A DNA stretch of 64,000 bases from Shinella sp. WSJ-2. GTDB lineage: Bacteria; Pseudomonadota; Alphaproteobacteria; Rhizobiales; Rhizobiaceae. This document shows positions 1-64,000 of this stretch, piece by piece. How positions within the stretch are numbered: position 1 is the stretch's first letter; every line of letters starts with the position of its first letter. Location: contig NZ_QWBU01000007.1 in the NCBI RefSeq assembly GCF_003432075.1, forward strand, positions 1 to 64,000. Direction: 5' to 3'. A program made the position numbers and the translations under genes. The notes under the pieces were generated by a model. That model did not search any database. It saw only the letters and a program-made list of their open reading frames with translations, and had not been told where the DNA came from.

Positions 1-72
1 GCTCATGAGCCCAAAACGACGAAGGAGAAAAGGAAGAGCTTGACCGCAACCACCGACCCGAACGACATCTAA
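1..72 (+). CDS. 3' end of an ORF cut by the window edge, probably IS-encoded
   Basis: The frame is open from base 1 to a TAA at 70-72 and encodes a Lys/Thr-rich tail (EPKTTKEKRKSLTATT...). It stops five bases before a pair of 22-bp repeats that look like the end of an IS21-family element, so it is probably the C-terminus of the last gene of that element (IstB-like helper ATPase). The fragment is too short to assign from its own sequence. Confidence 0.3.
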   Translation, partial: AHEPKTTKEKRKSLTATTDPNDI

Positions 73-76
73 TAGG

Positions 77-122
77 CGGGTCAATTCTCGGTGGAAATGC
101 CGGGTCAGTTCTCAGTGGCAAT
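77..122. repeat. pair of 22-bp direct repeats at the IS end
   Basis: The copies at 77-98 and 101-122 match at 19 of 22 positions and are offset by 24 bp. They are probably transposase-binding terminal repeats. Confidence 0.6.
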
Positions 123-180
123 CAACATCGACTCCAATAGGAGCCAACAGATGCAGCCGAAACGTCATTAGGAAAGAAAT

Positions 181-212
181 TAGGAGCCGGCTCAATCAAG
201 AACCGACTCCTT
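181..212 (-). terminator. hairpin downstream of tRNA-Asn
   Basis: Arms AGGAGCCGGCTC and GAACCGACTCCT pair with two mismatches or wobbles. Read on the minus strand they are followed by an AATTTCTTT tract. The site lies about 30 bases beyond the 3' end of the minus-strand tRNA-Asn and could terminate its transcript. Confidence 0.4.
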
Positions 213-242
213 CAATGTAATCAGCACTCTAGCTGAAGAAAC

Positions 243-317
243 TGGCTCCCCGGGCCGGATTCGAACCGGCGACCTGTCGATTAACAGTCGAATGCTCTAC
301 CGCTGAGCTACCAGGGA
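243..317 (-). tRNA. tRNA-Asn (GTT)
   Basis: The reverse complement folds as a 75-nt tRNA including an encoded CCA. Acceptor TCCCTGG pairs with CCGGGGA (one T.G wobble), the anticodon loop reads CTGTTAA giving GTT, and the T-arm has the GGTTCGAATCC consensus. It marks the left side of an accessory-looking stretch whose right side is tRNA-Cys near 7.1 kb. Confidence 0.97.
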
Positions 318-501
318 TCATCCGCTTGCTGCTGTTTCCAGTCGCTCGCTGCGGAGTGAGCGCGTAATACAAATGCTGGATCGATTTGCCAAGCGCTTTT
401 TGACAAAAAAATGCGCCAGACTTGATTGATTGTGGACAAGTCTCCAACTGGAAGCAAGACGATGCCCGGAAAACCGGGACTTGCAGCGAAATGAGCAATA
501 T

Positions 502-786
502 ATGGCGACGAAAAAAAACGATATGAAATTCGGTATCGACCCCCGCACTCGAGAGATCGTCGTCGGCTCTTTTCGTTTGAAGCTGCCGGAATCGCGCTGG
601 TTACGCACGCTGATCGGCGTGCTGCTGGTCTTCGGGGGCCTACTGGGCTTTCTGCCGGTGCTCGGCTTCTGGATGGTGCCGCTCGGCCTTCTCGTGCTGT
701 CACACGATTCCCACTTCGTGCGGCGCCAGCGCCGCCGCCTCGCCGTCTGGTGGGCGAGCCGCAAAGCGCGCCGCAGCGCGCGTTAA
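502..786 (+). CDS. small inner-membrane protein, PGPGW-like
   Basis: A 94-residue protein starting MATKKNDMKF; the longer upstream start (430) would add an unlikely Cys/Arg-rich leader. A short soluble N-terminus with a LKLPESRW segment precedes two hydrophobic helices at about 35-70, separated by a short turn (GFLPVLGFWMVPLG). A strongly basic tail (RRQRRRLAVWWASRKARR) follows and probably faces the cytoplasm. The layout resembles the PGPGW family of putative membrane proteins, but the diagnostic PGPGW string itself is absent. Function is unknown, and the Shine-Dalgarno sequence is weak. Confidence 0.7.
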   Translation: MATKKNDMKFGIDPRTREIVVGSFRLKLPESRWLRTLIGVLLVFGGLLGFLPVLGFWMVPLGLLVLSHDSHFVRRQRRRLAVWWASRKARRSAR

Positions 787-849
787 TCCTCCTTGCACCG
801 CTTCTGATGTCCTGATCTAACGCGATGGATATCTGTCGAGGGGAAGCAT

Positions 850-1326
850 ATGGAGTTGCTGGTGAAAGGGGCCGTAATCGGCTTTGGCGCGACGGTGCTG
901 ATGGATCTCTGGGCCGCCTTGCTCTGGAAGGCATTCCGACAGTCAAGGCCGAACTGGGCGCCGGTTGGCCGCTGGGTCTGGCATTTGAAGAACGGCACTG
1001 TCTTCCATGACAATATAGCCGCTGCAGAACCCTATGCACAGGAGCAGGTGCTCGGCTGGATCTTCCACTATGCGGTAGGTATTCTCTACGGCATCATTCT
1101 CGCCCTGTTTGCCGGAGCCCCCTGGTTCGCCGCGCCGACCTTTCTGCCGGCCTGGATTGTCGGCATCGTCACCGTCGGTGCGGGATGGTTCCTGCTGCAG
1201 CCGGGGCTCGGCATCGGTTTTGCGGCCTCGAAGCTCCCCAATGCCAATGCGGTGCGCATTCTCAATTTGGTGTCCCATACCGTCTTTGCGCTGGGCCTCT
1301 ACGGAACGGCTCTTCTCATCCGTTGA
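850..1326 (+). CDS. DUF2938-type membrane protein
   Basis: A 158-residue, mostly hydrophobic protein with about four membrane helices (near 5-25, 75-95, 97-120 and 138-157). A polar loop containing APVGRWVWHLKNGTVFHD lies between helices 1 and 2. This layout and the loop match the DUF2938 family, whose function is not known. The start is supported by GAGGGGAAG 4-12 bases upstream of the ATG. The gene runs toward the RcnB-like gene on the other strand, with a shared hairpin between them. Confidence 0.75.
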   Translation: MELLVKGAVIGFGATVLMDLWAALLWKAFRQSRPNWAPVGRWVWHLKNGTVFHDNIAAAEPYAQEQVLGWIFHYAVGILYGIILALFAGAPWFAAPTFLPAWIVGIVTVGAGWFLLQPGLGIGFAASKLPNANAVRILNLVSHTVFALGLYGTALLIR

Positions 1327-1330
1327 AAAG

Positions 1331-1365
1331 GCAACGCCACCGCAGAGATTCTGCGGTGGCGTTTC
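1331..1365. terminator. bidirectional terminator between convergent genes
   Basis: A near-perfect hairpin with arms AACGCCACCGCAG and CTGCGGTGGCGTT around a short AGATT loop. It is followed by TT on the plus side and preceded by AAAAGG, which gives CCTTTT on the minus side. It sits between the stop codons of the converging genes at 1326 and 1370. Confidence 0.75.
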
Positions 1366-1369
1366 CGGT

Positions 1370-1693
1370 TTAGCGGCCGGCGGCCACGCCGAGAATAAGA
1401 CCTGTCGCGACGCTCATCAGAAGGTAGGAGTTGTCCACCTTCACCCATTGCTGGCCGCGGGCGGGCTTGCGCAGGCCGTGGCGGTGGTAGTCGCGCACGG
1501 CCGGACGACCCCGCCAATCGGAGTAGCGCTCGCCCTTGCGCCAGTTATGGCGCTTGACGATCACCTTTTTCTTCGTGGTGTGGGTATAACCGGGCTTGCG
1601 GTCGTGGCCGTAGTGCTGCTGGGCCTGTGCCATCGGTGCGGCGGCAAAGGAGAGGGCAACGGCGGCGAGAAGGGTGCGGGTGAACAGTTTCAT
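1370..1693 (-). CDS. RcnB-like small periplasmic protein
   Basis: A 107-residue secreted protein. A clear Sec signal peptide (MKLFTRTLLAAVALSFAAAP, cleavage after about AQA at 24) is followed by a His/Lys-rich segment. The RcnB-type core then reads KGERYSDWRGRPAVRDYHRHGLRKPARGQQWVKVDNSYLL, and the C-terminus is hydrophobic (MSVATGLILGVAAGR). RcnB of E. coli is a periplasmic factor in nickel/cobalt homeostasis. In rhizobia many small RcnB-like proteins exist without an efflux gene beside them, as here, so a metal role is not established. Confidence 0.7.
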   Translation of the reverse strand: MKLFTRTLLAAVALSFAAAPMAQAQQHYGHDRKPGYTHTTKKKVIVKRHNWRKGERYSDWRGRPAVRDYHRHGLRKPARGQQWVKVDNSYLLMSVATGLILGVAAGR

Positions 1694-1834
1694 CAGTTTG
1701 TTCCTCGTGATACGAGAAACCTAGGCGCGGTGCGATGAACCAAAACTGAATGATATGATTACAATTCTGTAATGAAAGCAGGCGCTTATCTTGTGTTCAA
1801 CAGCGCCGCCGGCCCGCCCGCAGACGGTCTGCAC

Positions 1835-2098
1835 CTAGTGCGTGGAAGGAACGTCGTCCTCTTCCAGGAAGGAATGGATGCCATCGCGGGCCACCGTGGC
1901 CAGAAACTCGTCGAACGCTTCCCTGTCGGTCGCAAAGGGGGCGTCCCATTCGAACAAATCTTCGTTCTGCGTCACTACCTCCAGTCGCCAGTCCTGCTGG
2001 GTGCCGGCCGGACGGTAGATATCGACGAGAACGGTAATGTCATCCTCGGTAAATTCGCCGGAGAGTTCGGAATGCTCGAGCTTGGGTTTCTTCGCCAT
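1835..2098 (-). CDS. hypothetical 87-residue acidic protein
   Basis: The frame is open further upstream, but the likely start is the ATG at 2098 (MAKKPKLEHSELSGEF), where the sequence becomes well composed; the upstream part is Cys/His-rich and reads like non-coding DNA. The protein is acidic (theme EDDITVLVDIYRP...WRLEVV) and ends EEDDVPSTH, with no signal peptide or membrane segment. It may be a small alpha/beta protein of unknown function. It is the last gene of a minus-strand series beginning at 3194, with an 80-bp gap to the preceding gene. Confidence 0.6.
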   Translation of the reverse strand: MAKKPKLEHSELSGEFTEDDITVLVDIYRPAGTQQDWRLEVVTQNEDLFEWDAPFATDREAFDEFLATVARDGIHSFLEEDDVPSTH

Positions 2099-2178
2099 GG
2101 GTAATTCCGTTTGAAATGTCTGGTCCGGCATATGCGCATGACCACACGCATCCGCAAGGTGCGCTCTATGGCATCGGG

Positions 2179-2730
2179 TCAATTCCCGCGGATGCGGACA
2201 CACGCATCCCGCCATTGCATCAGCTTTTTCCCATCATCCTTTTGCGGCGCAAGCGAATAGGTCGTGCCGGCAATGGTGATCGTCGCGCCCTCGCTGGTCT
2301 CTTTGGAGAGCGTATCGAGCAACGGAGCCGTGTCATAGGTACCAAGACTGAGCATCCAGCCGCCGTCCATCTCATTGGCATCGACATGAATCATCGAGAA
2401 CGGCAGATCGATTTTCTTTGCGCCGGCGGAAAGCGGAACGTTCGCATAGGTCGCGCCGGAAGACGCCTTGTTGATCAGATCGACCGCCGTTGTCTCTACG
2501 GGGCCGCTGAGGATGTTGATTTGTAGAGGCGGCGTCTGGGCGGGATCGCAGACAAGACTGTAGGCCACGCATTCGGAGACTTCATCGCCAGCGCAGAGGC
2601 TGAAGGTAAGATGCGCCGCCGGCTGCTCATTATTTTCGTAGAAATAAGCATGGAATTCCTCGCTCCACGCCGGTGCTAGGCCGAAGAAGAATACGGTGAA
2701 AATACCGGCAAGACGCGATGTGAATCTCAT
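2179..2730 (-). CDS. secreted hypothetical protein
   Basis: A 183-residue protein with a signal peptide (MRFTSRLAGIFTVFFFGLAPAWS, cleavage about residue 23). The mature part has four or five Cys (LCAGDEVSECVAYSLVCDP...DACVRIRGN) that could form disulfides in the periplasm, and otherwise beta-strand-like sequence. The start is well supported by GGAGGG seven bases upstream. It follows the 79-residue gene by 60 bp in the same direction and may share its LexA-box promoter. No family was recognised. Confidence 0.72.
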   Translation of the reverse strand: MRFTSRLAGIFTVFFFGLAPAWSEEFHAYFYENNEQPAAHLTFSLCAGDEVSECVAYSLVCDPAQTPPLQINILSGPVETTAVDLINKASSGATYANVPLSAGAKKIDLPFSMIHVDANEMDGGWMLSLGTYDTAPLLDTLSKETSEGATITIAGTTYSLAPQKDDGKKLMQWRDACVRIRGN

Positions 2731-2790
2731 GAGACCCTCCTGTCGATGACGAGCCGCATGATGGCGCGACGGACGCTTTGTGCGCCGCGC

Positions 2791-3030
2791 TCAACCTGCC
2801 GGCCAGCCGAGTATTCGCATATCCACAGCGTTTGTCGACGGTTTGGTGGCGCAGGCCGGGCGGTCTTGCATGAAGCCGCGCGCCATCGCGATGGCGGCGA
2901 TGCGCAGGCGGTCCTCAACCGCGTCCCGTTCAGCCAGCACGGTGCGGATGGCCTCAATCGCATCCCAATCGTGGAGGGCCAGGACAGCCATGGCTTCGTC
3001 TTTCTCTCGCTCGTAAGAGTGTAGGATCAT
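2791..3030 (-). CDS. small hypothetical protein of the LexA-box gene pair
   Basis: A 79-residue protein (MILHSYEREKDEAMAVLALHD...) with a predicted helical middle (WDAIEAIRTVLAERDAVEDRLRIAAIAMA) and a C-terminus containing RPACATKPS. Its ATG overlaps the TGA of the upstream 55-residue gene (ATGA), a classic sign of translational coupling. A GGAG lies about 11 bases before the ATG. Plus-strand ORFs across the same bases are Arg/Ser-rich shadows. Function is unknown; the gene appears to be second in a transcription unit behind a LexA-type operator. Confidence 0.6.
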   Translation of the reverse strand: MILHSYEREKDEAMAVLALHDWDAIEAIRTVLAERDAVEDRLRIAAIAMARGFMQDRPACATKPSTNAVDMRILGWPAG

Positions 3031-3194
3031 TGCAGGCGCAACTCCAACTGCTTCTTGCTTTTAAGAACATAGAGTGGCCGAGGCGCGGCCTGCGTCTTCC
3101 GCAGGCGTTCCGCACGCTCCGCCGCGACTTTTTCTCGCCAGGCGCGGGATTCCGCGACCACAGCAAGGGCTCTTTCTATCGCGTCCATCTGCAT
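3027..3194 (-). CDS. 55-residue basic helical protein behind a LexA-type box
   Basis: This ORF starts at ATG 3194 and encodes a 55-residue protein beginning MQMDAIERALAVVAESRAWR and ending KSKKQLELRLQ. It is rich in Glu, Arg, Ala and Lys and probably one long amphipathic helix or coiled coil. AAAGGTGA lies just upstream of the ATG. Its stop codon overlaps the start of the next gene by four bases. The promoter region contains GAAC-N7-GAAC (minus strand), the alphaproteobacterial LexA-binding pattern, about 16 bases before the start. Function is unknown; inferred to be SOS-induced. Confidence 0.6.
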   Translation of the reverse strand: MQMDAIERALAVVAESRAWREKVAAERAERLRKTQAAPRPLYVLKSKKQLELRLQ

Positions 3195-3209
3195 GATCAC
3201 CTTTAATTT

Positions 3210-3224
3210 GTTCGCTTTATGTTC
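3210..3224 (-). promoter_or_regulatory. putative LexA (SOS) box GTTC-N7-GTTC
   Basis: The plus strand reads GTTCGCTTTATGTTC, an exact GTTC-N7-GTTC direct repeat, the operator recognised by LexA in Rhizobium and other alphaproteobacteria. On the minus strand a candidate -35 TTGACT (3246-3241) is followed, 17 bases on, by AACATA (3223-3218), so the box would overlap the -10 region of the promoter for the 55-residue gene. This is a sequence match only. Confidence 0.6.
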
Positions 3225-3565
3225 TATTTTTGGTGCGGAAAGTCAATCGAATTTTTGTGAAAAACTGGTGAGATCTGGAGAGGATTACACGTGACCGGGC
3301 CGAAAAGGTGCCTTGAAGGAGCACGCACTATGCTTGAGTCGTCGGCTTTCCCATCGAACTGCCTGTGATCACGTAGCCGGGTTGGCCACTGGCCGCAACG
3401 GACACGATCGGCTTGCCGTTCGTACCTGAGAGCACGCCCCTGACATCGAAAGTCACATGCAGCGCACTGATGGCACTTAAAAAGATGCGCGACGATCCGA
3501 TGGCCATCATCAGATGGCTTGCCAGCCTAGAAGCTAGCCAGGGAGGTGCGTGAGCAGCTAACCGC
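3225..3565. other. gene-poor stretch upstream of the LexA-box genes
   Basis: Apart from the promoter elements at 3241-3246, no convincing gene was found. The minus strand holds a 60-codon open frame (3328-3510, MMAIGSSRIFLSAISALHVT...) that continues open upstream without a clear start or ribosome site. It could be a gene remnant, but it matches nothing recognised. Confidence 0.4.
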
Positions 3566-4750
3566 CTATAAAATGAAATCGGTACCCTTCATGACTAGGC
3601 TAACGTCTAACGCAATCGAGAAGTCAGCTTTACCGTCCCCGTTGATGTCACCAGAGATGAACGTATCGCCGGATTTTATCTCGTAGCGCAACTCTCCAGC
3701 TGCCTTATGAAAAGCCTGCGTATCAATGAATTTGAAAGCTTGGTCGCCGCTTTTGACCGAGTTTGCATCGATAAGCTTTAGGTCAATTTTCTCAGCATCA
3801 GCGCGAGAGAAATCTTTGATTGTGTCACGGCCAACACTAGAGACTGTGCTTTCTTTGATACTTTTAAATACGAATGTATCCTTCTCGGATCCACCGGTAA
3901 GCGTGTCTTTTCCGAGCCCGCCATAAAGCGTGTCAACGCCAGTGCCCCCCAAAAGAGTATCATTCCCATCATCTCCCTGGAGTGCATCATTGCCCGCATC
4001 CCCGGAGAGTAAGTCGTTTCCTTTGCCGCCATAGAGCTTGTCATTGTCTGCCTCGCCTTGGAAAGTGTCATTGTCAATTCCTCCGCGAAGAAGGTCGTTG
4101 CCGGCACCACCAAAGATCGTACCCGAAAGCCGGCCGTCGACACCGTTATAGACATCGTTGCCTGCGTCGAGACTTATTGTCCCGATTATCTTGCCGGTGT
4201 TTGTTATCTCCTCTATTGAAGATGCTTGAAAGCTAGTTGAAATGATGGAGTAATTTCCACCCTTTATTATTCCAGAGTTGAATATTTCGAGTGTTTCAGC
4301 CGCATTGGTGCCATGCCATACAGCTCTATCTGTCGCTTCAATTCTACCAGAGTTTATGACTTCCGAGGTTGTGGCCTCGGATGAACCGTTCATATACACG
4401 CCACGGCCGGTCGACCAGATTTTCCCTTCGTTCTCGACAACGCTACTGTAGCCATAGATCCATACCGCAGCATCGCTATTGTTTGTAAAGCTTTTAAGGC
4501 TGCCAGTTTCTCCAATTACAACGTGATGCAGGCGGTCTGTGGCCGGATCAATACCCAAATTGATCGCGTACGTGGAAGAGGCCACAATGCCATCCACATA
4601 GACGGAGCGGCCCGTTCCACTTCCGACGATCGCAGTCGTGTCGGTGGAGGAAACAACTACATTTTCCGCAATATATGCGCTGTCGCTCGTACCAAGATTA
4701 ACCTGAACGCCGCTGCCATCCAAATTGGTAGTGATTGTCTTCAATGCCAT
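3566..4750 (-). CDS. RTX-type calcium-binding repeat protein, probable type I secretion substrate
   Basis: A 394-residue protein in three parts. Residues about 1-190 hold degenerate short beta repeats (VENEGKIWSTGRG, VINSGRIEATDRA, IFNSGIIKGGNYS) suggesting a beta-helix. Residues about 210-295 hold nonapeptide RTX repeats (GGAGNDLLRGG, GGKGNDLLSG, GGLGKDTLTGG) expected to bind Ca2+. The C-terminus (DTFVFKS...DTIKDFS...SGDTFISGDINGDGKADFSI...MKGTDFIL) is a serralysin-like secretion tail. There is no Sec signal, as expected for type I export. GGGGGAG precedes the ATG. Base composition is visibly AT-richer than neighbours, suggesting acquisition. No type I transporter genes are in the window. 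Confidence 0.88.
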   Translation of the reverse strand: MALKTITTNLDGSGVQVNLGTSDSAYIAENVVVSSTDTTAIVGSGTGRSVYVDGIVASSTYAINLGIDPATDRLHHVVIGETGSLKSFTNNSDAAVWIYGYSSVVENEGKIWSTGRGVYMNGSSEATTSEVINSGRIEATDRAVWHGTNAAETLEIFNSGIIKGGNYSIISTSFQASSIEEITNTGKIIGTISLDAGNDVYNGVDGRLSGTIFGGAGNDLLRGGIDNDTFQGEADNDKLYGGKGNDLLSGDAGNDALQGDDGNDTLLGGTGVDTLYGGLGKDTLTGGSEKDTFVFKSIKESTVSSVGRDTIKDFSRADAEKIDLKLIDANSVKSGDQAFKFIDTQAFHKAAGELRYEIKSGDTFISGDINGDGKADFSIALDVSLVMKGTDFIL

Positions 4751-5185
4751 GACAAACTCCCCCTTTTCTACGGTTAGATAGAATGACGTGCGAGGTCATT
4801 GCTATATTCTCATGAATGGCTGCTCAGGCGTGTTGGGACGGCGGTTTCTTGAATAAATTCGGGTAATTTGTTCTGATGGAGTTAGTATAGCGCTGGGTCC
4901 GGATCATCGCGCTGCGCCTGTTCGATCTGTGAGAGGATTCAGGCCGCTAGTTAAACGCGACGAGCAGTTTCCATCGGCGCACGGCCGGGGCGACGAGTTT
5001 GCCCGTGGTGGCGCGCCGGATTCGCGCCGGCGGCCGAAGGTGCCGGCAAGGGATATGTTCGTGGCCATTCCTCTTATCGATCGGCTGAAGGTGAAGTGCC
5101 GGAATTTTCACTGGCAAGTAGCCGTATCGCGATCGGACTTTTGTCGCGCCCGATCAGGCTCAGGCTTCTTCAGTTCGAAGGCGCG
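4751..5185. other. non-coding gap upstream of the RTX gene
   Basis: This 435-bp stretch has no convincing ORF; the plus-strand frame from 4929 is Arg/Ser/Cys-rich and overlaps the hydrolase gene. The first half is AT-rich and would hold the RTX gene promoter. The second half (about 4990-5180) is GC-rich and may be degraded coding DNA. Nothing specific was identified. Confidence 0.35.
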
Positions 5186-6202
5186 TCATTGTTGCCGCCG
5201 GCGCACCTTCGCCACCACTTCGTTGACAGCGTTGATTACCGCGTCGGGCCGCTCCAACTGCACGACGTGGCTTGAATCGCGCAATGTCTGGTGTGTGCTG
5301 TCTCGCGACCACGCCGCTTGTTCCTCTTGCATTTTAGCCCACGCATCTTCCCGGCGTTCGAATTGCTCTCGACTCATGCCAGCCGATGCTTGCTGATCTT
5401 TGGTGTAATCGCTCCATTTTTTGCCATGAGAGAGAACTGCCAGTGGACGGTCGTCCAGGTCGCGGAAGGTCCCTGCCTGCTGCAAGGTGGCAGGCATTGC
5501 AACAACCTCGTCAAGTGCAGCCTGCAACGATGGTATCTGATAAGCGGCAACCTCCGCAGCGACGTGGTCTGGCAACTCGGGAAGCTCCGGTGCGGGCAGG
5601 AGTAAGCGGGGCAGGCCAGTCCATGAGAGAGCTGCGATCGCTCGGAAGAGCAACGGTGCTGGATCGTCCTCAATTCCGGACGCCGCTTCGAGCCTTTTGA
5701 TCTGGTCCGGATGTGCGCTATCGACAAGCACGACGCCGACAACGTCAGTCGGATGCCGCTTGGTGTAGAGCATCACGATAGGGCCGCCAAGCGATGCTCC
5801 TACCATGACATAGGGACCACGTTCCTTCGCAACCTCAAGCGTTTTCTGCAAATCGGCAATGATCGCCTCGCCATCGCGTGGAAGTGGCCCCGGGTCGCTC
5901 CACATGAGGCCGGCACGATCATAGGCGCAAACGCGGGTTGTCTCCGAAACGGTCTGTACTATGGGATACCACAATGTCGATCCGCTCGTGTCCGCGCCGG
6001 CCTCCAGAATGACAGTCGGCCAACCGCTACCGTGGCAATCGATGTGTATGCGTCGGCCGCCGATCTCTGCGAGTTCACCGGGCGGAGGGAATTCTCTAGC
6101 GGAAATACGCCGGGCAATGGCCTCGTATACTGTTCCTGCGGCGAGCATGATTGAAACCGCCAGCGCCACGCCCATACCGGTAAGGCGTACAATGTTGCCC
6201 AT
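5186..6202 (-). CDS. alpha/beta hydrolase with N-terminal membrane anchor or signal
   Basis: A 338-residue protein from ATG 6202 (MGNIVRLTGMGVALAVSIML); the frame extends upstream, but the added 71 residues look non-coding. An N-terminal hydrophobic segment (about 6-24) is followed by the alpha/beta-hydrolase fold: oxyanion/early strand region GGRRIHIDCHGSGWPTVILEAG, nucleophile elbow MVGASLGGP (GxSxG serine) and a late DSSHVVQLERPD that supplies the catalytic His. A lid-like insertion sits between. The substrate is unknown. It stands alone, with convergent or unrelated genes on each side. Confidence 0.82.
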   Translation of the reverse strand: MGNIVRLTGMGVALAVSIMLAAGTVYEAIARRISAREFPPPGELAEIGGRRIHIDCHGSGWPTVILEAGADTSGSTLWYPIVQTVSETTRVCAYDRAGLMWSDPGPLPRDGEAIIADLQKTLEVAKERGPYVMVGASLGGPIVMLYTKRHPTDVVGVVLVDSAHPDQIKRLEAASGIEDDPAPLLFRAIAALSWTGLPRLLLPAPELPELPDHVAAEVAAYQIPSLQAALDEVVAMPATLQQAGTFRDLDDRPLAVLSHGKKWSDYTKDQQASAGMSREQFERREDAWAKMQEEQAAWSRDSTHQTLRDSSHVVQLERPDAVINAVNEVVAKVRRRQQ

Positions 6203-6519
6203 TCTCCAACAATCCCGTTGTTTCGTCAGATTCCCGTCCCGACTCACACTTCCGGTAATTGGTTTCCGGTGCGCCGCATAGAGCTGGTGATCTCGCCCCA
6301 ATGACAATTTCACGCCTATGGTCGAGGGAGTAAGCAGGGGAAAGAATGCCAAGAAATTATGACCTACTTCGCTTCCTCTGTGCAAAGCCGGAGTTTTCAC
6401 AAGTTGCACGGTCACAGCACATCTCTCTGTGTGTTCCTGTCACCAAGGTCACAACGTTTCATCCGGTAAGCCCAGTATCTGGCGTTGCAACAAATTATGT
6501 CCTCGAGGAAACGAGCCGC
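6203..6519. other. divergent promoter region
   Basis: This 317-bp gap lies between the minus-strand hydrolase and the plus-strand small gene at 6520. It contains AT-rich pieces near 6340-6360 and 6490-6500 but no clear operator, RNA or ORF beyond upstream extensions of the flanking frames. Confidence 0.35.
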
Positions 6520-6717
6520 ATGCAACCGCGACCGCAAATACTTTTCGATGTCGTCACAAAAACAGTCGCCATTTTATTCGAAGGCAACGTCATAACGTTG
6601 ATGGGACCGTACTCGTCGCGCACCAGCGCAATGACTGCCGCGATGGACGAGTGCGCAAAGCGCGGTTGGCTCGATGTCTCGCACCCCGCGCTGGCGGGCC
6701 AAACGCGCTTGGACTGA
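6520..6717 (+). CDS. hypothetical 65-residue protein
   Basis: The chosen start, ATG 6520, has GAGGAAACG about nine bases upstream; a longer frame begins at 6346 but looks non-coding. The protein (MQPRPQILFDVVTKTVAILF...GPYSSRTSAMTAAMDECAKRGWLDVSHP) reads as a beta hairpin followed by a helix. No domain was recognised. The stop is six bases before the next ORF, so the two may be cotranscribed. Confidence 0.5.
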   Translation: MQPRPQILFDVVTKTVAILFEGNVITLMGPYSSRTSAMTAAMDECAKRGWLDVSHPALAGQTRLD

Positions 6718-6723
6718 GAGACC

Positions 6724-6999
6724 ATGCACCGGAAAACAGCGGGTCTGACTTTAGCAATCTTTTTTCTGGGAACCGTACGGGCGGCGCTTGCAGGCTCGGT
6801 AAGCGGCGTCGTTGCTCAGGAACGTCAACGTCGAGGTTATCTATCAGACGTTCAATGTCGACCGTTTGCCGGGACGCTCTTCTCGCGTCAGCGCTTGGAC
6901 GGTCGGTTAGGCGTTCCACCTTCTGGCACATCCACGGCGGCGTTCAACTGGAACGGTGCGGCACGTTTTGGGTTTTTAACGGCAGCAGGACCGTTTTAG
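6724..6999 (+). CDS. doubtful secreted small protein, possibly frameshifted
   Basis: The first 25 codons look like a good signal peptide (MHRKTAGLTLAIFFLGTVRA, then ALAGS). After about residue 30 the composition turns Arg/Gln-rich and less protein-like. From about 6818 the next frame reads more naturally (LRNVNVEVIYQTFNVDRLPG...) up to a stop near 6911. The gene may therefore be broken by a one-base change, or only partly real. No family was recognised. Confidence 0.3.
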   Translation: MHRKTAGLTLAIFFLGTVRAALAGSVSGVVAQERQRRGYLSDVQCRPFAGTLFSRQRLDGRLGVPPSGTSTAAFNWNGAARFGFLTAAGPF

Positions 7000-7111
7000 G
7001 AACCGATTGCCACACGTAAATTGAGTGCGGCGGGACGGTAGAAGCCGAAACTGCCACACCTCCGAAATTCCGGTGTCGTCTCAGTATGTTGAAAACTTAA
7101 AGTGAAGGGGA

Positions 7112-7185
7112 TGGAGGCCTCGCCGAGAATCGAACTCGGGTGCAAGGATTTGCAGTCCTCTGCGTCACCACTCCGCCACGAGGCC
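7112..7185 (-). tRNA. tRNA-Cys (GCA)
   Basis: The reverse complement is a 74-nt tRNA with encoded CCA. Acceptor GGCCTCG pairs with CGAGGCC, the anticodon loop CTGCAAA gives GCA, and the T-arm is GTTCGATTC. It forms the right border of the accessory-looking 0.3-7.1 kb stretch. Confidence 0.97.
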
Positions 7186-7315
7186 ATCCGTTTGCTATAA
7201 AGCGTGTGGTGACGGGCGTTTAGAACGAATTCAGACAGGGTGCAAGAGGCTTTGCTGTCGATTGTAACGCTTTTTTGTGGGCAGGCGGCGCGCCCGTCAG
7301 GCGCGCCGTGCCGCA

Positions 7316-7744
7316 TTATTGAGCCGGAGCGCCTTCGAGACCGACAAGGGCGATCTTGGCGTAACCCGCGCCGCGCAGGAGGTTCATGACATCCATGACG
7401 CTGCCATAGTCCACGGCCTTGTCGGCGCGCAGCAGGATTCGGGTGTCTTTGTTGCCTTCCGTTACGGCATCGAGTTCCGGGCCAAAATTGTCGCGGCCGA
7501 TCGCGCCGTTGCCGATCGAGACCGTCAGATCCTTTTTCAGCGTCATGAAGACCGGCTTGTCTTCGCGCGGCGTCGGTTGCGCGACGGAGGAGGGCAGGTC
7601 GACATTGATGTCGACGGTCGCCAGCGGTGCAGCCACCATGAAGATGATGAGCAGAACCAGCATGACGTCGATGAATGGCGTCACGTTGATTTCGCTGTTC
7701 TCCTCGAGGTCGTCGCCGCCGCCTTCCTTGATCTTGCTGGCCAT
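7316..7744 (-). CDS. exbD: biopolymer transporter ExbD
   Basis: A 142-residue inner-membrane subunit of the TonB-ExbB-ExbD energy transducer, which uses the proton gradient to power outer-membrane receptors. The N-terminal motif ENSEINVTPFIDVMLVLLII has the conserved proton-pathway Asp at residue 26 inside the single membrane helix (about 21-41). A periplasmic domain follows, ending with the ExbD/TolR fold (RILLRADKAVDYGSVMDVMNLLRGAG). The ATG lies four bases after the exbB stop, so the two are one operon. No tonB gene is adjacent. Confidence 0.95.
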   Translation of the reverse strand: MASKIKEGGGDDLEENSEINVTPFIDVMLVLLIIFMVAAPLATVDINVDLPSSVAQPTPREDKPVFMTLKKDLTVSIGNGAIGRDNFGPELDAVTEGNKDTRILLRADKAVDYGSVMDVMNLLRGAGYAKIALVGLEGAPAQ

Positions 7745-7748
7745 GGCG

Positions 7749-8855
7749 TCACCCGAGCTTCACGACGGAGGCGCCGGCGCGCTCGCCGCGCTGGGCGGCA
7801 GGATGGCGAACGGCGCGGCGCACGTCGAGGTCGCGACTGGCGAGACGCTCGATGGCGGCCGAGGCATCGGCGAGGTTCTGGCGGTAGCCGGTGATGGCGC
7901 GGGCCAGGAAGTTGTAGATCACGACGGCGGGAATGGCCGCGACGAGGCCGATGGCGGTGGCAAGCAGCGCTTCGGCGATGCCGGGCGCCACGATGGCGAG
8001 GTTGGTCGTCTGTGCCTTCGAGATGCCGATGAACGAGTTCATGATACCCCAGACGGTGCCGAACAGACCGACGAACGGGGCCGTGGAACCGATGGTGGCA
8101 AGCAGGCCCGTGCCCTTGGCGATGCGGCGGCCGCTGTGCACTTCCATACGGCCGAGGCGAGAGGCGATGCGTTCCTTCACGCCAACGTCGGAGACGTGGT
8201 CGAGCACGGTCTCGGAGGCCTCCATTTCTTCGCGGGCGGCGCGCGTCATGCGGGCGACGAGACCGCGGTTGCGGCCGAGCGCCTGTTCGCCGTCTTCCAG
8301 CCCGCGGGCGGCGATAAGGCGACGCACGGCATGGCTGGCCGAGCGCTGGGCGGCGCCGAGCTCGGCGATCTTGACCAGCAGCACCGTCCAGGTGACGACG
8401 GAGGCGAAGGCGAGGCCGACCATCACGCCCTTCACGACGATATCGGCCGCCATGAACATACCCCATGGCGACAGGTCGTGCGGCAGGCCAGCCTGGCGTG
8501 CGTCTGCCGCATCGTCGACCGCGTCGAGTTCCGTCGCGTCCCCATCGGCAGCCATGGTATCGGTTTCGGCCATCGTTGCCGGGTTGTCGGCGCCGCCTTC
8601 GGTTGCGGTCGGACGTGACGTCGTTTCGGTCGTCGTCGTTGTGGTCGTGCCGGTTGCGGTACTCGTCGGCTGAATCTCGCTGGACTGGGTCTGTGTGGCC
8701 TGCGTCTGTGTGGACTGGATCTGCGTCGATTGGCCGGCAATCGGCTGGCTGTCCGTCTGGACCGTAGGTGTCTCCTGGGTTTGCGCCGAAACGGCGTAGG
8801 GCGCGGTAAGCGCTACCAGGATCATCGCGAAGTGCAGTCGAGACCGTTTCAGCAC
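7749..8855 (-). CDS. exbB: biopolymer transporter ExbB with long Thr/Gln-rich leader
   Basis: A 368-residue protein. A signal-like N-terminus (MLKRSRLHFAMILVALTAPY, ending AVSA) precedes about 100 residues of Gln/Thr/Ser-rich low-complexity sequence (TQIQSTQTQATQTQSSEIQ). The MotA/TolQ/ExbB channel domain has three membrane helices (about 135-160, 260-285 and 300-325) with the motif GTVWGIMNSF. E. coli ExbB lacks the leader, but many alphaproteobacterial ExbB proteins have a similar periplasmic extension. It forms the proton channel with ExbD downstream. A TGA-N9-TCA iron-responsive box lies upstream. Confidence 0.93.
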   Translation of the reverse strand: MLKRSRLHFAMILVALTAPYAVSAQTQETPTVQTDSQPIAGQSTQIQSTQTQATQTQSSEIQPTSTATGTTTTTTTETTSRPTATEGGADNPATMAETDTMAADGDATELDAVDDAADARQAGLPHDLSPWGMFMAADIVVKGVMVGLAFASVVTWTVLLVKIAELGAAQRSASHAVRRLIAARGLEDGEQALGRNRGLVARMTRAAREEMEASETVLDHVSDVGVKERIASRLGRMEVHSGRRIAKGTGLLATIGSTAPFVGLFGTVWGIMNSFIGISKAQTTNLAIVAPGIAEALLATAIGLVAAIPAVVIYNFLARAITGYRQNLADASAAIERLASRDLDVRRAVRHPAAQRGERAGASVVKLG

Positions 8856-8958
8856 GGCGTATTCCTCTTGTATGTCTGACTTTGAGTGCAGCCCGCTCGA
8901 GGACGGGCCGTCGGCGCGGGCGCAAGCACACCGCTAAAACCTGACTGTCCAATACGAC

Positions 8959-9001
8959 ATTATACCCCGGACAGGCAATAATATGTTGAGTAATAAATTC
9001 A
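8959..9001 (-). promoter_or_regulatory. exbB promoter with putative RirA (iron) box
   Basis: TGA-N9-TCA at 8987-9001 (TTGAGTAATAAATTCATGA in context) fits the IRO motif bound by the rhizobial iron-sulfur regulator RirA. A minus-strand TATAAT at 8964-8959 could be the -10. The box would lie at about the -35, about 130 bases before the exbB start. Iron-repressed exbBD expression is typical in rhizobia. The rest of the 322-bp gap (8856-9177) shows no gene; the frame open before the methyltransferase start at 9178 is not protein-like. Confidence 0.55.
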
Positions 9002-9177
9002 TGATAACGCGGAGTAACGAAGCCGATCCCGAAGCGGTGGCGTTACCGGTGGTTTTTGCGCGCAATCGGAAGGCGCCTATGGACACCCGCCCTGAAACCG
9101 CACTAAGAGAATTGCGATGCATCCGGCAGCGGGCCGGGCCTTTGCGCCGGTCTCGCCGTTTTATTCAAGGGCTAGAG

Positions 9178-9831
9178 ATGATTGACTACAAAGCAGCGCG
9201 CACGAAGATGGTGGACAACCAGATCCGTACGACGGACGTGACGTCGCACGAGGTGCTCGACGCCTTCCTGACCGTCGCGCGCGAAGAGTTCGTGCCGGCC
9301 GCGGCAAAGCCGCTCGCCTATATCGATAACGACATCCAGCTTGCTCCCGGCCGCTACCTGATGGAGCCGTCGCCGCTCGCCAAGCTGATCCAGCTCGCCG
9401 AAATCACCAAAAGCGACATCATTCTCGAAGTCGGCTGCGGAACGGGTTACGCCTCGGCGATCCTGTCGCGTCTCGGCAGCTCGGTCGTGGCGCTGGAAAG
9501 CGATGCCGATCTTGCCGCGACGGCAACGGAAACGCTGTCGCGTCTCGGCTATGACAATGTCGCCGTCGTTTCCGGCGATCTCGAAGCCGGCTATGCGGCG
9601 GAAGCACCCTATGACGTGATCTTCGTGCATGGTGCGGTCGAGTTCGTTCCTGCCGCCCTTTTCGCGCAGCTGCGCAATGGCGGCCGCATGGTCGTCGTCG
9701 AAGGCTACGGCAATGCCTCGCAGGCCCGCATCTATATCAAGGAAAGCGGCCATGTTGCGGAGCGCAACGTCTTCAACACGGCCGTCAAGCCGCTACCAGG
9801 CTTCCGCAAGGCGAAAGAATTCGTCTTCTAA
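9178..9831 (+). CDS. protein-L-isoaspartate O-methyltransferase-like protein
   Basis: A 217-residue SAM-dependent methyltransferase of the PCMT family. The start at ATG 9178 (MIDYKAARTKMVDNQIR) matches the usual N-terminus; the frame's earlier starts add a basic leader. SAM motif I is IILEVGCGTGY at about 81-91, preceded by PGRYLMEPSPLAKLIQ, the substrate-loop region. Pcm enzymes repair isoaspartyl residues in aged proteins. A second, more canonical Pcm is encoded at 33.7 kb, so this tolC-linked paralogue may have another substrate. Confidence 0.82.
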   Translation: MIDYKAARTKMVDNQIRTTDVTSHEVLDAFLTVAREEFVPAAAKPLAYIDNDIQLAPGRYLMEPSPLAKLIQLAEITKSDIILEVGCGTGYASAILSRLGSSVVALESDADLAATATETLSRLGYDNVAVVSGDLEAGYAAEAPYDVIFVHGAVEFVPAALFAQLRNGGRMVVVEGYGNASQARIYIKESGHVAERNVFNTAVKPLPGFRKAKEFVF

Positions 9832-10085
9832 GACGGCTTAGCGGCTAAAGACAGGAAGGCCTGCTTTTGTTGCGCTTTGGCAACGGGCCTTTCCTATTGT
9901 CGCTGCCGGACCCGAGGGGACTGGTGCGATCCCTGTTTCCCAAGCAACTTAAACGCACTATTCGCAAGCGGTGCGGGAACCGCTCCGAGCGGATGCCGTG
10001 TGCCGAAAGCATGCGTGCCTCGCGGATGAAAATGTGTCAAAGGGCGGCTCAGTGGCGGGTCGATCCAGGATCGGAGTTTTGTACT

Positions 10086-11468
10086 GTGTCCATTCTTCGT
10101 CGAACCGCCCTTGCCGTTGCGCTCGCCTCCGCTGCCGTAATTCTCCCGCAGGGGGCAGGCGCAGAAACGTTGGCCGGTGCCATGGCCAAGGCCTATGAGA
10201 ACAATCCCGACCTGAACGCTGCCCGCGCGGCCCTGCGCGCCATCGACGAGAACGTGACCATCGCCAAGGCGGGCTATCGACCGCGCATCAGCGCGGTCTC
10301 GGAATACGAAGTAACCGGCACCAAACTGGACAAGCGCCCCTTCTTCGGTCAGCGAAAGACCAAGCAGCTCACCTCCAGTCACGGCATCACCGTCACGCAG
10401 CAGATTTTCGATGGTTTCCAGACGCTGAACCGGGTGAAGGCCGCGGAGCTGAATGTTCTGGCAAGCCGCGAACAGCTGCGCGCCAACGAGATCTCCATCC
10501 TGCTGGCAGCCGTCGAATCTTACGCCAATATCGCCCGCGACCAGCAGGTCGTCGCCATCCGCAAGCAGAACCTCGCCTTCCTAAACGAGCAGCTCAACGC
10601 TGCCAATGCCCGTCTCGATGTCGGTGAAGGCACGCGCACGGATGTGAGCCTTGCCCAGGCCGAGCTTGCTGCTGCCAAGGCGCTTCTGACGGCAGCTGTC
10701 TCCCAGCTCAAGCAGAGCGAGGCGGCCTATGTGCAGATCGTCGGTGTCGCGCCAACGGGGATCAAGCAGCCCGCGGCCGCGAAGAAGGCGATGCCCGCTT
10801 CGCTCGATGCCGCGGTCGCGATGGGCTATCAGGAAAATCCGACCATCCTTTCGGCCATGCGCAGCGCCGACGCCGCCGGTTACAATGTGCGGGTGGCCGA
10901 AGGCACGATGCTGCCGGGGGTCTCGCTGCAGGGCGATCTTTACAAGTCCGTGAACAACGACGCCGGCCCTGCCGATAATCTCACCGGCGCGCTTTCGGCC
11001 CGTGTCGTGGTTCCGCTCTATCAGGGCGGCGCCGAATACGGCCAGATTCGCCAGGCCAAGGAACAGCTCGGCCAGCGCCAGATCCTCGTCGATTCCGCGC
11101 GGCTGGAAGTCCAGCGCACTATCGTTTCCGCCCATGCGCAATATGAAGCGTCTGTGGCGGCCATCGGGGCGATCCGCCAGCAGATCGATGCCGCCAACAT
11201 GGCGCTGAATGGCGTCGTGGAAGAGCGCAATGTCGGCCAGCGCACGACGCTCGACGTGCTGAACGCCCAGCAGAACGTGCTCGACGCCAAGGAAAGCCTC
11301 GTGTCTGCCCAGCGCGACGCCGTCGTCGCCAGCTATTCGCTGATTGCGGCCATGGGGGCGCTGACGGTGCGCAGCCAGGGGCTGGAGGTCACGGAATATC
11401 GCGCCGAGCGCCATTACGAGAAGGTCAAGGACAAGTGGTTCGGCCTCCGCACGGTCGACAGCAACTGA
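10086..11468 (+). CDS. tolC: TolC family outer-membrane efflux protein
   Basis: A 460-residue protein from GTG 10086, chosen because GGAG lies about nine bases upstream and the start gives a clean signal peptide (SILRRTALAVALASAAVILP, then QGAGA|ETLAGA); the ATG at 9867 is too far upstream. Two outer-membrane-efflux-protein repeats follow (about 25-215 and 235-425) with heptad-rich helices and the typical NNPDLNAARAALRAIDENV and DVLNAQQNVLDAKESLVSAQ segments. TolC trimers form the exit duct for type I secretion and RND drug efflux. No inner-membrane partner is adjacent. Confidence 0.94.
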   Translation: MSILRRTALAVALASAAVILPQGAGAETLAGAMAKAYENNPDLNAARAALRAIDENVTIAKAGYRPRISAVSEYEVTGTKLDKRPFFGQRKTKQLTSSHGITVTQQIFDGFQTLNRVKAAELNVLASREQLRANEISILLAAVESYANIARDQQVVAIRKQNLAFLNEQLNAANARLDVGEGTRTDVSLAQAELAAAKALLTAAVSQLKQSEAAYVQIVGVAPTGIKQPAAAKKAMPASLDAAVAMGYQENPTILSAMRSADAAGYNVRVAEGTMLPGVSLQGDLYKSVNNDAGPADNLTGALSARVVVPLYQGGAEYGQIRQAKEQLGQRQILVDSARLEVQRTIVSAHAQYEASVAAIGAIRQQIDAANMALNGVVEERNVGQRTTLDVLNAQQNVLDAKESLVSAQRDAVVASYSLIAAMGALTVRSQGLEVTEYRAERHYEKVKDKWFGLRTVDSN

Positions 11469-11641
11469 CCGGCTCGAGCCTCGTTCTTCGCCGTGCCCTT
11501 GTGGCGGCAAACAAATCTGTGCATCACTCGTAACACATGATTCGCGGCGATTTAGTTCGCCGTCGAACTCGCCTAGGGTTTTGCGGACGTCCGGCAGGTC
11601 TTCGTGCCATGCCGCGGACGCCGCAGAGAACGGGGATAGAA

Positions 11642-12442
11642 ATGGCTCAGCCAAGTGTAGCGCGTGAACCGTCCATGGATGAGATCCTGGCGTCCATCCG
11701 CAAGATCATCGAGAACAACGAAGCTCAGCCGGATTTCGCCGCCGATGCGCAGGATGACGATGGCTTCGATATCTCGACGGAAAGGGATGCCACTCTCCTC
11801 GATCATCCCGTGGTCGTGGAGCAGTTCCATGCGGAGGAAACCCGCTCGGCCTCGGTTCAGTCCCCTGCGCTTGAATCCGTGCAGAGCGCCGGCCAGCCGG
11901 CACAGACTACTGGTCAACCCGCACTGTCGCTGGCGGATGTCGCAGCCCGTGTTCGCGCCGCGTCCGAGCGCCACGTTGCCGCCAACCGCGAACCGGTGGC
12001 CGAGCGCGAGGTGTTTGTTGCCGAGCCGGTACCGCCGGTTGTTGCGCGCGAGGAAAACCCTGTCGTTACGGCGCGTGTCGCCGCTACGGCAAGCCGCTTC
12101 ACGCCGGTAAACGATCGTGTCGCGCCCATTGCCGAGAAGATGGAGCCCCCGGTAGCCAGCAACGAGCCTGTGCAGGCCACCGTTGCCGAGCCGATCGAAG
12201 ACAGCCCTGTCGGCCGCGAGATCGCAGCCCTCGTCTCGCCCGCCGTCGGCGAGCGTGTCGCGCAGTCTTTCGATGCGTTGGCGGAAGCCGTCGATGCCGG
12301 TCCGCGCCGCTCCTTCGACGAGATCGCCGAGGACATGCTGCGCCCGATGCTGCAGGAATGGCTCGACGACAACCTGCCGACCCTGGTGGAGCGGTTGGTG
12401 CGAGAGGAAATCGAACGGGTGGCGCGCGGCCCGCGCCGCTGA
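11642..12442 (+). CDS. popZ: polar organizing protein PopZ (DUF2497)
   Basis: A 266-residue acidic protein. It has the conserved N-terminal helix EPSMDEILASIRKIIEN, about 150 residues of Pro/Val/Glu-rich disordered linker, and the C-terminal oligomerisation helices ending LRPMLQEWLDDNLPTLVERL and VREEIERVARG. PopZ forms polymeric condensates at the cell pole (the growing pole in Rhizobiales) and anchors chromosome segregation and cell-cycle proteins. The gene order tolC-popZ-valS recurs in Rhizobiales. A strong terminator follows. Confidence 0.9.
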   Translation: MAQPSVAREPSMDEILASIRKIIENNEAQPDFAADAQDDDGFDISTERDATLLDHPVVVEQFHAEETRSASVQSPALESVQSAGQPAQTTGQPALSLADVAARVRAASERHVAANREPVAEREVFVAEPVPPVVAREENPVVTARVAATASRFTPVNDRVAPIAEKMEPPVASNEPVQATVAEPIEDSPVGREIAALVSPAVGERVAQSFDALAEAVDAGPRRSFDEIAEDMLRPMLQEWLDDNLPTLVERLVREEIERVARGPRR

Positions 12443-12471
12443 CCGACGCCGTCCTTCTACCAAAGATGGAT

Positions 12472-12506
12472 AAAGCCGCGCCGGGCCACCCGGCGCGGCT
12501 TTTCTT
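12472..12506 (+). terminator. rho-independent terminator after popZ
   Basis: Perfect arms GCCGCGCCGGG and CCCGGCGCGGC around a short loop, followed by TTTTCTT. It is nearly the same sequence as the terminator after valS. Confidence 0.85.
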
Positions 12507-12579
12507 CTGATATTGTTGACTCCATGCCGGCCATCCGGTTTACAAAACCCAACCGATAAACAGCAGGCCACGCACGAAA

Positions 12580-15507
12580 ATGCTTGAAAAAACCTATGAT
12601 TCCGCAGCGGTCGAGCCGCGCATCGCCAAAACGTGGGAAGAGGCGGATGCTTTCCGCGCCGGCGAGGGCGCAAAGCCCGGCGCTGCGACCTTCACTATCG
12701 TGATCCCGCCGCCGAACGTCACGGGTTCGCTGCATATGGGCCATGCGCTCAACAACACGCTGCAGGACATTATGGTCCGCTTCGAGCGCATGCGCGGCAA
12801 GGATGTGTTGTGGCAGCCGGGCATGGACCATGCCGGCATCGCGACCCAGATGGTCGTCGAGCGCAAGCTTGCCGCCGAAAAGCTGCCGGGCCGCCGTGAG
12901 ATGGGCCGCGAGGCCTTCATCGAAAAGGTCTGGGAATGGAAGGCCGAATCGGGTGGTCTGATCTTCAACCAGCTGAAGCGCCTCGGCGCCTCCTGCGACT
13001 GGTCGCGCGAACGCTTCACCATGGATGAGGGCCTCTCCGAAGCCGTGCTCGAAGTCTTCGTCTCTCTCTACAAGGAAGGCCTGATCTACCGCGGCAAGCG
13101 TCTCGTCAACTGGGACCCTAAGTTCGAAACGGCGATTTCCGATCTCGAAGTCGAGAACAAGGAAGTCGACGGCCATATGTGGCACTTCAAGTACCCGCTC
13201 GCCGACGGGGCCACCTATACCTATGTCGAGAAGGACGCTGACGGCAACGTCACCTTCCAGGAAGAGCGCGACTATATTTCCATCGCGACGACTCGCCCCG
13301 AGACGATGCTGGGTGACGGCGCGGTTGCCGTTCACCCGACCGACGAGCGCTATGCGCCGATCGTCGGCAAGCTTTGCGAAATCCCTGTTGGCCCGAAGGA
13401 ACACCGCCGCCTGATCCCGATCATCACCGACGAATATCCGGAGAAGGATTTCGGCTCGGGTGCGGTCAAGATCACCGGCGCGCACGACTTCAACGACTAC
13501 CAGGTCGCCAAGCGCAACAATATTCCGCTCTATCGCCTGATGGACACGCAGGCCGCCATGCGTACCGACGGCGAGCCCTATGCGGTCTACGCCGCGCAGG
13601 CGCTCGAGATCGCCAAGTCCGGCCATGTTCCCGGTGAGGCCGAAGTCGACGACATCAACCTCGTTCCCGACGAATATCGCGGCCTTGACCGCTATGAAGC
13701 CCGCAAGCGCATCGTTGACGCCATCAATGCCGAAGGCCTTGCCGTCACCGTCAAGGACGGCGAAGGCAACGACATTCCGTACGTCGAGAACAAGAAGGTC
13801 ATGCAGCCCTTCGGCGACCGCTCCGGCGTCGTCATCGAGCCGATGCTGACCGACCAGTGGTTCGCCGACGCCAAGACGCTGGCGCAGCCGGCCATCCGCT
13901 CCGTTCGCGAGGGCCGCACCAACTTCGTCCCGAAGAACTGGGAAAAGACCTATTTCGAATGGATGGAAAACATCGAACCGTGGTGCATTTCGCGCCAGCT
14001 TTGGTGGGGCCATCAGATCCCGGCCTGGTATGGTCCGGATGGCCAGGTCTTCGTCGAAAAGACCGAGGAAGAGGCGCTGCACGCCGCCATCCAGCATTAC
14101 ATCGCCCATGAGGGCCCGTGGAAGGCCTGGGTCGAGGAGAAGCTGGAGAACTTTGCGCCGGGCGAGATTCTGACGCGCGACGAGGACGTGCTCGATACCT
14201 GGTTCTCCTCCGCGCTCTGGCCGTTCTCGACGCTCGGCTGGCCGGAAAAGACGCCGGAACTGGCGAAATACTATCAGACCGACGTGCTGGTCACCGGCTT
14301 CGACATCATCTTCTTCTGGGTCGCCCGCATGATGATGATGGGCCTGCACTTCATGAAGGATGAGCTCGGCAACCCCGTCGAGCCGTTCCATACCGTCTAT
14401 GTCCACGCCCTCGTGCGCGACAAGAACGGGCAGAAGATGTCGAAGTCCAAGGGCAACGTCATCGATCCGCTCGAACTCATAGACGAATACGGTGCGGACG
14501 CGCTGCGCTTCACGCTGGCCGTCATGGCTGCGCAGGGTCGCGACGTGAAGCTCGATCCGGCCCGCATCGCCGGTTATCGCAATTTTGGCACCAAGCTGTG
14601 GAACGCCACGCGCTTTGCCGAAATGAACGGCGTCGCCTCCGATCCGAAGTTTGTGCCGGAAGCCGCCTCGTTGACGATCAACCGCTGGATCCTGACGGAG
14701 CTCGCCCGCACGGCGCGCGACGTCACCGAAGCGATCGAGACCTACCGCTTCAACGATGCGGCCGGCACGCTCTACCGCTTCATCTGGAACCAGTTCTGCG
14801 ACTGGTATCTGGAACTGCTGAAGCCGGTCTTCTCCGGTGAGGATGAGGCGGCCAAGGCGGAATCGCAGGCCTGCGCGGCTTATGTTCTGGAAGAGACCTA
14901 CAAGCTCCTCCATCCCTTCATGCCCTTCATGACGGAAGAGCTGTGGGCGCATACGGCGGGCGAGGGCAAGACCCGCGACAGTCTGATCTGCCACGCCGAA
15001 TGGCCGGCACCCGCCTATGGTGACGATGCGGCGGCCGACGAGATCAACTGGCTGATCGACCTCGTATCCGGCATCCGCTCGGTTCGCGCCGAGATGAACG
15101 TGCCGCCGAGCGCCACCGCGCCGCTCATCGTGGTGGGTGCGAATGCGCTGACTCAGAAGCGGCTTGCAACACACGACAGCGCGATCCGTCGCCTGGCGCG
15201 TGTCTCCGAGATCGGCCTCGAAGACGCGGCCCCCAAGGGGGCGGCGCAGATCGTCATCGGCGAGGCAACGGCCTGCCTGCCGCTCGGCAACCTGATCGAT
15301 CTCGGCGCCGAAAAGGCCCGCCTCGAAAAGGCGATCGAAAAGGCGAAGGCGGAAGCCGGGCGCATCCAGGGCAAGCTCTCGAACGAAAAGTTCGTCGCCA
15401 ACGCCAAGCCCGAAGTGGTGGAAGCCGAGCGCGAACGCTTCGCCGAGCTGGAACAGCAGCTCGCCAGCCTCGCCGTGGCGCTGACCCGGGTCAGCGAAGC
15501 CGGCTGA
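12580..15507 (+). CDS. valS: valyl-tRNA synthetase
   Basis: A 975-residue class I aminoacyl-tRNA synthetase that charges tRNA-Val. The signature PPPNVTGSLHMGHA (HIGH equivalent at 52-55) and KMSKSKGN (619-626) form the ATP site. The CP1 editing domain lies between them (TTRPETMLGDGAVAVHPTDE). An anticodon-binding helical domain and a C-terminal coiled coil (GAEKARLEKAIEKAKAEAGR) complete the usual ValRS plan and length. Strong hairpin terminators flank it, so it is transcribed alone. Confidence 0.98.
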   Translation: MLEKTYDSAAVEPRIAKTWEEADAFRAGEGAKPGAATFTIVIPPPNVTGSLHMGHALNNTLQDIMVRFERMRGKDVLWQPGMDHAGIATQMVVERKLAAEKLPGRREMGREAFIEKVWEWKAESGGLIFNQLKRLGASCDWSRERFTMDEGLSEAVLEVFVSLYKEGLIYRGKRLVNWDPKFETAISDLEVENKEVDGHMWHFKYPLADGATYTYVEKDADGNVTFQEERDYISIATTRPETMLGDGAVAVHPTDERYAPIVGKLCEIPVGPKEHRRLIPIITDEYPEKDFGSGAVKITGAHDFNDYQVAKRNNIPLYRLMDTQAAMRTDGEPYAVYAAQALEIAKSGHVPGEAEVDDINLVPDEYRGLDRYEARKRIVDAINAEGLAVTVKDGEGNDIPYVENKKVMQPFGDRSGVVIEPMLTDQWFADAKTLAQPAIRSVREGRTNFVPKNWEKTYFEWMENIEPWCISRQLWWGHQIPAWYGPDGQVFVEKTEEEALHAAIQHYIAHEGPWKAWVEEKLENFAPGEILTRDEDVLDTWFSSALWPFSTLGWPEKTPELAKYYQTDVLVTGFDIIFFWVARMMMMGLHFMKDELGNPVEPFHTVYVHALVRDKNGQKMSKSKGNVIDPLELIDEYGADALRFTLAVMAAQGRDVKLDPARIAGYRNFGTKLWNATRFAEMNGVASDPKFVPEAASLTINRWILTELARTARDVTEAIETYRFNDAAGTLYRFIWNQFCDWYLELLKPVFSGEDEAAKAESQACAAYVLEETYKLLHPFMPFMTEELWAHTAGEGKTRDSLICHAEWPAPAYGDDAAADEINWLIDLVSGIRSVRAEMNVPPSATAPLIVVGANALTQKRLATHDSAIRRLARVSEIGLEDAAPKGAAQIVIGEATACLPLGNLIDLGAEKARLEKAIEKAKAEAGRIQGKLSNEKFVANAKPEVVEAERERFAELEQQLASLAVALTRVSEAG

Positions 15508-15536
15508 TTCCACGCACTGCGTGTGAAAATGACGAC

Positions 15537-15570
15537 AAAGCCGCGCCGGTGACCCCGGCGCGGCTTTTTA
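15537..15570 (+). terminator. rho-independent terminator after valS
   Basis: Arms GCCGCGCCGG and CCGGCGCGGC, loop TGACC, then TTTTTATT. Near twin of the post-popZ terminator at 12472-12506. Confidence 0.85.
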
Positions 15571-15865
15571 TTCGCCTAGTGGCTGCAAAATTCCCATTGT
15601 GGTCGAAATGTGACATGATGTCGCCGGTGTGGAATATCATTCCTGATATCGGGATTGATTTTTGTCATTTTAGTATTTTGTTTCATTCAGCCTCTTTGCT
15701 GAGGTGCTTCAGAAAAATCTTACGTAATTCTGCGGGCGCACACCGGAAATCACGGGCAAGAACTGGGGTTTGCCAAGCCGGCGTGCGTCTTCGATAGTCA
15801 TCGTCGGAGAGGCGCGGGACAGAGGCAGCCGTGCCTGCGCAAAACTTATTCAGGGGAGGTTTTGC
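15571..15865. other. AT-rich leader upstream of the FadL-type porin
   Basis: Counting the valS terminator, 358 bp separate valS from the porin gene. The stretch is AT-rich between 15600 and 15720 and includes paired GATATC-like motifs (AATATCATTCCTGATATC) that could bind a regulator. No ORF is convincing; the ORF running into the porin from 15770 lacks a ribosome site. Confidence 0.4.
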
Positions 15866-17116
15866 ATGTTTGGTACGAAAATCAATCGAGGGCTTGTGGC
15901 GGCAGGCGCGCTTCTGGCTGCAACGTCTGCCCACGCCGGCGGTTTGGAACGCGGTGGCTACAATATCGATCTGCTGTTCGATCCGTCGGACTATGCATTC
16001 GAAAGCGCGGTGACCTATGTCAACCCGCAGCGTGAACTCGACAATGTGACGGATATCAATCCGCTGGACGGCGACCTGAATGGCCGGCCGTCCAATGGCA
16101 TCGGTGATACCGAAGGCTATTGGGTGCCGCGCATCGGCTTCAAGGCGAAGCTCGCGCCGGCCATCAACTGCATGGTCGACTATTCTCAGCCCTGGGGTGC
16201 GCATAGCAATCCGGGCAGCAACTGGGCTGGCGCCAACGACAATATCGAAACCAAGATCGAGAGCCACAACTACGCTGGCACTTGCTCCTATTCGTTCGAT
16301 GCAGGCCCGGGCCAGTTGCGCCTTATCGGCGGTGGTTTCTATCAGGAGGTTTCCGGCTTCAAGGACCGCCTGGTCTTTGCAGTGCCCGATGGTCTGCCGA
16401 TCAACGGCGTCGGCCGTCTGGAACTGGAAGGCGAAGGCTGGGGATGGCGCGCTGGCGTTGCCTATGAGATCGAGGAATACGCCCTGCGCGCAAGCCTTGT
16501 GTACAACAGCGCCGTCAAGCTCAACGACATTACAGGCACGATGGACCTGACGCAGGTTCCGGCCGCCGTCAATCCGCTCGCGGGTATCGTGACGCCGGTA
16601 TTCGGTTCCGCTGAAATGCCGGATTCGCTCGAACTCAAGGTCCAGACGGGGGTCGCGCCCGATTGGCTGGTGTTCGGTTCGGTCAAGTGGACGGACTGGA
16701 GCCAGCTCCAGAGCCTGCCATTCTGCCCGAAGGCAACACGCGGCATCGCCTGCACCACCAGCGGCCCGACCGAAGTCACGTCGCTTGACCTGCTCTATCG
16801 CGACGGCTGGACCGTTTCGGGCGGCGTCGGCCATAAGTTCAACGACAAGCTGAGCGGCGCGGCCAGCATCACCTGGGACCGTGGCACCAGTACCGGTATC
16901 GGCACGCAGACCGACACATGGACGCTTGGCGCCGGCGTTTCCTACGCTGCGGCCGAAAACATCGAACTGCGCCTCGGCGGTGCGGTCGGTATTCTGACCA
17001 GCGGTTCCTCCGGCCAAATCGTCAAGGATGGCCGCACCTTCGGCCAGCGCGTAAGTTACGATTTCGGCACGGATGTCGTGACGGCGATCTCGACCTCGCT
17101 CAAAGTTAAGTTCTGA
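15866..17116 (+). CDS. OmpP1/FadL/TodX-family outer-membrane transporter
   Basis: A 416-residue outer-membrane beta-barrel. The start at ATG 15866 is set by GGGGAGG seven bases upstream. The signal peptide (MFGTKINRGLVAAGALLAAT, then SAHA) is cleaved before GGLERGGYNIDLLFDPSDYA, the FadL-type N-terminal plug segment. Alternating strands continue to a C-terminal DFGTDVVTAISTSLKVKF with the terminal Phe expected for barrel assembly. FadL proteins carry long-chain fatty acids or other hydrophobic compounds; the substrate here is not evident. It is monocistronic, with its own terminator. Confidence 0.9.
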   Translation: MFGTKINRGLVAAGALLAATSAHAGGLERGGYNIDLLFDPSDYAFESAVTYVNPQRELDNVTDINPLDGDLNGRPSNGIGDTEGYWVPRIGFKAKLAPAINCMVDYSQPWGAHSNPGSNWAGANDNIETKIESHNYAGTCSYSFDAGPGQLRLIGGGFYQEVSGFKDRLVFAVPDGLPINGVGRLELEGEGWGWRAGVAYEIEEYALRASLVYNSAVKLNDITGTMDLTQVPAAVNPLAGIVTPVFGSAEMPDSLELKVQTGVAPDWLVFGSVKWTDWSQLQSLPFCPKATRGIACTTSGPTEVTSLDLLYRDGWTVSGGVGHKFNDKLSGAASITWDRGTSTGIGTQTDTWTLGAGVSYAAAENIELRLGGAVGILTSGSSGQIVKDGRTFGQRVSYDFGTDVVTAISTSLKVKF

Positions 17117-17136
17117 TCGGCGGACCAGAAGCATCG

Positions 17137-17171
17137 AAAAAGGCCCGGCGTCATCGCCGGGCCTTTTTTCT
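17137..17171 (+). terminator. rho-independent terminator after the porin
   Basis: Arms AAGGCCCGGCG and CGCCGGGCCTT with loop TCAT, followed by TTTTTCTT. The remaining 300 bases to exoR hold an A/T tract (ACACATTTTTTTCC) near 17250 but no recognised operator or ORF. Confidence 0.85.
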
Positions 17172-17467
17172 TGGTTAACACTTCGTTGCGTTGCCGCCTG
17201 CCTTTTGGGGAAACCACAGCGAAGCCTGAAAATATGTGACGGAATCGCAACACATTTTTTTCCAGAGTTTGCTACACCCCTAGGCAAGCGCCCAAATGTC
17301 CATTTCCCGCCACAAACGGGGCGCAGCGATAGGACATATAGACGCGTGGAACCGCGCTTAAGGAAACGATGAGCCAGCCGATGTCATTGCCGCCGGAAAC
17401 ACGCACGGACTCCGTGCCATCCCGGTTTGGCCTATGCCGGAAAGCCAGGCGCGGAATTGTAGAGTCG

Positions 17468-18271
17468 ATGCCGAAGTCCGAGTTGATGCCGATGAAGCTG
17501 TTGGTAATGGGCCTGTGTCTTTCGCTTTCCTCCGGGATGGCGTCCCAGGCCTTCGCATTTGACACACAATCCGGCGTCAGCCGGGAAAGCGGTCCGTTCG
17601 ACCTTTTCAAGTTTGGCTTCTTCTCCTACAAGGAAGGCCGCAAAAGCGATGCTGTCGAGGCTTACCGCTACGCTGCGGAAAAGGGCCATACCGGATCGCG
17701 CTGGGCGCTCGCCAACATGTATGCCGATGGCGATGGCGTACCAGAAAACGATCTCGAAGCCTTCAAGATCTATAGCGAGATCGCCCAGGCCGGGGTGGAG
17801 CCGGGCTCGGAAGATACCGGCTACTTCGCCAATGCGCTGATCGCGCTTGCTGGTTACTATCGCCGCGGCATTTCGGACAGCCCCGTCAAGATCGATCTCG
17901 CCCAGGCCCGCCAGCTCTATTTCCAGGCCGCATCCGCCTTCGGTATTCCAGAAGCGCAGTTCCAGCTCGGTCGCATGATGCTGACCGGCGAGGGCGGCTC
18001 CGTCAGCGTGCACCAGGCCAAGAAGTGGTTGAACCGTGCGCGCAACAACGGTCATGCTGGCGCGCTCGGCCTGTTCGGCAACATCATCTTCCAGGAAGGC
18101 GATACGGCCCGTGGGCTTGCCTTCATGACCGCCGCTCTCGACCATTGCCCGCCGAAGGATTGCGCCTGGTTGCAGGCGACGCAGGAAGAGGCTTTCTCGG
18201 TGGCGAGCGAAGAGGACCGCCGCAAGGGCGTAGCGCTCGCGCAGAATATCCGCTTCAATTCGGGCGAATAA
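17468..18271 (+). CDS. exoR: exopolysaccharide regulator ExoR, Sel1-repeat periplasmic protein
   Basis: A 267-residue protein from ATG 17468, close to the 268 residues of S. meliloti ExoR. The signal peptide ends near QAFA (about residue 30). Conserved ExoR sequence follows: SRESGPFDLFKFGF, DAVEAYRYAAEKGHTGSRWA and NDLEAFKIYSEIAQAGVEPG. Several Sel1-like repeats then span about 60-230. ExoR is the periplasmic inhibitor of the ExoS-ChvI two-component system, which controls succinoglycan, motility and host or acid responses in rhizobia and Agrobacterium. Other ATGs at 17486 or 17492 are possible. It converges with xthA. Confidence 0.95.
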   Translation: MPKSELMPMKLLVMGLCLSLSSGMASQAFAFDTQSGVSRESGPFDLFKFGFFSYKEGRKSDAVEAYRYAAEKGHTGSRWALANMYADGDGVPENDLEAFKIYSEIAQAGVEPGSEDTGYFANALIALAGYYRRGISDSPVKIDLAQARQLYFQAASAFGIPEAQFQLGRMMLTGEGGSVSVHQAKKWLNRARNNGHAGALGLFGNIIFQEGDTARGLAFMTAALDHCPPKDCAWLQATQEEAFSVASEEDRRKGVALAQNIRFNSGE

Positions 18272-18312
18272 CAATCTTGACATCAGGGCAGGGCGCTTGG
18301 TCGCCCCGCGGG

Positions 18313-19122
18313 CTACGCCGCCGTTGACAGCGCGTAGTCGAGCACGGCTACGACCGGCACGTGGTCGGACGGCTTTTCCCAGTTGCGCACGTGCTTTTCC
18401 ACATCCGTTGAAACGAGCCGGTCGGAGGCTTCGGCCGACAGCATCAGGTGGTCTATTCGGATACCGTTGTTCTTAGGCCAGGCGCCGGCCTGATAATCCC
18501 AGAAAGTATAGAGCGGCGTCGCATCGGATGAGGCGCGCACGGCGTCGGTGAGGCCGAGATTTTCGAGGCGGCGGAAAGCCTGGCGGGTCGGCGGCAGGTA
18601 GAGCGCATCGCGCTCCCAGACCTTTACGTCCCAGCAATCGTGCGGCTCGGGAATGACATTGTAGTCGCCTGCAAGAATCAGCGGTTCTTCAAGCGCTAGA
18701 CGGTCCTCCGTGAAAACGACGAGGCGATCCATCCAGGACAGCTTGTAGGGGTACTTGACCGGATCCTCCGGCGGGTTGCCGTTCGGCAGATAGAGGCAGC
18801 AGAAGCGGATTGCGCCACCCTCGACGGAAAACACGCCCTCGATGAAACGGGACTGTTCGTCGCCCTCGCCACCTGGCAGGCCACGGTTCACTTCGTCCGG
18901 GCGGATTTTGGAGAGCAGCGCGACGCCGTTGAAACCCTTCTGCCCATGCGTCTCGATGTGATAGCCGAGCGCCTCGATCTCGGCGCGCGGAAAGCCCTCG
19001 TCGACCGTCTTGATTTCCTGCAGGCCGACGATATCGGGGTTCGATTCCTTCAGCCACGCAACGAGATTGTCGATGCGCGCCCGCACGCCGTTGATGTTCC
19101 AGGTGGCAATCTTGATCGGCAT
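18313..19122 (-). CDS. xthA: exodeoxyribonuclease III
   Basis: A 269-residue AP endonuclease/3'-5' exonuclease of the EEP superfamily acting in base-excision repair. It starts MPIKIATWNINGVRARIDNL and has the metal-binding LQEIK (about 36-40), the catalytic GDYNVIP region, RIDHLML and a C-terminal PSDHVPVVA with the catalytic Asp-His. Its length is normal. It shares the minus strand with erpA, 24 bases upstream, and could be cotranscribed with it. Confidence 0.96.
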   Translation of the reverse strand: MPIKIATWNINGVRARIDNLVAWLKESNPDIVGLQEIKTVDEGFPRAEIEALGYHIETHGQKGFNGVALLSKIRPDEVNRGLPGGEGDEQSRFIEGVFSVEGGAIRFCCLYLPNGNPPEDPVKYPYKLSWMDRLVVFTEDRLALEEPLILAGDYNVIPEPHDCWDVKVWERDALYLPPTRQAFRRLENLGLTDAVRASSDATPLYTFWDYQAGAWPKNNGIRIDHLMLSAEASDRLVSTDVEKHVRNWEKPSDHVPVVAVLDYALSTAA

Positions 19123-19146
19123 GCGGGGTTCCCGTGATATTAAATA

Positions 19147-19479
19147 TTAGATCGAGAAGCTGGTGCCGCAGCCACAGCTGGCGACGGCGTTCGGGTTCTT
19201 GATCTGGAAGGACTGGCCAAGCAGGTTGTCGATGAAATCGATCTCCGACCCGTCCATATAGACGAGGGAGAGCTGGTCGATCAGCACCTTGGCATTGTCC
19301 TTTTCGAGCACCATGTCGTCGTCCTGTTGGTCCTCGACGAGGTCGAATTTATAGGAAAAGCCGGAACAGCCGCCGCCTTCGACGGACACGCGCAGCGCCT
19401 GTTTTTCGGGTGCTGCACCCAGAATTGATGCGATGCGCCGGGCGGCGGCATCGGAGATGGTAACGGACTTGTCGGTCAT
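19147..19479 (-). CDS. erpA: iron-sulfur cluster insertion protein ErpA
   Basis: A 110-residue A-type Fe-S carrier (HesB/IscA family). The three cluster-ligating Cys are in place: C38 in GGGCSGFSYKF, and C102 and C104 in ASCGCGTSFSI. The protein passes [Fe-S] clusters to apo-enzymes. It is encoded divergently from dgt and followed by xthA. ErpA is preferred over IscA because no isc/suf genes adjoin, but the sequence alone does not fully separate the paralogues. Confidence 0.92.
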   Translation of the reverse strand: MTDKSVTISDAAARRIASILGAAPEKQALRVSVEGGGCSGFSYKFDLVEDQQDDDMVLEKDNAKVLIDQLSLVYMDGSEIDFIDNLLGQSFQIKNPNAVASCGCGTSFSI

Positions 19480-19697
19480 ATCTGCCTCCTGCCGGGGTCA
19501 AGAACCGGAGAGAATCGCTTCCTGTGCGGATGGCGGCGGTTTGGCCGCCTTTCGTCCCGCTGCTCCAGGCTGTCTGGACAAATCCCTGAAAAGACTTGTT
19601 TTTCAAGCTCTGCTTGCAGCCGGACTTGCCGCTGTGCACACTATAGGTATGAAGGCATTGAGGCCGCGTCAATGGGCGGCGTGACTGCAGGTGACGA

Positions 19698-20918
19698 ATG
19701 ACGTTTGACAGACATGCGCTTGGGTTCGGCGCTGGGCAACGGGCGATCTATGCGTCTGACCCTTGGACGACCCGCGGACGGCTTCATGCCGAGAGCGATA
19801 GCCCGACCCGCTCGGACTTCCAGCGCGACCGCGACCGCATCGTGCACACTACCGCTTTCCGGCGCCTCAAGCATAAGACGCAGGTCTTCATCGCCGCCGA
19901 CGGCGACCATTATCGCACGCGTCTGACGCATACGATCGAAGTGGCGCAGATCGCCCGCGCGCTGGCCCGCGCCCTGAAACTCGACGAAGACCTCGCTGAG
20001 GGCGTGGCGCTTGTGCACGATTTCGGCCACACGCCCTTTGGCCACACGGGCGAGGACGCACTGGACGCGGTACTGAAACCCTTCGGTGGCTTCGACCACA
20101 ATGCTCAGTCACTGCGCATCGTCACCAAGCTGGAGCGGCGCTATGCGGAGTTCGACGGGCTGAACCTGACCTGGGAAAGCCTGGAGGGCCTCGTCAAGCA
20201 CAATGGCCCGTTGATCGGCCCGACGGGCGAATGCACCCATGGCGAGGACGTGCCGCGCCCGATCCTCGAATATTGCGCGATGCATGACCTCGAGCTCGGA
20301 AGCTTCGCCAGCATGGAGGCGCAGGTTGCGGCGATCGCCGATGATATCGCCTACAATACCCATGACATCGATGACGGGCTGCGCTCCGGATACCTCACCT
20401 TCGAGATGCTAGAGGAGGTGCCGTTCCTCGCCGGCCTGATGAAGGAAGTTTCTGATAAATATCCGGGTCTGGAAGCGCCGCGCTTCACCCACGAGATCAT
20501 GCGCCGACAGATCACCCGCATGGTCGAGGATGTCATCGGCTATGCGCAGGCGGCTATCCGCGAGGAGCGGCCGGAAAGTGCGCAGGATGTGCGCAAGGCT
20601 CACCGTTGCCTCGCGACCTTTACCGAACAAATGTCGGTGACGGACAAGCAGATAAAGAAGCTCCTGTTTTCACGCATATACCGACACCCTGACGTGATGC
20701 GTGTGCGGGCCAGTGCGGCAGAGATTCTGACGGACCTCTATCATGCCTATATGGATGACCCGAAACTCATGCAGGGGCACTACTGGGTCGATCGCATCGC
20801 CAGCATGCCGGAATCTGCGCGGGCCCGTCATGTCGGCGATTATCTCGCCGGAATGACCGACAATTACGCGATCGACACGCATCGGCGGCTGTTTGACCAT
20901 ACCCCGGATTTGCGATAG
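19698..20918 (+). CDS. dgt: deoxyguanosinetriphosphate triphosphohydrolase-like protein
   Basis: A 406-residue HD-domain hydrolase, the type that cleaves dNTPs to deoxynucleosides and triphosphate. The metal-binding HD motifs are visible: [20 protein letters not shown] and [17 protein letters not shown], with [18 protein letters not shown] later. Its length fits the type 2 subfamily common in alphaproteobacteria. The gene is followed by argS after 67 bases on the same strand, an arrangement that recurs in Rhizobiales (dgt-argS-SPOR-nagZ-scpAB). Confidence 0.94.
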
Positions 20919-20985
20919 TCACCCGCCGAACCGAACTACTTCGCAGGATAGGCCGTGAATTGGCCGCCGCGAGCGGATGGATGAG

Positions 20986-22746
20986 ATGAACCTTTTTACA
21001 GACTTCGATAAAAGAATCAAAAACGTACTCGAAGGACTTGAGATCGTGCGCGAGAAGCGTGCTGATGTCGATTTCGGCCGTATCAGCGTTGAACCACCGC
21101 GCGATGCCAGCCATGGCGACGTCGCGACCAATGCCGCTATGGTGCTGGCCAAGCCGCTCGGCCTTAATCCACGCGCGCTGGCCGATCTCATCGTCGCTGA
21201 ACTGAAGAACGATCCCGAAGTCGCCGATGTCAGCGTTGCCGGCCCCGGCTTCATCAATGTGCGTCTGTCGGTCGCCTATTGGCAGAAGCTGCTTGCTGCC
21301 ATCGTTTCAGCGGGCACCAATTATGGTCGCGGTTCGCTTGGCGCCGGCCGCAAGGTCAATGTGGAATATGTTTCCGCCAATCCTACCGGCCCTATGCATG
21401 TCGGCCACTGCCGCGGCGCCGTCGTCGGCGATGCGCTCGCCAATCTGCTGGCCTTTGCCGGCTATGCGGTGACGAAGGAATATTACATCAACGACGCCGG
21501 CTCGCAGATCGATGTGTTGGCCAAGTCCGCTTTCCTGCGTTACCGCGAAGCGCTCGGCGAGGTGATCGGCGAAATCCCGTCGGGCCTCTATCCGGGCGAT
21601 TACCTCGTTCCGGTCGGAGAGGCGCTGGCGGCCGAGCACGGCACGACACTGCGCGCCATGTCGGAAGCGCAATGGATGCCGATCGTCAAGGAAAAGACGA
21701 TCGAGATGATGATGGCGATGATCCGCGAGGATCTGGCGGCGCTCAACGTCAAGCACGACGTGTTCTTCTCCGAGCGTTCGCTGCATGCCGGCAATGGCGC
21801 GCCGATCCGCACCGCCATCAACGACCTGACCTTTAAGGGGCATGTCTACAAGGGCGTGCTGCCGCCGCCGAAGGGCCAGCTGCCGGAAGACTGGGAAGAC
21901 CGCGAGCAGACGCTGTTCCGCTCGACGGAAGTCGGTGACGACATCGACCGCCCGCTGATCAAATCGGATGGCTCCTACACCTATTTCGCCGCCGACGTCG
22001 CCTACTTCAAGGACAAGTTCGACCGCGGCTTTGACGAGATGATCTATGTGCTCGGCGCTGACCATGGCGGTTACGTCAAGCGACTGGAAGCGGTGGCGCG
22101 CGCCGTGTCGGAAGGCAAGGCGAAGCTGACGGTGCTGCTGTGCCAATTGGTGAAGCTCTATCGCGACGGCGAGCCGGTGAAGATGTCGAAGCGCTCCGGC
22201 GATTTCGTCACGCTGCGTGATGTTGTCGATGAAGTCGGCCGTGATCCGGTGCGCTTCATGATGCTCTACCGGAAGAATAGCGAGCCCCTCGACTTCGACT
22301 TCGCCAAGGTGACCGAGCAGTCCAAGGACAATCCGGTCTTCTATGTGCAGTATGCCCATGCGCGGTGTATGTCGGTGTTCCGCCAGGCGGCTGAGGCCTT
22401 CCCGGATATCGACATCGCCGGACTCGATCTCGCCGGTGCGATCGAAGGCAATATCTCGGATCCGAGCGAGCTTCAGCTTCTTGCCAAGCTCGCAGAATAT
22501 CCACGTGTCATCGAGGCTGCGTCACTGGCGCAGGAGCCTCATCGTATCGCTTTTTATCTCTATGATCTTGCCAGCGCGTTCCATGCGCATTGGAATAAAG
22601 GCAAAGAACAAACGGAATTACGGTTTGTTAACGATAAAAATAGAGAATTGAGTATCGCCAGACTTGGGCTGGTGCACGCGGTTGCCTCTGTTTTGAAGTC
22701 TGCTCTTGCCATTACAGGTACGGCAGCGCCGGACGAGATGCGATAA
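20986..22746 (+). CDS. argS: arginyl-tRNA synthetase
   Basis: A 586-residue class Ia synthetase. The start at ATG 20986 ([20 protein letters not shown]) matches the usual length; an ATG nine bases upstream is also possible. Features are the N-terminal additional domain, [20 protein letters not shown] with HVGH at 138-141, a [12 protein letters not shown] loop that retains the KMSK form, and the C-terminal DALR anticodon-binding domain. It lies in the same orientation as dgt before it and the SPOR gene after it. Confidence 0.97.
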
Positions 22747-22809
22747 CGTCACCATTTGCCCACAATAAGCTGGCAAACGCGACTTTGTAGCTTTTGAGTG
22801 GGAAGCAGT

Positions 22810-25800
22810 ATGGCAGACAAGAACTTCGCGCGAAGCGGAACCGCGGACACGGATCTCTTGGCGGATGATGATCCGCTGAGCGAGCTTGCCCGCCTCGTCG
22901 GCTATGAGCCGCGTCCGGTCAAGGATGCGGCCCAGTCCTACGCAAAGTCCTCCTCGGAGCCTCTCGATACTGTGCCAAGGCGGGAAAACCCCGTCCTGGC
23001 CCTCGAAGACGAGCTCATGCGCGCTTTCGAGCAGTATGACGCGCCGCGCCGTTCTGGCGAAAAACCTGCCGCCCGCCATGTCGAACCCGTCTTCGATGAG
23101 CCTGCGCCGGTTGCCGAAGACCGTGCCGCTCTCATCGATGAGGCGCCCATGCGCGACGGCGCAACGCCGGTTGTCGCTCATCGTGAGCTGTCCTTCGCCG
23201 AAACCGTCTTTGATGCGCCCGCGGAAGCGGAGCCCACCTTCGATGTCGATTCGTCGCTGCTGCTTGCCGACGAATTGGAGGCGGCCGTCAACGAGGTGCC
23301 CGCAGTCGAGGCCGAGTCTGTCGTTCATGCTGGCCGCCAGTTCGCCGATCGCTTTGAGCCGCGCTTCGAGGCGCCGGTTCGTCAGGAGCCGGTTGCGGAT
23401 GTAAGGCCTGTCAGCCGTTCCGCTTCCGAGGCGCGCCAGCCGGAATTCCTCGGTTTCCAGCCGATGGCCGCCGATGACGTCCGCATGGACGATCTGAGTC
23501 TGGATCTGGAGCGCGAGCTGGAGCTTTCGATAGGTGACGGTTTTGCCGACGATCTCGTTGCCGACCTCCGTCCTGTTGCCGAGGCAACCTTCGTCGAGCC
23601 GACGCCTGTTGTTATCGAGACGGTGCAGAGCAATGTCGAGCCGACCTTGCAAGAGCTGGTCGCTGCGGAGGTGGACGCGGAGCCTTTCCAGGCTGAAGCC
23701 GCCTATACCTCGGACGAGCCGCATTTCGTCGCCGATCTCGTCTTCGACAGCCGCGAAGAGCGTGCCCGTGTCGCCGCTGAGGTGGAAAGCCAGTGGCAGG
23801 CCGAAGAGCCCGTCTTCGATACGGCCCCGGACTATCGCGTCGAATCCGTCGAAACCGTTATCGACGACCGCGACGCCCTGCTGGCCGATGTGGAGCGTTT
23901 CCCGGTTCCCGAAGCGCGCACGCCATTCTCCGGCGAATCCCGCAATCCGGCCAATATCGCCTCGATCTTCGGCCGCCGTGCGACGCCGACGATGAACCAG
24001 CAGCGTGACCCGGTCTTGTCCGCGGTCGCGACGCCGGTCGTCCAGAAGCCCGTCGAAAAGGTCGAGCCTGCACCGGTCGCAGAGGTCCGCCCGGTCATCG
24101 AAACCCGCTCCGCCGCCGTTGCCGAGCCGGAGATCGATTTCGATTCGATGGAGTTCGATCTCTCGGATATCGAACTGGACCTGTCCGATATTGTGCTGGA
24201 TGAGGTTCCGGCCAAGGTCGAGGCCAAGCCCGCAGCGGTCAAGCCCGTCGAGGCAAAGCCGGTCGAAGTGATGGCCTCTGTCGAAAAGCCCGTCGAGGTT
24301 CCGACGCCCGTGCGCCGCGAGCCCGCCGTCGCCGTGCCGGTTTCCACCTATACCGCCGTCCCGCAGCCTGTCGTCGCCGAGATGGCCGATGGTTCGCTGC
24401 CGTTCGATCCGGCGATGATAGCCGATACCGACGAGGGTGTTTCCCCGGTCACCGAACTCGACGTGCCGCAGCTACCGGTCATCGAGAAGGAAAAGCCTCC
24501 GGTCGTTCAGCCGGATTATGAATTCGACATCGACGCCGAAATGGCCCAACTCTTCACCGAGCCTGCCGCCAAGCCGACGCGCCGCGAAAGCCTGCAGGCC
24601 GGCGTTTCCGCCGCTACGGTCGCCGCCGCCGCCCAGCCTGCAGCGCAGATGAACGATGTCGACGATTTCGAGCGCGCGCTGGAAGAGGATTTCCGTCGCT
24701 CACTCAGCCAGCCCGAGCGCATGGCGATCCCGGTCGATCCGGGCCAGGCGACGCAGCTCTACAGCGGTGACGGCTATGATGACGAGTCGTCGCGCCCGCG
24801 CCGCGGCCTGCTGATTGCCGCGTCGATCGCCGGCCTGCTCCTGGTCGGCGGCGGTGGCGTCTATGCCTGGAGCGCCTTCACAGGCGGCGGTGTCGCCGGC
24901 TCCGGCGAGCCGCGCGTCATTCTCGCCGACAAGGATCCGGTCAAGGTCGTGCCTGCCGAAAAGGGCGGCAAGACCGTGCCCAACCAGGACAAGGCGGTCT
25001 ATGACCGCGTTGCCGGCGACAATGCCGGCACGCCGCAGCAGGAACAGCTCGTCACCTCGACGGAGGAGCCCGTCGATGTCGTGCAGCGTACGCTGACACC
25101 GGAAGCCCTGCCGGACGACGGCGTCGACAGTCCCGCCACGGCCGAGGACGACAACAGCCGCCTGCTGCCGGGTGTCGACGAGCCGGAAACCGCGACAACG
25201 ACTGCCGACGGCAAGCCGCTCGTCTCGCCGCGCAAGGTGAAGACAATGATCGTCAAGCCTGACGGCACACTCGTCGCCCGCGAAGACATCGTGAGCGAAC
25301 CGGCGACCGAGACCGCCGGCCTCGACGCCAAGGCGACCGCAACGACGGCCGCCACGTCGGGTGAAGCATCCGCGACCGCGAATGCCACCCTCGACGCCGA
25401 CGCCTCGCTGCGCGCCGAACAGAACGCGACGGACGGCCAGCCGCGCTCGGCGCTTGCCGAAGTGGCGACCGCCGAAGTCGACGACACCGCCCCTGTGCGC
25501 ACTGTCAAGACGACGACGATCGGCGCGACGACCGAAGGCGCCTCGACCGAGGGCACGACAACCGACGGTAAGGCGCCGGTTCCGGTTACCCGCCCGGTCG
25601 ACCAGCCGGTCACCGTTGTCGGCACCGTCACGGAAAACGGCAATGTCGCCGCGACCGAAACTGCGTCGGCAACGCAGACCCAGCAGACGGCGGAACAGAC
25701 GCAGGTCGCGGCGGTGGCGCCCGGCAGCTACGTCATCCAGATCGCCTCGGTGCCTTCGGAAGCCGATGCGCAGAAGACCTACAAGAACCTCTCGGCGAAA

Positions 25801-25965
25801 TTCGGCAGCGTCATCGGCGGCCGCGGCGTGGATATCAAGAAGGCGGAAATCCCCAACAAGGGCACGTTCTTCCGCATTCGCATCCCGGCCGGCTCGCGTG
25901 AAGAAGCAAACGCGCTGTGCAGCCGCTATAAGGGCGCCGGCGGCAGCTGCCTCGTCACGCGCTGA
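22810..25965 (+). CDS. large SPOR-domain envelope protein
   Basis: A 1051-residue protein from ATG 22810 (GGGAAG just upstream). Residues 1 to about 660 are acidic, Pro/Val/Glu-rich and probably disordered in the cytoplasm, with recurring phrases such as FDSMEFDLSDIELDLSDIVL and VEAKPAAVKPVEAKPVEVM. One membrane helix (RGLLIAASIAGLLLVGGGGV, about 665-690) precedes a Thr-rich periplasmic linker. The C-terminal SPOR domain (YVIQIASVPSEADAQKTYKN to the end) should bind denuded septal peptidoglycan. It probably takes part in division or polar growth. Its size is far above typical FtsN/DedD-type proteins. Confidence 0.88.
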   Translation: MADKNFARSGTADTDLLADDDPLSELARLVGYEPRPVKDAAQSYAKSSSEPLDTVPRRENPVLALEDELMRAFEQYDAPRRSGEKPAARHVEPVFDEPAPVAEDRAALIDEAPMRDGATPVVAHRELSFAETVFDAPAEAEPTFDVDSSLLLADELEAAVNEVPAVEAESVVHAGRQFADRFEPRFEAPVRQEPVADVRPVSRSASEARQPEFLGFQPMAADDVRMDDLSLDLERELELSIGDGFADDLVADLRPVAEATFVEPTPVVIETVQSNVEPTLQELVAAEVDAEPFQAEAAYTSDEPHFVADLVFDSREERARVAAEVESQWQAEEPVFDTAPDYRVESVETVIDDRDALLADVERFPVPEARTPFSGESRNPANIASIFGRRATPTMNQQRDPVLSAVATPVVQKPVEKVEPAPVAEVRPVIETRSAAVAEPEIDFDSMEFDLSDIELDLSDIVLDEVPAKVEAKPAAVKPVEAKPVEVMASVEKPVEVPTPVRREPAVAVPVSTYTAVPQPVVAEMADGSLPFDPAMIADTDEGVSPVTELDVPQLPVIEKEKPPVVQPDYEFDIDAEMAQLFTEPAAKPTRRESLQAGVSAATVAAAAQPAAQMNDVDDFERALEEDFRRSLSQPERMAIPVDPGQATQLYSGDGYDDESSRPRRGLLIAASIAGLLLVGGGGVYAWSAFTGGGVAGSGEPRVILADKDPVKVVPAEKGGKTVPNQDKAVYDRVAGDNAGTPQQEQLVTSTEEPVDVVQRTLTPEALPDDGVDSPATAEDDNSRLLPGVDEPETATTTADGKPLVSPRKVKTMIVKPDGTLVAREDIVSEPATETAGLDAKATATTAATSGEASATANATLDADASLRAEQNATDGQPRSALAEVATAEVDDTAPVRTVKTTTIGATTEGASTEGTTTDGKAPVPVTRPVDQPVTVVGTVTENGNVAATETASATQTQQTAEQTQVAAVAPGSYVIQIASVPSEADAQKTYKNLSAKFGSVIGGRGVDIKKAEIPNKGTFFRIRIPAGSREEANALCSRYKGAGGSCLVTR

Positions 25966-26053
25966 GGTCGAGACCCGATTTTTGGGAAGGCGCGGGACGG
26001 GTTCCGCGCCTTTCTCTTTGCCCATCCAACGCCAAACCTCTGAGATTGCCGAC

Positions 26054-27073
26054 ATGAGCGAATCGAAATCCTTCATTTCGGGCTGCAAGGGCCTGAGCCT
26101 CACCGAAGACGAAAAGGCCTTCTTCCGCAGCGAGCGGCCCTGGGGCTTCATCCTGTTCGGCCGCAATATCGGCGATCCCGCCCAGGTCGCGAACCTGACG
26201 GCGGAAATGCGCGACTGCATCGGCGGCGGCAGCGATATTCCCGTGCTGATCGACCAGGAGGGCGGCCGCGTCCAGCGCATCAAGCCGCCGCATGTCCAGC
26301 AATATCCGAATGCCGCCGCACTGGGCGCCATCTACCGCGCGGATGCGGAAAAGGGCCTGCGCGCCGCCTGGCTGATGTCGCGCCTGCACGCCTTTGATCT
26401 CTATCGGCTCGGCATCAATGTCGATTGCCTGCCGGTGCTGGATGTCGCCGTGCCTGGCGTGCACGATGTCATCGGCAACCGCGCCTATGGCCAGGAGCCG
26501 GAGATCGTCTCGGCCATGGGCAAGGCAGCGGCCGAGGGCCTGAAGGCGGGCGGCCTGCTGCCGATCATGAAACATATGCCGGGCCACGGCCGCACCATGG
26601 TCGATTCCCATCATGACCTGCCGGTGGTGCATGCCGGCCGCGAAGAGCTCGAAGCCTGCGACTTCGTACCCTTCCGCCGCATGAAGGACGAACTGATGGG
26701 GATGTCCGCCCATATCGTGTTCACCGCGATCGACGCGGACAATCCGGCGACGACCTCGGCCAAGGTGGTGCGCGAGATTATCCGCGGCCATATGGGCTTC
26801 GACGGCCTGCTCATGTCCGACGACGTGTCGATGAACGCGCTGAAGGGCGATATTGCCGAAAGAACCCGGGGAATCATCGCCGCCGGCCTCGACATGGTGT
26901 TGCATTGCCATGGCATCATGGACGAAATGATCATGGTGACCGAAAACGCGCCGCCCCTGACCGGCGAAAGCCTGCGGCGCGCCAAGGCGGTCCGTGCGGC
27001 CTTCACGACGCCCGACGGCGCGGACGAACAGGCGCTGCGCGAAGAGTTCAATGCCATGATCGCGGTGTCCTGA
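26054..27073 (+). CDS. nagZ: beta-N-acetylhexosaminidase NagZ
   Basis: A 339-residue glycoside hydrolase family 3 enzyme that removes GlcNAc from anhydro-muropeptides in cytosolic peptidoglycan recycling. The catalytic loop KHMPGHGRTMVDSHHDLP (173-190) carries the family His and Asp; the common form is KHFPGHG, so Met replaces Phe here. The substrate-binding DQEGGRVQRIKPPH and the nucleophile region LLMSDDVSMNAL are intact. The start at ATG 26054 gives the normal N-terminus. Neighbours are the SPOR protein and scpA. Confidence 0.96.
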   Translation: MSESKSFISGCKGLSLTEDEKAFFRSERPWGFILFGRNIGDPAQVANLTAEMRDCIGGGSDIPVLIDQEGGRVQRIKPPHVQQYPNAAALGAIYRADAEKGLRAAWLMSRLHAFDLYRLGINVDCLPVLDVAVPGVHDVIGNRAYGQEPEIVSAMGKAAAEGLKAGGLLPIMKHMPGHGRTMVDSHHDLPVVHAGREELEACDFVPFRRMKDELMGMSAHIVFTAIDADNPATTSAKVVREIIRGHMGFDGLLMSDDVSMNALKGDIAERTRGIIAAGLDMVLHCHGIMDEMIMVTENAPPLTGESLRRAKAVRAAFTTPDGADEQALREEFNAMIAVS

Positions 27074-27147
27074 AGCGCCGCACAAGGAGCTGCGTGTTAG
27101 GACCTGGAAGCAAGCCACAGAAGAACGACCGCGGCGCGGCAGCACCG

Positions 27148-27963
27148 ATGGACGATCTGTGGCAGGATGGCGGCGAGGGGCGGGGGCTTTCTGAGGAGAG
27201 CCTCGTCGTCGATCTCGCCGGCTTCGAAGGCCCGCTCGACCTGCTACTGCATCTCGCCCGCACGCAAAAAGTTGATCTCACACGCATCTCCGTGCTGGCG
27301 CTCGCCGAGCAGTACCTCGCCTTCATCGACAAGGCGCGGAAGATCCGCATCGAGCTAGCCGCCGATTATCTCGTCATGGCGGCGTGGCTCGCCTATCTCA
27401 AATCCCGCCTGCTGATCCCCAAACAGGCCAAGGACGATGGTCCCTCGGGCGAGGAAATGGCGGCGAGCCTTGCCTTCCGCCTGAAGCGGTTGGAGGCGAT
27501 GCGCGATGCCGCGACGCGTCTCGTCAATCGCAACCGCCTCGGCCGCGACGTCTTCGCCCGGGGCATGCCGGAGCATATCCCGACGGAGCGCCGCTCTGCC
27601 TTCGAAGCCTCGCTATACGATCTGCTCAACGCCTATTCGTCGCTGCGCCAGCGCCACGCGATCACGCAGGTTACCATCGAGAAGCGCAATGTCTGGTCGC
27701 TTTCCGATGCCCGCGAAATCCTGTCGCTGCTCGTCGGCGGCTTTGCGGATGACGACTGGACGGCGCTCGACCATTTCATGATGCGCTACCTGACCGATCC
27801 GACCGAGCGCACCACGGCGATCGCCAGCGCGTTTGCCGCAACGCTGGAACTGGTGCGGGAAGGGCGCCTGGAGCTTCGTCAGGACGGCGTGTTCCAGCCG
27901 ATCTATCTGCGCCGCGGCCCGAAGCCCGATGGCAACGACGAGGGGAACGCCGATAATGGCTGA
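27148..27963 (+). CDS. scpA: segregation and condensation protein A
   Basis: A 271-residue kleisin subunit of the SMC-ScpA-ScpB condensin. The N-terminal SMC-binding helix (DLAGFEGPLDLLLHLARTQK) and DYLVMAAWLAYLKSRLLIPK are hallmark ScpA sequence, and the C-terminal winged-helix part ends PIYLRRGPKPDG. ATG 27148 was chosen; a GTG about 54 bases upstream would add a non-conserved leader. Its stop overlaps scpB by eight bases, so the two are translationally coupled. Confidence 0.95.
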   Translation: MDDLWQDGGEGRGLSEESLVVDLAGFEGPLDLLLHLARTQKVDLTRISVLALAEQYLAFIDKARKIRIELAADYLVMAAWLAYLKSRLLIPKQAKDDGPSGEEMAASLAFRLKRLEAMRDAATRLVNRNRLGRDVFARGMPEHIPTERRSAFEASLYDLLNAYSSLRQRHAITQVTIEKRNVWSLSDAREILSLLVGGFADDDWTALDHFMMRYLTDPTERTTAIASAFAATLELVREGRLELRQDGVFQPIYLRRGPKPDGNDEGNADNG

Positions 27964-28657
27964 CGGGGACGACGAGATGGACGGCGGCACGATCGTCGAT
28001 CCGCGCCGGCTGCATGAGGCCGCGCGCATCGCCGAGGCGCTGGTCTTCGCCTCCGCCGGGCCGGTGTCGCAGAGCTACATCGCCGAGCGCCTGCCGCGCG
28101 GCGTCGATGTGTTGCATGTCATGCGTGAACTGAAGGGCCTCTATGCCGGGCGCGGCGTCAATCTCGTACAGGTCGATGACGGCTGGGCTTTTCGCACGGC
28201 GCCGGACCTGTCCTTCGTGATCCGCACCGACGAGACGGAGGTGCGCAAATTGTCGCGCGCCGCGCTTGAGGTGCTATCGATCATTGCCTACCACCAGCCG
28301 GTCACGCGCGCCGAGATCGAGGAGATCAGAGGCGTGCAAACCTCCAAGGGCACGCTCGACGTGCTGATGGAGGCGGGCTGGGTGCGCTTTCGCGGCCGCC
28401 GCCGCACGCCCGGCCGCCCCGTCACCTTCGGCACGACGCGCGATTTCCTCGATCATTTCGGCCTCGAGGAACTGCGCGATCTGCCCGGTCTCGAAGAATT
28501 GAAGGGCGCCGGCCTTCTTTCCGGCCGCATTCCCTCCAATTTTCAGGTACCCCTGCCGCTCGGCGAGGACGAACTGGCGGAGGACGAGGACCCGATTACC
28601 CAGCTCGACCTGGAGGAGCTCGGTCTCTTGACACCTGGTGGGAAAGAAGACGAATAG
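27956..28657 (+). CDS. scpB: segregation and condensation protein B
   Basis: A 233-residue kleisin-interacting tandem-winged-helix protein that dimerises and binds ScpA. Typical motifs are EALVFASAGPVSQSYIAERL, LEVLSIIAYHQPVTRAEIEE and GRPVTFGTTRDFLDHFGLEE. An acidic C-terminus (LAEDEDPITQLDLEELG) follows. Its start overlaps the 3' end of scpA. With SMC (not in the window) it organises the replicated chromosome. Confidence 0.96.
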   Translation: MADGDDEMDGGTIVDPRRLHEAARIAEALVFASAGPVSQSYIAERLPRGVDVLHVMRELKGLYAGRGVNLVQVDDGWAFRTAPDLSFVIRTDETEVRKLSRAALEVLSIIAYHQPVTRAEIEEIRGVQTSKGTLDVLMEAGWVRFRGRRRTPGRPVTFGTTRDFLDHFGLEELRDLPGLEELKGAGLLSGRIPSNFQVPLPLGEDELAEDEDPITQLDLEELGLLTPGGKEDE

Positions 28658-28762
28658 GCGAAGGTATGGGCTGGGCCCATGCGCTTCCGCGGTAAGCGAA
28701 TAAAAAAATCGGTTCAGGCAGGACTGTGGCCGGCCCCGCCGGTGACATGGAAAGATTTGGCA

Positions 28763-29866
28763 ATGGCTTCGGACCCCTCGGGCTCCAGCGATATAGAGAC
28801 GAGACGGGCATCGGCGGTGACCTTCGCGGCGCGCTTGGCCTTTGAAGACATCCATCACAGCTACCAGAACAAGCAGACGATCCGCGGCATCTCGCTGACG
28901 GCTGAGCCCGGCGAAGTGCTCTGCCTGCTCGGCCCTTCCGGTTCCGGCAAGACGACGCTTTTGCGCATCGCCGCTGGCATCGAGGCGCAGACCGCAGGCC
29001 GCGTCCTGCTCAACGACCGCGAGATCGCCGGCCCAAGCACCTTCCTGCCGCCGGAACGGCGCGGCGTCGGCCTGATGTTCCAGGATTTTGCGCTCTTTCC
29101 GCATATGTCGGTGCTCGACAATGTGCGCTTTGGCCTGACGGCGCTGCCGCGCGCCGAAGCGGAGGCTGAGGCCGAAGTGGCGCTGGAGCGCGTCGGCCTG
29201 TCGCACTATGCCCAAAAGTTTCCGCACATGCTGTCGGGCGGTGAGCAGCAGCGCGTCGCTCTGGCCCGCGCGCTCGCACCGCGCCCTTCCGTGCTGCTGA
29301 TGGACGAACCGTTTTCCGGCCTCGACTCACGCCTGAAGGATTCCATACGCGCCGACACGCTGTCGATTTTGCGCCAGTCGCGCGCCAGTGCCATCGTCGT
29401 CACGCATGATGCCGAGGAGGCAATGCGCATGGGCGATCGGATCGCGCTTTTGAAGGACGGCTGCCTCGTGCAGGTCGGCACGGCGGAAGAGCTTTACCTT
29501 CATCCGAAGGACATTTTTGCCGCGGCGTTTTTCTCCGAGATCAACGAGTTTTCGGGTCATGTACGCGGCGGTGTCGTGGAAACGCCACTCGGCAATGTGG
29601 ACGGAAGCCGCTTCCGGGACGGCCAGAAGGTGCATATCGCCGTGCGGCTCTCCGGGCTTCGGGTTTTGGAGACGGGCGGCGAAATTCCGGCGCGCATATT
29701 GTCGCGGCGGTTTCTCGGCGTCGTGGAGCTGCTGAACCTCGCCATACCCGGCACCGACAGGCCGGTTCGGGCGCGCGTGAGGGCAGACCAACTGGCGGCC
29801 GGATTGCGTGACGTCACGCTTTCGGCTAACCAGCGGGATATTCTAGTGTTTGAAAAAGACAACTGA
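28763..29866 (+). CDS. ABC transporter ATP-binding protein, FbpC/PotA type, without adjacent permease
   Basis: A 367-residue ATPase. Walker A GPSGSGKTT (57-65), Q-loop FQDFALFPH, signature LSGGEQQR (about 157-164), Walker B LLMDEP and switch His in VVTHD are all intact. A C-terminal TOBE-like regulatory domain (about 245-365) indicates the ferric iron/polyamine/sulfate importer class. No permease or binding-protein gene is adjacent, so its partner must be encoded elsewhere. It lies between scpB and tatA, on the same strand. ATG 28763 was chosen; an in-frame ATG 84 bases upstream gives a basic leader. Confidence 0.88.
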   Translation: MASDPSGSSDIETRRASAVTFAARLAFEDIHHSYQNKQTIRGISLTAEPGEVLCLLGPSGSGKTTLLRIAAGIEAQTAGRVLLNDREIAGPSTFLPPERRGVGLMFQDFALFPHMSVLDNVRFGLTALPRAEAEAEAEVALERVGLSHYAQKFPHMLSGGEQQRVALARALAPRPSVLLMDEPFSGLDSRLKDSIRADTLSILRQSRASAIVVTHDAEEAMRMGDRIALLKDGCLVQVGTAEELYLHPKDIFAAAFFSEINEFSGHVRGGVVETPLGNVDGSRFRDGQKVHIAVRLSGLRVLETGGEIPARILSRRFLGVVELLNLAIPGTDRPVRARVRADQLAAGLRDVTLSANQRDILVFEKDN

Positions 29867-29908
29867 ACGTCTTACATCGGGGTAAGGGTTCGTAAGGGAG
29901 CAAGGAAA

Positions 29909-30106
29909 ATGGGTTCTTTCAGCATCTGGCATTGGCTGATCGTTCTGGTGGTTGTGCTGCTGCTGTTCGGCCGCGGCAAGATTCCGGAACTGATGGGCGA
30001 CGTGGCCAAGGGTATCAAGAACTTCAAGAAGGGCATGTCCGACGAGGAGGCCGCTGCCGCCGACCAGGCGAAGACGGTCGATCACAAGGCCGACGAGGTC
30101 AAGTGA
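29909..30106 (+). CDS. tatA: twin-arginine translocase subunit TatA
   Basis: A 65-residue protein with one N-terminal membrane helix ([18 protein letters not shown]) and the hinge [20 protein letters not shown] leading to an amphipathic helix and a short acidic/basic tail. TatA oligomerises to form the passage for folded proteins. AAGGAAA precedes the ATG. It is the first gene of tatABC. Confidence 0.97.
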
Positions 30107-30156
30107 CCGGCATCCGGCCGTGGACTTCTGGTTCCGGCCTATGAGGACAGTTTTCT

Positions 30157-30783
30157 ATGCTTGATGTCGGCTGGACCGAGATACTCGTCATCGCCATCGT
30201 TCTGATCATCGTGGTGGGTCCGAAGGACCTTCCGCAGATGCTTAGAACATTTGGCCGCATGGTCTCCAAGATGCGCGGCATGGCGGGCGATTTCCGTCAG
30301 CAGTTCGATGAGGCATTGCGCGAGGCCGACCTGGACGACGTGCGCAAGACAATCGGTGAAGCGCAGAAGTTGAATCCGCTCAACACGATCCGGGATGCGG
30401 TCAATCCGCTGCGCCAGATGGGCGACGACTTGAAAGCCGATCTCCACAAGGCAACCAGTTCCGTCACGACACCGACGCCTTCGGCTAACCCGGCCGAGAG
30501 CGTGTCCAGCGCGCCGGTTGCCGTTCCTGCCGAGGTGGCGAAGCCCGCTTCCGCCGAACCCGTCGCCGCCGTGCCGCTCAAGGCCGGCCCGGTCCGCAAG
30601 ACGGCGAAGAAGAAGGCCGATGACGGCGCCGCCCCGGTGGCAAAGCCGCGTAAGACGGCCGCGAAGGCCGAGGCCGAGCCGAAGAAGGCTGCCGCCAAGG
30701 CGCCCGCGGCCAAGAAGGCGGCTCCCGCCAAGGCGGCGACCGCCAAAACCAAGACTGCGAAGACCAAGAAGGGCGAGGCATGA
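30157..30783 (+). CDS. tatB: twin-arginine translocase subunit TatB
   Basis: A 208-residue protein. The N-terminal MLDVGWTEILVIAIVLIIVV membrane helix and GPKDLPQMLRTFGRM hinge define TatB. The amphipathic helix (about 30-90) is followed by a long Ala/Lys/Pro tail (KKAAAKAPAAKKAAPAKAAT), longer than in E. coli but usual in rhizobia. It forms the twin-arginine signal receptor with TatC, whose start overlaps its stop by four bases (ATGA). Confidence 0.97.
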   Translation: MLDVGWTEILVIAIVLIIVVGPKDLPQMLRTFGRMVSKMRGMAGDFRQQFDEALREADLDDVRKTIGEAQKLNPLNTIRDAVNPLRQMGDDLKADLHKATSSVTTPTPSANPAESVSSAPVAVPAEVAKPASAEPVAAVPLKAGPVRKTAKKKADDGAAPVAKPRKTAAKAEAEPKKAAAKAPAAKKAAPAKAATAKTKTAKTKKGEA

Positions 30784-31610
30784 GCGGCGACATTGACGAC
30801 AAGCCCCAGCCGCTGATCGAGCATCTGATCGAACTGCGCCGCCGCCTGCTTTGGGCCGTCGGTGCGTTTTTCATCGCTTTCCTGGTCTGTTTCTATTTCG
30901 CCAAGCAGCTCTTCAATCTGCTCGTCCTGCCCTTCAAATGGGCGGTGGAATGGGCTGGGCTGACACACCGAAATGTCGAGCTGATTTATACGGCGCCACA
31001 GGAATTCTTTTTCACGCAGATCAAGGTCGCCATGTTCGGCGCTCTGGTCATCGCGTTCCCTGTTATCGCCCAGCAGGTCTACAAGTTCGTGGCGCCCGGC
31101 CTCTACAAGAACGAGCGCGCCGCCTTCCTGCCGTTCCTGATCGCGTCGCCGATCCTGTTCCTCATCGGCGCGGCGTTGGTCTATTTCTTCTTCACGCCCA
31201 TGGTCATGTGGTTCTTCCTCGCCATGGAGCAGGGCGGCGGCGAAGGCCAGGTATCGATCCAGCTCCTGCCGAAGGTGTCCGAATATCTCAGCCTCATCAT
31301 GTCGCTGATCTTCGCCTTCGGACTGGTGTTCCAGCTTCCAGTGATCTCGTCGCTTCTGGTGCGCGCCGGTTTCATCACGTCGCAATCGCTGAAGGACAAG
31401 CGTAAATACGCAATCGTCATCGCCTTCGTCGTGGCCGCCGTACTGACGCCGCCGGATCCGGTTTCCCAGATCGGCCTTGCACTGCCGGCCATCCTTCTCT
31501 ACGAGATTTCCATCTATACGGCCCGACTCATCGAACGGCAGCGGGCGAGCGTCTCGAACGCGCAGGATGCGGAAAACGAGGTCGCTGCAACGCAGGGCGA
31601 AGCCGACTGA
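30780..31610 (+). CDS. tatC: twin-arginine translocase subunit TatC
   Basis: A 276-residue polytopic protein with six membrane helices. The N-terminal signal-recognition motif LIEHLIELRRRLLW and the conserved cytosolic and periplasmic loops (FFTQIKVAMFGALVIAFPVI and FGLVFQLPVISSLL) identify TatC. It overlaps tatB by four bases and completes the tatABC operon. serS starts 63 bases later on the same strand. Confidence 0.98.
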   Translation: MSGDIDDKPQPLIEHLIELRRRLLWAVGAFFIAFLVCFYFAKQLFNLLVLPFKWAVEWAGLTHRNVELIYTAPQEFFFTQIKVAMFGALVIAFPVIAQQVYKFVAPGLYKNERAAFLPFLIASPILFLIGAALVYFFFTPMVMWFFLAMEQGGGEGQVSIQLLPKVSEYLSLIMSLIFAFGLVFQLPVISSLLVRAGFITSQSLKDKRKYAIVIAFVVAAVLTPPDPVSQIGLALPAILLYEISIYTARLIERQRASVSNAQDAENEVAATQGEAD

Positions 31611-31673
31611 GGCTTCGCCGGCGGGTCGCTGCCGGGCGGGATGGGCTCCATCCACGCAACGCCTGGAACGACA

Positions 31674-32957
31674 ATGCTTGATATCAAATGGATCCGCGAC
31701 AACGCTGCCGCCCTTGACGCCGCCCTGGCCAAGCGCGGCGCGAGCCCTCTTGCCCAGAGCCTCATCGATCTCGACGAGAAGCGTCGCAGCGTCATCCAGA
31801 AGGCGCAGGACATGCAGTCGCGCCGCAACGCTGCCTCCAAGGAGATCGGCGCGGCCATGGCCGCCAAGAACAGCGAGCTTGCCGACAAGCTGAAGGCCGA
31901 AGTCTCGGCCATCAAGGATCAGCTCCCGGCCGCCGAGGAAGAAGAGCGCCAGGTCACCGCCGAGCTCAACGACGCCCTGTCGCGCATCCCGAACATTCCG
32001 CTTGATGACGTGCCGGTCGGTTCGGACGAGACCGGCAATGTGGAAAAGCACAAATGGGGCAGCAAGCCCGGCTGGAACCACAAGCCGCTGGAGCATTACG
32101 AAATCGGCGAAGCCCTCGGCTATATGGATTTCGAGGCAGCAGCAAAAATCGCCGGTTCACGCTTCACCGTGCTGAAGGGCCAGCTGGCGCGTCTGGAACG
32201 CGCGCTCGGCCAGTTCATGCTCGACGTGCATACGCAAGAGCACGGCTATACGGAAGTCCATGCGCCGCTGCTCGTGCGCGACGATGCCATGTTCGGCACC
32301 GGCCAGCTGCCGAAGTTTTCCGAAGATCTCTTCCGCACCACGGATGGCCGCTGGCTGATTCCGACCGCCGAAGTCTCGCTCACCAATCTCGTGCGCGAAG
32401 ACATTCTCGATCAGGAAAAGCTGCCGCTGCGCTTCACCGCGCTGACGCCGTGCTTCCGCTCGGAGGCCGGCTCGTCGGGTCGAGACACGCGCGGCATGCT
32501 GCGCCAGCACCAGTTCATGAAGTGCGAGCTCGTCTCGATCACCGACGCCGAAAGCGCCATCGACGAGCATGAGCGCATGACGGCCTGCGCGGAAGAAATC
32601 CTCAAGCGCCTCGGCCTGCATTACCGCGTCATGACGCTCTGCACCGGCGACATGGGCTTTGGTGCCCGCAAGACCTACGATCTGGAAGTCTGGCTGCCGG
32701 GACAGGATACGTTCCGCGAAATCTCGTCCTGCTCGGTCTGCGGCGATTTCCAGGGCCGCCGCATGAATGCGCGTTATCGCGGCAAGGACGACAAGGCGAC
32801 GAAGTTCGTGCACACGCTGAACGGCTCGGGCACCGCCGTCGGCCGCGCTCTGATCGCTGTTCTGGAAAATTACCTCAATGCCGACGGCTCGGTCACTGTG
32901 CCGGAAGTCCTGCTGCCCTATATGGGCGGCCTGACGAAGATCGAGAAGGCCGCGTAA
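31674..32957 (+). CDS. serS: seryl-tRNA synthetase
   Basis: A 427-residue class II synthetase that charges tRNA-Ser and tRNA-Sec-type acceptors. An N-terminal coiled-coil arm (about 30-100; [19 protein letters not shown]) is followed by the catalytic core with motif 2 ([20 protein letters not shown]) and motif 3 ([18 protein letters not shown]). ATG 31674 ([10 protein letters not shown]) has GGAACG upstream and is the conserved start. surE begins four bases after the stop. Confidence 0.98.
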
Positions 32958-32961
32958 GTTC

Positions 32962-33732
32962 ATGCGCATCCTGCTGACCAATGACGACGGCATCCACGCC
33001 GAGGGCCTCGCGGCCCTCGAGCGGATCGCCCGCGAATTGACCGACGACGTCTGGATCGTGGCCCCGGAGACGGACCAGAGTGGCCTTGCGCATTCGCTGA
33101 CCCTTTCGGAACCCTTGCGTCTGCGCAAGATCGACGAGAAGCGTTTCGCCCTGCGCGGCACGCCCACCGACTGCGTGATCATGGGCGTGCGGGAAGTTCT
33201 GGACAGGAAGCCGGACCTCGTTCTCTCTGGCGTGAATGTCGGCGCCAACATGGCTGATGATGTGACCTATTCAGGCACGGTTGCCGGCGCCATAGAAGGC
33301 ACGCTGCAGGGCATCAAGTCCATGGCATTGAGCCAGGCCTACAACCATGCCGGCGGCCGCGTCGTACCGTGGGAAGTGGCCGAAAGCTTCGCGCCGAAAC
33401 TCATTCGCCAGCTGATGGATGTGGAACTGCCGGACTGGACGTTCTTCAACATCAATTTCCCTAACTGTGCGCCGTCCGATCTACAAGGCGTTGAAGTCAC
33501 GGCCCAGGGCAAGCTCGATTTCGGCCTGACGATCGAAGAACGCGCCGATGGTCGTGGCTTCCCCTATTACTGGCTGCGCTTCGGCGAGCGGAAGGGCGAT
33601 TTCCGCGCCGGCACGGACATCCATGCCGTGAAGAACCAAAAGATCTCCGTCACGCCGCTGAAGCTCGACCTGACGGATTATTCCGTGCTCGACCGCGTGC
33701 AGCGTGCGCTCAGTGGTGGAGACACGGATTGA
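32962..33732 (+). CDS. surE: 5'/3'-nucleotidase SurE
   Basis: A 256-residue metal-dependent survival protein phosphatase. The N-terminal metal site [15 protein letters not shown] (D8, D9) and [21 protein letters not shown] are diagnostic. SurE dephosphorylates nucleoside monophosphates and short polyphosphate. It sits in a serS-surE-pcm block followed by an NlpD-like gene, an order resembling surE-pcm-nlpD of gammaproteobacteria but without rpoS. Confidence 0.96.
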
Positions 33733-34385
33733 GCACGGGACGGGTGATCGAGAAGGAAGGTTTTGCGGCTCTGGCGCTGCGCCTGCGCGGGCAGGGCATC
33801 AACAATATCGAGCTTCTGACCGCCGTCGAGCAGACGCCCCGAACGCTGTTCGTGCCGCCGCAATTTGCTGGTGAGGCCTATTCGCGCCGCGTGCTGCCGC
33901 TCGATTGCGGCGCCTTCATGGAGGGCATCGATCTCTCGGTGCGCATCCTGCATCTCCTGAACCTCAAGGCCGGCCAGCGCATTCTCGAAGTCGGCACCGG
34001 CAGCGGCTTCACCGCCGCCGTCATGGGCCGTATGACCGAGCGCGTGTTGACCGTCGATCGCTACCGTACGCTCGTCACCAATGCGCAGGCCTCCATCGAC
34101 AAGGCGGGCATCCGCAATGTCATCGTGCGCCAGGCCGATGGCAGCAATGGGATGCCGGGCGAGGGGACCTTCGACCGCATCCTCGTCACCGCTGCCTTTC
34201 AGGCCTTGCCGCGCTTCTTTGCCGAACAGCTCGTCTCCGGCGGCATGCTGATTGCGCCCGTCATGGTCAGCGAAACCGAGTGTCGCATGCTGAAGCTGGT
34301 CAAAACCGGCAGCCGCTTCGATCGCGAGGACCTCTTCGAGGTGCCCTATCTGCCGATCGTGCCGCAAATGGCGCAGGCGCTTTAA
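33729..34385 (+). CDS. pcm: protein-L-isoaspartate O-methyltransferase
   Basis: A 218-residue SAM methyltransferase that repairs isoaspartyl sites. SAM motif I is [17 protein letters not shown] (about 84-100), and the family C-terminus [18 protein letters not shown] is present. The start is probably TTG 33729, overlapping the surE stop by four bases; GTG 33744 is an alternative. It is the second PCMT-family gene in the window, the other being beside tolC. Confidence 0.92.
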
Positions 34386-34653
34386 GCCCGCCAAACCCTT
34401 TCCGAAATCCATATTTTGCGGCTCGGCCGGCCTTCGGCCGCTGAGTCTTGCGGCATTTCTGCGACAAAACGGGACCTTTGCCGCAGCCCGCCACACGCGG
34501 GGCGCGAATTCCTCTCGCAAATACAGCGCGTTAATGATTTGTTAACTTTGGTAAGCTTCGCGCAAGCTTCGGGGCGTAGGCCGATTACGAAGCACAAATT
34601 CCAAGCAGAACGACGGTTTTCCAGTGGTTTCCGAAGTTCCGATGGAGAGGGCA

Positions 34654-35280
34654 ATGTACGTTTCGAACAGGATCGCCAGCAGCTCGACCAATGACAGCCT
34701 CGCTTATCTCGCGACCAAGGCTGCAGGGAAGACGACTGAAGAAAATGCTGAGGCCGCGTCGACTGCGCACCTCGCTGGCGGCAGCTATGATCCGTCCGCC
34801 CATGTCGGCCTGTCCGTCGATGCACTCCTCGTGCTCAGCGTCGCCAAGGAAGAGACGACTTACAGTCAGCCGTCGCTGACGGAGGCCGAGCGCAACAATC
34901 TCGATACGTTGGACCTCGAGAAGCGCGAATACGCGGCCTATGGCCACTTCCTCGAGAATGACGACCGTAAGAGCTACTACCGCGCTTACATCGAGTATTT
35001 CGACAGCATGCCGGTCGAAGACCAGCGCAGCGGCCGTTATGCTGGTACCCGTGAACCTGCCGTCTCGGCGCTGCGTGCGATTGCCTACAATGAAAGCGCT
35101 CTCGAGATGACGACGCCGGATGCCGCCCTCGAGAATGCAACAGCCAACGGCGACCGTAACCAGCGTCGCGCGACGCCGATCTCGGCGATCTTCCAGCCGA
35201 GTGCCGGCGATTATGAGAACGTCGCCCGTGTCTCCGGCCGCATTTCGCGCGCCGACAGCATGTACGCAACCGGCTTCTGA
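34654..35280 (+). CDS. hypothetical soluble protein between pcm and the NlpD-like gene
   Basis: A 208-residue protein (MYVSNRIASSSTNDSLAYLA...). The start is supported by GGAGAGGG just upstream. There is no signal peptide or membrane helix. The middle (LTEAERNNLDTLDLEKREYAA, FLENDDRKSYYRAYIEYFDSM) looks helical, and the ends are Ser/Thr/Ala-rich and probably flexible. It has its own leader with a TTGTTAACTTTGG-type AT island near 34540. No family was recognised. Confidence 0.72.
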   Translation: MYVSNRIASSSTNDSLAYLATKAAGKTTEENAEAASTAHLAGGSYDPSAHVGLSVDALLVLSVAKEETTYSQPSLTEAERNNLDTLDLEKREYAAYGHFLENDDRKSYYRAYIEYFDSMPVEDQRSGRYAGTREPAVSALRAIAYNESALEMTTPDAALENATANGDRNQRRATPISAIFQPSAGDYENVARVSGRISRADSMYATGF

Positions 35281-35418
35281 CGCGTGGCCGCCTGCGCTGG
35301 CGTGCCATGGTTATCAATTTATCAAAAAACCGTTGCAGATAGCTTGGTTTTAACCGGGCAGTAACTCTAACGCGCTTTAATCGGCCTACATCAAGTAGCG
35401 TACCGATTGGGTAGTCTC

Positions 35419-36996
35419 ATGCGTAAGAGTGTATCGCCGAGTTTTGCTAGGACTGCGACCCGTCTGATGGCGGCCGCCCTGCTAGCCAGCGTTGCGACCG
35501 GGTGCAGTTCGGACGTTTCTCGTTTTGGCGGCCTCTTCTCCAGCTCCGGTTCTGACAATATCACCACGAATTCGGTTCCACGCCGCACGCTTCTGGGTGG
35601 CGATCCGGTTCCGCGCGGCACGGTCGGCAATGGCCAGGTGGCGCAGGTCAATCCGATGGGTGGCTCGCGCGACGAGGCGCTGAACCAGCCGTTCCCCGAT
35701 CAGGGCAATGTCTCCTACGATCCGATCAACACGTCGACGACGAACGGCTCCGGCACGCGTTTCGCGACGACGCCGATGACCGTTCAGCGCGGCGAGCTTT
35801 CCGACCCGACGGCCGGTGCCCGTGCCGACGCCGAGCGCCAGGTCGCCATGGCGCAGGAACTGCCGCAGCGCAAGGCGAAGGCTATCGTCGACGAAGCTGA
35901 CGCTACGGCGAAGAACGTCAAGAGCAAGGCCGGCTGGTCGACGAACAATGCGCCCGTCGTCATGCTGCGCCAGGGCGAAAGCGTGAAGACGCTCGCCAAC
36001 CGCTACGGCGTGCCGGAAAAAGAAATCCTTGCTGCCAACGGCCTGAAGCGCTCCTCGGATGCCGAGCCGGGCCAGAAGATCGTTATCCCGACCTTCTCGA
36101 CGACCGCCAGCGCCGCCAAGGCCTCGACCGATCATACGCTGAAGGTCGATGGGAAGCTGCCGACGCCAGAGCAGAAGGGCGAGAAGAACGTCGCCATCCT
36201 GCCGGGCACATCGAGCCGCGACAAGCAGAAGTCGGAGAACGGTCAGACGACGTCGAACGTCGCCGATGCCGGCGAAGGCAACGGCAAGGGCGGTTACGAA
36301 GTGCAGCCGGGCGATTCGCTTGCCAAGATCGCCCGCAGCAACGGTGTCTCGGTCGAGGCGCTGAAGAAGGCGAACGGCATCAACACGGCCTCCATCCGCA
36401 TCGGCCAGAAGCTGGTGATCCCGGCCGGCGGCAGCGCCGAAGTGGCTGAAAAGGCCACCACCGACAAGACGACGACGGCCTCGGTTCCGGTCAACAAGGA
36501 AAAGAAGGTCGAGACGGCGGAAAAGAAGCCTGAAGCCTACAAGGCGCCGGTGAAGACGGTTTCGGTCACCGAAGCGACGGAAAAGTCCGACGTGACGGAT
36601 GATGCACCCGAATCGACCGGCATCGGCAAGTATCGCTGGCCGGTGCGCGGTGCGGTCATTGCCGGCTACGGCGCCAATGTCGATGGCAACCGCAATGACG
36701 GCATCGATATCTCGGTTCCCGAGGGCACGCCGATCAAGGCTGCCGAAAACGGCGTGGTCATCTATTCGGGCTCGAGCCTGAAGGAACTCGGCAACGCGGT
36801 TCTCGTCCGCCACGACGATGGCACCGTCACGGTCTACGGCAATGCCGGCGGCTTGAACGTGCAGCGCGGCCAGAAGATCCAGCGTGGCCAGACAGTTGCG
36901 ACCTCGGGCATGAGCGGCAACGCCACCCGTCCGAAGGTTCACTTCGAGGTGCGCAAGAACGCCACCCCGGTCAACCCGATGACCTTCCTGGAATAG
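35419..36996 (+). CDS. NlpD-like lipoprotein with two LysM and a degenerate LytM/M23 domain
   Basis: A 525-residue protein. The lipobox ATGC follows a hydrophobic signal (MAAALLASVATGC), so it is probably an outer-membrane lipoprotein. LysM domains lie at about 180-224 and 291-335 (VQPGDSLAKIARSNGVSVEA), and an M23/LytM domain at about 407-523. Two zinc-site positions are changed: the HxxxD motif reads N426-DGI-D430 and HxH reads K506-V-H508. It should therefore be a non-catalytic activator of N-acetylmuramoyl amidases, as known for NlpD/EnvC, in septal peptidoglycan splitting. It lies downstream of surE-pcm. Confidence 0.9.
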   Translation: MRKSVSPSFARTATRLMAAALLASVATGCSSDVSRFGGLFSSSGSDNITTNSVPRRTLLGGDPVPRGTVGNGQVAQVNPMGGSRDEALNQPFPDQGNVSYDPINTSTTNGSGTRFATTPMTVQRGELSDPTAGARADAERQVAMAQELPQRKAKAIVDEADATAKNVKSKAGWSTNNAPVVMLRQGESVKTLANRYGVPEKEILAANGLKRSSDAEPGQKIVIPTFSTTASAAKASTDHTLKVDGKLPTPEQKGEKNVAILPGTSSRDKQKSENGQTTSNVADAGEGNGKGGYEVQPGDSLAKIARSNGVSVEALKKANGINTASIRIGQKLVIPAGGSAEVAEKATTDKTTTASVPVNKEKKVETAEKKPEAYKAPVKTVSVTEATEKSDVTDDAPESTGIGKYRWPVRGAVIAGYGANVDGNRNDGIDISVPEGTPIKAAENGVVIYSGSSLKELGNAVLVRHDDGTVTVYGNAGGLNVQRGQKIQRGQTVATSGMSGNATRPKVHFEVRKNATPVNPMTFLE

Positions 36997-37055
36997 GCGG
37001 ATACCGGATATCCGAGTGAAATAACGCGGGTGGCCATTGGCCGCCCGTTTGCGTT

Positions 37056-38051
37056 TCACGACCGGCTTACCGCCTGCCGTCCGAAGGCCTCGCGATAGGC
37101 GGCCGGCGTCGTCGACAGGTGCAGACGGAAATGATGGCGCAGCGTGCCCGTCGTGCCGAAGCCGGACAGGGCCGCGATCTCTTCGACTGAGGCATTCGTC
37201 TCTTCCAGCAGGTCGCGTGCCTTGCCGAGGCGCTGGGCGAGCAGCCAGCGGGCCGGCGTCATGCCGGTGGCCGATTCGAAACGGCGCAGGAAGGTGCGGT
37301 CGCTCATGCCGGCGCGGCGGGCGAGTGCTGCGACGGTATGGTCGGCACCAAGGTCTTCGCGCATATGGTCGAGCAGCGGTCCGAGCCGGCTGCTTTCATG
37401 CGTGCGCGGCACGGTCTGGCGGATGAACTGTGCCTGGCCGCCATCGCGATGAGCCGGCATGACGAGGCGCCGGGCGACGAGATTGGCCGCCTCCGTGCCG
37501 AAATCCCGGCGGATGAGGTGCAGGCAGAGATCGAGCCCCGCCGCCGTACCCGCCGAGGTCAGCACGCTGCCGGCATCGACATAGAGCACATCCGGCGTCA
37601 CCGCGATGGCGGGAAAACGCGCCGTCAGCGTATCCGTATAGCGCCAATGGGTCGTGGCGCGGCGGCCATCGAGCAGCCCTGCTGCGGCGAGCACGAAGAC
37701 GCCCGAGCAGAAGGAGAGGATGCGTGCGCCGCGCGCATGCGCCGCCTGCAGCGCGTCAATCAGCACCTGCGGCACCGGCGCATCGATGCCGCGCCAGCCG
37801 GGAATGATGATCGTGCCGGCCTCCGCCAGCAGGTCGAGCCCCCCGTCCACGGCAAAGCGCAGCCCGCCCGTCAAGCGCATTTCACCCTCATCGAGGCCGG
37901 CGACGGCAAAGCGGTACCAGTTCGGCCCCATTTCCGGCCGGGCAAGGGCGAAAATCTCAGTCGCGATGCCGAATTCGAAGGTGCAGAGCTGGTCATAGGC
38001 GACAGCCACGACGAGCGGATTGGCAAGCGGGAGTGAAAGCGGGTTTGTCAT
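37056..38051 (-). CDS. ftrA: GlxA/FtrA-type AraC-family transcriptional regulator
   Basis: A 331-residue regulator from ATG 38051 (MTNPLSLPLANPLVVAVAYD). An N-terminal DJ-1/PfpI-like ligand domain (about 12-185, with ILSFCSGVFVLAAAGLLDGR containing the nucleophile-elbow Cys) is followed by a C-terminal AraC helix-turn-helix (about 220-320; SDRTFLRRFESATGMTPARW). It resembles FtrA of rhizobia. It is divergent from the rhodanese-GNAT pair and probably controls it; the inverted repeat TGGCA-N4-TGCCA lies 16 bases before its start. Confidence 0.88.
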   Translation of the reverse strand: MTNPLSLPLANPLVVAVAYDQLCTFEFGIATEIFALARPEMGPNWYRFAVAGLDEGEMRLTGGLRFAVDGGLDLLAEAGTIIIPGWRGIDAPVPQVLIDALQAAHARGARILSFCSGVFVLAAAGLLDGRRATTHWRYTDTLTARFPAIAVTPDVLYVDAGSVLTSAGTAAGLDLCLHLIRRDFGTEAANLVARRLVMPAHRDGGQAQFIRQTVPRTHESSRLGPLLDHMREDLGADHTVAALARRAGMSDRTFLRRFESATGMTPARWLLAQRLGKARDLLEETNASVEEIAALSGFGTTGTLRHHFRLHLSTTPAAYREAFGRQAVSRS

Positions 38052-38066
38052 GATCTTGATGATATA

Positions 38067-38080
38067 TGGCAATCATGCCA
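38067..38080. promoter_or_regulatory. inverted repeat TGGCA-N4-TGCCA in the ftrA/rhodanese intergenic region
   Basis: A perfect 5-bp dyad with a 4-base spacer, adjoining a GATATAT stretch that may be the ftrA -10 region. This is a plausible operator for autoregulation or for the divergent rhodanese promoter. No experimental consensus is known to the annotator. Confidence 0.35.
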
Positions 38081-38118
38081 TCTGCAAGCGTCGCTCTGTT
38101 CCGGCTACATCTCTCTCG

Positions 38119-38163
38119 TTCCAACAAGGTCCATTCTAGCAAGGCCCAATCCAACAAGGAGAG
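38119..38163 (+). repeat. three tandem 15-bp imperfect repeats in the rhodanese leader
   Basis: The units at 38119-38133, 38134-38148 and 38149-38163 share the core C(C/T)A(A/G)CAAGG. The third carries CAAGGAGAG, which serves as the ribosome-binding site for the ATG at 38169. Confidence 0.6.
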
Positions 38164-38168
38164 ACACC

Positions 38169-38600
38169 ATGAGCTTCGTCACCGATTATCCGGCCGCTTC
38201 CCCCGCCGTGGCCATCGCGCATTTCCAGAAGTTGCTGTCCGTCGAAACCGACTGCGCTGACGTTGCGGTGGCGCTGAAGTCCGGCGATCAGGATTTCGTC
38301 CTGCTCCATGTCATCGGCTCACCGGAAGCCTATGCCCGCCAGCATGTGCCGGGTGCCATCCACCTTCCGCACCGGCAGATCAGCGCCGAGCGCATGGCTG
38401 AATGGCCTGAAGACACCGTCTTCGTCGCCTATTGCGCCGGCCCGCATTGCAACGGCGCGGACCAGGCCGCCCTCAAGATCGCCCGCCTCGGTCGCCCGGT
38501 GAAGATCATGATCGGCGGCATCATGGGCTGGGAAGACGAGGGCCATGGTTTTGCGACCGGCAGCGAGCCGGGCAGCCTGCTGGCGATTGCCGCCGAATGA
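38169..38600 (+). CDS. rhodanese-like sulfurtransferase domain protein
   Basis: A 143-residue single rhodanese domain. The active-site Cys is C89 in VAYCAGPHCNGADQAALKIA, with a second Cys (C94) in the loop. The GAIHLPHRQI strand-turn and GIMGWEDEGHGF C-terminal motif are typical. Single-domain rhodaneses carry persulfide sulfur; the physiological acceptor is unknown. AAGGAGAG precedes the ATG. The GNAT gene overlaps its stop by four bases, and the divergent FtrA-like gene is probably its regulator. Confidence 0.9.
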   Translation: MSFVTDYPAASPAVAIAHFQKLLSVETDCADVAVALKSGDQDFVLLHVIGSPEAYARQHVPGAIHLPHRQISAERMAEWPEDTVFVAYCAGPHCNGADQAALKIARLGRPVKIMIGGIMGWEDEGHGFATGSEPGSLLAIAAE

Positions 38601-39070
38601 GCGCGGACGGCCTTCATGTCAGGCCCTTCACGCACGATGACGTGGAGGCCGTCTGGGACCTCATGCGGGCGCTGGCAATCTTCGAAGGTTATATCGATGC
38701 TTTCGCCGTCACGCCCGATGATCTCAGGCTTCACGGCCTTGGTGCCACTCCCGCCTTCGGCGTCTTCGTGGCGGCGAAGGCGGAGGCGCTTGCCGGCATC
38801 GCTGTACATTACCGCATTCCCTGGACCTATGATCTCAAGCCCGTCGTGGTGCTCAAGGAACTCTATGTCGCGGAGGCGTTTCGCGGTCAGGGCGTGGGGC
38901 AGGCGCTATTTGCGCATCTGCGCGCCCATGCCGTCGAGATCAGCGCCTCCGCTCTGCGCTGGACGGTCCTGCCGGACAATGCGGCGGCGCAGCGATTCTA
39001 TGCGGGGCAGGGTGGCGCGTGTGACGCGGATTGGCAGCATTGGACCCTGCCGCTGCAGACGCGAATCTGA
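38597..39070 (+). CDS. GNAT-family N-acetyltransferase
   Basis: A 157-residue protein with the GNAT fold. It opens with HVRPFTHDDVEAVWDLMRAL and has a central strand LKELYVAEAFRGQGVGQALF, which contains the acetyl-CoA-binding R/Q-x-x-G-x-G/A motif. The C-terminal DNAAAQRFYAGQGG is typical of diamine or small-molecule acetyltransferases. It is translationally coupled to the rhodanese gene (ATGA). The substrate is unknown. Confidence 0.9.
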   Translation: MSADGLHVRPFTHDDVEAVWDLMRALAIFEGYIDAFAVTPDDLRLHGLGATPAFGVFVAAKAEALAGIAVHYRIPWTYDLKPVVVLKELYVAEAFRGQGVGQALFAHLRAHAVEISASALRWTVLPDNAAAQRFYAGQGGACDADWQHWTLPLQTRI

Positions 39071-39103
39071 AATGGTCCGCCCATTCAAAGACGGAGTATT
39101 CCC

Positions 39104-39410
39104 TTGATCACCTGCTATCTCAGATATGTCATCGACCCGCACAAGCTCGCGGAATTCGAAGCCTATGCCCGCGCATGGATCCCCATCGTCAACCGCATGG
39201 GCGGCCAGCATCACGGCTACTTCCTGCCGAGCGAGGGCGCAAACCAACATTGCGCTGGCGCTGTTCAGCTTCCCGAGCCTTGCGGCCTACGAAGACTACC
39301 GCACGCGCATGGTGAGCGATCCGGAATGCATCGCCGCCTTCGACATGGACAAGCACAATCGCAGCATCATCAGCTACGAGCGCAGCTTCATGCGGCCGGT
39401 CTTCTCTTAA
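39104..39410 (+). pseudogene. NIPSNAP-family gene with a one-base frameshift
   Basis: From TTG 39104 (GGAG eight bases upstream) the first frame gives MITCYLRYVIDPHKLAEFEA...HHGYFLPSEGAN. From about 39246 the family sequence continues in another frame as NIALALFSFPSLAAYEDYRT...SYERSFMRPVFS, stopping at 39410. Deleting one C from the CC at 39244-39245 joins the two into a 101-residue protein of normal NIPSNAP length. The unshifted frame instead runs into His/Arg-rich sequence. This is either a recent inactivating mutation or a base error in the sequence; both halves are otherwise intact. Confidence 0.85.
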
Positions 39411-39442
39411 AAGGCAAAACGCCGGCCCGTTTCAGGGCCGGC
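39411..39442 (-). terminator. terminator of the DUF815 ATPase gene
   Basis: On the minus strand GCCGGCCCTGAAACGGGCCGGC forms an 8-bp GC hairpin followed by GTTTTGCCTTTT. It lies just after the ATPase stop at 39450 and also faces the end of the NIPSNAP gene. Confidence 0.75.
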
Positions 39443-39449
39443 GCTCGTC

Positions 39450-40319
39450 TTACTTGTTGAGCGCGACGCCAAGGCGTCCCGCCAGATCCTGCACATATTG
39501 CCAGGCGACACGGCCGGAGCGCGAGCCGCGCGTCGTCGCCCATTCCAGCGCCTCGGCATGCAGCTGTTCCTGTGGGACATCCAGGCCGAAATGCTTGGCG
39601 TAGCCGTCGATCATCTCGAGATATTCGCTCTGGCTGCACTTGTAGAAGCCGAGCCACAGGCCGAAACGGTCCGACAGCGACACCTTCTCTTCCACCGCTT
39701 CCGACGGATTGATCGCCGTCGACTGCTCGTTCTCGATCATGTTGCGCGGCAGGAGATGCCGGCGGTTCGAGGTGGCATAGAGCAGCACATTGTCCGGCCG
39801 CCCCTCGACGCCGCCGTCCAGCGCCGCCTTCAGCGACTTGTAGGACGTGTCGTCATGGTCGAAGGACAGGTCGTCGCAGAAGATGATGGACGGGAAGGGC
39901 GCGTCCTTCAGGATTTCCAGGAGCTGCGGCAGCGTCGCGATGTCCTCGCGGTGCACCTCGATCAGCTTCAGCCCGCTTGCCGTTTCCTTTGCCGCCAGCG
40001 CGTGCACCGATTTCACCAGTGAGGACTTGCCCATGCCGCGTGCGCCCCAGAGCAGCACGTTGTTGGCCGGCAGGCCGCGGGCGAAGCGCACGGTGTTGTC
40101 GACGAGAATGTCGCGCACATGGTCGACACCGCGGATCAGGTCGATCTCGATGCGGTTCGGCCGCTTGACGGGCTGGACATGCTGGCGGGCCGGCGACCAG
40201 ACGAAGACGTCGGCGGCATTCCAGTCGTTGATTGCGGGGGCGGGGCCGGCCAGGCGCTCGAGTGCCGCGGTGATGCGGCCGATTTCGGCCAGCAGAAGCT
40301 TGACGTGATCTTCCTGCAC
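39450..40319 (-). CDS. DUF815-family P-loop ATPase
   Basis: A 289-residue ATPase. GTG 40319 was chosen because AGGAGAG lies just upstream; the frame is open far beyond, but that part is a shadow of secDF. Walker A is GARGMGKSS (92-100) and Walker B is PSIIFCDDLSFD. Further motifs are LLYATSNRRHLLPRNM and DRFGLWLGFYKCSQSEYLEM. DUF815 proteins are AAA-like ATPases of unknown role. It is divergent from yajC-secDF. Confidence 0.9.
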   Translation of the reverse strand: MQEDHVKLLLAEIGRITAALERLAGPAPAINDWNAADVFVWSPARQHVQPVKRPNRIEIDLIRGVDHVRDILVDNTVRFARGLPANNVLLWGARGMGKSSLVKSVHALAAKETASGLKLIEVHREDIATLPQLLEILKDAPFPSIIFCDDLSFDHDDTSYKSLKAALDGGVEGRPDNVLLYATSNRRHLLPRNMIENEQSTAINPSEAVEEKVSLSDRFGLWLGFYKCSQSEYLEMIDGYAKHFGLDVPQEQLHAEALEWATTRGSRSGRVAWQYVQDLAGRLGVALNK

Positions 40320-40417
40320 TGTGTCTCTCCTCATGCGTGAATGCCGGGTAGCATGCGGCGGGCGGTCGCGAAAAGGGGGAAAGCGCTTGAAAACAGCGGG
40401 GTTGACGCGCTCGTGTG

Positions 40418-40445
40418 TTGCATTCAAGGCCCGCTTGCCTATATT
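40418..40445 (+). promoter_or_regulatory. putative promoter of yajC-secDF
   Basis: TTGCAT and TATATT are separated by 16 bases, ending 57 bases before the yajC ATG. This fits the vegetative sigma-70 pattern of rhizobia. It is a sequence match only. Confidence 0.45.
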
Positions 40446-40502
40446 CCGGCAACCGAAATGGCCGCTCAGGCCGCGCAAATTCAAGATTTCAAGGAGTAGC
40501 TG

Positions 40503-40841
40503 ATGTTCATTACCGAGGCCTTCGCCCAGACGGCGGCACCTGGCGGGGCAGCGGGCGGCGCTGACATTCTCATGTCGATCCTGCCGTTCCTGCTGATCTT
40601 CGTGGTGATGTATTTCCTCATCATCCGTCCGCAGCGCGCCAATATGAAGCGTCGCGAAGAGCTCCTGAAGAACATTCGCCGCGGCGATCAGGTCGTCACC
40701 GGTGGCGGCATCGTCGGCAAGGTCACCAAGGTCGTCGACGACGCAGAACTCGAAGTCGAAATCGCCGAAGGCACCAAGGTGCGCGTCGTGCGCAGCGGCA
40801 TCAGCGAAGTCCGCGTCAAGGGTGAACCCGTCAAGGAATAA
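40503..40841 (+). CDS. yajC: preprotein translocase subunit YajC
   Basis: A 112-residue single-span inner-membrane protein. A membrane helix (ILPFLLIFVVMYFLIIRPQR, about 23-43) precedes the conserved cytosolic domain (NIRRGDQVVTGGGIVGKVTK). YajC associates with SecDF and AcrB-type complexes. AAGGAG precedes the ATG. It is the first gene of the secDF block. Confidence 0.96.
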   Translation: MFITEAFAQTAAPGGAAGGADILMSILPFLLIFVVMYFLIIRPQRANMKRREELLKNIRRGDQVVTGGGIVGKVTKVVDDAELEVEIAEGTKVRVVRSGISEVRVKGEPVKE

Positions 40842-40984
40842 GCTTGGCTTGCCGTCCGGCTGGGGTAAACTCGGCCGGGTGGCCCGACTGGTTTTCAGCC
40901 GGCGTCCCGCCGCGTTGTTTTTTGGTTCACGCAATTCCGGCAGAATGGTTTGGCCCCTTCCGGAATTGACGTAGCGAGACCCTG

Positions 40985-43489
40985 ATGCAGCAATCCGCCC
41001 GCTGGAAGACCCTTGCCCTCTGGCTCGTCCTCTTGGCGAGCCTTCTTGTCCTTCTGCCGAGTCTTTTGCCGGCCCGCATGGCCGCCGGCCTGCCGAACTG
41101 GATGGCGGCGCACCGCCTTGTTCCTGGCCTCGACCTGACCGGCGGTTCACGCCTCGTTCTCGAGGTTTCCCGCGCCGATATCGCCGCAGATCGCCTACGC
41201 GCCGCCGTGGAGACCATCGGCAATACGTTGCGCGCCTCCCGCATTCCCCACAGCGATCTCAACGGCGCGGAAGACACTGTCGATGTCACCGTGACGGCGA
41301 GTGACCGCGTCGATGCGGCCCGCGAGGCGCTGGCTGGCCTTGATCTCGGCACGCTCAGCGAGCCGCAACCGGGCCAATTCACCATCGTGCTGTCTTCCGC
41401 CGCGATCGAAGAGGCCGTGCAGGCCGCGTCGCTCGGCGCCGTCGATGCCGTGCGCCGCCGCGTCGAAAGCCTCGATATTCCTTCTCTTTCCGTCAGCCGC
41501 GGCGAGCGTGACCGCATCGTCGTGGCCATGCCCGGCCTGACCGATCCGCAGCGCGTCAAGGACCTGCTGTCGCAGGCCGGCAAGTTGTCCGCCCGGCTGG
41601 TCGACGACAGCATGCCCGTGAACACTGCGATCGAGGACGGCGCGCCGGCCGGTTCCGAAGTGCTTTATTCCACGGGCGAGCCGCCGGTCGGCTATCTCGT
41701 GCGTCGCGACGATCTCTTCACCGCGGCGGATGTCGCTTCGGCGGAGCCGGCGGCCAATAACGAGCCCTTTATCGAATTCGTGCTGCGCGCCGAGGCTGCC
41801 GAGCGATTGGCCGCCTTCACCCGAAACAACAGCGGCCGCACCATCGCCATCCTGCTCGACGGCCAGGTGATCTCGACCTCGCAGATCCAGGGCGCCATCA
41901 TCGACGGCGTCGGCCGCCTCTCCGGTGATTTCGACGCGGAAGGGGCAGCAAACCTCGCTCGAATCGTTGCAAGCGGTCCGCTGCCGGCACCGGTGACGAT
42001 CATTGAGGAGCGCTCGATCGAGCCGGCATTGGGCGCGACTTCCACGGGCACCGTCGTCGTCGCGCTTGCCGTGGCCGTTCTCGCCGTGGTCGCCTTCATG
42101 ACCTTCTTCTACGGCGTGCTCGGCGTCATCGCGTCGCTGTCGCTGTTCTTTAACGTCACACTGACCTTCGCGATCCTCGCGCTCATCCGGACACCACTAT
42201 CGCTCTCATTGATCGCCGGCATCGTTCTGACCGTTGGCATTGCCGTCGATGCCAGCGTGCTGATCTTCGAGCGCATCCGCGAGGAAACCAAGGCCGGTCG
42301 CTCGCTCGACGAGGCCGTCGATACGGGATTCAACCGCGCTCGTGCCACGGTTCTGGATGCATCGGCGACCATGCTCATCGCCATCGCCGTGCTCTTCCTG
42401 TTGTCCGCCGCCCCCGTGCGTGCCTTTGCGCTCGCCGTCGGTATTGGCATGCTGGCGACGCTCTTCACCACCTTCGGCCTCACGCAGCGCCTTGTGCGCG
42501 CCTGGCTCGGCCGCAGCCATATCACGCATCTGCCCAAGGGCGTGCGTACCGGCCTGTTCGACCGCCTGAACCTGCGCTTCATGGCGGTGCGCAACGGCGT
42601 CTTCCTGCTGACGGCGGTTCTGTCGATTGCCATTGCCGGCCTGCTCTATGTCGGCAAACTGCGGCTCGGCATCGATTTCACCGGTGGTGCCGCGCTCGAA
42701 CTCCAGGCTAAGACCGGCAATGCCGATCCCTTCGAGATCGCGGCGCGTCTGACTGACACGGGCGTCGACGTCCAGAGCGTCGATGCGACGCTCGATCCGC
42801 GGCGCGCGCTCGTGCGCCTCACCGCCCAGGGCGAGGGAGAAAACGCCGAGCAGACCTCCGTGCTCATCGCCCGCGGCGAACTCGAGGACGATTACGATTT
42901 CCGCCGCGTCGAGGTGGTCGGGCCGGCCATATCGGGCGAGCTGATCGATACGGCGACACTCGGCTTCGTCGCTGGTCTGCTGGCGCTCGTCGCCTATATC
43001 TGGATCCGCTTCGAATGGCATTTCGCCATCGGCGCCATAATCTCGCTGGCGCATGACGTGTTCTTCACGCTCGGTTTCCTGGCGCTCGCCAAGATCGAGT
43101 TCAACATTAGCGCCGTCGCCGCACTCCTGACGGTCGCCGGCTATTCGCTGAACGACACGATGGTCGTCTATGACCGCATCCGCGAGAACCTGCGTCATTT
43201 CAAGCAGATGCCGCTGCCGATCCTGATTGACGACGCCATCAACCGCACGCTGTCGCGCACCGTGCTGACCTCGGCGACGACGCTGATTGCGCTTGCAGCG
43301 CTGGCCCTGCTCGGCGGCGAGGCGATTCGCACCTTCGCGCTGACGCTGCTCTTCGGGGTGGCGATCGGCACCATATCCTCTATCTACATTGCCGGACCGA
43401 TCCTCATTCTGTTCCGCCTCCGGCCGGAGCGCTACCGCCCCGGCAAGGGCGGCGCTGGGGCGGTCCCGGAGACGGGAGCCAATGGCTAA
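40985..43489 (+). CDS. secDF: fused protein translocase SecDF
   Basis: An 834-residue natural fusion of SecD (about 1-505) and SecF (about 510-834), which use proton flow to pull secreted proteins across the membrane. It has twelve predicted membrane helices. SecD motifs are DLTGGSRLVLEV and the GLTDPQRVKDLLSQAGKLSA P1 region; SecF motifs are GIDFTGGAALELQAKTG and AAVAALLTVAGYSLNDTMVV. It is followed without a gap by the DUF498 gene (8-bp overlap), so the next gene is translated from the same mRNA. Confidence 0.97.
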   Translation: MQQSARWKTLALWLVLLASLLVLLPSLLPARMAAGLPNWMAAHRLVPGLDLTGGSRLVLEVSRADIAADRLRAAVETIGNTLRASRIPHSDLNGAEDTVDVTVTASDRVDAAREALAGLDLGTLSEPQPGQFTIVLSSAAIEEAVQAASLGAVDAVRRRVESLDIPSLSVSRGERDRIVVAMPGLTDPQRVKDLLSQAGKLSARLVDDSMPVNTAIEDGAPAGSEVLYSTGEPPVGYLVRRDDLFTAADVASAEPAANNEPFIEFVLRAEAAERLAAFTRNNSGRTIAILLDGQVISTSQIQGAIIDGVGRLSGDFDAEGAANLARIVASGPLPAPVTIIEERSIEPALGATSTGTVVVALAVAVLAVVAFMTFFYGVLGVIASLSLFFNVTLTFAILALIRTPLSLSLIAGIVLTVGIAVDASVLIFERIREETKAGRSLDEAVDTGFNRARATVLDASATMLIAIAVLFLLSAAPVRAFALAVGIGMLATLFTTFGLTQRLVRAWLGRSHITHLPKGVRTGLFDRLNLRFMAVRNGVFLLTAVLSIAIAGLLYVGKLRLGIDFTGGAALELQAKTGNADPFEIAARLTDTGVDVQSVDATLDPRRALVRLTAQGEGENAEQTSVLIARGELEDDYDFRRVEVVGPAISGELIDTATLGFVAGLLALVAYIWIRFEWHFAIGAIISLAHDVFFTLGFLALAKIEFNISAVAALLTVAGYSLNDTMVVYDRIRENLRHFKQMPLPILIDDAINRTLSRTVLTSATTLIALAALALLGGEAIRTFALTLLFGVAIGTISSIYIAGPILILFRLRPERYRPGKGGAGAVPETGANG

Positions 43490-43868
43490 GGGCATCGAAA
43501 TCCGGGAGGCGCATTTCCCCGGACGTGCGCCGATCGACGCATATGGCAATGGCGGTTTCCGCTTCGCCGACATGTCGCATCGCGGCTCTATCCTGTGCCT
43601 GCCTTCAGGCATCCACGGGTGGGACAAGGCGGAAGACACGCCGCTTACGCTTGACGATATCACGCGCGTGCTGGACGAGGCCGGCGAGATCGAGGTTTTG
43701 CTCGTCGGCACCGGCAAGGAGATCCGTCCGCTGCCGGCCGAAATCAAGGCCGCGCTGCGAGAACGCCACATCCGTTCCGACCCCATGAGCACGGGCGCGG
43801 CCGTGCGCACCTTCAATGTCATGCTGGCCGAAAGTCGCGCGGTTGCCGCCGCTCTCATCGCTGTGTGA
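43482..43868 (+). CDS. DUF498/Mth938-like protein (NDUFAF3 homologue)
   Basis: A 128-residue single-domain protein from ATG 43482, overlapping the secDF stop by eight bases. Family sequence includes APIDAYGNGGFRFADMSHRG, ILCLPSGIHGW and EIEVLLVGTGKEIRPLP. The mitochondrial member NDUFAF3 is an early assembly factor of respiratory complex I. The bacterial role is not established, but position behind secDF is recurrent in alphaproteobacteria. The next gene resembles another complex I assembly factor. Confidence 0.88.
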   Translation: MAKGIEIREAHFPGRAPIDAYGNGGFRFADMSHRGSILCLPSGIHGWDKAEDTPLTLDDITRVLDEAGEIEVLLVGTGKEIRPLPAEIKAALRERHIRSDPMSTGAAVRTFNVMLAESRAVAAALIAV

Positions 43869-43883
43869 CGCGAAAGACCTGAC

Positions 43884-44735
43884 GTGACCGAGACCAAGGA
43901 CAATTATGCGCACTGCCTGGCAGTGCTCCGCGACACCGATCGCGACCGTTATCTCGCCTGCCTGCTGGCGCCGGCGGAGAAACGCGGCCCGCTTGCCGCG
44001 CTCTATGCGTTCAACGCCGAAATCGCCCGCGTGCGCGATTCCGTGCGCGAAGCGCTGCCCGGCGAAATCCGCCTGCAATGGTGGCGTGACCTGCTGGAAG
44101 GCGAGGCGGACGGCGACGCCATGGCCAACCCGCTTGCCGCGGGCCTTATGACCTGCGTCAAGGAATACCGGCTGCCTGTGGCCGTGCTGACGGACATGAT
44201 CGAGGCGCGCATCTTCGACGTCTATAATGACCCGATGGAAAGCCGCGCGGCGCTGGAAGGTTATGCCGGCGAGACGGCGTCTGCGCTGATCCAGCTCGCG
44301 AGCCTTATTCTCGACCCGGAAAACGCCCCGAAATCCGCCGAGGCTGCCGGCCATGCCGGCGTCGCGCAGACCGTCGCGGGTGCACTGCTCCTCCTGCCGA
44401 TCCACCGGCGGCGCGGCCAGGTCTATCTACCGGCCGATCTCATGGCGGCAACGGGCCTGACGCCGGAAGCGCTGCTCGCCGGCAACGACCCGGCTGCCGC
44501 CGCCCGTGCCGTAGAAGCCTTCGTCGGGCTCGGCCGCGACCATCTCGCCAAGGCGCGCACGGCCAATAGCGTGTCCGTTGCGAATCGCGCCGCCTTTTTG
44601 CCAGTCGCGCTCGTCGCCCCTATATTGAAGGCAGCGGAGAAAGCGGGCGCCGGCGCGCTTGACGGCGCGCTCCAGCCCGCCCAGTGGCGGCGGCAATGGT
44701 GGATGTGGCGTGCCCTTCGGCGTGGCCCTTTCTGA
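43884..44735 (+). CDS. squalene/phytoene-synthase-like protein, NDUFAF6-like and probably non-catalytic
   Basis: A 283-residue all-helical isoprenoid-synthase fold from GTG 43884. It keeps fold landmarks (RDRYLACLLAPAEKRGPLAA, RLQWWRDLLEGE, RGQVYLPADLM) but lacks the two Asp-rich DxxxD motifs; where synthases have DxxRD the sequence reads AGALLLLPIHRRRGQ. It is therefore unlikely to make phytoene or squalene, and it resembles NDUFAF6, a complex I assembly factor. It sits 15 bases after the NDUFAF3-like gene in the secDF operon. Confidence 0.82.
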   Translation: MTETKDNYAHCLAVLRDTDRDRYLACLLAPAEKRGPLAALYAFNAEIARVRDSVREALPGEIRLQWWRDLLEGEADGDAMANPLAAGLMTCVKEYRLPVAVLTDMIEARIFDVYNDPMESRAALEGYAGETASALIQLASLILDPENAPKSAEAAGHAGVAQTVAGALLLLPIHRRRGQVYLPADLMAATGLTPEALLAGNDPAAAARAVEAFVGLGRDHLAKARTANSVSVANRAAFLPVALVAPILKAAEKAGAGALDGALQPAQWRRQWWMWRALRRGPF

Positions 44736-44811
44736 AAACCTGACAGGACGCAAAACTGGCGCAAGCCTTGTCCGCTACAGCGGCTGAACGTATTTTGCGG
44801 GAGGAGAGTCG

Positions 44812-45255
44812 ATGTTCTGGACCATCATCATCGCCGGTCTGTTCGTGGCCGGCCTGATCTTCCGCCATAAATTTCGCAGCGACGATCGTCAGGAAGAGGC
44901 GGGCGAGGATGCCGGCCTTGCCATTGTGGAGTTCGGCCGGGCCTTCCCGGAGGAGGCCATCCGCGCCGTCGTGACCACCAAGGACCGGCGGACGGTCTTC
45001 CTTCGTCTGCATGACGGCAAGGCGGGCTGCATGCAGGCCCATGGCCACCACTATGCCTGCCACCTGATCGAGCCGGGTACCGTGCGCGTCAACAGCGCCG
45101 GCCCGCGACGCCTGACTGTGGAATACGCCAATGCCGCCTTCGAAGGCGGCACCTATGAATTCCGCGACGAGAAGGAGGCCGCTGAAGTCTCCCTCTGGCT
45201 GCTTGGCAGCTTCATGCCGGGCGCTGCAAACCTCAACGCCCAGCCAGCCGGCTAA
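44812..45255 (+). CDS. hypothetical single-span membrane protein
   Basis: A 147-residue protein. One N-terminal membrane helix (MFWTIIIAGLFVAGLIF) is followed by a soluble domain (VVTTKDRRTVFLRLHDGKAG, RRLTVEYANAAFEGGTYEFR) rich in beta strand. GGGAGGAG six bases before the ATG is a strong ribosome site. It follows the NDUFAF6-like gene by 76 bases and may belong to the secDF unit. No family was recognised. Confidence 0.78.
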   Translation: MFWTIIIAGLFVAGLIFRHKFRSDDRQEEAGEDAGLAIVEFGRAFPEEAIRAVVTTKDRRTVFLRLHDGKAGCMQAHGHHYACHLIEPGTVRVNSAGPRRLTVEYANAAFEGGTYEFRDEKEAAEVSLWLLGSFMPGAANLNAQPAG

Positions 45256-45267
45256 TTCATCTGACGA

Positions 45268-46677
45268 TCAGCGCCCGAGCCAGCGGGCGCAATCTTCCAA
45301 GGCGCGTGCGGCGGTTGCCTGCTTCTTGGCGACCGCCTTGTCCTTGCCGCGAAAGCGCTTCAGCCCCTCGGGCCGGACGACCGCGCCGGGCTCCAGCGGC
45401 GGGAAGAGGCCGAAATTAATATTCATCGGCTGGAAGGAGCGCTTGCCCGGCTCGTCGTCGGAGACGATGTGGCCGCCGGTGATGTGGTTCAGCAAGGCGC
45501 CGAAGGCTGTCGTTTCAGGGGGAAGGGACAGCGTTTGCCCGAGCCGCTCGGCAGCGGCGAAGCGGCCGGCGAGCAGGCCGATGCTGGCGCTTTCCACATA
45601 ACCTTCGCAGCCGGTGATCTGGCCAGCGAATCGGAGACCCGGACGGCCCTTCAGCGTCAGCGAGCGGTCGAGCAGCGTCGGCGAATTGATATAGGTGTTG
45701 CGGTGCAGGCCGCCGAGGCGGGCAAATTCCGCGTTTTCCAGACCGGGAATCAGCCGGAAGATTTCGGCTTGCGCGCCATATTTCAGCTTCGTCTGGAAAC
45801 CGACCATGTTGTAGAGCGTGCCGAGCGCATTGTCCTGGCGCAGTTGCACGACGGCATAGGCCTTGACGGTCGGGTTATGCGCGTTTGTCAGGCCCATTGG
45901 CTTCATCGGGCCGTGGCGCAGCGTCTCGCGGCCGCGCTCGGCCATCACCTCGATCGGCAGGCAGCCGTCGAAATAGGGCGTGCCTTCCCATTCCTTGAAG
46001 CCCGTCGTGTCGCCGGCGATCAGGGCGTCGACGAAGGCATTGTACTGTGCCTCGTCCATCGGGCAGTTGATGTAATCCTTGCCCGTGCCGCCGGGGCCGA
46101 CCTTGTCGTAGCGCGACTGGAACCAGCAGATATCCATGTCGATGCTGGCGGTGTGCACGATCGGGGCGATCGCATCGAAGAAGGCCAGCGAATCGGCCCC
46201 TGTACGCGCCTGGATCGCGGCGGCAAGCGAGGGTGCGGTAAGCGGGCCGGTCGCGATGATCGCCTGGTCCCAGTCTTCCGGCGGCAGGCCGGCCACTTCC
46301 TCGCGGGTGATCGTGATGAGCGGATGGCTTTCAAGCGCTGCGGTCACGGCGGCGGAAAAGCCGTCGCGGTCGACGGCGAGCGCGCCGCCGGCCGGCACCT
46401 GATTCGCATCGGCCGAGCGCATGATGAGCGAGCCGGCAAGCCGCATCTCGGCATGCAGAACGCCGACGGCGTTCGAGGTGGCGTCATCCGAGCGGAAAGA
46501 GTTGGAGCAGACGAGCTCTGCGAGGCTGTCCGTCTTGTGCGCATCCGTGCCGCGCACGCCGCGCATTTCATGCAGAATGACGGGAACGCCGGTTTCGGCG
46601 ATCTGCCAGGCAGCTTCCGAGCCGGCAAGGCCGCCGCCGATGACATGGATGGGAGTGTGGGAAGAGGTCTTGGTCAT
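45268..46677 (-). CDS. trmFO: methylenetetrahydrofolate-tRNA-(uracil-5-)-methyltransferase TrmFO
   Basis: A 469-residue FAD- and folate-dependent enzyme that methylates U54 of the tRNA T-loop. The FAD-binding Rossmann motif is [19 protein letters not shown] near the N-terminus. The catalytic-Cys segment [12 protein letters not shown] and later [20 protein letters not shown] are diagnostic. ATG 46677 was chosen; the frame extends upstream without a conserved start. It converges with the preceding membrane protein gene, only 12 bases apart. Confidence 0.96.
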
Positions 46678-46751
46678 GGGTGGTTGGTTATCATGGGCAA
46701 CGGCGCATTTCCAAGGAAAAGCATTGGGGCGGGGCATCATGCCCCTGGAAT

Positions 46752-46780
46752 CAAAAACGGCACCAGATGGTGCCGTTTGA
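46752..46780 (-). terminator. terminator downstream of the first DUF1127 gene
   Basis: Arms AACGGCACCA and TGGTGCCGTT around a 2-base loop region, followed on the minus strand by TTTGATT. It lies 53 bases after the stop of the DUF1127 ORF at 46833. Confidence 0.7.
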
Positions 46781-46832
46781 TCGTTCCTCGCGCTGGCCGT
46801 TTCCGGCCGCTGCGGCGGAAACCGGCTATGTC

Positions 46833-46976
46833 TTAGCGGAAGGAACGGGCTGCGATGTCGCGGATGTCGTAACGGGTCAGGCCGATGTCGGACAGCGTGT
46901 GGTTCGACAGGTTGCCGAGTTCGTTCATCGTGCGGCGGTAGGACATCCAGTTCTTGGCAATGCGGATCGGGTTCAT
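46833..46976 (-). CDS. DUF1127 small Arg-rich protein (copy A)
   Basis: A 47-residue protein starting [20 protein letters not shown] and ending RDIAARSFR. The family pattern (W..YR.T..EL..L....L.DIG..R.DI) is complete. GAGGAAAAG precedes the ATG. Members affect RNA metabolism, phosphate and carbon/nitrogen responses in Agrobacterium and Rhodobacter, and the Rhodobacter member CcaF1 is encoded with CCUCCUCCC sRNAs. A second copy lies 347 bases upstream. Confidence 0.92.
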
Positions 46977-47257
46977 GGTCTTTTCCTCGAAGTGTTGGCC
47001 GGAAGGTCTCTCTCACCGGTTTGTGACGCCCATATACGCGACATGCTTGTTAATGTGCAGTGCAAAGAAAATGCAGCTGCTATGCATTTGTGCAATAAGA
47101 CGATGACGGATCAGGCAGATGCCTGTGCTGCATGCGAAATAACCAGAAAGTGCTGCTATTCGAGGCATGTGGCCGGAAGGATCCAGTGCTGCTGCCGTCC
47201 CGCACAATGTCGCAGCTGAGGAATTGCGACATTGTGCGCCGCAAAAGGACGCGCAAA
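46977..47257. other. leader between the two DUF1127 genes
   Basis: With the terminator at 47258-47290, this makes a 346-bp gap. It should contain the promoter of copy A: CGTATATGGG lies near 47040 on the minus strand, and AT-rich sequence runs at 47040-47100. The 10-mer TGCAGTGCAA (47056-47065) recurs upstream of the second DUF1127 gene and of the distal sRNA. No ORF is supported. Confidence 0.4.
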
Positions 47258-47290
47258 CGAAAACGCCCTCCGGTGGGAGCCGGAGGGCGT
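47258..47290 (-). terminator. terminator of DUF1127 copy B
   Basis: Perfect 11-bp arms ACGCCCTCCGG and CCGGAGGGCGT with a 6-base loop, followed on the minus strand by TTTTCGTTT. It is 32 bases beyond the stop of the gene at 47323. Confidence 0.85.
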
Positions 47291-47322
47291 TCGAATTGCG
47301 ACCCGTAAGGGGTCCGTTCGGC

Positions 47323-47466
47323 TTAGATCGAAGCCTTGCGAGCGATGTACGGGATATCGCTGCGGCCGATGCCGAGGTCGCGAAGTTCGCGGTCGGTCAT
47401 GCGGCCGAGTTCGCTGACGGTCTGACGATACTTGCGCCAGTTGTTAAAAGAGCGTGCCAGGTTCAT
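47323..47466 (-). CDS. DUF1127 small Arg-rich protein (copy B)
   Basis: A 47-residue protein starting MNLARSFNNWRKYRQTVSEL and ending IPYIARKASI; it shares the W.KYR.T..EL..L....LRDLGI.RSDI pattern with copy A. AAAGGGG lies nine bases before the ATG. A minus-strand TTGACA at about 47609 may be its -35. Two CCUCCUCCC-type sRNA genes lie immediately upstream on the same strand, each with its own terminator. Confidence 0.93.
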   Translation of the reverse strand: MNLARSFNNWRKYRQTVSELGRMTDRELRDLGIGRSDIPYIARKASI

Positions 47467-47698
47467 GTCATTTACCCCTTTCGTGGGCTTGCGTACTGGG
47501 CGGCCGCTCGTCTTTGGCGCCGCCCTGATCTGATGGATTGGAATATACGCTGCGCCGCGAAAAAGGACAGCGCAATTGCTGTATGGCACCTATGCGTTTT
47601 ATGCATGTCAAGCGGAAATTTAGGCGAAATTCTGGCCAAAATCCGGGCTCGGCGCCACAAAGGTAAAGAAGCCATGCGGGATTGCTTGGTTGCAGTGC

Positions 47699-47826
47699 AA
47701 AAAGCAACGCCCGCCGGGGGAGGAGATCCGGCGGGCGTTGCTGATAGCTATTGGCAGTTTGGGAGGAGGAGGGGCTGCCAATCCTTGTCGGGGACGTTGG
47801 GAGGAGGAGATCGTCACCCGAGCTAT
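47699..47826 (-). ncRNA. alpha-r14/cuckoo-type trans-acting sRNA with CCUCCUCCC motifs (proximal copy)
   Basis: The minus-strand transcript has three anti-Shine-Dalgarno motifs: CCUCCUCCC at 47807-47799 (5' part) and 47769-47761 (loop of hairpin ATTGGCAG/CTGCCAAT, arms 47775-47782 and 47750-47757), and CUCCUCCC in the loop of the terminal hairpin (14-bp perfect stem, 47728-47741 with 47704-47717, then five T). A TATATC at 47838-47833 suggests a -10, placing the start near 47826. Length (about 128 nt) and layout match the rhizobial alpha-r14 family (NfeR1-like). These RNAs pair with ribosome-binding sites of target mRNAs. Confidence 0.8.
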
Positions 47827-47999
47827 GAGAAAGATATAGCCTGCCCGAACGATGGGCAAAAGCGCGCGATTGGAATGGCACCCATGCACGAGCCGCATGC
47901 GTTCGATTTGACTGTGCTGAATGCGGCGAATGCACAGGTATGCAGCCGGCGGTCATGAAAGATTTTTGATCGTGGGGTGTGGTTTGCCAGGTGCCGGCG

Positions 48000-48127
48000 A
48001 AAACAATAACGCCCGCCGGGGGAGGAGGTCCGGCGGGCGTCATTAAGAGTGATTGGCAACTGGGAGGAGGAGTGTTGCCAATCGTATCGGAGGAGCGCTG
48101 GGAGGAGGAGTGCGCCGCTCCGAATTC
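48000..48127 (-). ncRNA. alpha-r14/cuckoo-type sRNA with CCUCCUCCC motifs (distal copy)
   Basis: It has the same plan as the copy 300 bases downstream. All three motifs are perfect CCUCCUCCC (48108-48100, 48070-48062, 48028-48020). The central hairpin has 9-bp arms ATTGGCAAC/GTTGCCAAT (48074-48082 with 48052-48060), and the terminator has an 11-bp stem (48030-48040 with 48009-48019) followed by TATTGTTTT. The 5' end is estimated by analogy; a TATCGA near 48135 is a weak -10 candidate. The stems differ in sequence from the other copy while the loops are conserved, as expected for a paired duplicate. Confidence 0.8.
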
Positions 48128-48534
48128 CTGTTCGATACCGTCTCCGGCATCGGGTCTGTCGGCATCATGCCGGGCGTTCGACCATTCCGCCCTCCGGTCT
48201 GCCCGTCGCCTCCGCGGCGCCTTGGTTTCCGGTCCGAACCATCTCTGATCCGATGACTGCAATCTAACCCGATCCCTCGATTTTGTGCAGTGCAATATGG
48301 GAATGGATGATATGCGCCCGCTGCATGCCCGAAATCGAAACGCCACCGGCGTCTTGTTGCTAAATCTGCCAGGAATTTCTTTATTTCCCGTTAATCATCG
48401 CGCCGGTCGCATCGCACTTGGCCCGAATGGGCGGATTGTTGCGTCGATTGCGAATTTATGGCGGCGCTATACCGTTTCTGCTGACAGGGTATGCGCGGCA
48501 CGAATCGTGCGCGTTTTGAAGAGAGGCGGGACGA

Positions 48535-49638
48535 ATGTATCGGGGCAGGTTGGAACGCGATCTCAAACTGTGGACGCAGCAGGGCTTGCTCGATGCGCCG
48601 ACCGCCGATCGCCTCCTGAAGGAATATGATTCCCGCGAAAGTTCGTTCAGCCTCGGCCGCGTGTTGATGATGATCGCGGCTCTGCTGATGTCGGCCGCCG
48701 TACTGCTGCTGGTCGCGGCCAATTGGGAGGCGATCCCGCGCCTCGTGCGGGTCGTCGGCATCGTCGCGCTGATCTGGGGCGCCTATCTGGCTGGCGGGTT
48801 GCTGACCCAGCGCGGCGCGCCGCGGCTTGCGGCGGCGTTCCTTGCGGCCGGCACGCTGTCCTTCGGCGGCGCCATCGCGCTGATCGGGCAGATGTACCAT
48901 CTCTCCGGCGATGCGGTTCAGGCGATGCTTGTCTGGTTCGCAGGCTCCGTGATCGCGGCGGTTCTCTTCCGCTCCGGCGCGGTCACGGCCATCGCCGGTT
49001 TCCTTGCCTTCGCCGTCGCCTGGACGGACTGGAGCGAGGCCTACCATGCCAGCGACACGCTGCTGCTCTGGCTGATGCCGCTCATGGCCGTCATCATCAT
49101 CCTGCTGGTACGCTATACCGATGCGGGGCGCGTGCGCCATATCGCCTATCTGCTGCTCGTCGCCTGGCTCGCCTTCATATATGGCGAACACGATACGCCG
49201 ACGACCGCGATAGCAATCGCATCGCTCGGCGCGCTCGCCTATCTGCTGGCCGCCGTGCCGCAGTCGCCGCTCCATGCGCTCGCCCGCAGCGCCGGCGCCG
49301 CTCCTGCCTTTTATTCCTATCTCGTGCTGCTGCTCGGCCTGCTTGTCCTTCATTTCGAATACGACGCCGTGGGGGATCGCCTGATGCTCGGCATCATCAC
49401 GCTCGTCGTGGCCATCGGCGGCATCGTGCTGTCGGGCAAGGAAAACGGCGCGGTGCGCTATCTCGGCTATGCGACCTTCGCGGCTGAAACGCTCTATCTC
49501 GCCTCCGAAACCATCGGCTCGATCATCGGCACATCCGGTTTCTTCCTGATTTCCGGTCTGGTGGTCGCGCTGATCGCCTGGGCCGTGATCGTCGTCGAGC
49601 GCCGTTTTTCCAAGGCTGAAACCAAGGCGGAGGCCTGA
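48535..49638 (+). CDS. DUF2157 polytopic membrane protein
   Basis: A 367-residue protein. A soluble N-terminus (MYRGRLERDLKLWTQQGLLD, then ERLL-type helix) has the DUF2157 pattern, followed by about ten to twelve membrane helices from residue 40 onward. The first includes MMIAALLMSAAVLLLVAANW, the family hallmark. Function is unknown. It ends four bases before the GDYXXLXY gene, a common partnership of these two families. Confidence 0.9.
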   Translation: MYRGRLERDLKLWTQQGLLDAPTADRLLKEYDSRESSFSLGRVLMMIAALLMSAAVLLLVAANWEAIPRLVRVVGIVALIWGAYLAGGLLTQRGAPRLAAAFLAAGTLSFGGAIALIGQMYHLSGDAVQAMLVWFAGSVIAAVLFRSGAVTAIAGFLAFAVAWTDWSEAYHASDTLLLWLMPLMAVIIILLVRYTDAGRVRHIAYLLLVAWLAFIYGEHDTPTTAIAIASLGALAYLLAAVPQSPLHALARSAGAAPAFYSYLVLLLGLLVLHFEYDAVGDRLMLGIITLVVAIGGIVLSGKENGAVRYLGYATFAAETLYLASETIGSIIGTSGFFLISGLVVALIAWAVIVVERRFSKAETKAEA

Positions 49639-49641
49639 GCC

Positions 49642-50232
49642 ATGTCGACACTTTCTACTTTCCGCATTCCGCCGGTCGCCGCCGCCATCATCGCGGCAGC
49701 GCTCCAGACGGCCGTGCTTGGCTATATGGTCGAAGGCCGCGCTTCGATCCTGCGCAACGGCGCGGATATCAGGCTGAAGACGCTGCCGGTCGATCCGCGC
49801 GACCTCTTGCGCGGCGACTATGTCATCCTGTCCTATCCGATCTCGACGATCCCGAAGAGTATCGTCACCGGCGAGGTGCCGAAGGTGAACGGCCGTGAGC
49901 GGCTTGTCGTGCGCCTGAAGCCCGGTACGGATGGGCTGTGGGCGGCGACCGAGGCGAGTTTCGGCACGCTGGCGCCGGAGGAGGGCAGCGTTCTCCTGCG
50001 CACGCAGCCCTTCGATTATTATTCCGTCACCGACGGGGTGCTGCCGGACAGCCTCTTTGTCAGCTACGGGCTCGAGCGCTATTATGTGCCGGAGGGCGAG
50101 GGCAAGGTGCTGGAAGACGCCCGCAACCAGGAGGAGCTCGAAGTGGAGGCGCGCGTGTCGAAAGACGGTACGCCGCAGATCGCCCGGCTCATCCTGCGCG
50201 GCGAGCCGGTCTATGACGAGCCGCTTTATTGA
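49642..50232 (+). CDS. GDYXXLXY-domain protein
   Basis: A 196-residue protein with one N-terminal membrane helix (VAAAIIAAALQTAVLGYMV) and a periplasmic domain carrying the name motif: LRGDYVILSYPIS. Further conserved parts are LKTLPVDPRDLLRG and SLFVSYGLERYYVPEGEGK. Function is unknown. Members are usually cotranscribed with DUF2157 proteins, as here. Confidence 0.92.
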   Translation: MSTLSTFRIPPVAAAIIAAALQTAVLGYMVEGRASILRNGADIRLKTLPVDPRDLLRGDYVILSYPISTIPKSIVTGEVPKVNGRERLVVRLKPGTDGLWAATEASFGTLAPEEGSVLLRTQPFDYYSVTDGVLPDSLFVSYGLERYYVPEGEGKVLEDARNQEELEVEARVSKDGTPQIARLILRGEPVYDEPLY

Positions 50233-50381
50233 GCGTAACGGCCGGGAGAACGGTCGTTTGCCTGTCATTTTTCCTTTGATCCGCCGAAAACGGGTGATAT
50301 AGAGACGCCGCGCTCGGAAGGCGTCATGGGAGCGGCCCCGGGGAAGAGACCCGGTCGCCCGTGGCAACGAGGTTTCTGAGA

Positions 50382-50466
<85 letters not shown>

Positions 50467-50646
50467 GAGCCACAAAACGCGAAAACAACGGGTTTTCGCG
50501 CGGCGTGGAGCATTTCAGCGCGCCATTTTGCTTGCCAAAAGGCCACCGAATTCAGTAAAGCCACTGCCGGCAAATGGACCGGCGGGGCGCTCGCCATAAC
50601 CGGAAGACCGGTTTGAGCGCCGCCAACTCGAAATAAAGGTTTGAAC

Positions 50647-52122
50647 ATGCAGGTTATCGAAACGCTCGCTGAAGGGCTGAAGCGCGAAATCAAGGTCGTC
50701 ATCCCGGCCAAGGACATGGAAGCTCAGATGAACGAGCGTCTTGAGGACGTGAAGGGCCGTGTCCGCATCAACGGCTTCCGTCCGGGCAAGGTGCCCTTCG
50801 CCCATCTCAAGAAGATGTACGGCAAGTCCGTCATGGCCGAACTCGTCAACGAGATCGTCCGCGACCGTCCGACCGCGATCCTTTCCGAGCGCGGCGAAAA
50901 GTCGGCCACGCAGCCGGAAGTCGCAATGACCGAAGACCAGGCCGAAGCCGAGAAGATCCTGAACGGCCAGGCCGATTTCGAATTCACGCTGTCCTACGAA
51001 GTCATCCCGGCAATCGACCTCAAGGACAATTCCGGCATCGCCGTCACCCGTGAAGTCGTCGATATCGACGCCAAGGAAGTTGACGAGCAGATCCTCAAGA
51101 TCGCCGAAAGTGCCCGTTCCTACGAAACCAAGAAGGGCAAGGCCGAAAACGGCGACCGCGTCACCATCGACTACCTCGGCAAGGTCGACGGCGAAGCCTT
51201 CGACGGCGGCAAGGACGAGGACGCAGAACTCGTTCTCGGCTCCAACCGCTTCATCCCGGGCTTCGAAGAGCAGCTCGTCGGCCTGAAGGCTGGCGACGAG
51301 AAGGTCATCACCGTCACCTTCCCGGCTGAATACCCGGCTGCAAACCTCGCCGGCAAGGAAGCCACCTTCGACATCAACGTCAAGGAAGTCGCTGCTCCCG
51401 CCGAAGTCGAGATCAACGACGAACTCGCCACCAAGCTCGGCCTCGAATCGGCTGACAAGCTGCGCGAAATCGTCCGCGGCCAGATCGAAAGCCAGTACGG
51501 CTCGGTCACCCGCCAGAAGGTCAAGCGCCAGATTCTCGACCAGCTCGACGAGATGTACAAGTTCGAAACCCCGGAGCGCCTGGTCGAAGCCGAGTTCGAA
51601 AACATCTGGCGCCAGATCAACACCGATCTCGCCCAGTCCGGCAAGACCTTCGCTGACGAAGACACGACCGAAGAAGCCGCTCGCGAAGAATACCGCAAGC
51701 TTGCCGAACGCCGCGTCCGTCTCGGCCTCGTTCTCTCGGAAATCGGCGAAAAGGCCGGCGTCCAGGTTACAGACGAGGAAATGCAGCAGTCGCTCTACCA
51801 GCAGCTGCGTCAGTTCCCGGGCCAGGAAAAGCAGATCCTCGAATACTTCCAGAAGACCCCGGGTGCCGCCGCTTCCCTGCGCGCGCCGATCTTCGAAGAA
51901 AAGGTCGTCGATCACCTGCTCGGTGAAATCAAGGTAACGGACAAGACCGTTTCCAAGGAAGACCTGCTCGCCGACGACGAAGACGGCGACGACAAGGGCT
52001 CCAAGAAGGCTGCGCCGAAGAAGAAGGCTGCTGCCAAGGCCGAAGCTCAGGAAGGCGAAGACGCCGCTCCCAAGAAGAAGGCCCCGGCCAAGAAGAAGGC
52101 CGCCGAAGGCGACGCCGAGTAA
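50647..52122 (+). CDS. tig: trigger factor
   Basis: A 491-residue ribosome-bound chaperone and prolyl isomerase. The N-terminal ribosome-binding domain has the signature [20 protein letters not shown]. The FKBP-type PPIase domain is at about 165-250 ([20 protein letters not shown]), and the helical C-terminal arms run to about 440. A Lys/Ala-rich tail ([20 protein letters not shown]) follows, usual in rhizobia. ATG 50647 was chosen; TTG 50641 is in frame. A terminator follows. Confidence 0.97.
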
Positions 52123-52145
52123 TCGATTCGATACGATCAAACCTC

Positions 52146-52177
52146 ACAAAGGCCGCCCATCGGGCGGCCTTTTTCGT
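52146..52177 (+). terminator. rho-independent terminator after tig
   Basis: Arms AAAGGCCGCCC and GGGCGGCCTTT with loop ATC, followed by TTCG. A strong GC hairpin 24 bases after the stop. Confidence 0.85.
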
Positions 52178-52806
52178 TGCCGTGGGCACTTCGCTACCGA
52201 CGCGCATCTGCACCAATATCCACGCAGCGGCTTCGCCGCCCGTGGGTTTTCAAAGAGCATTTCGGACGGGGCGCTGGAAGCTGCCTCGACTGAAATAGTG
52301 TATGTGGCACCTTTCAGCGCCCCGTTCAGCGGTTTTTGCCCGCGACTCCGGTCCCTCTGCAAAGGCCGGGATGGCGGATGTCGTTCGCCGGTTTCCGGAA
52401 GGGAACAGCGCCGTTTTGACATCGCGACCACACGCTCTGGCGATCGCGACGGAAGGTTTTCACCTTCCAGCGTGTTCCCATCCGGCGGACGATGCCGACG
52501 CATCCGCCAGTCCCGGCCTCCTTGCGTGCCGCACAGACACATCCGGCGCGCCGTCTGGGGCATGAAACGACAGGGCTGGTCCGACACCCCATCGCTTCCC
52601 CCATGTCGCCGGAGGGAGACCATTTTCCGCAGGCCCGGTGCGTGAGGTCTTGCGTCTCTTCCCCACACCCCGCGCCGATCCCGCCTCGCTGCCACGCCTG
52701 GCAGTGTATCCGCGGCGGGATGGGAGGATTGTAAGCACAAATTTGAGGGGTGGGGAAAATGCAGGGGATGATGACGCGGCGTAAAGACGGGCAAGCGACG
52801 CCGTGC
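52178..52806. other. 630-bp stretch without a supported gene
   Basis: Open frames on both strands (for example minus 52144-52794) are Arg/Pro/Cys-rich and look non-coding. A long imperfect hairpin has arms 52264-52280 and 52311-52327 (core CGGGGCGCTG, one or two wobbles, 30-base loop). It is followed by GC-rich sequence to about 52740. It may be an intergenic repeat element or RNA; nothing was identified. Confidence 0.4.
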
Positions 52807-53436
52807 CTATCGTCCTTCGAATGCGGTCTGTGCTGCCGTGGCGGTGATCAGGCCGAAGAAGCCTTCGCCAGGGGACAGTTTGTACGCCCGGGCAAAAGCT
52901 TCATCGTCAAGGTCAAAAGCCGAATCGTAGGCGGGCACGGCGGCTGCTGCCGCAGTTAACAGCGTGGCAGCGCGAGCGGTGGAGAAAGCAGGGAGCCATT
53001 CGCCGGATTGCGTTCGTGTCCATGTCGCACCGAGCGTCGAGACAAGGCATTTCTGGTCCCACACCAGGCCGGCGAGGCGCTTCGTTTTCCCCGCAAGGCC
53101 TTCCCGTGCGCCCGGGGCCGGGAGGATGCCGTCGGTCATGGCAAGAATCGATGTGCTGCCTTCCGGGCAACCAACCTCCGCTTCGGCGACCGACAGCAAT
53201 GTGGCGAGGCGCTGGAGATCGGCGCCGGTGCGGCAGCCGGCGAGCGCGATCATGGCGGCGCCGGCGGCGAGGGCTTTTTGCAGCGTCGCGATATCCGAGT
53301 CGGTCTCGACTACGACGATGGCGCCATGGATCTCCGCTTCACCGATCCGCGCGGCGGGGACCAGCACGCCGCGCCGGTCGGCGGGGATCGCATGCTCGGG
53401 AGGGAGGGCGAACAAGGCGTGGGGCAGCGGTGTCAT
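52807..53436 (-). CDS. short HpcH/CitE-like aldolase-family protein (tentative)
   Basis: A 209-residue protein. The stretch GAIVVVETDSDIATLQKALAAGAAMIALAGCRTGADLQRLATLL reads like one or two beta-alpha units of a TIM barrel, and STSILAMTDGILP and LVWDQKCL resemble later strands of HpcH/CitE proteins. It is shorter than full-length family members (about 260-300), and the usual metal-ligand Glu/Asp pattern was not confirmed. It could be a degenerate lyase or an unrelated small protein. It is divergent from the DUF2336 gene. Confidence 0.55.
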   Translation of the reverse strand: MTPLPHALFALPPEHAIPADRRGVLVPAARIGEAEIHGAIVVVETDSDIATLQKALAAGAAMIALAGCRTGADLQRLATLLSVAEAEVGCPEGSTSILAMTDGILPAPGAREGLAGKTKRLAGLVWDQKCLVSTLGATWTRTQSGEWLPAFSTARAATLLTAAAAAVPAYDSAFDLDDEAFARAYKLSPGEGFFGLITATAAQTAFEGR

Positions 53437-53564
53437 GGCTTTTCATAGGGCTTCGCGGCCACCTTTGGCAATGACCGCCCGGTTAATGGATATGGTGAAC
53501 TAATCTTAAACACTTTGGCGCTAGCGTGTTTTCAGTAGCGTAGTGCAGGCGTTTGGGGCGTCCT

Positions 53565-54692
53565 TTGATCGTTCATGCTTTTCTCCGTTGGGTCGAGACC
53601 GCGCGGGCAGCCGACAGGGCGAAGGCTGCCAGTGTGTTGGCGAAGGCTTACGCAAAGGCGCGCATCGCGCCCGACGATCGTCGTGCCGCCGAAATGGCGA
53701 TGATATTCCTGCTCGACGACCCGGCGCCGAAAGTGCGGCTGGCCCTGGCCGAGGCACTTGCCGACTGCGAGGATGCGCCGCGCGCAGTCATCCTGCCGCT
53801 CGCCGAAGACCAGCCGGAAATCGCCGCCCGGATCATCCTGTGTTCGTCTCTGCTGACGGACGCCGATCTCGTCGATCTCGCCGCCAAGGGCAGCGATGCG
53901 ACGCGCATGCTGATTGCCCACCGCAGCTATGTTTCGCGCGCCGTCTGCGCCGCCATGGCGGAGATCGGCGAAGCGCCCGACGTGCTGGCGCTGCTCGAGA
54001 ACGAAGGCGCGGTGCTGTCGCGCCGCAGCCTGTGCCGCATTGCCGAGCGTCTCGGCGACGACGCGGAGATCCGCGCGCTGCTGCTCGATCGCGACGACCT
54101 GCCCAGCGATGCACGCCAGGCATTGGTGGAGAAAATCGGCACGGCGCTGGCCGGTTTCGGGCTCATCCAGGCGGCAATCGGCGAAAACCGAGTCGAGCGC
54201 ATCACCCGCGAGGCCTGCGATGTGGCGACGATCGGCATGGTGACGAATGTGACGGCGATGGAAATGCCTGATCTCGTCGAACATCTGCGCCTCACCGGAC
54301 GCCTGACCCCGGTTTTCCTGATGCATGCGCTGTGCACCGGCCGCGTGGAATTTTTCGCCGCCGCCATCACCAATCTTTCCGGGCAGGCAGAGCGGCGGGT
54401 CCGCTCCATACTCTCCGACGGCCGTGAGGTGGCCGTGCGTGCGCTCTACGAAACGGCGGGGCTCGGCCGGGATATCAGCGCGCTCTTCACCGAGGCGACC
54501 CTGCTCTGGCGACGTGAGGCGAAGGGCGGGGAGAGCGATGTTTCCGTGTCCGAACTGCTTCTGTCGCGGGCACGTGCCGCCGGCAATGCGGCCTGCCAAT
54601 CCATGCTGGAACTGGTCGAGCGGCTGGCGATCGCCGAACAGCGGCAGACGGCGCGCAGCTATGCGCTCATCGCGTCGCGGGAAGCGGCTTAA
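53565..54692 (+). CDS. DUF2336 helical-repeat protein
   Basis: A 375-residue protein from TTG 53565 (GGGGCG just upstream; TTG 53553 is also possible). It is made of HEAT-like helical repeats (VRLALAEALADCEDAPRAVI, SRAVCAAMAEIGEAPDVLAL), the DUF2336 hallmark. It has no signal peptide. The Caulobacter member is linked to morphology and motility, but no role is known in rhizobia. Its 3' end overlaps the convergent small gene by four bases. Confidence 0.85.
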   Translation: MIVHAFLRWVETARAADRAKAASVLAKAYAKARIAPDDRRAAEMAMIFLLDDPAPKVRLALAEALADCEDAPRAVILPLAEDQPEIAARIILCSSLLTDADLVDLAAKGSDATRMLIAHRSYVSRAVCAAMAEIGEAPDVLALLENEGAVLSRRSLCRIAERLGDDAEIRALLLDRDDLPSDARQALVEKIGTALAGFGLIQAAIGENRVERITREACDVATIGMVTNVTAMEMPDLVEHLRLTGRLTPVFLMHALCTGRVEFFAAAITNLSGQAERRVRSILSDGREVAVRALYETAGLGRDISALFTEATLLWRREAKGGESDVSVSELLLSRARAAGNAACQSMLELVERLAIAEQRQTARSYALIASREAA

Positions 54693-55120
54693 TCGGCGAA
54701 GCGCTTTATGACCCAGCTATAGCCGTCCTCGGCGTAGCGCACGGGCTTGACGACCGCGGCCTTCAGGGAGGCGGCGTCCGGAATGGCCTTCTTGACGAAA
54801 TTCAGGGTGCGGGCCGCAAGGCCTTGCCGCGCTTCCGCCGTCTCCTCAGGCACGGGGATTTCGGCCTGCGCGGCCGTTTCCGCCGGCTTTGCCTCCGGTT
54901 GCGGATTGGCCACATCGGCGGTCATGCGGTCGTTGTTGCTTTCGCAGACCGCGACTATAACAGGATAGTTCTTGTCCTGATGCCGGTTGATATAGGTCTC
55001 GGCCTGGGCGTCGCACAGCGCTACGGTCTGCCAGCTCTTCGGCACCGTATCGATATAGTGGCACTGGGTCGCGCTGTCGTCGCAGCCCATGATCGTCATG
55101 ACGATGAGCGCTGCTTTCAT
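54689..55120 (-). CDS. small secreted or lipoprotein of unknown function
   Basis: A 143-residue protein with a short hydrophobic leader (MKAALIVMTIMGCDDS). MTIMGC resembles a weak lipobox, but the signal is very short. The conserved front part has Cys at CDDSATQCHYI, VALCDAQAETYI and VIVAVCESNN, suggesting disulfides. An Ala/Glu/Pro linker precedes a C-terminal VRYAEDGYSWVIKRF. No family was recognised, though similar small proteins occur in rhizobia. It is convergent with the DUF2336 gene. Confidence 0.72.
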   Translation of the reverse strand: MKAALIVMTIMGCDDSATQCHYIDTVPKSWQTVALCDAQAETYINRHQDKNYPVIVAVCESNNDRMTADVANPQPEAKPAETAAQAEIPVPEETAEARQGLAARTLNFVKKAIPDAASLKAAVVKPVRYAEDGYSWVIKRFAD

Positions 55121-55202
55121 GGCTGTCCCTTTCGCATTGAACGATGCCGGTTAGAGGTGGCCATTGCTGCGAAAATAAGGCGCCGGCCCGGCCACAACCC
55201 CG

Positions 55203-57269
55203 TCAGATGTCGAGGTTGTCGGCGAAGACGGCGCGCTCCTGGATGAAGCGGAAGCGGGCCTCCGGCTTGGTGCCCATCAGGTCGTCGACGGCCGTGCGCG
55301 TGCCCTCGAAGTCGACGTCGTCGATCATGACGTTGAGGATGGTGCGCTTGGCCGGGTCCATCGTCGTTTCCTTGAGCTGCGCCGGCAGCATCTCTCCGAG
55401 GCCCTTGAAACGGCCGATTTCGACCTTGCCGCGGCCGTTGAACTCGGTGCGCATCAATTCCTCGCGGTGGCCATCGTCGCGGGCATAGAGCGTCTTGCCG
55501 CCCTGGCTGAGACGGTAGAGCGGCGGTACCGCGAGGTAGAGATGGCCGCCGCGGATGAGGTCGGGCATCTCCTGATAGAAGAAGGTGATGAGCAGCGAGG
55601 CGATATGCGCGCCGTCGACGTCGGCATCGGTCATGATGATGACGCGCTCGTAGCGAAGGTCTTCCTCACGATATTTCGTGCGCGTGCCGCAGCCGAGCGC
55701 CTGCACGAGATCGGAGATCAGCTGGTTGGCGCCGAGCTTTTCGCGGCCGGCGCTGGCGACGTTGAGGATTTTGCCGCGGAGCGGCAGGATCGCCTGGTTG
55801 GCTCGGTTACGCGCCTGCTTGGCGGAGCCGCCTGCCGAATCGCCCTCGACGATGAAGAGTTCGGCACCCTCGGCGGAGTTCTGCGAGCAATCGGCGAGCT
55901 TGCCGGGCAGGCGCAGCTTGCGCACCGCCGTCTTGCGGGAGACTTCCTTTTCTTTGCGGCGGCGCATGCGCTCTTCCGCGCGCTCTATCACCCATTCGAG
56001 CAGCTTCGCCGCTTCGGCTGGGTTATCGGCCAGATAGTGGTCGAAGGGATCGCGCAACGCGTTTTCGACGATGCGCTGCGCCTCGACCGAGGCAAGCTTG
56101 TCCTTCGTCTGGCCGACGAACTCCGGCTCGCGAATGAAGACCGAGAGCATGCCGACCGCCGAGATCATCACGTCGTCGGTGGTGATGTCCTTGGCGCGCT
56201 TGTTCTGCGTCAGCTCCGCGTAGTTCTTCAGGCCCTTGGTGAGCGCGATGCGCAGGCCCGCCTCGTGCGTGCCGCCATCGGCCGTCGGGATGGTGTTGCA
56301 ATAAGAGTGGATCAGCGAATCGCCGCCATACCAGGTGACGGCCCATTCCAGCGAGCCGTGGCCGCCGGACTTCTCGCTCTTGCCGGCGAAGATTTCGCGG
56401 GTGACGGTATATTCCTTGCCGAGCGTCGCCTGCAGATAGTCCTTCAGGCCGCCGGGGAAATGGAAGACGGCCTTTTCCGGCGTTTCCGAACCCTCGGGCA
56501 GCAGCGACGGGTCGCAGCTCCAGCGGATTTCGACACCGCCGAACAGATAGGCTTTCGAGCGGGCCATGCGGAAGACGCGCGCCGGATCGAAACGGGCATG
56601 CGCTCCAAAGATCTCCGGGTCGGGATGGAAGCGCACCTTGGTGCCGCGACGGTTGTGCACGTCGCCGAGCTCTTCGAGCCCGCCGACCGGCTTGCCGCGC
56701 GAAAAGCGTTGGCGATAAAGCTTCTTGTTGCGCGCAACCTCGACTTCCAGCTGATCGGAGAGCGCGTTGACGACGGAGACGCCCACGCCGTGCAGACCAC
56801 CCGAGGTCTCATAGGCCTTGCCGTCGAACTTGCCGCCGGCATGCAGCACCGTGAGGATGACTTCGAGCGTGGACTTGCCCGGCATCTGCGGGTGGTTTTC
56901 CACCGGGATGCCGCGGCCGTTGTCGGTGACCGTCAGAAAACCCTCGGCGTCGAGATTGACGTCGATGAAATTGGCGTGGCCGGCCACGGCCTCGTCCATC
57001 GAGTTGTCGATGACTTCGGCGAAGAGGTGGTGCAGCGCCTTCTCGTCCGTGCCGCCGATATACATGCCCGGGCGCATGCGCACCGGCTCGAGGCCTTCGA
57101 GAACGCGGATCGCCGAAGCGTCGTAGCCGCCGGAACCCTCGCTCAGCGGCGGACGGGTCTCGCGGGCCGGTTCGGGCGCTGCGGCAACGGGCTTTTCCAC
57201 CGGCCTGGGCGGCTGGCGCTCGGGCTCGGAAGGCATGTTGGCGAAGAGATCGTTGTTGTCGTCTTGCAT
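55203..57269 (-). CDS. parE: DNA topoisomerase IV subunit B
   Basis: A 688-residue type IIA topoisomerase ATPase subunit that decatenates daughter chromosomes with ParC. The GHKL ATPase site is EVIDNSMDEAVAGHANFIDV, with DNGRGIPVENHP and GGLHGVGVSVVNALS. The TOPRIM domain has EGDSAGGSAKQARNRANQAI and MTDADVDGAHIA. ParE rather than GyrB is supported by length, the lack of the GyrB-specific insert and the C-terminus. A Pro/Arg-rich N-terminal extension (1-40) precedes the ATPase. Confidence 0.96.
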   Translation of the reverse strand: MQDDNNDLFANMPSEPERQPPRPVEKPVAAAPEPARETRPPLSEGSGGYDASAIRVLEGLEPVRMRPGMYIGGTDEKALHHLFAEVIDNSMDEAVAGHANFIDVNLDAEGFLTVTDNGRGIPVENHPQMPGKSTLEVILTVLHAGGKFDGKAYETSGGLHGVGVSVVNALSDQLEVEVARNKKLYRQRFSRGKPVGGLEELGDVHNRRGTKVRFHPDPEIFGAHARFDPARVFRMARSKAYLFGGVEIRWSCDPSLLPEGSETPEKAVFHFPGGLKDYLQATLGKEYTVTREIFAGKSEKSGGHGSLEWAVTWYGGDSLIHSYCNTIPTADGGTHEAGLRIALTKGLKNYAELTQNKRAKDITTDDVMISAVGMLSVFIREPEFVGQTKDKLASVEAQRIVENALRDPFDHYLADNPAEAAKLLEWVIERAEERMRRRKEKEVSRKTAVRKLRLPGKLADCSQNSAEGAELFIVEGDSAGGSAKQARNRANQAILPLRGKILNVASAGREKLGANQLISDLVQALGCGTRTKYREEDLRYERVIIMTDADVDGAHIASLLITFFYQEMPDLIRGGHLYLAVPPLYRLSQGGKTLYARDDGHREELMRTEFNGRGKVEIGRFKGLGEMLPAQLKETTMDPAKRTILNVMIDDVDFEGTRTAVDDLMGTKPEARFRFIQERAVFADNLDI

Positions 57270-57567
57270 GGGCTGTTCAGAGTTTGTTCCGTTTGCCAGT
57301 TTTCCCCGCCGATCCCTGGGGGATCGGCGTCTGGCGCAAAAGGGATGGTCGGCGAATCACCTGCGACTCTGCCAGATTTCGGGAAATTTCGCGATGGCAG
57401 CAGGGCAACGCCGGGCTTTCGCCGGACGGCCGTCCTGTCTCATCCTTTGCCGCTTCAAGGCGGCATCCCCGTATCCGTCGGTCGTCAAGCCGCGCCAACC
57501 GCTCGCCAAGGATTGCGTTGCGGGCGGGTGGATGGCAAGTATCGCGAGCCTCAAGGAGCCGCCGTTC

Positions 57568-58452
57568 ATGCGTCAGTCCACAGTTCATTGCCTGAGAAGG
57601 CTGGTTTTCGCCGCGCTCTTCGCCTGCATGGCCGTTCAGGATGCGGTGGCGGTGACGCTCCAGCCGTGGAAGGACGAATTGTTCGCCTATGGCACGGTGG
57701 TCGAGACGACGGATGATGGCGCGCTCCGGGTCGTCGATTACCAGGAGATGCGCGATATCAACGGGCGCGACCAGGTGCCGGAACGCCGGGTGAAATCGCC
57801 CTATGTCTCGACCGCGGTGAAGAAGGCGCAGCAGAATGCGACGATCGACACGCCGGCGGGGCCGATAGACGTGACGATGACCGGCAAGGGCGAGGGGGCG
57901 GCCTTCACGGTCATCTTCATCCACGGGCGCGGCGGCGACCGGCGGCTCGGCAGCAACGACTGGAGTTTCGGCGGCAATTTCAACCGGCTGAAGAACCTCG
58001 CAGTGCGCGGCGGCGGTGTCTATTATGCACCGAGCGTGCCATCCTTCGACGATGCGGGGGCGGCGCGCATTTCAGGCCTGATCCTGCATGCCAAGGCGCT
58101 CTCGCCGGAGGCGCCTGTCATCCTCGCCTGTGCCTCGATGGGCAGCTTCATCTGCGCCCGCGTCGTGCGCGATCCCGTTGCCGTCAAAAGCCTGTCCGGC
58201 ATGGTGCTGATGGGCGGTGCGGCGGATGGCGACTATGCGAAGACGCCGGCCTTCAAGGCGAAGCTGCCGGTTGTCTTCACCCATGGCGACAGCGACAGCG
58301 TCTATGCGGCCAACGACCAGATCGCGGTGTTCCGCAAGCTGCGCAAGGCCGGCATTCCGACGCGCTTCGTGCTGTTCCAAACCGGCGGCCACGGCACGCC
58401 GGTGCGCATGACCGACTGGCGCGAAACGCTGAACTGGGTGTTTTCTCAATAA
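57568..58452 (+). CDS. secreted alpha/beta hydrolase
   Basis: A 294-residue protein from ATG 57568 (AAGGAG nine bases upstream). The signal peptide (LRRLVFAALFACMAVQDAVA) ends near residue 28. The hydrolase fold shows the oxyanion motif FIHGRGGD. The nucleophile elbow CASMGS has Ala where the first Gly of GxSxG normally stands. An acid in THGDSDSVYA and a late His in QTGGHGTPVRM complete the triad candidates. The substrate is unknown. It is divergent from parE and convergent with the caspase operon. Confidence 0.85.
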   Translation: MRQSTVHCLRRLVFAALFACMAVQDAVAVTLQPWKDELFAYGTVVETTDDGALRVVDYQEMRDINGRDQVPERRVKSPYVSTAVKKAQQNATIDTPAGPIDVTMTGKGEGAAFTVIFIHGRGGDRRLGSNDWSFGGNFNRLKNLAVRGGGVYYAPSVPSFDDAGAARISGLILHAKALSPEAPVILACASMGSFICARVVRDPVAVKSLSGMVLMGGAADGDYAKTPAFKAKLPVVFTHGDSDSVYAANDQIAVFRKLRKAGIPTRFVLFQTGGHGTPVRMTDWRETLNWVFSQ

Positions 58453-58456
58453 GGTT

Positions 58457-59062
58457 TCACGAGCGCAGAAGCACCTTCGTCGAATCGAGCGCCGCGGCGA
58501 TCTGCTGATAATGGCTGGCGCGTTTTTCCGAGTTTTCGGCGGCGCGCAGCAATTGCGTCGATGCTTCCTCAATCACCTGCCGCGCCTGCTCCATCGCCTT
58601 GCTCAGCTTTTCCCGCTTGACCGCGGCATAAATCTTCGTCTGCTTGAGCCGGGGATTGGCCCGCGAGCGCTGGCGCGGCGCCTTTGCATCGGTGATGCCG
58701 GCCTGGATGCGACCCAGTTTACTGGATGCGCGGCTGATGATCTGGCGCGCTTCCGCATAGGCCGGCCCAGCCGGGATGCGTTGGGCGATGTCGGCCAAGC
58801 GCTGGCGCAGACAGTCGATGCGATAGACGGGATCATAGCCGGCGCATTCGGCGCGTGCGCCGTTGATGTTCCTGACAATCGAGGATGTGAGATAGTCCGT
58901 CGGCACGGCAACGGCGGTCGAGGTGGCGTCGCTGCTGGTTTGCGAGGCCGTCGAGCCACGGCCGGGACTCGTCTGCCCCAGAACATCGGGGATTGCGGTG
59001 AGGGTGAGTGCCCCCGCCAGCAGCGCCGCGTGGAACGAACGCAGATAAGCAGCTTTGATCAT
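58457..59062 (-). CDS. secreted helical protein, partner of the caspase-like gene
   Basis: A 201-residue protein with a signal peptide (MIKAAYLRSFHAALLAGALT, cleavage near residue 30) and a short Ser/Thr linker. A Cys-containing motif (ARAECAGYDPVYRIDCLRQR) is followed by long basic helices to the end. The Cys pair could form a disulfide. It begins 15 bases after the caspase-family gene on the same strand and is very probably cotranscribed with it. No family was recognised. Confidence 0.82.
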   Translation of the reverse strand: MIKAAYLRSFHAALLAGALTLTAIPDVLGQTSPGRGSTASQTSSDATSTAVAVPTDYLTSSIVRNINGARAECAGYDPVYRIDCLRQRLADIAQRIPAGPAYAEARQIISRASSKLGRIQAGITDAKAPRQRSRANPRLKQTKIYAAVKREKLSKAMEQARQVIEEASTQLLRAAENSEKRASHYQQIAAALDSTKVLLRS

Positions 59063-59077
59063 GCCTTTCTCCTGTTG

Positions 59078-60655
59078 TTACTCCGGGTCGCCGAAGGCCA
59101 TGCGCATGCTGCGCTGGGTACCTGCGCCGATATCGCCGTCGATGGTGCCCTTGTAAAATTTGTTGCGGCTGAGTGCGGCTTGCAGCGCCTTGCGCGTTTC
59201 CTGCTTGAACATGGTTGGACGCGTGGAGAGCTGCTGAAGAACGTCGTCCACGCCGGAGCGCAGCGCCTGGTAGAGATAGTTGGCCGCATCCTGTGGTGTC
59301 TTGCCCGGCACCAGCCCGTCGTCGATCAGCGCCGCGACGTTGAACATCGCCTGCGGGTGGCGCAGGTCGGCGGCGCGGATGAAAAGTTCGACGGCCTTTT
59401 TCGGATTGCGCGGCAGTCCCTCAGCGCCCTGGTAATAGAGGAAGCCGAGGTCGTTGATCGCATCGGCGAAACCGAGATCGGCGGCCTGCTGGTAGAGCTT
59501 GATCGCTGCCGGCACGTTCTGCGCCGTGCCGATGCCCTTTTCATAAAGTTTGCCGAGTTCGAACATCGCTTCGGCATCGCCGGCATCCGCGGCCTTGCGG
59601 AAAAATTCGAAGGCTTTTTCGGGCTGGAATTTTTTCGTATCCGGCGTCAGCGCCATGTAGCCGAGGCCGAGCATGGCGCGGGTATTGCCTTCGCCGGCCA
59701 GAGCGGCGAGCTGCACCTCCTGATCGGGCTTCAGCGCCTGCCACTGCGAGGCCTTGTCGCCGCTATCAGCGATGGCGGCATCCTCGCCGGCCAGGAAATA
59801 GGGCGCGCCCGACAGGGAGCCGTAGAAATACGGCTGCTGGCGATTGGCCGTCAGCGACATGACGCGGTCGCGAACCTGACGGAAGACGAGGCCGATCTCG
59901 ACATTCGGCCTGGCCAGGTTTTCGAGGATCGCGGTGGCAAAAGGGCTGTGCTCGCCGTCGCCGTCCAGCGCCACCTTGCCGCCTTCGGCCGCGTAGATCA
60001 CCAGCATGCCACGTGACGGATCCGGTGCTGCTAGACCATTGCCGCCGAGCATCGCACCATTGGCCGCCACCACGCCGGCCAGTGTCGGGAAGGGATTGTT
60101 GCGGCAGGAATCGAGAATGACGACGCGCAGTTTTCGCGCACGTTCCACGCTGCGCAGCACCGATGAAAGACTGACAGCCTGATCGGGGATTTTCGCGGGG
60201 TCATCGACCTTTATATCAATCGGCACGAGGTAGTTTTCGCCGGCCGCCTCTACGCCATGGCCAGCATAGTAGACAAGCGCGATATCGGCGGTTTCCACCT
60301 TGCGCGAAAAGGCTGTGATCGTTTCCTGCATCTGAACGAGCGGAATATCGACGGCGAGATCGACCGTGAAGCCAAGTCGTTGCAGCATGTCGGCGATGGC
60401 GCGGGCATCGGAGACGGTGTTCTTCAGCGGCGAGATCGAGGTGTAGGCGGACATGCCAATGACCAGCGCCATGCGCTTGAAGGAGGCGGCGGGCACCGTC
60501 AGCGTGTCGCCGGCGGTGATCTTGTCCACCCCGGTCTTGATAGGCATCAGACCGCGCGTCTGGCCGCCGGCGGAGGACGAATCCTGTGCGCCGGCGCTGC
60601 CGGCCGAAAGCAGCACCGTCAGGAAGAGGAGGATGACCAGTCTCGAGGGAAGCAT
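59078..60655 (-). CDS. secreted caspase-family (C14) protease with Sel1 repeats
   Basis: A 525-residue protein. The signal peptide (residues 1-23, ending AGA) precedes a p20-like caspase fold (about 58-290) with the catalytic dyad intact: H133 in YYAGHGVEAAGENYL and C184 in VILDSCRNNPF. Sel1-like repeats follow (about 320-450; EAMFELGKLYEKGIGTAQNV). The C-terminal GTIDGDIGAGTQRSMRMAFG resembles a peptidoglycan-binding repeat. Bacterial members of this family (orthocaspase/metacaspase-like) are mostly uncharacterised and expected to cut after basic residues. Export to the periplasm is inferred from the signal. Confidence 0.9.
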   Translation of the reverse strand: MLPSRLVILLFLTVLLSAGSAGAQDSSSAGGQTRGLMPIKTGVDKITAGDTLTVPAASFKRMALVIGMSAYTSISPLKNTVSDARAIADMLQRLGFTVDLAVDIPLVQMQETITAFSRKVETADIALVYYAGHGVEAAGENYLVPIDIKVDDPAKIPDQAVSLSSVLRSVERARKLRVVILDSCRNNPFPTLAGVVAANGAMLGGNGLAAPDPSRGMLVIYAAEGGKVALDGDGEHSPFATAILENLARPNVEIGLVFRQVRDRVMSLTANRQQPYFYGSLSGAPYFLAGEDAAIADSGDKASQWQALKPDQEVQLAALAGEGNTRAMLGLGYMALTPDTKKFQPEKAFEFFRKAADAGDAEAMFELGKLYEKGIGTAQNVPAAIKLYQQAADLGFADAINDLGFLYYQGAEGLPRNPKKAVELFIRAADLRHPQAMFNVAALIDDGLVPGKTPQDAANYLYQALRSGVDDVLQQLSTRPTMFKQETRKALQAALSRNKFYKGTIDGDIGAGTQRSMRMAFGDPE

Positions 60656-60813
60656 GTGCCCCTTTCGCCTTCCTCATGCGCCGATCGCGATATGAGCAAG
60701 GACGGATCATATCCTATGCATATTCGAATTCGCTTGGCTACGGGACGGCTTTTCTTGGGGGCTTCGATTTGCTACGCCGCAAGCCGATGGAATTTTAGGG
60801 ATAGGGAGGCCTC

Positions 60814-61584
60814 ATGACACCGGACGTAACCCCGCTTGTTGCCGGAAACTGGAAGATGAACGGCACGCGCGCATCGCTCGACCAGATCAAGGCGATGGCC
60901 GAAGGCGTGATGGGACCGCTTTCCGAAAAAGTCGAGACGCTGATCTGCCCGCCGGCAACCTTGCTTTATGTGGCGACGGCGCTGTGCACCGACAGCCCGT
61001 TGCAGATCGGTGCGCAGGATTGCCATGAAAAGGCGTCCGGCGCCCATACCGGCGATATCTCGGCCGAAATGATCGCCGATTGCTTCGGCACCCATGTCAT
61101 CGTCGGCCATTCCGAACGCCGCACCGACCACAAGGAGAGCGACGCCCTGGTGCGCGCCAAGGCGGAAACCGCCCATGCGAACGACCTCGTCGCCATCGTC
61201 TGCATCGGAGAGACCGGCGACGAGCGCAAGGTCGGCAAGACGCTGGATGTCTTGAAGACGCAGCTCGACGGTTCCGTTCCGGATGGTGCGACGGCGGAAA
61301 ACACGGTCATCGCCTATGAGCCCGTCTGGGCGATCGGCACGGGGCTTACGCCGACGGCCGATGATGTGGCGGAGGCGCATGCCTTCATGCGTGCCGAACT
61401 CAAGAGCCGGTTTGCGGGCGAGGGCGCCACGATGCGCATCCTCTATGGCGGTTCGGTCAAGCCCGGCAACGCGAAGGAGTTGATGGGCGTCGCCAATGTC
61501 GACGGCGCGCTGATCGGCGGCGCAAGCTTGAAATCCGACGACTTCCTTGCCATCTACCGCGCATACGAAGCGCTGACGGCCTGA
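60814..61584 (+). CDS. tpiA: triosephosphate isomerase
   Basis: A 256-residue TIM-barrel enzyme interconverting DHAP and glyceraldehyde 3-phosphate. Catalytic residues are in place: Lys in AGNWKMNGT, His in [10 protein letters not shown] and Glu in [11 protein letters not shown], with the phosphate loop [17 protein letters not shown] precedes the ATG. It is followed by secG and pyrG, a common order in Rhizobiales. Confidence 0.98.
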
Positions 61585-61716
61585 CACCCGCTTTGATCGT
61601 TCGCCTGCCCGAGCAAAAGGGCGGGCGGATTGGCGGGAAGGGCTTGGAATGGCGCACGGCTTGGTATATTGAGCCGCAAACCTGAATTTTGGGCCGTCTG
61701 GCCGGGATCCTTAAAC

Positions 61717-62226
61717 ATGCAGACCATCTTGCTCGTCATCTATCTCATGGTCGTCGTCGCGCTGATCGGCGTCGTGCTGATCCAGCGCTCGGAAGGCGGC
61801 GGCCTCGGCATCGGCGGCGGCTCCGGCTTCATGTCGGCACGCGGCACGGCCAATGCCCTGACGCGCACCACGGCGATCCTCGCAACGCTGTTCTTCGTAC
61901 TCGCGCTCGGCATGGGCATCATCGCCCGCTGGGAATCGCAGCCGACCGACATTCTCGACCGTATTCCCGGCACGACGGGCACCGGCGGCGTTCTCGATTC
62001 CCTCGGCGGTCAGAAGCCGGCCGAAGGCACCCAGCAGAACCAGGGCACGCAGAACAACACGAACACCACAAACCAGACTCCGACGACGACCGGCACCGAC
62101 GCCGTTCCGACCGAAGGCGGCGCGGCAACCGGAACCGGCACCACCACGACGACGACGGGCACCGGCACCACGGGTGGTGCGACCACGGGCACGGGCGGCA
62201 ACGCCGGCGTCCCGAGCGGCCAGTAA
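61717..62226 (+). CDS. secG: preprotein translocase subunit SecG with long Thr/Gly tail
   Basis: A 169-residue protein. The SecG core has two membrane helices (about 2-22 and 53-73) around the conserved RSEGGGLGIGGGSGFMSARG loop. The C-terminal 85 residues are low-complexity Thr/Gly/Asn (TGTGTTTTTTGTGTTGGATT), a periplasmic or cytosolic tail not needed for the SecYEG role. SecG aids SecA cycling. ATG 61717 gives the standard N-terminus MQTILLVIYLMVV. Confidence 0.95.
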   Translation: MQTILLVIYLMVVVALIGVVLIQRSEGGGLGIGGGSGFMSARGTANALTRTTAILATLFFVLALGMGIIARWESQPTDILDRIPGTTGTGGVLDSLGGQKPAEGTQQNQGTQNNTNTTNQTPTTTGTDAVPTEGGAATGTGTTTTTTGTGTTGGATTGTGGNAGVPSGQ

Positions 62227-62248
62227 GCCGCAAAAGCAAAAACAAACC

Positions 62249-62281
62249 GGCCGGTTGGATCAATCCAACCGGCCTTCTTCT
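62249..62281 (+). terminator. terminator after secG
   Basis: A 12-bp perfect hairpin GGCCGGTTGGAT/ATCCAACCGGCC with a 2-base loop, then TTCTTCTGT. It lies in the secG-pyrG gap. Confidence 0.75.
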
Positions 62282-62287
62282 GTGTAA

Positions 62288-64000
<1,713 letters not shown>

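Follow-up and report, generated by a model that had tools for sequence, protein, structure and literature searches.

Tandem alpha-r14 RNA genes and two DUF1127 genes of Shinella lie behind separate predicted promoters with LsrB-type boxes

Genes for small RNAs with anti-Shine-Dalgarno loops are found beside genes for short DUF1127 proteins, and no agreed reason for this association was found in those parts of the literature that the search covered. A locus of Shinella sp. WSJ-2 poses the question whether the two kinds of gene are joined by a shared transcript or by a shared regulator. The DNA analyzed (referred to as the window) is the 64-kb stretch from position 1 to 64,000 of contig NZ_QWBU01000007.1, for which two tandem anti-Shine-Dalgarno RNA genes next to two DUF1127 genes had been predicted from the sequence.

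The RNAs were assigned with a covariance-model search, as had been proposed with the original prediction. Copy 1 (48004–48128, minus strand) matched the alpha-r14 (ar14) family, Rfam RF02344, with 122.1 bits (E-value 3.8e-22) and copy 2 (47702–47826, minus strand) with 84.0 bits (E-value 1.1e-13); both are above the gathering score of 58.8 bits. The motif CCTCCTCCC occurs five times in the 64-kb window, always on the minus strand and between 47761 and 48108; the mean in dinucleotide-shuffled sequences was 0.52, and a count of five was reached in 0 of 100 shuffles. The first loops of the copies, at 48100 (copy 1) and 47799 (copy 2), are 301 bp apart, exactly as predicted. Each copy folds into three hairpins whose loops carry the anti-Shine-Dalgarno motif (CCUCCUCCC in all three hairpins of copy 1, which ends in a 3' terminator hairpin), and the fold of copy 2 has a z-score of −7.66. 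The two motif-bearing hairpins that had been described for each copy were recovered, but the 5' CCUCCUCCC, listed as an element in front of them, is itself the loop of the first hairpin, and copy 2 has UCUCCUCCC, one C short, in its third loop, so that the locus holds five exact motifs and one that lacks a base.

The stem arms of the copies differ in the way that had been reported (ATTGGCAAC/GTTGCCAAT in copy 1 and ATTGGCAG/CTGCCAAT in copy 2), and the claim that stems covary around constant loops was borne out in a set of 36 sequences, made up of the two copies, the third ar14 of the genome and 33 sequences picked by hand from the survey described below. In the consensus structure 89.7% of the cells pair, against 68.4% after shuffling and at most 51.4% when the structure is slid along the alignment. 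Changes on both sides of the pair were seen for 21 of the 22 consensus pairs, and the covariation score was 0.591 versus 0.241 for shuffled data (0 of 500 shuffles as high). For hairpin 2, all eight pairs form in 95 of 146 sequences when each is given its own arms, and in 5.3% when the arms are swapped between loci. The three hairpins, the anti-Shine-Dalgarno loops and the variable yet paired stems that mark members of RF02344 are therefore all present.

A conserved promoter (see below) suggests that copy 1 starts some 130 nt ahead of the ar14 body. The predicted 5' leader (48129–48256, minus strand) contains several small hairpins, and leader and body together fold with a z-score of −3.34. 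The long distance between promoter and body is kept in 11 of 13 Shinella genomes, the leader being deleted in the other two (G002 and G005), and the copy 1 boxes of Sinorhizobium are likewise set back from the RNA body. The leader was also considered as a covarying RNA, a candidate that was dropped: its hairpins fold, but compensatory change is slight in the 11 sequences, and we claim the conserved distance alone.

Both neighboring open reading frames encode DUF1127 proteins of 47 amino acids, as predicted: gene 1 (47323–47466, minus strand) and gene 2 (46833–46976, minus strand) match Pfam PF06568 with 61.5 and 55.6 bits, respectively. The gene trmFO adjoins, downstream of both. Copy 1 and the two DUF1127 genes are kept at the locus in all 13 Shinella genomes (the genome under study and 12 others); copy 2 is found in 10 of the 13 and is missing in G006, G008 and G009, where the DUF1127 gene stays. 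In one Shinella genome (G001, locus L130) the distance between the ar14 copies is about 1.15 kb rather than 0.3 kb. Genome-wide, three ar14 and six DUF1127 genes were counted, and the third ar14 (contig C29) has a DUF1127 gene too, here upstream of the RNA.

The gene order was compared with that of Sinorhizobium meliloti Ak57, in which trmFO is followed by DUF1127, DUF1127, ar14, ar14, a tRNA gene and tig; the 3.7-Mb Ak57 record is labeled pSymB and was taken for the chromosome because trmFO, tig and lsrB are on it. This order recurs in the window, where two additional open reading frames precede the tRNA gene; the tig of the window is what we take, by eye, to be that gene. The order of RNA and DUF1127 genes, for which a synteny check had been suggested, is thus common to Shinella (13 of 13) and S. 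meliloti Ak57. In Ak57 (L278), several hundred nucleotides with long inverted repeats, resembling a rhizobial intergenic mosaic element, separate the ar14 copy nearer to the DUF1127 genes from these genes.

That Ak57 copy ends about 31.12 kb past AbcR2 (reckoned by hand) and the other one 30.84 kb past it; the coordinates printed for strain Rm1021 give a distance of 31,125 between NfeR1 and AbcR2 (PMC7143759). It has an LsrB-type box and the sequence TGC-N11-GCA, and an LsrB site and an NtrC site of the form TGC-N11-GCA have both been published for the nfeR1 promoter (PMC10746234). From the place of this Ak57 copy and the presence there of both published sites, copy 2 of the window is identified as the syntenic orthologue of NfeR1 (also Smr14C2 or SmelC397). 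The two have in common the ar14 family, three anti-Shine-Dalgarno hairpins, an LsrB-type box, a CTATAT −10 element and the gene order trmFO-DUF1127-DUF1127-ar14-ar14, and copy 2, like NfeR1, has its LsrB-type box upstream of a putative promoter of the sigma-70 type. They differ in the NtrC-type site. TGC-N11-GCA is present 132–133 nt before the first loop in the three Sinorhizobium loci looked at, but it is absent before copy 2 from that place, about 30 nt upstream of the LsrB box, and only one of the ten Shinella genomes with copy 2 (G004) has it there. Because of the missing NtrC site, copy 2 is regarded as the orthologous locus and not as an NfeR1 under nitrogen control. The association with the alpha-r14/cuckoo group that had been proposed for the RNAs is supported by the covariance model, the covariation and this synteny.

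In an alignment of the island from the 13 Shinella genomes, conserved promoter blocks alternate with poorly conserved sequence. The blocks of copy 1 and of DUF1127 genes 1 and 2 are conserved in all 13 genomes and that of copy 2 in the ten that have it, and every one of the four contains TGCA/GCAT words. All predicted promoters are on the minus strand. That of copy 1 (48261–48325) has TGCA-N6-GCAT at 48325–48312, TGCACTGCA at 48294–48286 and the −10-like GTTAGATT at 48268–48261, which is mostly CTATA in relatives; a perfect GCAT-N3-TG-N3-T is absent from it. That of copy 2 (47834–47898) has the composite box ATGC-N7-GCAT-N3-TG-N3-T at 47898–47875 and the −10 sequence CTATAT at 47839–47834, with a second TGCA-N6-GCAT at 47934–47921; GCAT-N3-TG-N3-T precedes copy 2 in all ten Shinella genomes that have this copy. 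The composite box recurs before DUF1127 gene 1 (47606–47583, in a predicted promoter at 47540–47606 with the −10-like TATATT at 47547–47542). For DUF1127 gene 2 (predicted promoter at 47030–47132) we found a TGCA-N6-GCAT at 47132–47119 that is not conserved, GCAT-N3-TG-N3-T on the plus strand (47084–47096), TGCACTGCA at 47064–47056 and the −10-like TATATG at 47036–47031; the conserved block spans about 47100–47050. Both kinds of word correspond to published sites: LsrB binds TGCA-N6-GCAT ahead of NfeR1 (PMC10746234), and the form GCAT-N3-TG-N3-T has been given for VtlR/LsrB (PMC7486931, PMC8844928).

The counts of these words over the whole window are unremarkable, and only their clustering is striking. 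TGCA-N6-GCAT occurs eight times and TGCA-N-TGCA three times in the window, counts that were matched or exceeded in 4 and 12 of 100 shuffles, respectively. Of 200 occurrences of TGCA-N6-GCAT in the genome five fall in the 1.5-kb island, and the Poisson probability of 5e-9 is descriptive more than a test, as the island was picked after the words had been noticed. TGCA-N-TGCA is found 65 times in the genome. The composite box has seven sites in the 5.14-Mb genome, four of which precede ar14 copy 2, DUF1127 gene 1, the DUF1127 gene on C29 and an unlinked DUF1127 gene on C22; one lies inside an apparent transporter gene, and the two other unlinked DUF1127 genes of the genome have none of the boxes. 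A fifth composite site (L177, G000:C22:453919) precedes an open reading frame of 50 amino acids with DUF3563, which is a possible new member of the regulon.

The proposed regulator is encoded in the genome. The Shinella lsrB gene product is a LysR-family protein of 302 amino acids with 90.4% identity to the product of the S. meliloti gene that immediately precedes the AbcR genes, and its gene sits between trxB and the tandem AbcR genes, a position also described for other rhizobia (PMC7486931, PMC12595884). GCAT-N3-TG-N3-T is found 61 nt before the 5' end of the first tandem AbcR gene and of the AbcR gene on C26, the same place as that of the box in the abcR1 promoter of S. meliloti (PMC8844928). 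The promoters of the single AbcR gene on C26 (L174, near 2941) and of the third ar14 (L167, C29) have the 16-mer GCATAGCTGCATTGCA in common. AbcR1 and AbcR2 (alpha-r15) resemble the present RNAs in their anti-Shine-Dalgarno loops, LsrB-type promoter and ABC-transporter targets, but belong to another Rfam family (RF02345) and lie at other loci of the Shinella genome.

Taken together, the RNAs and DUF1127 genes of Shinella appear to be independent units that each have their own conserved promoter, and what the four genes appear to have in common is a regulator box and not a transcript. The likeness to the co-transcribed ccaF1–CcsR genes, which had been part of the original prediction, does not extend to this layout. 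Most probably, then, the locus consists of the NfeR1 orthologue (copy 2), its sister copy 1 and two DUF1127 genes as four units with their own promoters, coactivated by LsrB, the RNAs acting in trans against Shine-Dalgarno sequences. The redox-responsive LysR-type regulator LsrB (VtlR) would activate all four promoters together, and each CCUCCUCCC loop would base-pair with Shine-Dalgarno regions, mostly in mRNAs for ABC uptake transporters, and block translation. The DUF1127 proteins would be co-induced partners that act either by binding RNA, as CcaF1 does, or on protein targets such as PhoR. Each half of the proposed regulation has a precedent: NfeR1 is activated by LsrB (PMC10746234), and VtlR binds atu1667, the orthologue of BAB1_0914 and BAB2_0512 (PMC7486931), which are DUF1127 genes activated by VtlR (PMC12595884).

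The loops of NfeR1 redundantly silence ntrBC and ABC-transporter mRNAs (PMC10746234, PMC8844928, PMC7143759). In the Shinella genome the sequence GGGAGGAG-N3-9-ATG has 32 sites, of which 30 were read; 20 genes with an open reading frame of at least 60 amino acids were retained and ten with shorter frames left out. ABC uptake components, as assigned by Pfam, made up 7 of these 20 genes and 0 of 14 controls that have GAAAGGAG instead, a Shine-Dalgarno sequence that was one arbitrary choice (16 sites, 14 with frames of at least 60 amino acids); the one-sided Fisher probability, calculated by hand on these small sets, was about 0.014. One component of a TRAP transporter was also among the 20. In this small test, the predicted targets agree with the known role of NfeR1.

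The association was then followed across orders in a survey of at least 120 stretches of named genomes, a sample obtained by scanning for three spaced motifs. The stretches were assigned to orders by hand from their titles, DUF1127 genes were detected with a profile built for the analysis, and four pattern matches from outside the alphaproteobacteria (L049, L052, L064 and L102) were dropped from the tables. Among the matches listed, a DUF1127 gene lies within 1 kb of the RNA in 32 of 90 stretches of Hyphomicrobiales, 20 of 22 of Rhodobacterales and 4 of 4 alphaproteobacterial stretches with less precise names, always on the same strand; of the 90, 38 have no DUF1127 gene within 1 kb and 20 end too near to judge. 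Up to 1.5 kb away from an ar14 these matches hold 72 DUF1127 genes in 320 kb, and beyond that distance 3 in 590 kb. Three layouts were seen: the DUF1127 gene may immediately precede the RNA, lie farther upstream of it or, as in Shinella, follow it. The predicted link between the two kinds of gene is real, and it is in print as the CIN1 locus (PMC10253847). In a genome from another family of the order (L164, G019:C130:28500-35500, positions 2643–4273), four consecutive DUF1127 genes share one strand, and three of them are each followed immediately by an ar14-like RNA, which makes an alternating protein-RNA array; the RNAs reach 45.6, 45.1 and 31.7 bits, below the cut-off, and the array is unscored in the Rfam gathering search. 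The cuckoo-type array of Yoonia litorea (L053/L211), beside which DUF1127 was not detected, is preceded at a distance of 102 nt by a GCATAGCAGCATTG box of its own.

Such constant orientation could have another cause, namely that the DUF1127 proteins, like CcaF1, bind these RNAs and help to mature them with RNase E, and that the genes have remained neighbors for this reason. CcaF1 of Rhodobacter acts in this way (PMC10253847, PMC8625941), the leader of copy 1 could be a substrate for processing, and NfeR1 has been contrasted with the Hfq-binding AbcR RNAs (PMC8844928). We regard this explanation as possible but rather doubtful: copy 2 would need no 5' processing if it started at its own promoter, many ar14 among the matches listed have no DUF1127 gene nearby, and the DUF1127 proteins of Agrobacterium tumefaciens act via PhoR and can be replaced by CcaF1 and YjiS (PMC12501420).

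With regard to co-regulation by LsrB, the reading we prefer, upstream boxes were counted against 4933 control segments. TGCA-N6-GCAT was found upstream of 29 of 80 separately placed ar14 and 28 of 53 DUF1127 genes from outside the Rhodobacterales among the matches listed (a set of Hyphomicrobiales with a few unnamed stretches), against 52 of 4933 controls, counts in which related species are unweighted. With a spacer of N5 the numbers were 14 of 80, 9 of 53 and 52 of 4933, and with N7 0 of 80, 0 of 53 and 32 of 4933 (same matches). TGCA-N-TGCA preceded 22 of the 80 ar14 and 18 of the 53 DUF1127 genes in the matches listed versus 0 of 4933 controls, although the controls overlap (545,901 different bases, with 25 TGCA-N6-GCAT and no TGCA-N-TGCA) and a zero is less than the rate in the Shinella genome (65 per genome) leads one to expect. 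Any of three strict boxes was present before 42 of the 80 Hyphomicrobiales ar14 and 64 of the 4933 controls; before the DUF1127 genes of this order, a strict box was seen in 27 of 30 separately placed genes and 6 of 17 that stand directly ahead of ar14, again among the matches listed. Where the RNA lies directly behind a DUF1127 gene, no box was found right before the RNA (0 of 17 among the matches listed). In 37 of 81 listed ar14, GCAT-N3-TG-N3-T starts 70–85 nt before the first loop. At the level of genera, 12 of 16 named ones have a strict box before one or more of their ar14, and 29 of 31 named groups have one before one or more of their DUF1127 genes (both among the matches listed). Strict boxes were absent before the ar14 of Mesorhizobium, counted separately (0 of 13 among the matches listed, several being second tandem copies), and before the DUF1127 genes of Martelella (0 of 3 among those listed). 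For the DUF1127 genes of Mesorhizobium the figure was 6 of 12 in the matches listed.

It is improbable that the boxes belong to some other LysR-type or TGCA-binding regulator and that LsrB plays no part. The match of the boxes is one of sequence, the spacing at copy 1 and DUF1127 gene 2 is variant, and several genera among the matches listed are without strict boxes, all of which would suit another protein. The published type of box, however, stands 61 nt before the AbcR genes of this genome, at the place it has in the S. meliloti abcR1 promoter (PMC8844928), and LsrB sites have been published for the nfeR1 promoter and atu1667 (PMC10746234, PMC7486931). As to the cis-acting alternative, in which the RNAs are leaders or attenuators of the downstream DUF1127 gene and terminator read-through controls it, their upstream position, common strand and terminators, and the uORF-dependent leader attenuation of an S. 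meliloti DUF1127 gene (PMC12218461), would fit, but it is set aside as very improbable given the separate promoter block of DUF1127 gene 1 (conserved in 13 Shinella), the loss of copy 2 with retention of the DUF1127 gene in 3 of 13, the 38 of 90 listed Hyphomicrobiales stretches that lack a DUF1127 gene within 1 kb despite enough flank, and the action of NfeR1 in trans (PMC10746234).

The proposed co-activation by LsrB was also considered for the Rhodobacterales. Among the matches listed, a strict box precedes all 19 Rhodobacterales DUF1127 genes with enough flank, in a set that does not include Rhodobacter sphaeroides; a twentieth gene (L026) has too little flank and was kept out of the count. 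The promoters follow the plain block ATGCA...TGCATnGCAGCATTG...ATTGTGCA...GCAGCAT. The strict Rhodobacterales core GCATNGCNGCATTG was tried as a marker and given up as unspecific, with 31 sites in ten genomes and 4 of the 30 loci read lying before cuckoo or DUF1127 genes. An RpoH-like element, TTG-N16-19-C[CA]ATnTT, was found in 9 of the 19 Rhodobacterales promoters, 1 of 55 others and 24 of 4933 controls (among the matches listed), which is suggestive but not complete. Each of the ten Rhodobacterales genomes searched has one close relative of LsrB (L186–L195), with 38 to 44% identity and 230–259 bits; the next LysR protein has at most 133 bits. In the DNA-binding domain 46–50 of 66 residues are common with LsrB, compared to 23–25 for four other LysR proteins. 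The relatives are not beside trxB in the loci read. The best places of Shinella LsrB and of the relative L186 coincide in Shinella PSBB067, S. meliloti Ak57 and Paracoccus denitrificans, for which replicon records rather than whole genomes were used. LsrB has been called unique to Rhizobiales (PMC11975290, 2025), and these candidate orthologues speak against a strict reading of that statement.

The CIN1 locus (ccaF1-CcsR1-4) of R. sphaeroides and its relatives resembles the Shinella locus in that a short DUF1127 gene adjoins cuckoo-type anti-Shine-Dalgarno RNAs on one strand, and the Rhodobacterales examples have the LsrB-type box ahead of the gene. It differs in that a single RpoHI/RpoHII transcript is cut by RNase E (PMC10253847), whereas in Shinella the RNAs lie upstream of the DUF1127 genes and have terminators, and all four genes have putative promoter blocks of their own, a layout unlike that with one promoter. 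The VtlR/LsrB regulon of Brucella and Agrobacterium (abcR, vrsA and DUF1127) likewise has RNA and DUF1127 genes under GCAT-N3-TG-N3-T boxes; in Shinella the alpha-r14 RNAs share box and place with DUF1127, but they are not named in the literature searched on that regulon. The family, NfeR1, the control of NfeR1 by LsrB and of DUF1127 genes by VtlR, and the CIN1 association are already in print. In the literature searched, NfeR1 and DUF1127 were not found together, on which Reinkensmeier and Giegerich 2015 and Gruetzner et al. 2021 may say more, nor were R. sphaeroides, LysR and CcsR, and none of the titles of the matches listed ties LsrB to CcsR. We would call new the co-regulation reading, above all its extension to CcaF1-CcsR. 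We lean slightly towards this extension, according to which one ancient regulon, with an LsrB-type activator and its TGCA/GCAT box, would govern anti-Shine-Dalgarno RNAs and short DUF1127 genes in both Hyphomicrobiales and Rhodobacterales, with an LsrB orthologue acting on CcaF1-CcsR in addition to RpoHI/RpoHII.

If the boxes are LsrB sites, co-regulation would explain why anti-Shine-Dalgarno RNAs and DUF1127 genes recur as neighbors, and the work on NfeR1 and LsrB in rhizobia, on CcsR, CcaF1 and RpoH in Rhodobacter and on VtlR and DUF1127 in Brucella and Agrobacterium would concern one module. Such a finding would bear on the claim that LsrB is unique to Rhizobiales (PMC11975290). If the wider proposal is true, NfeR1 and CcsR would be two forms of a single regulatory module, wired as separate sigma-70 units in one case and as one RpoH operon in the other.
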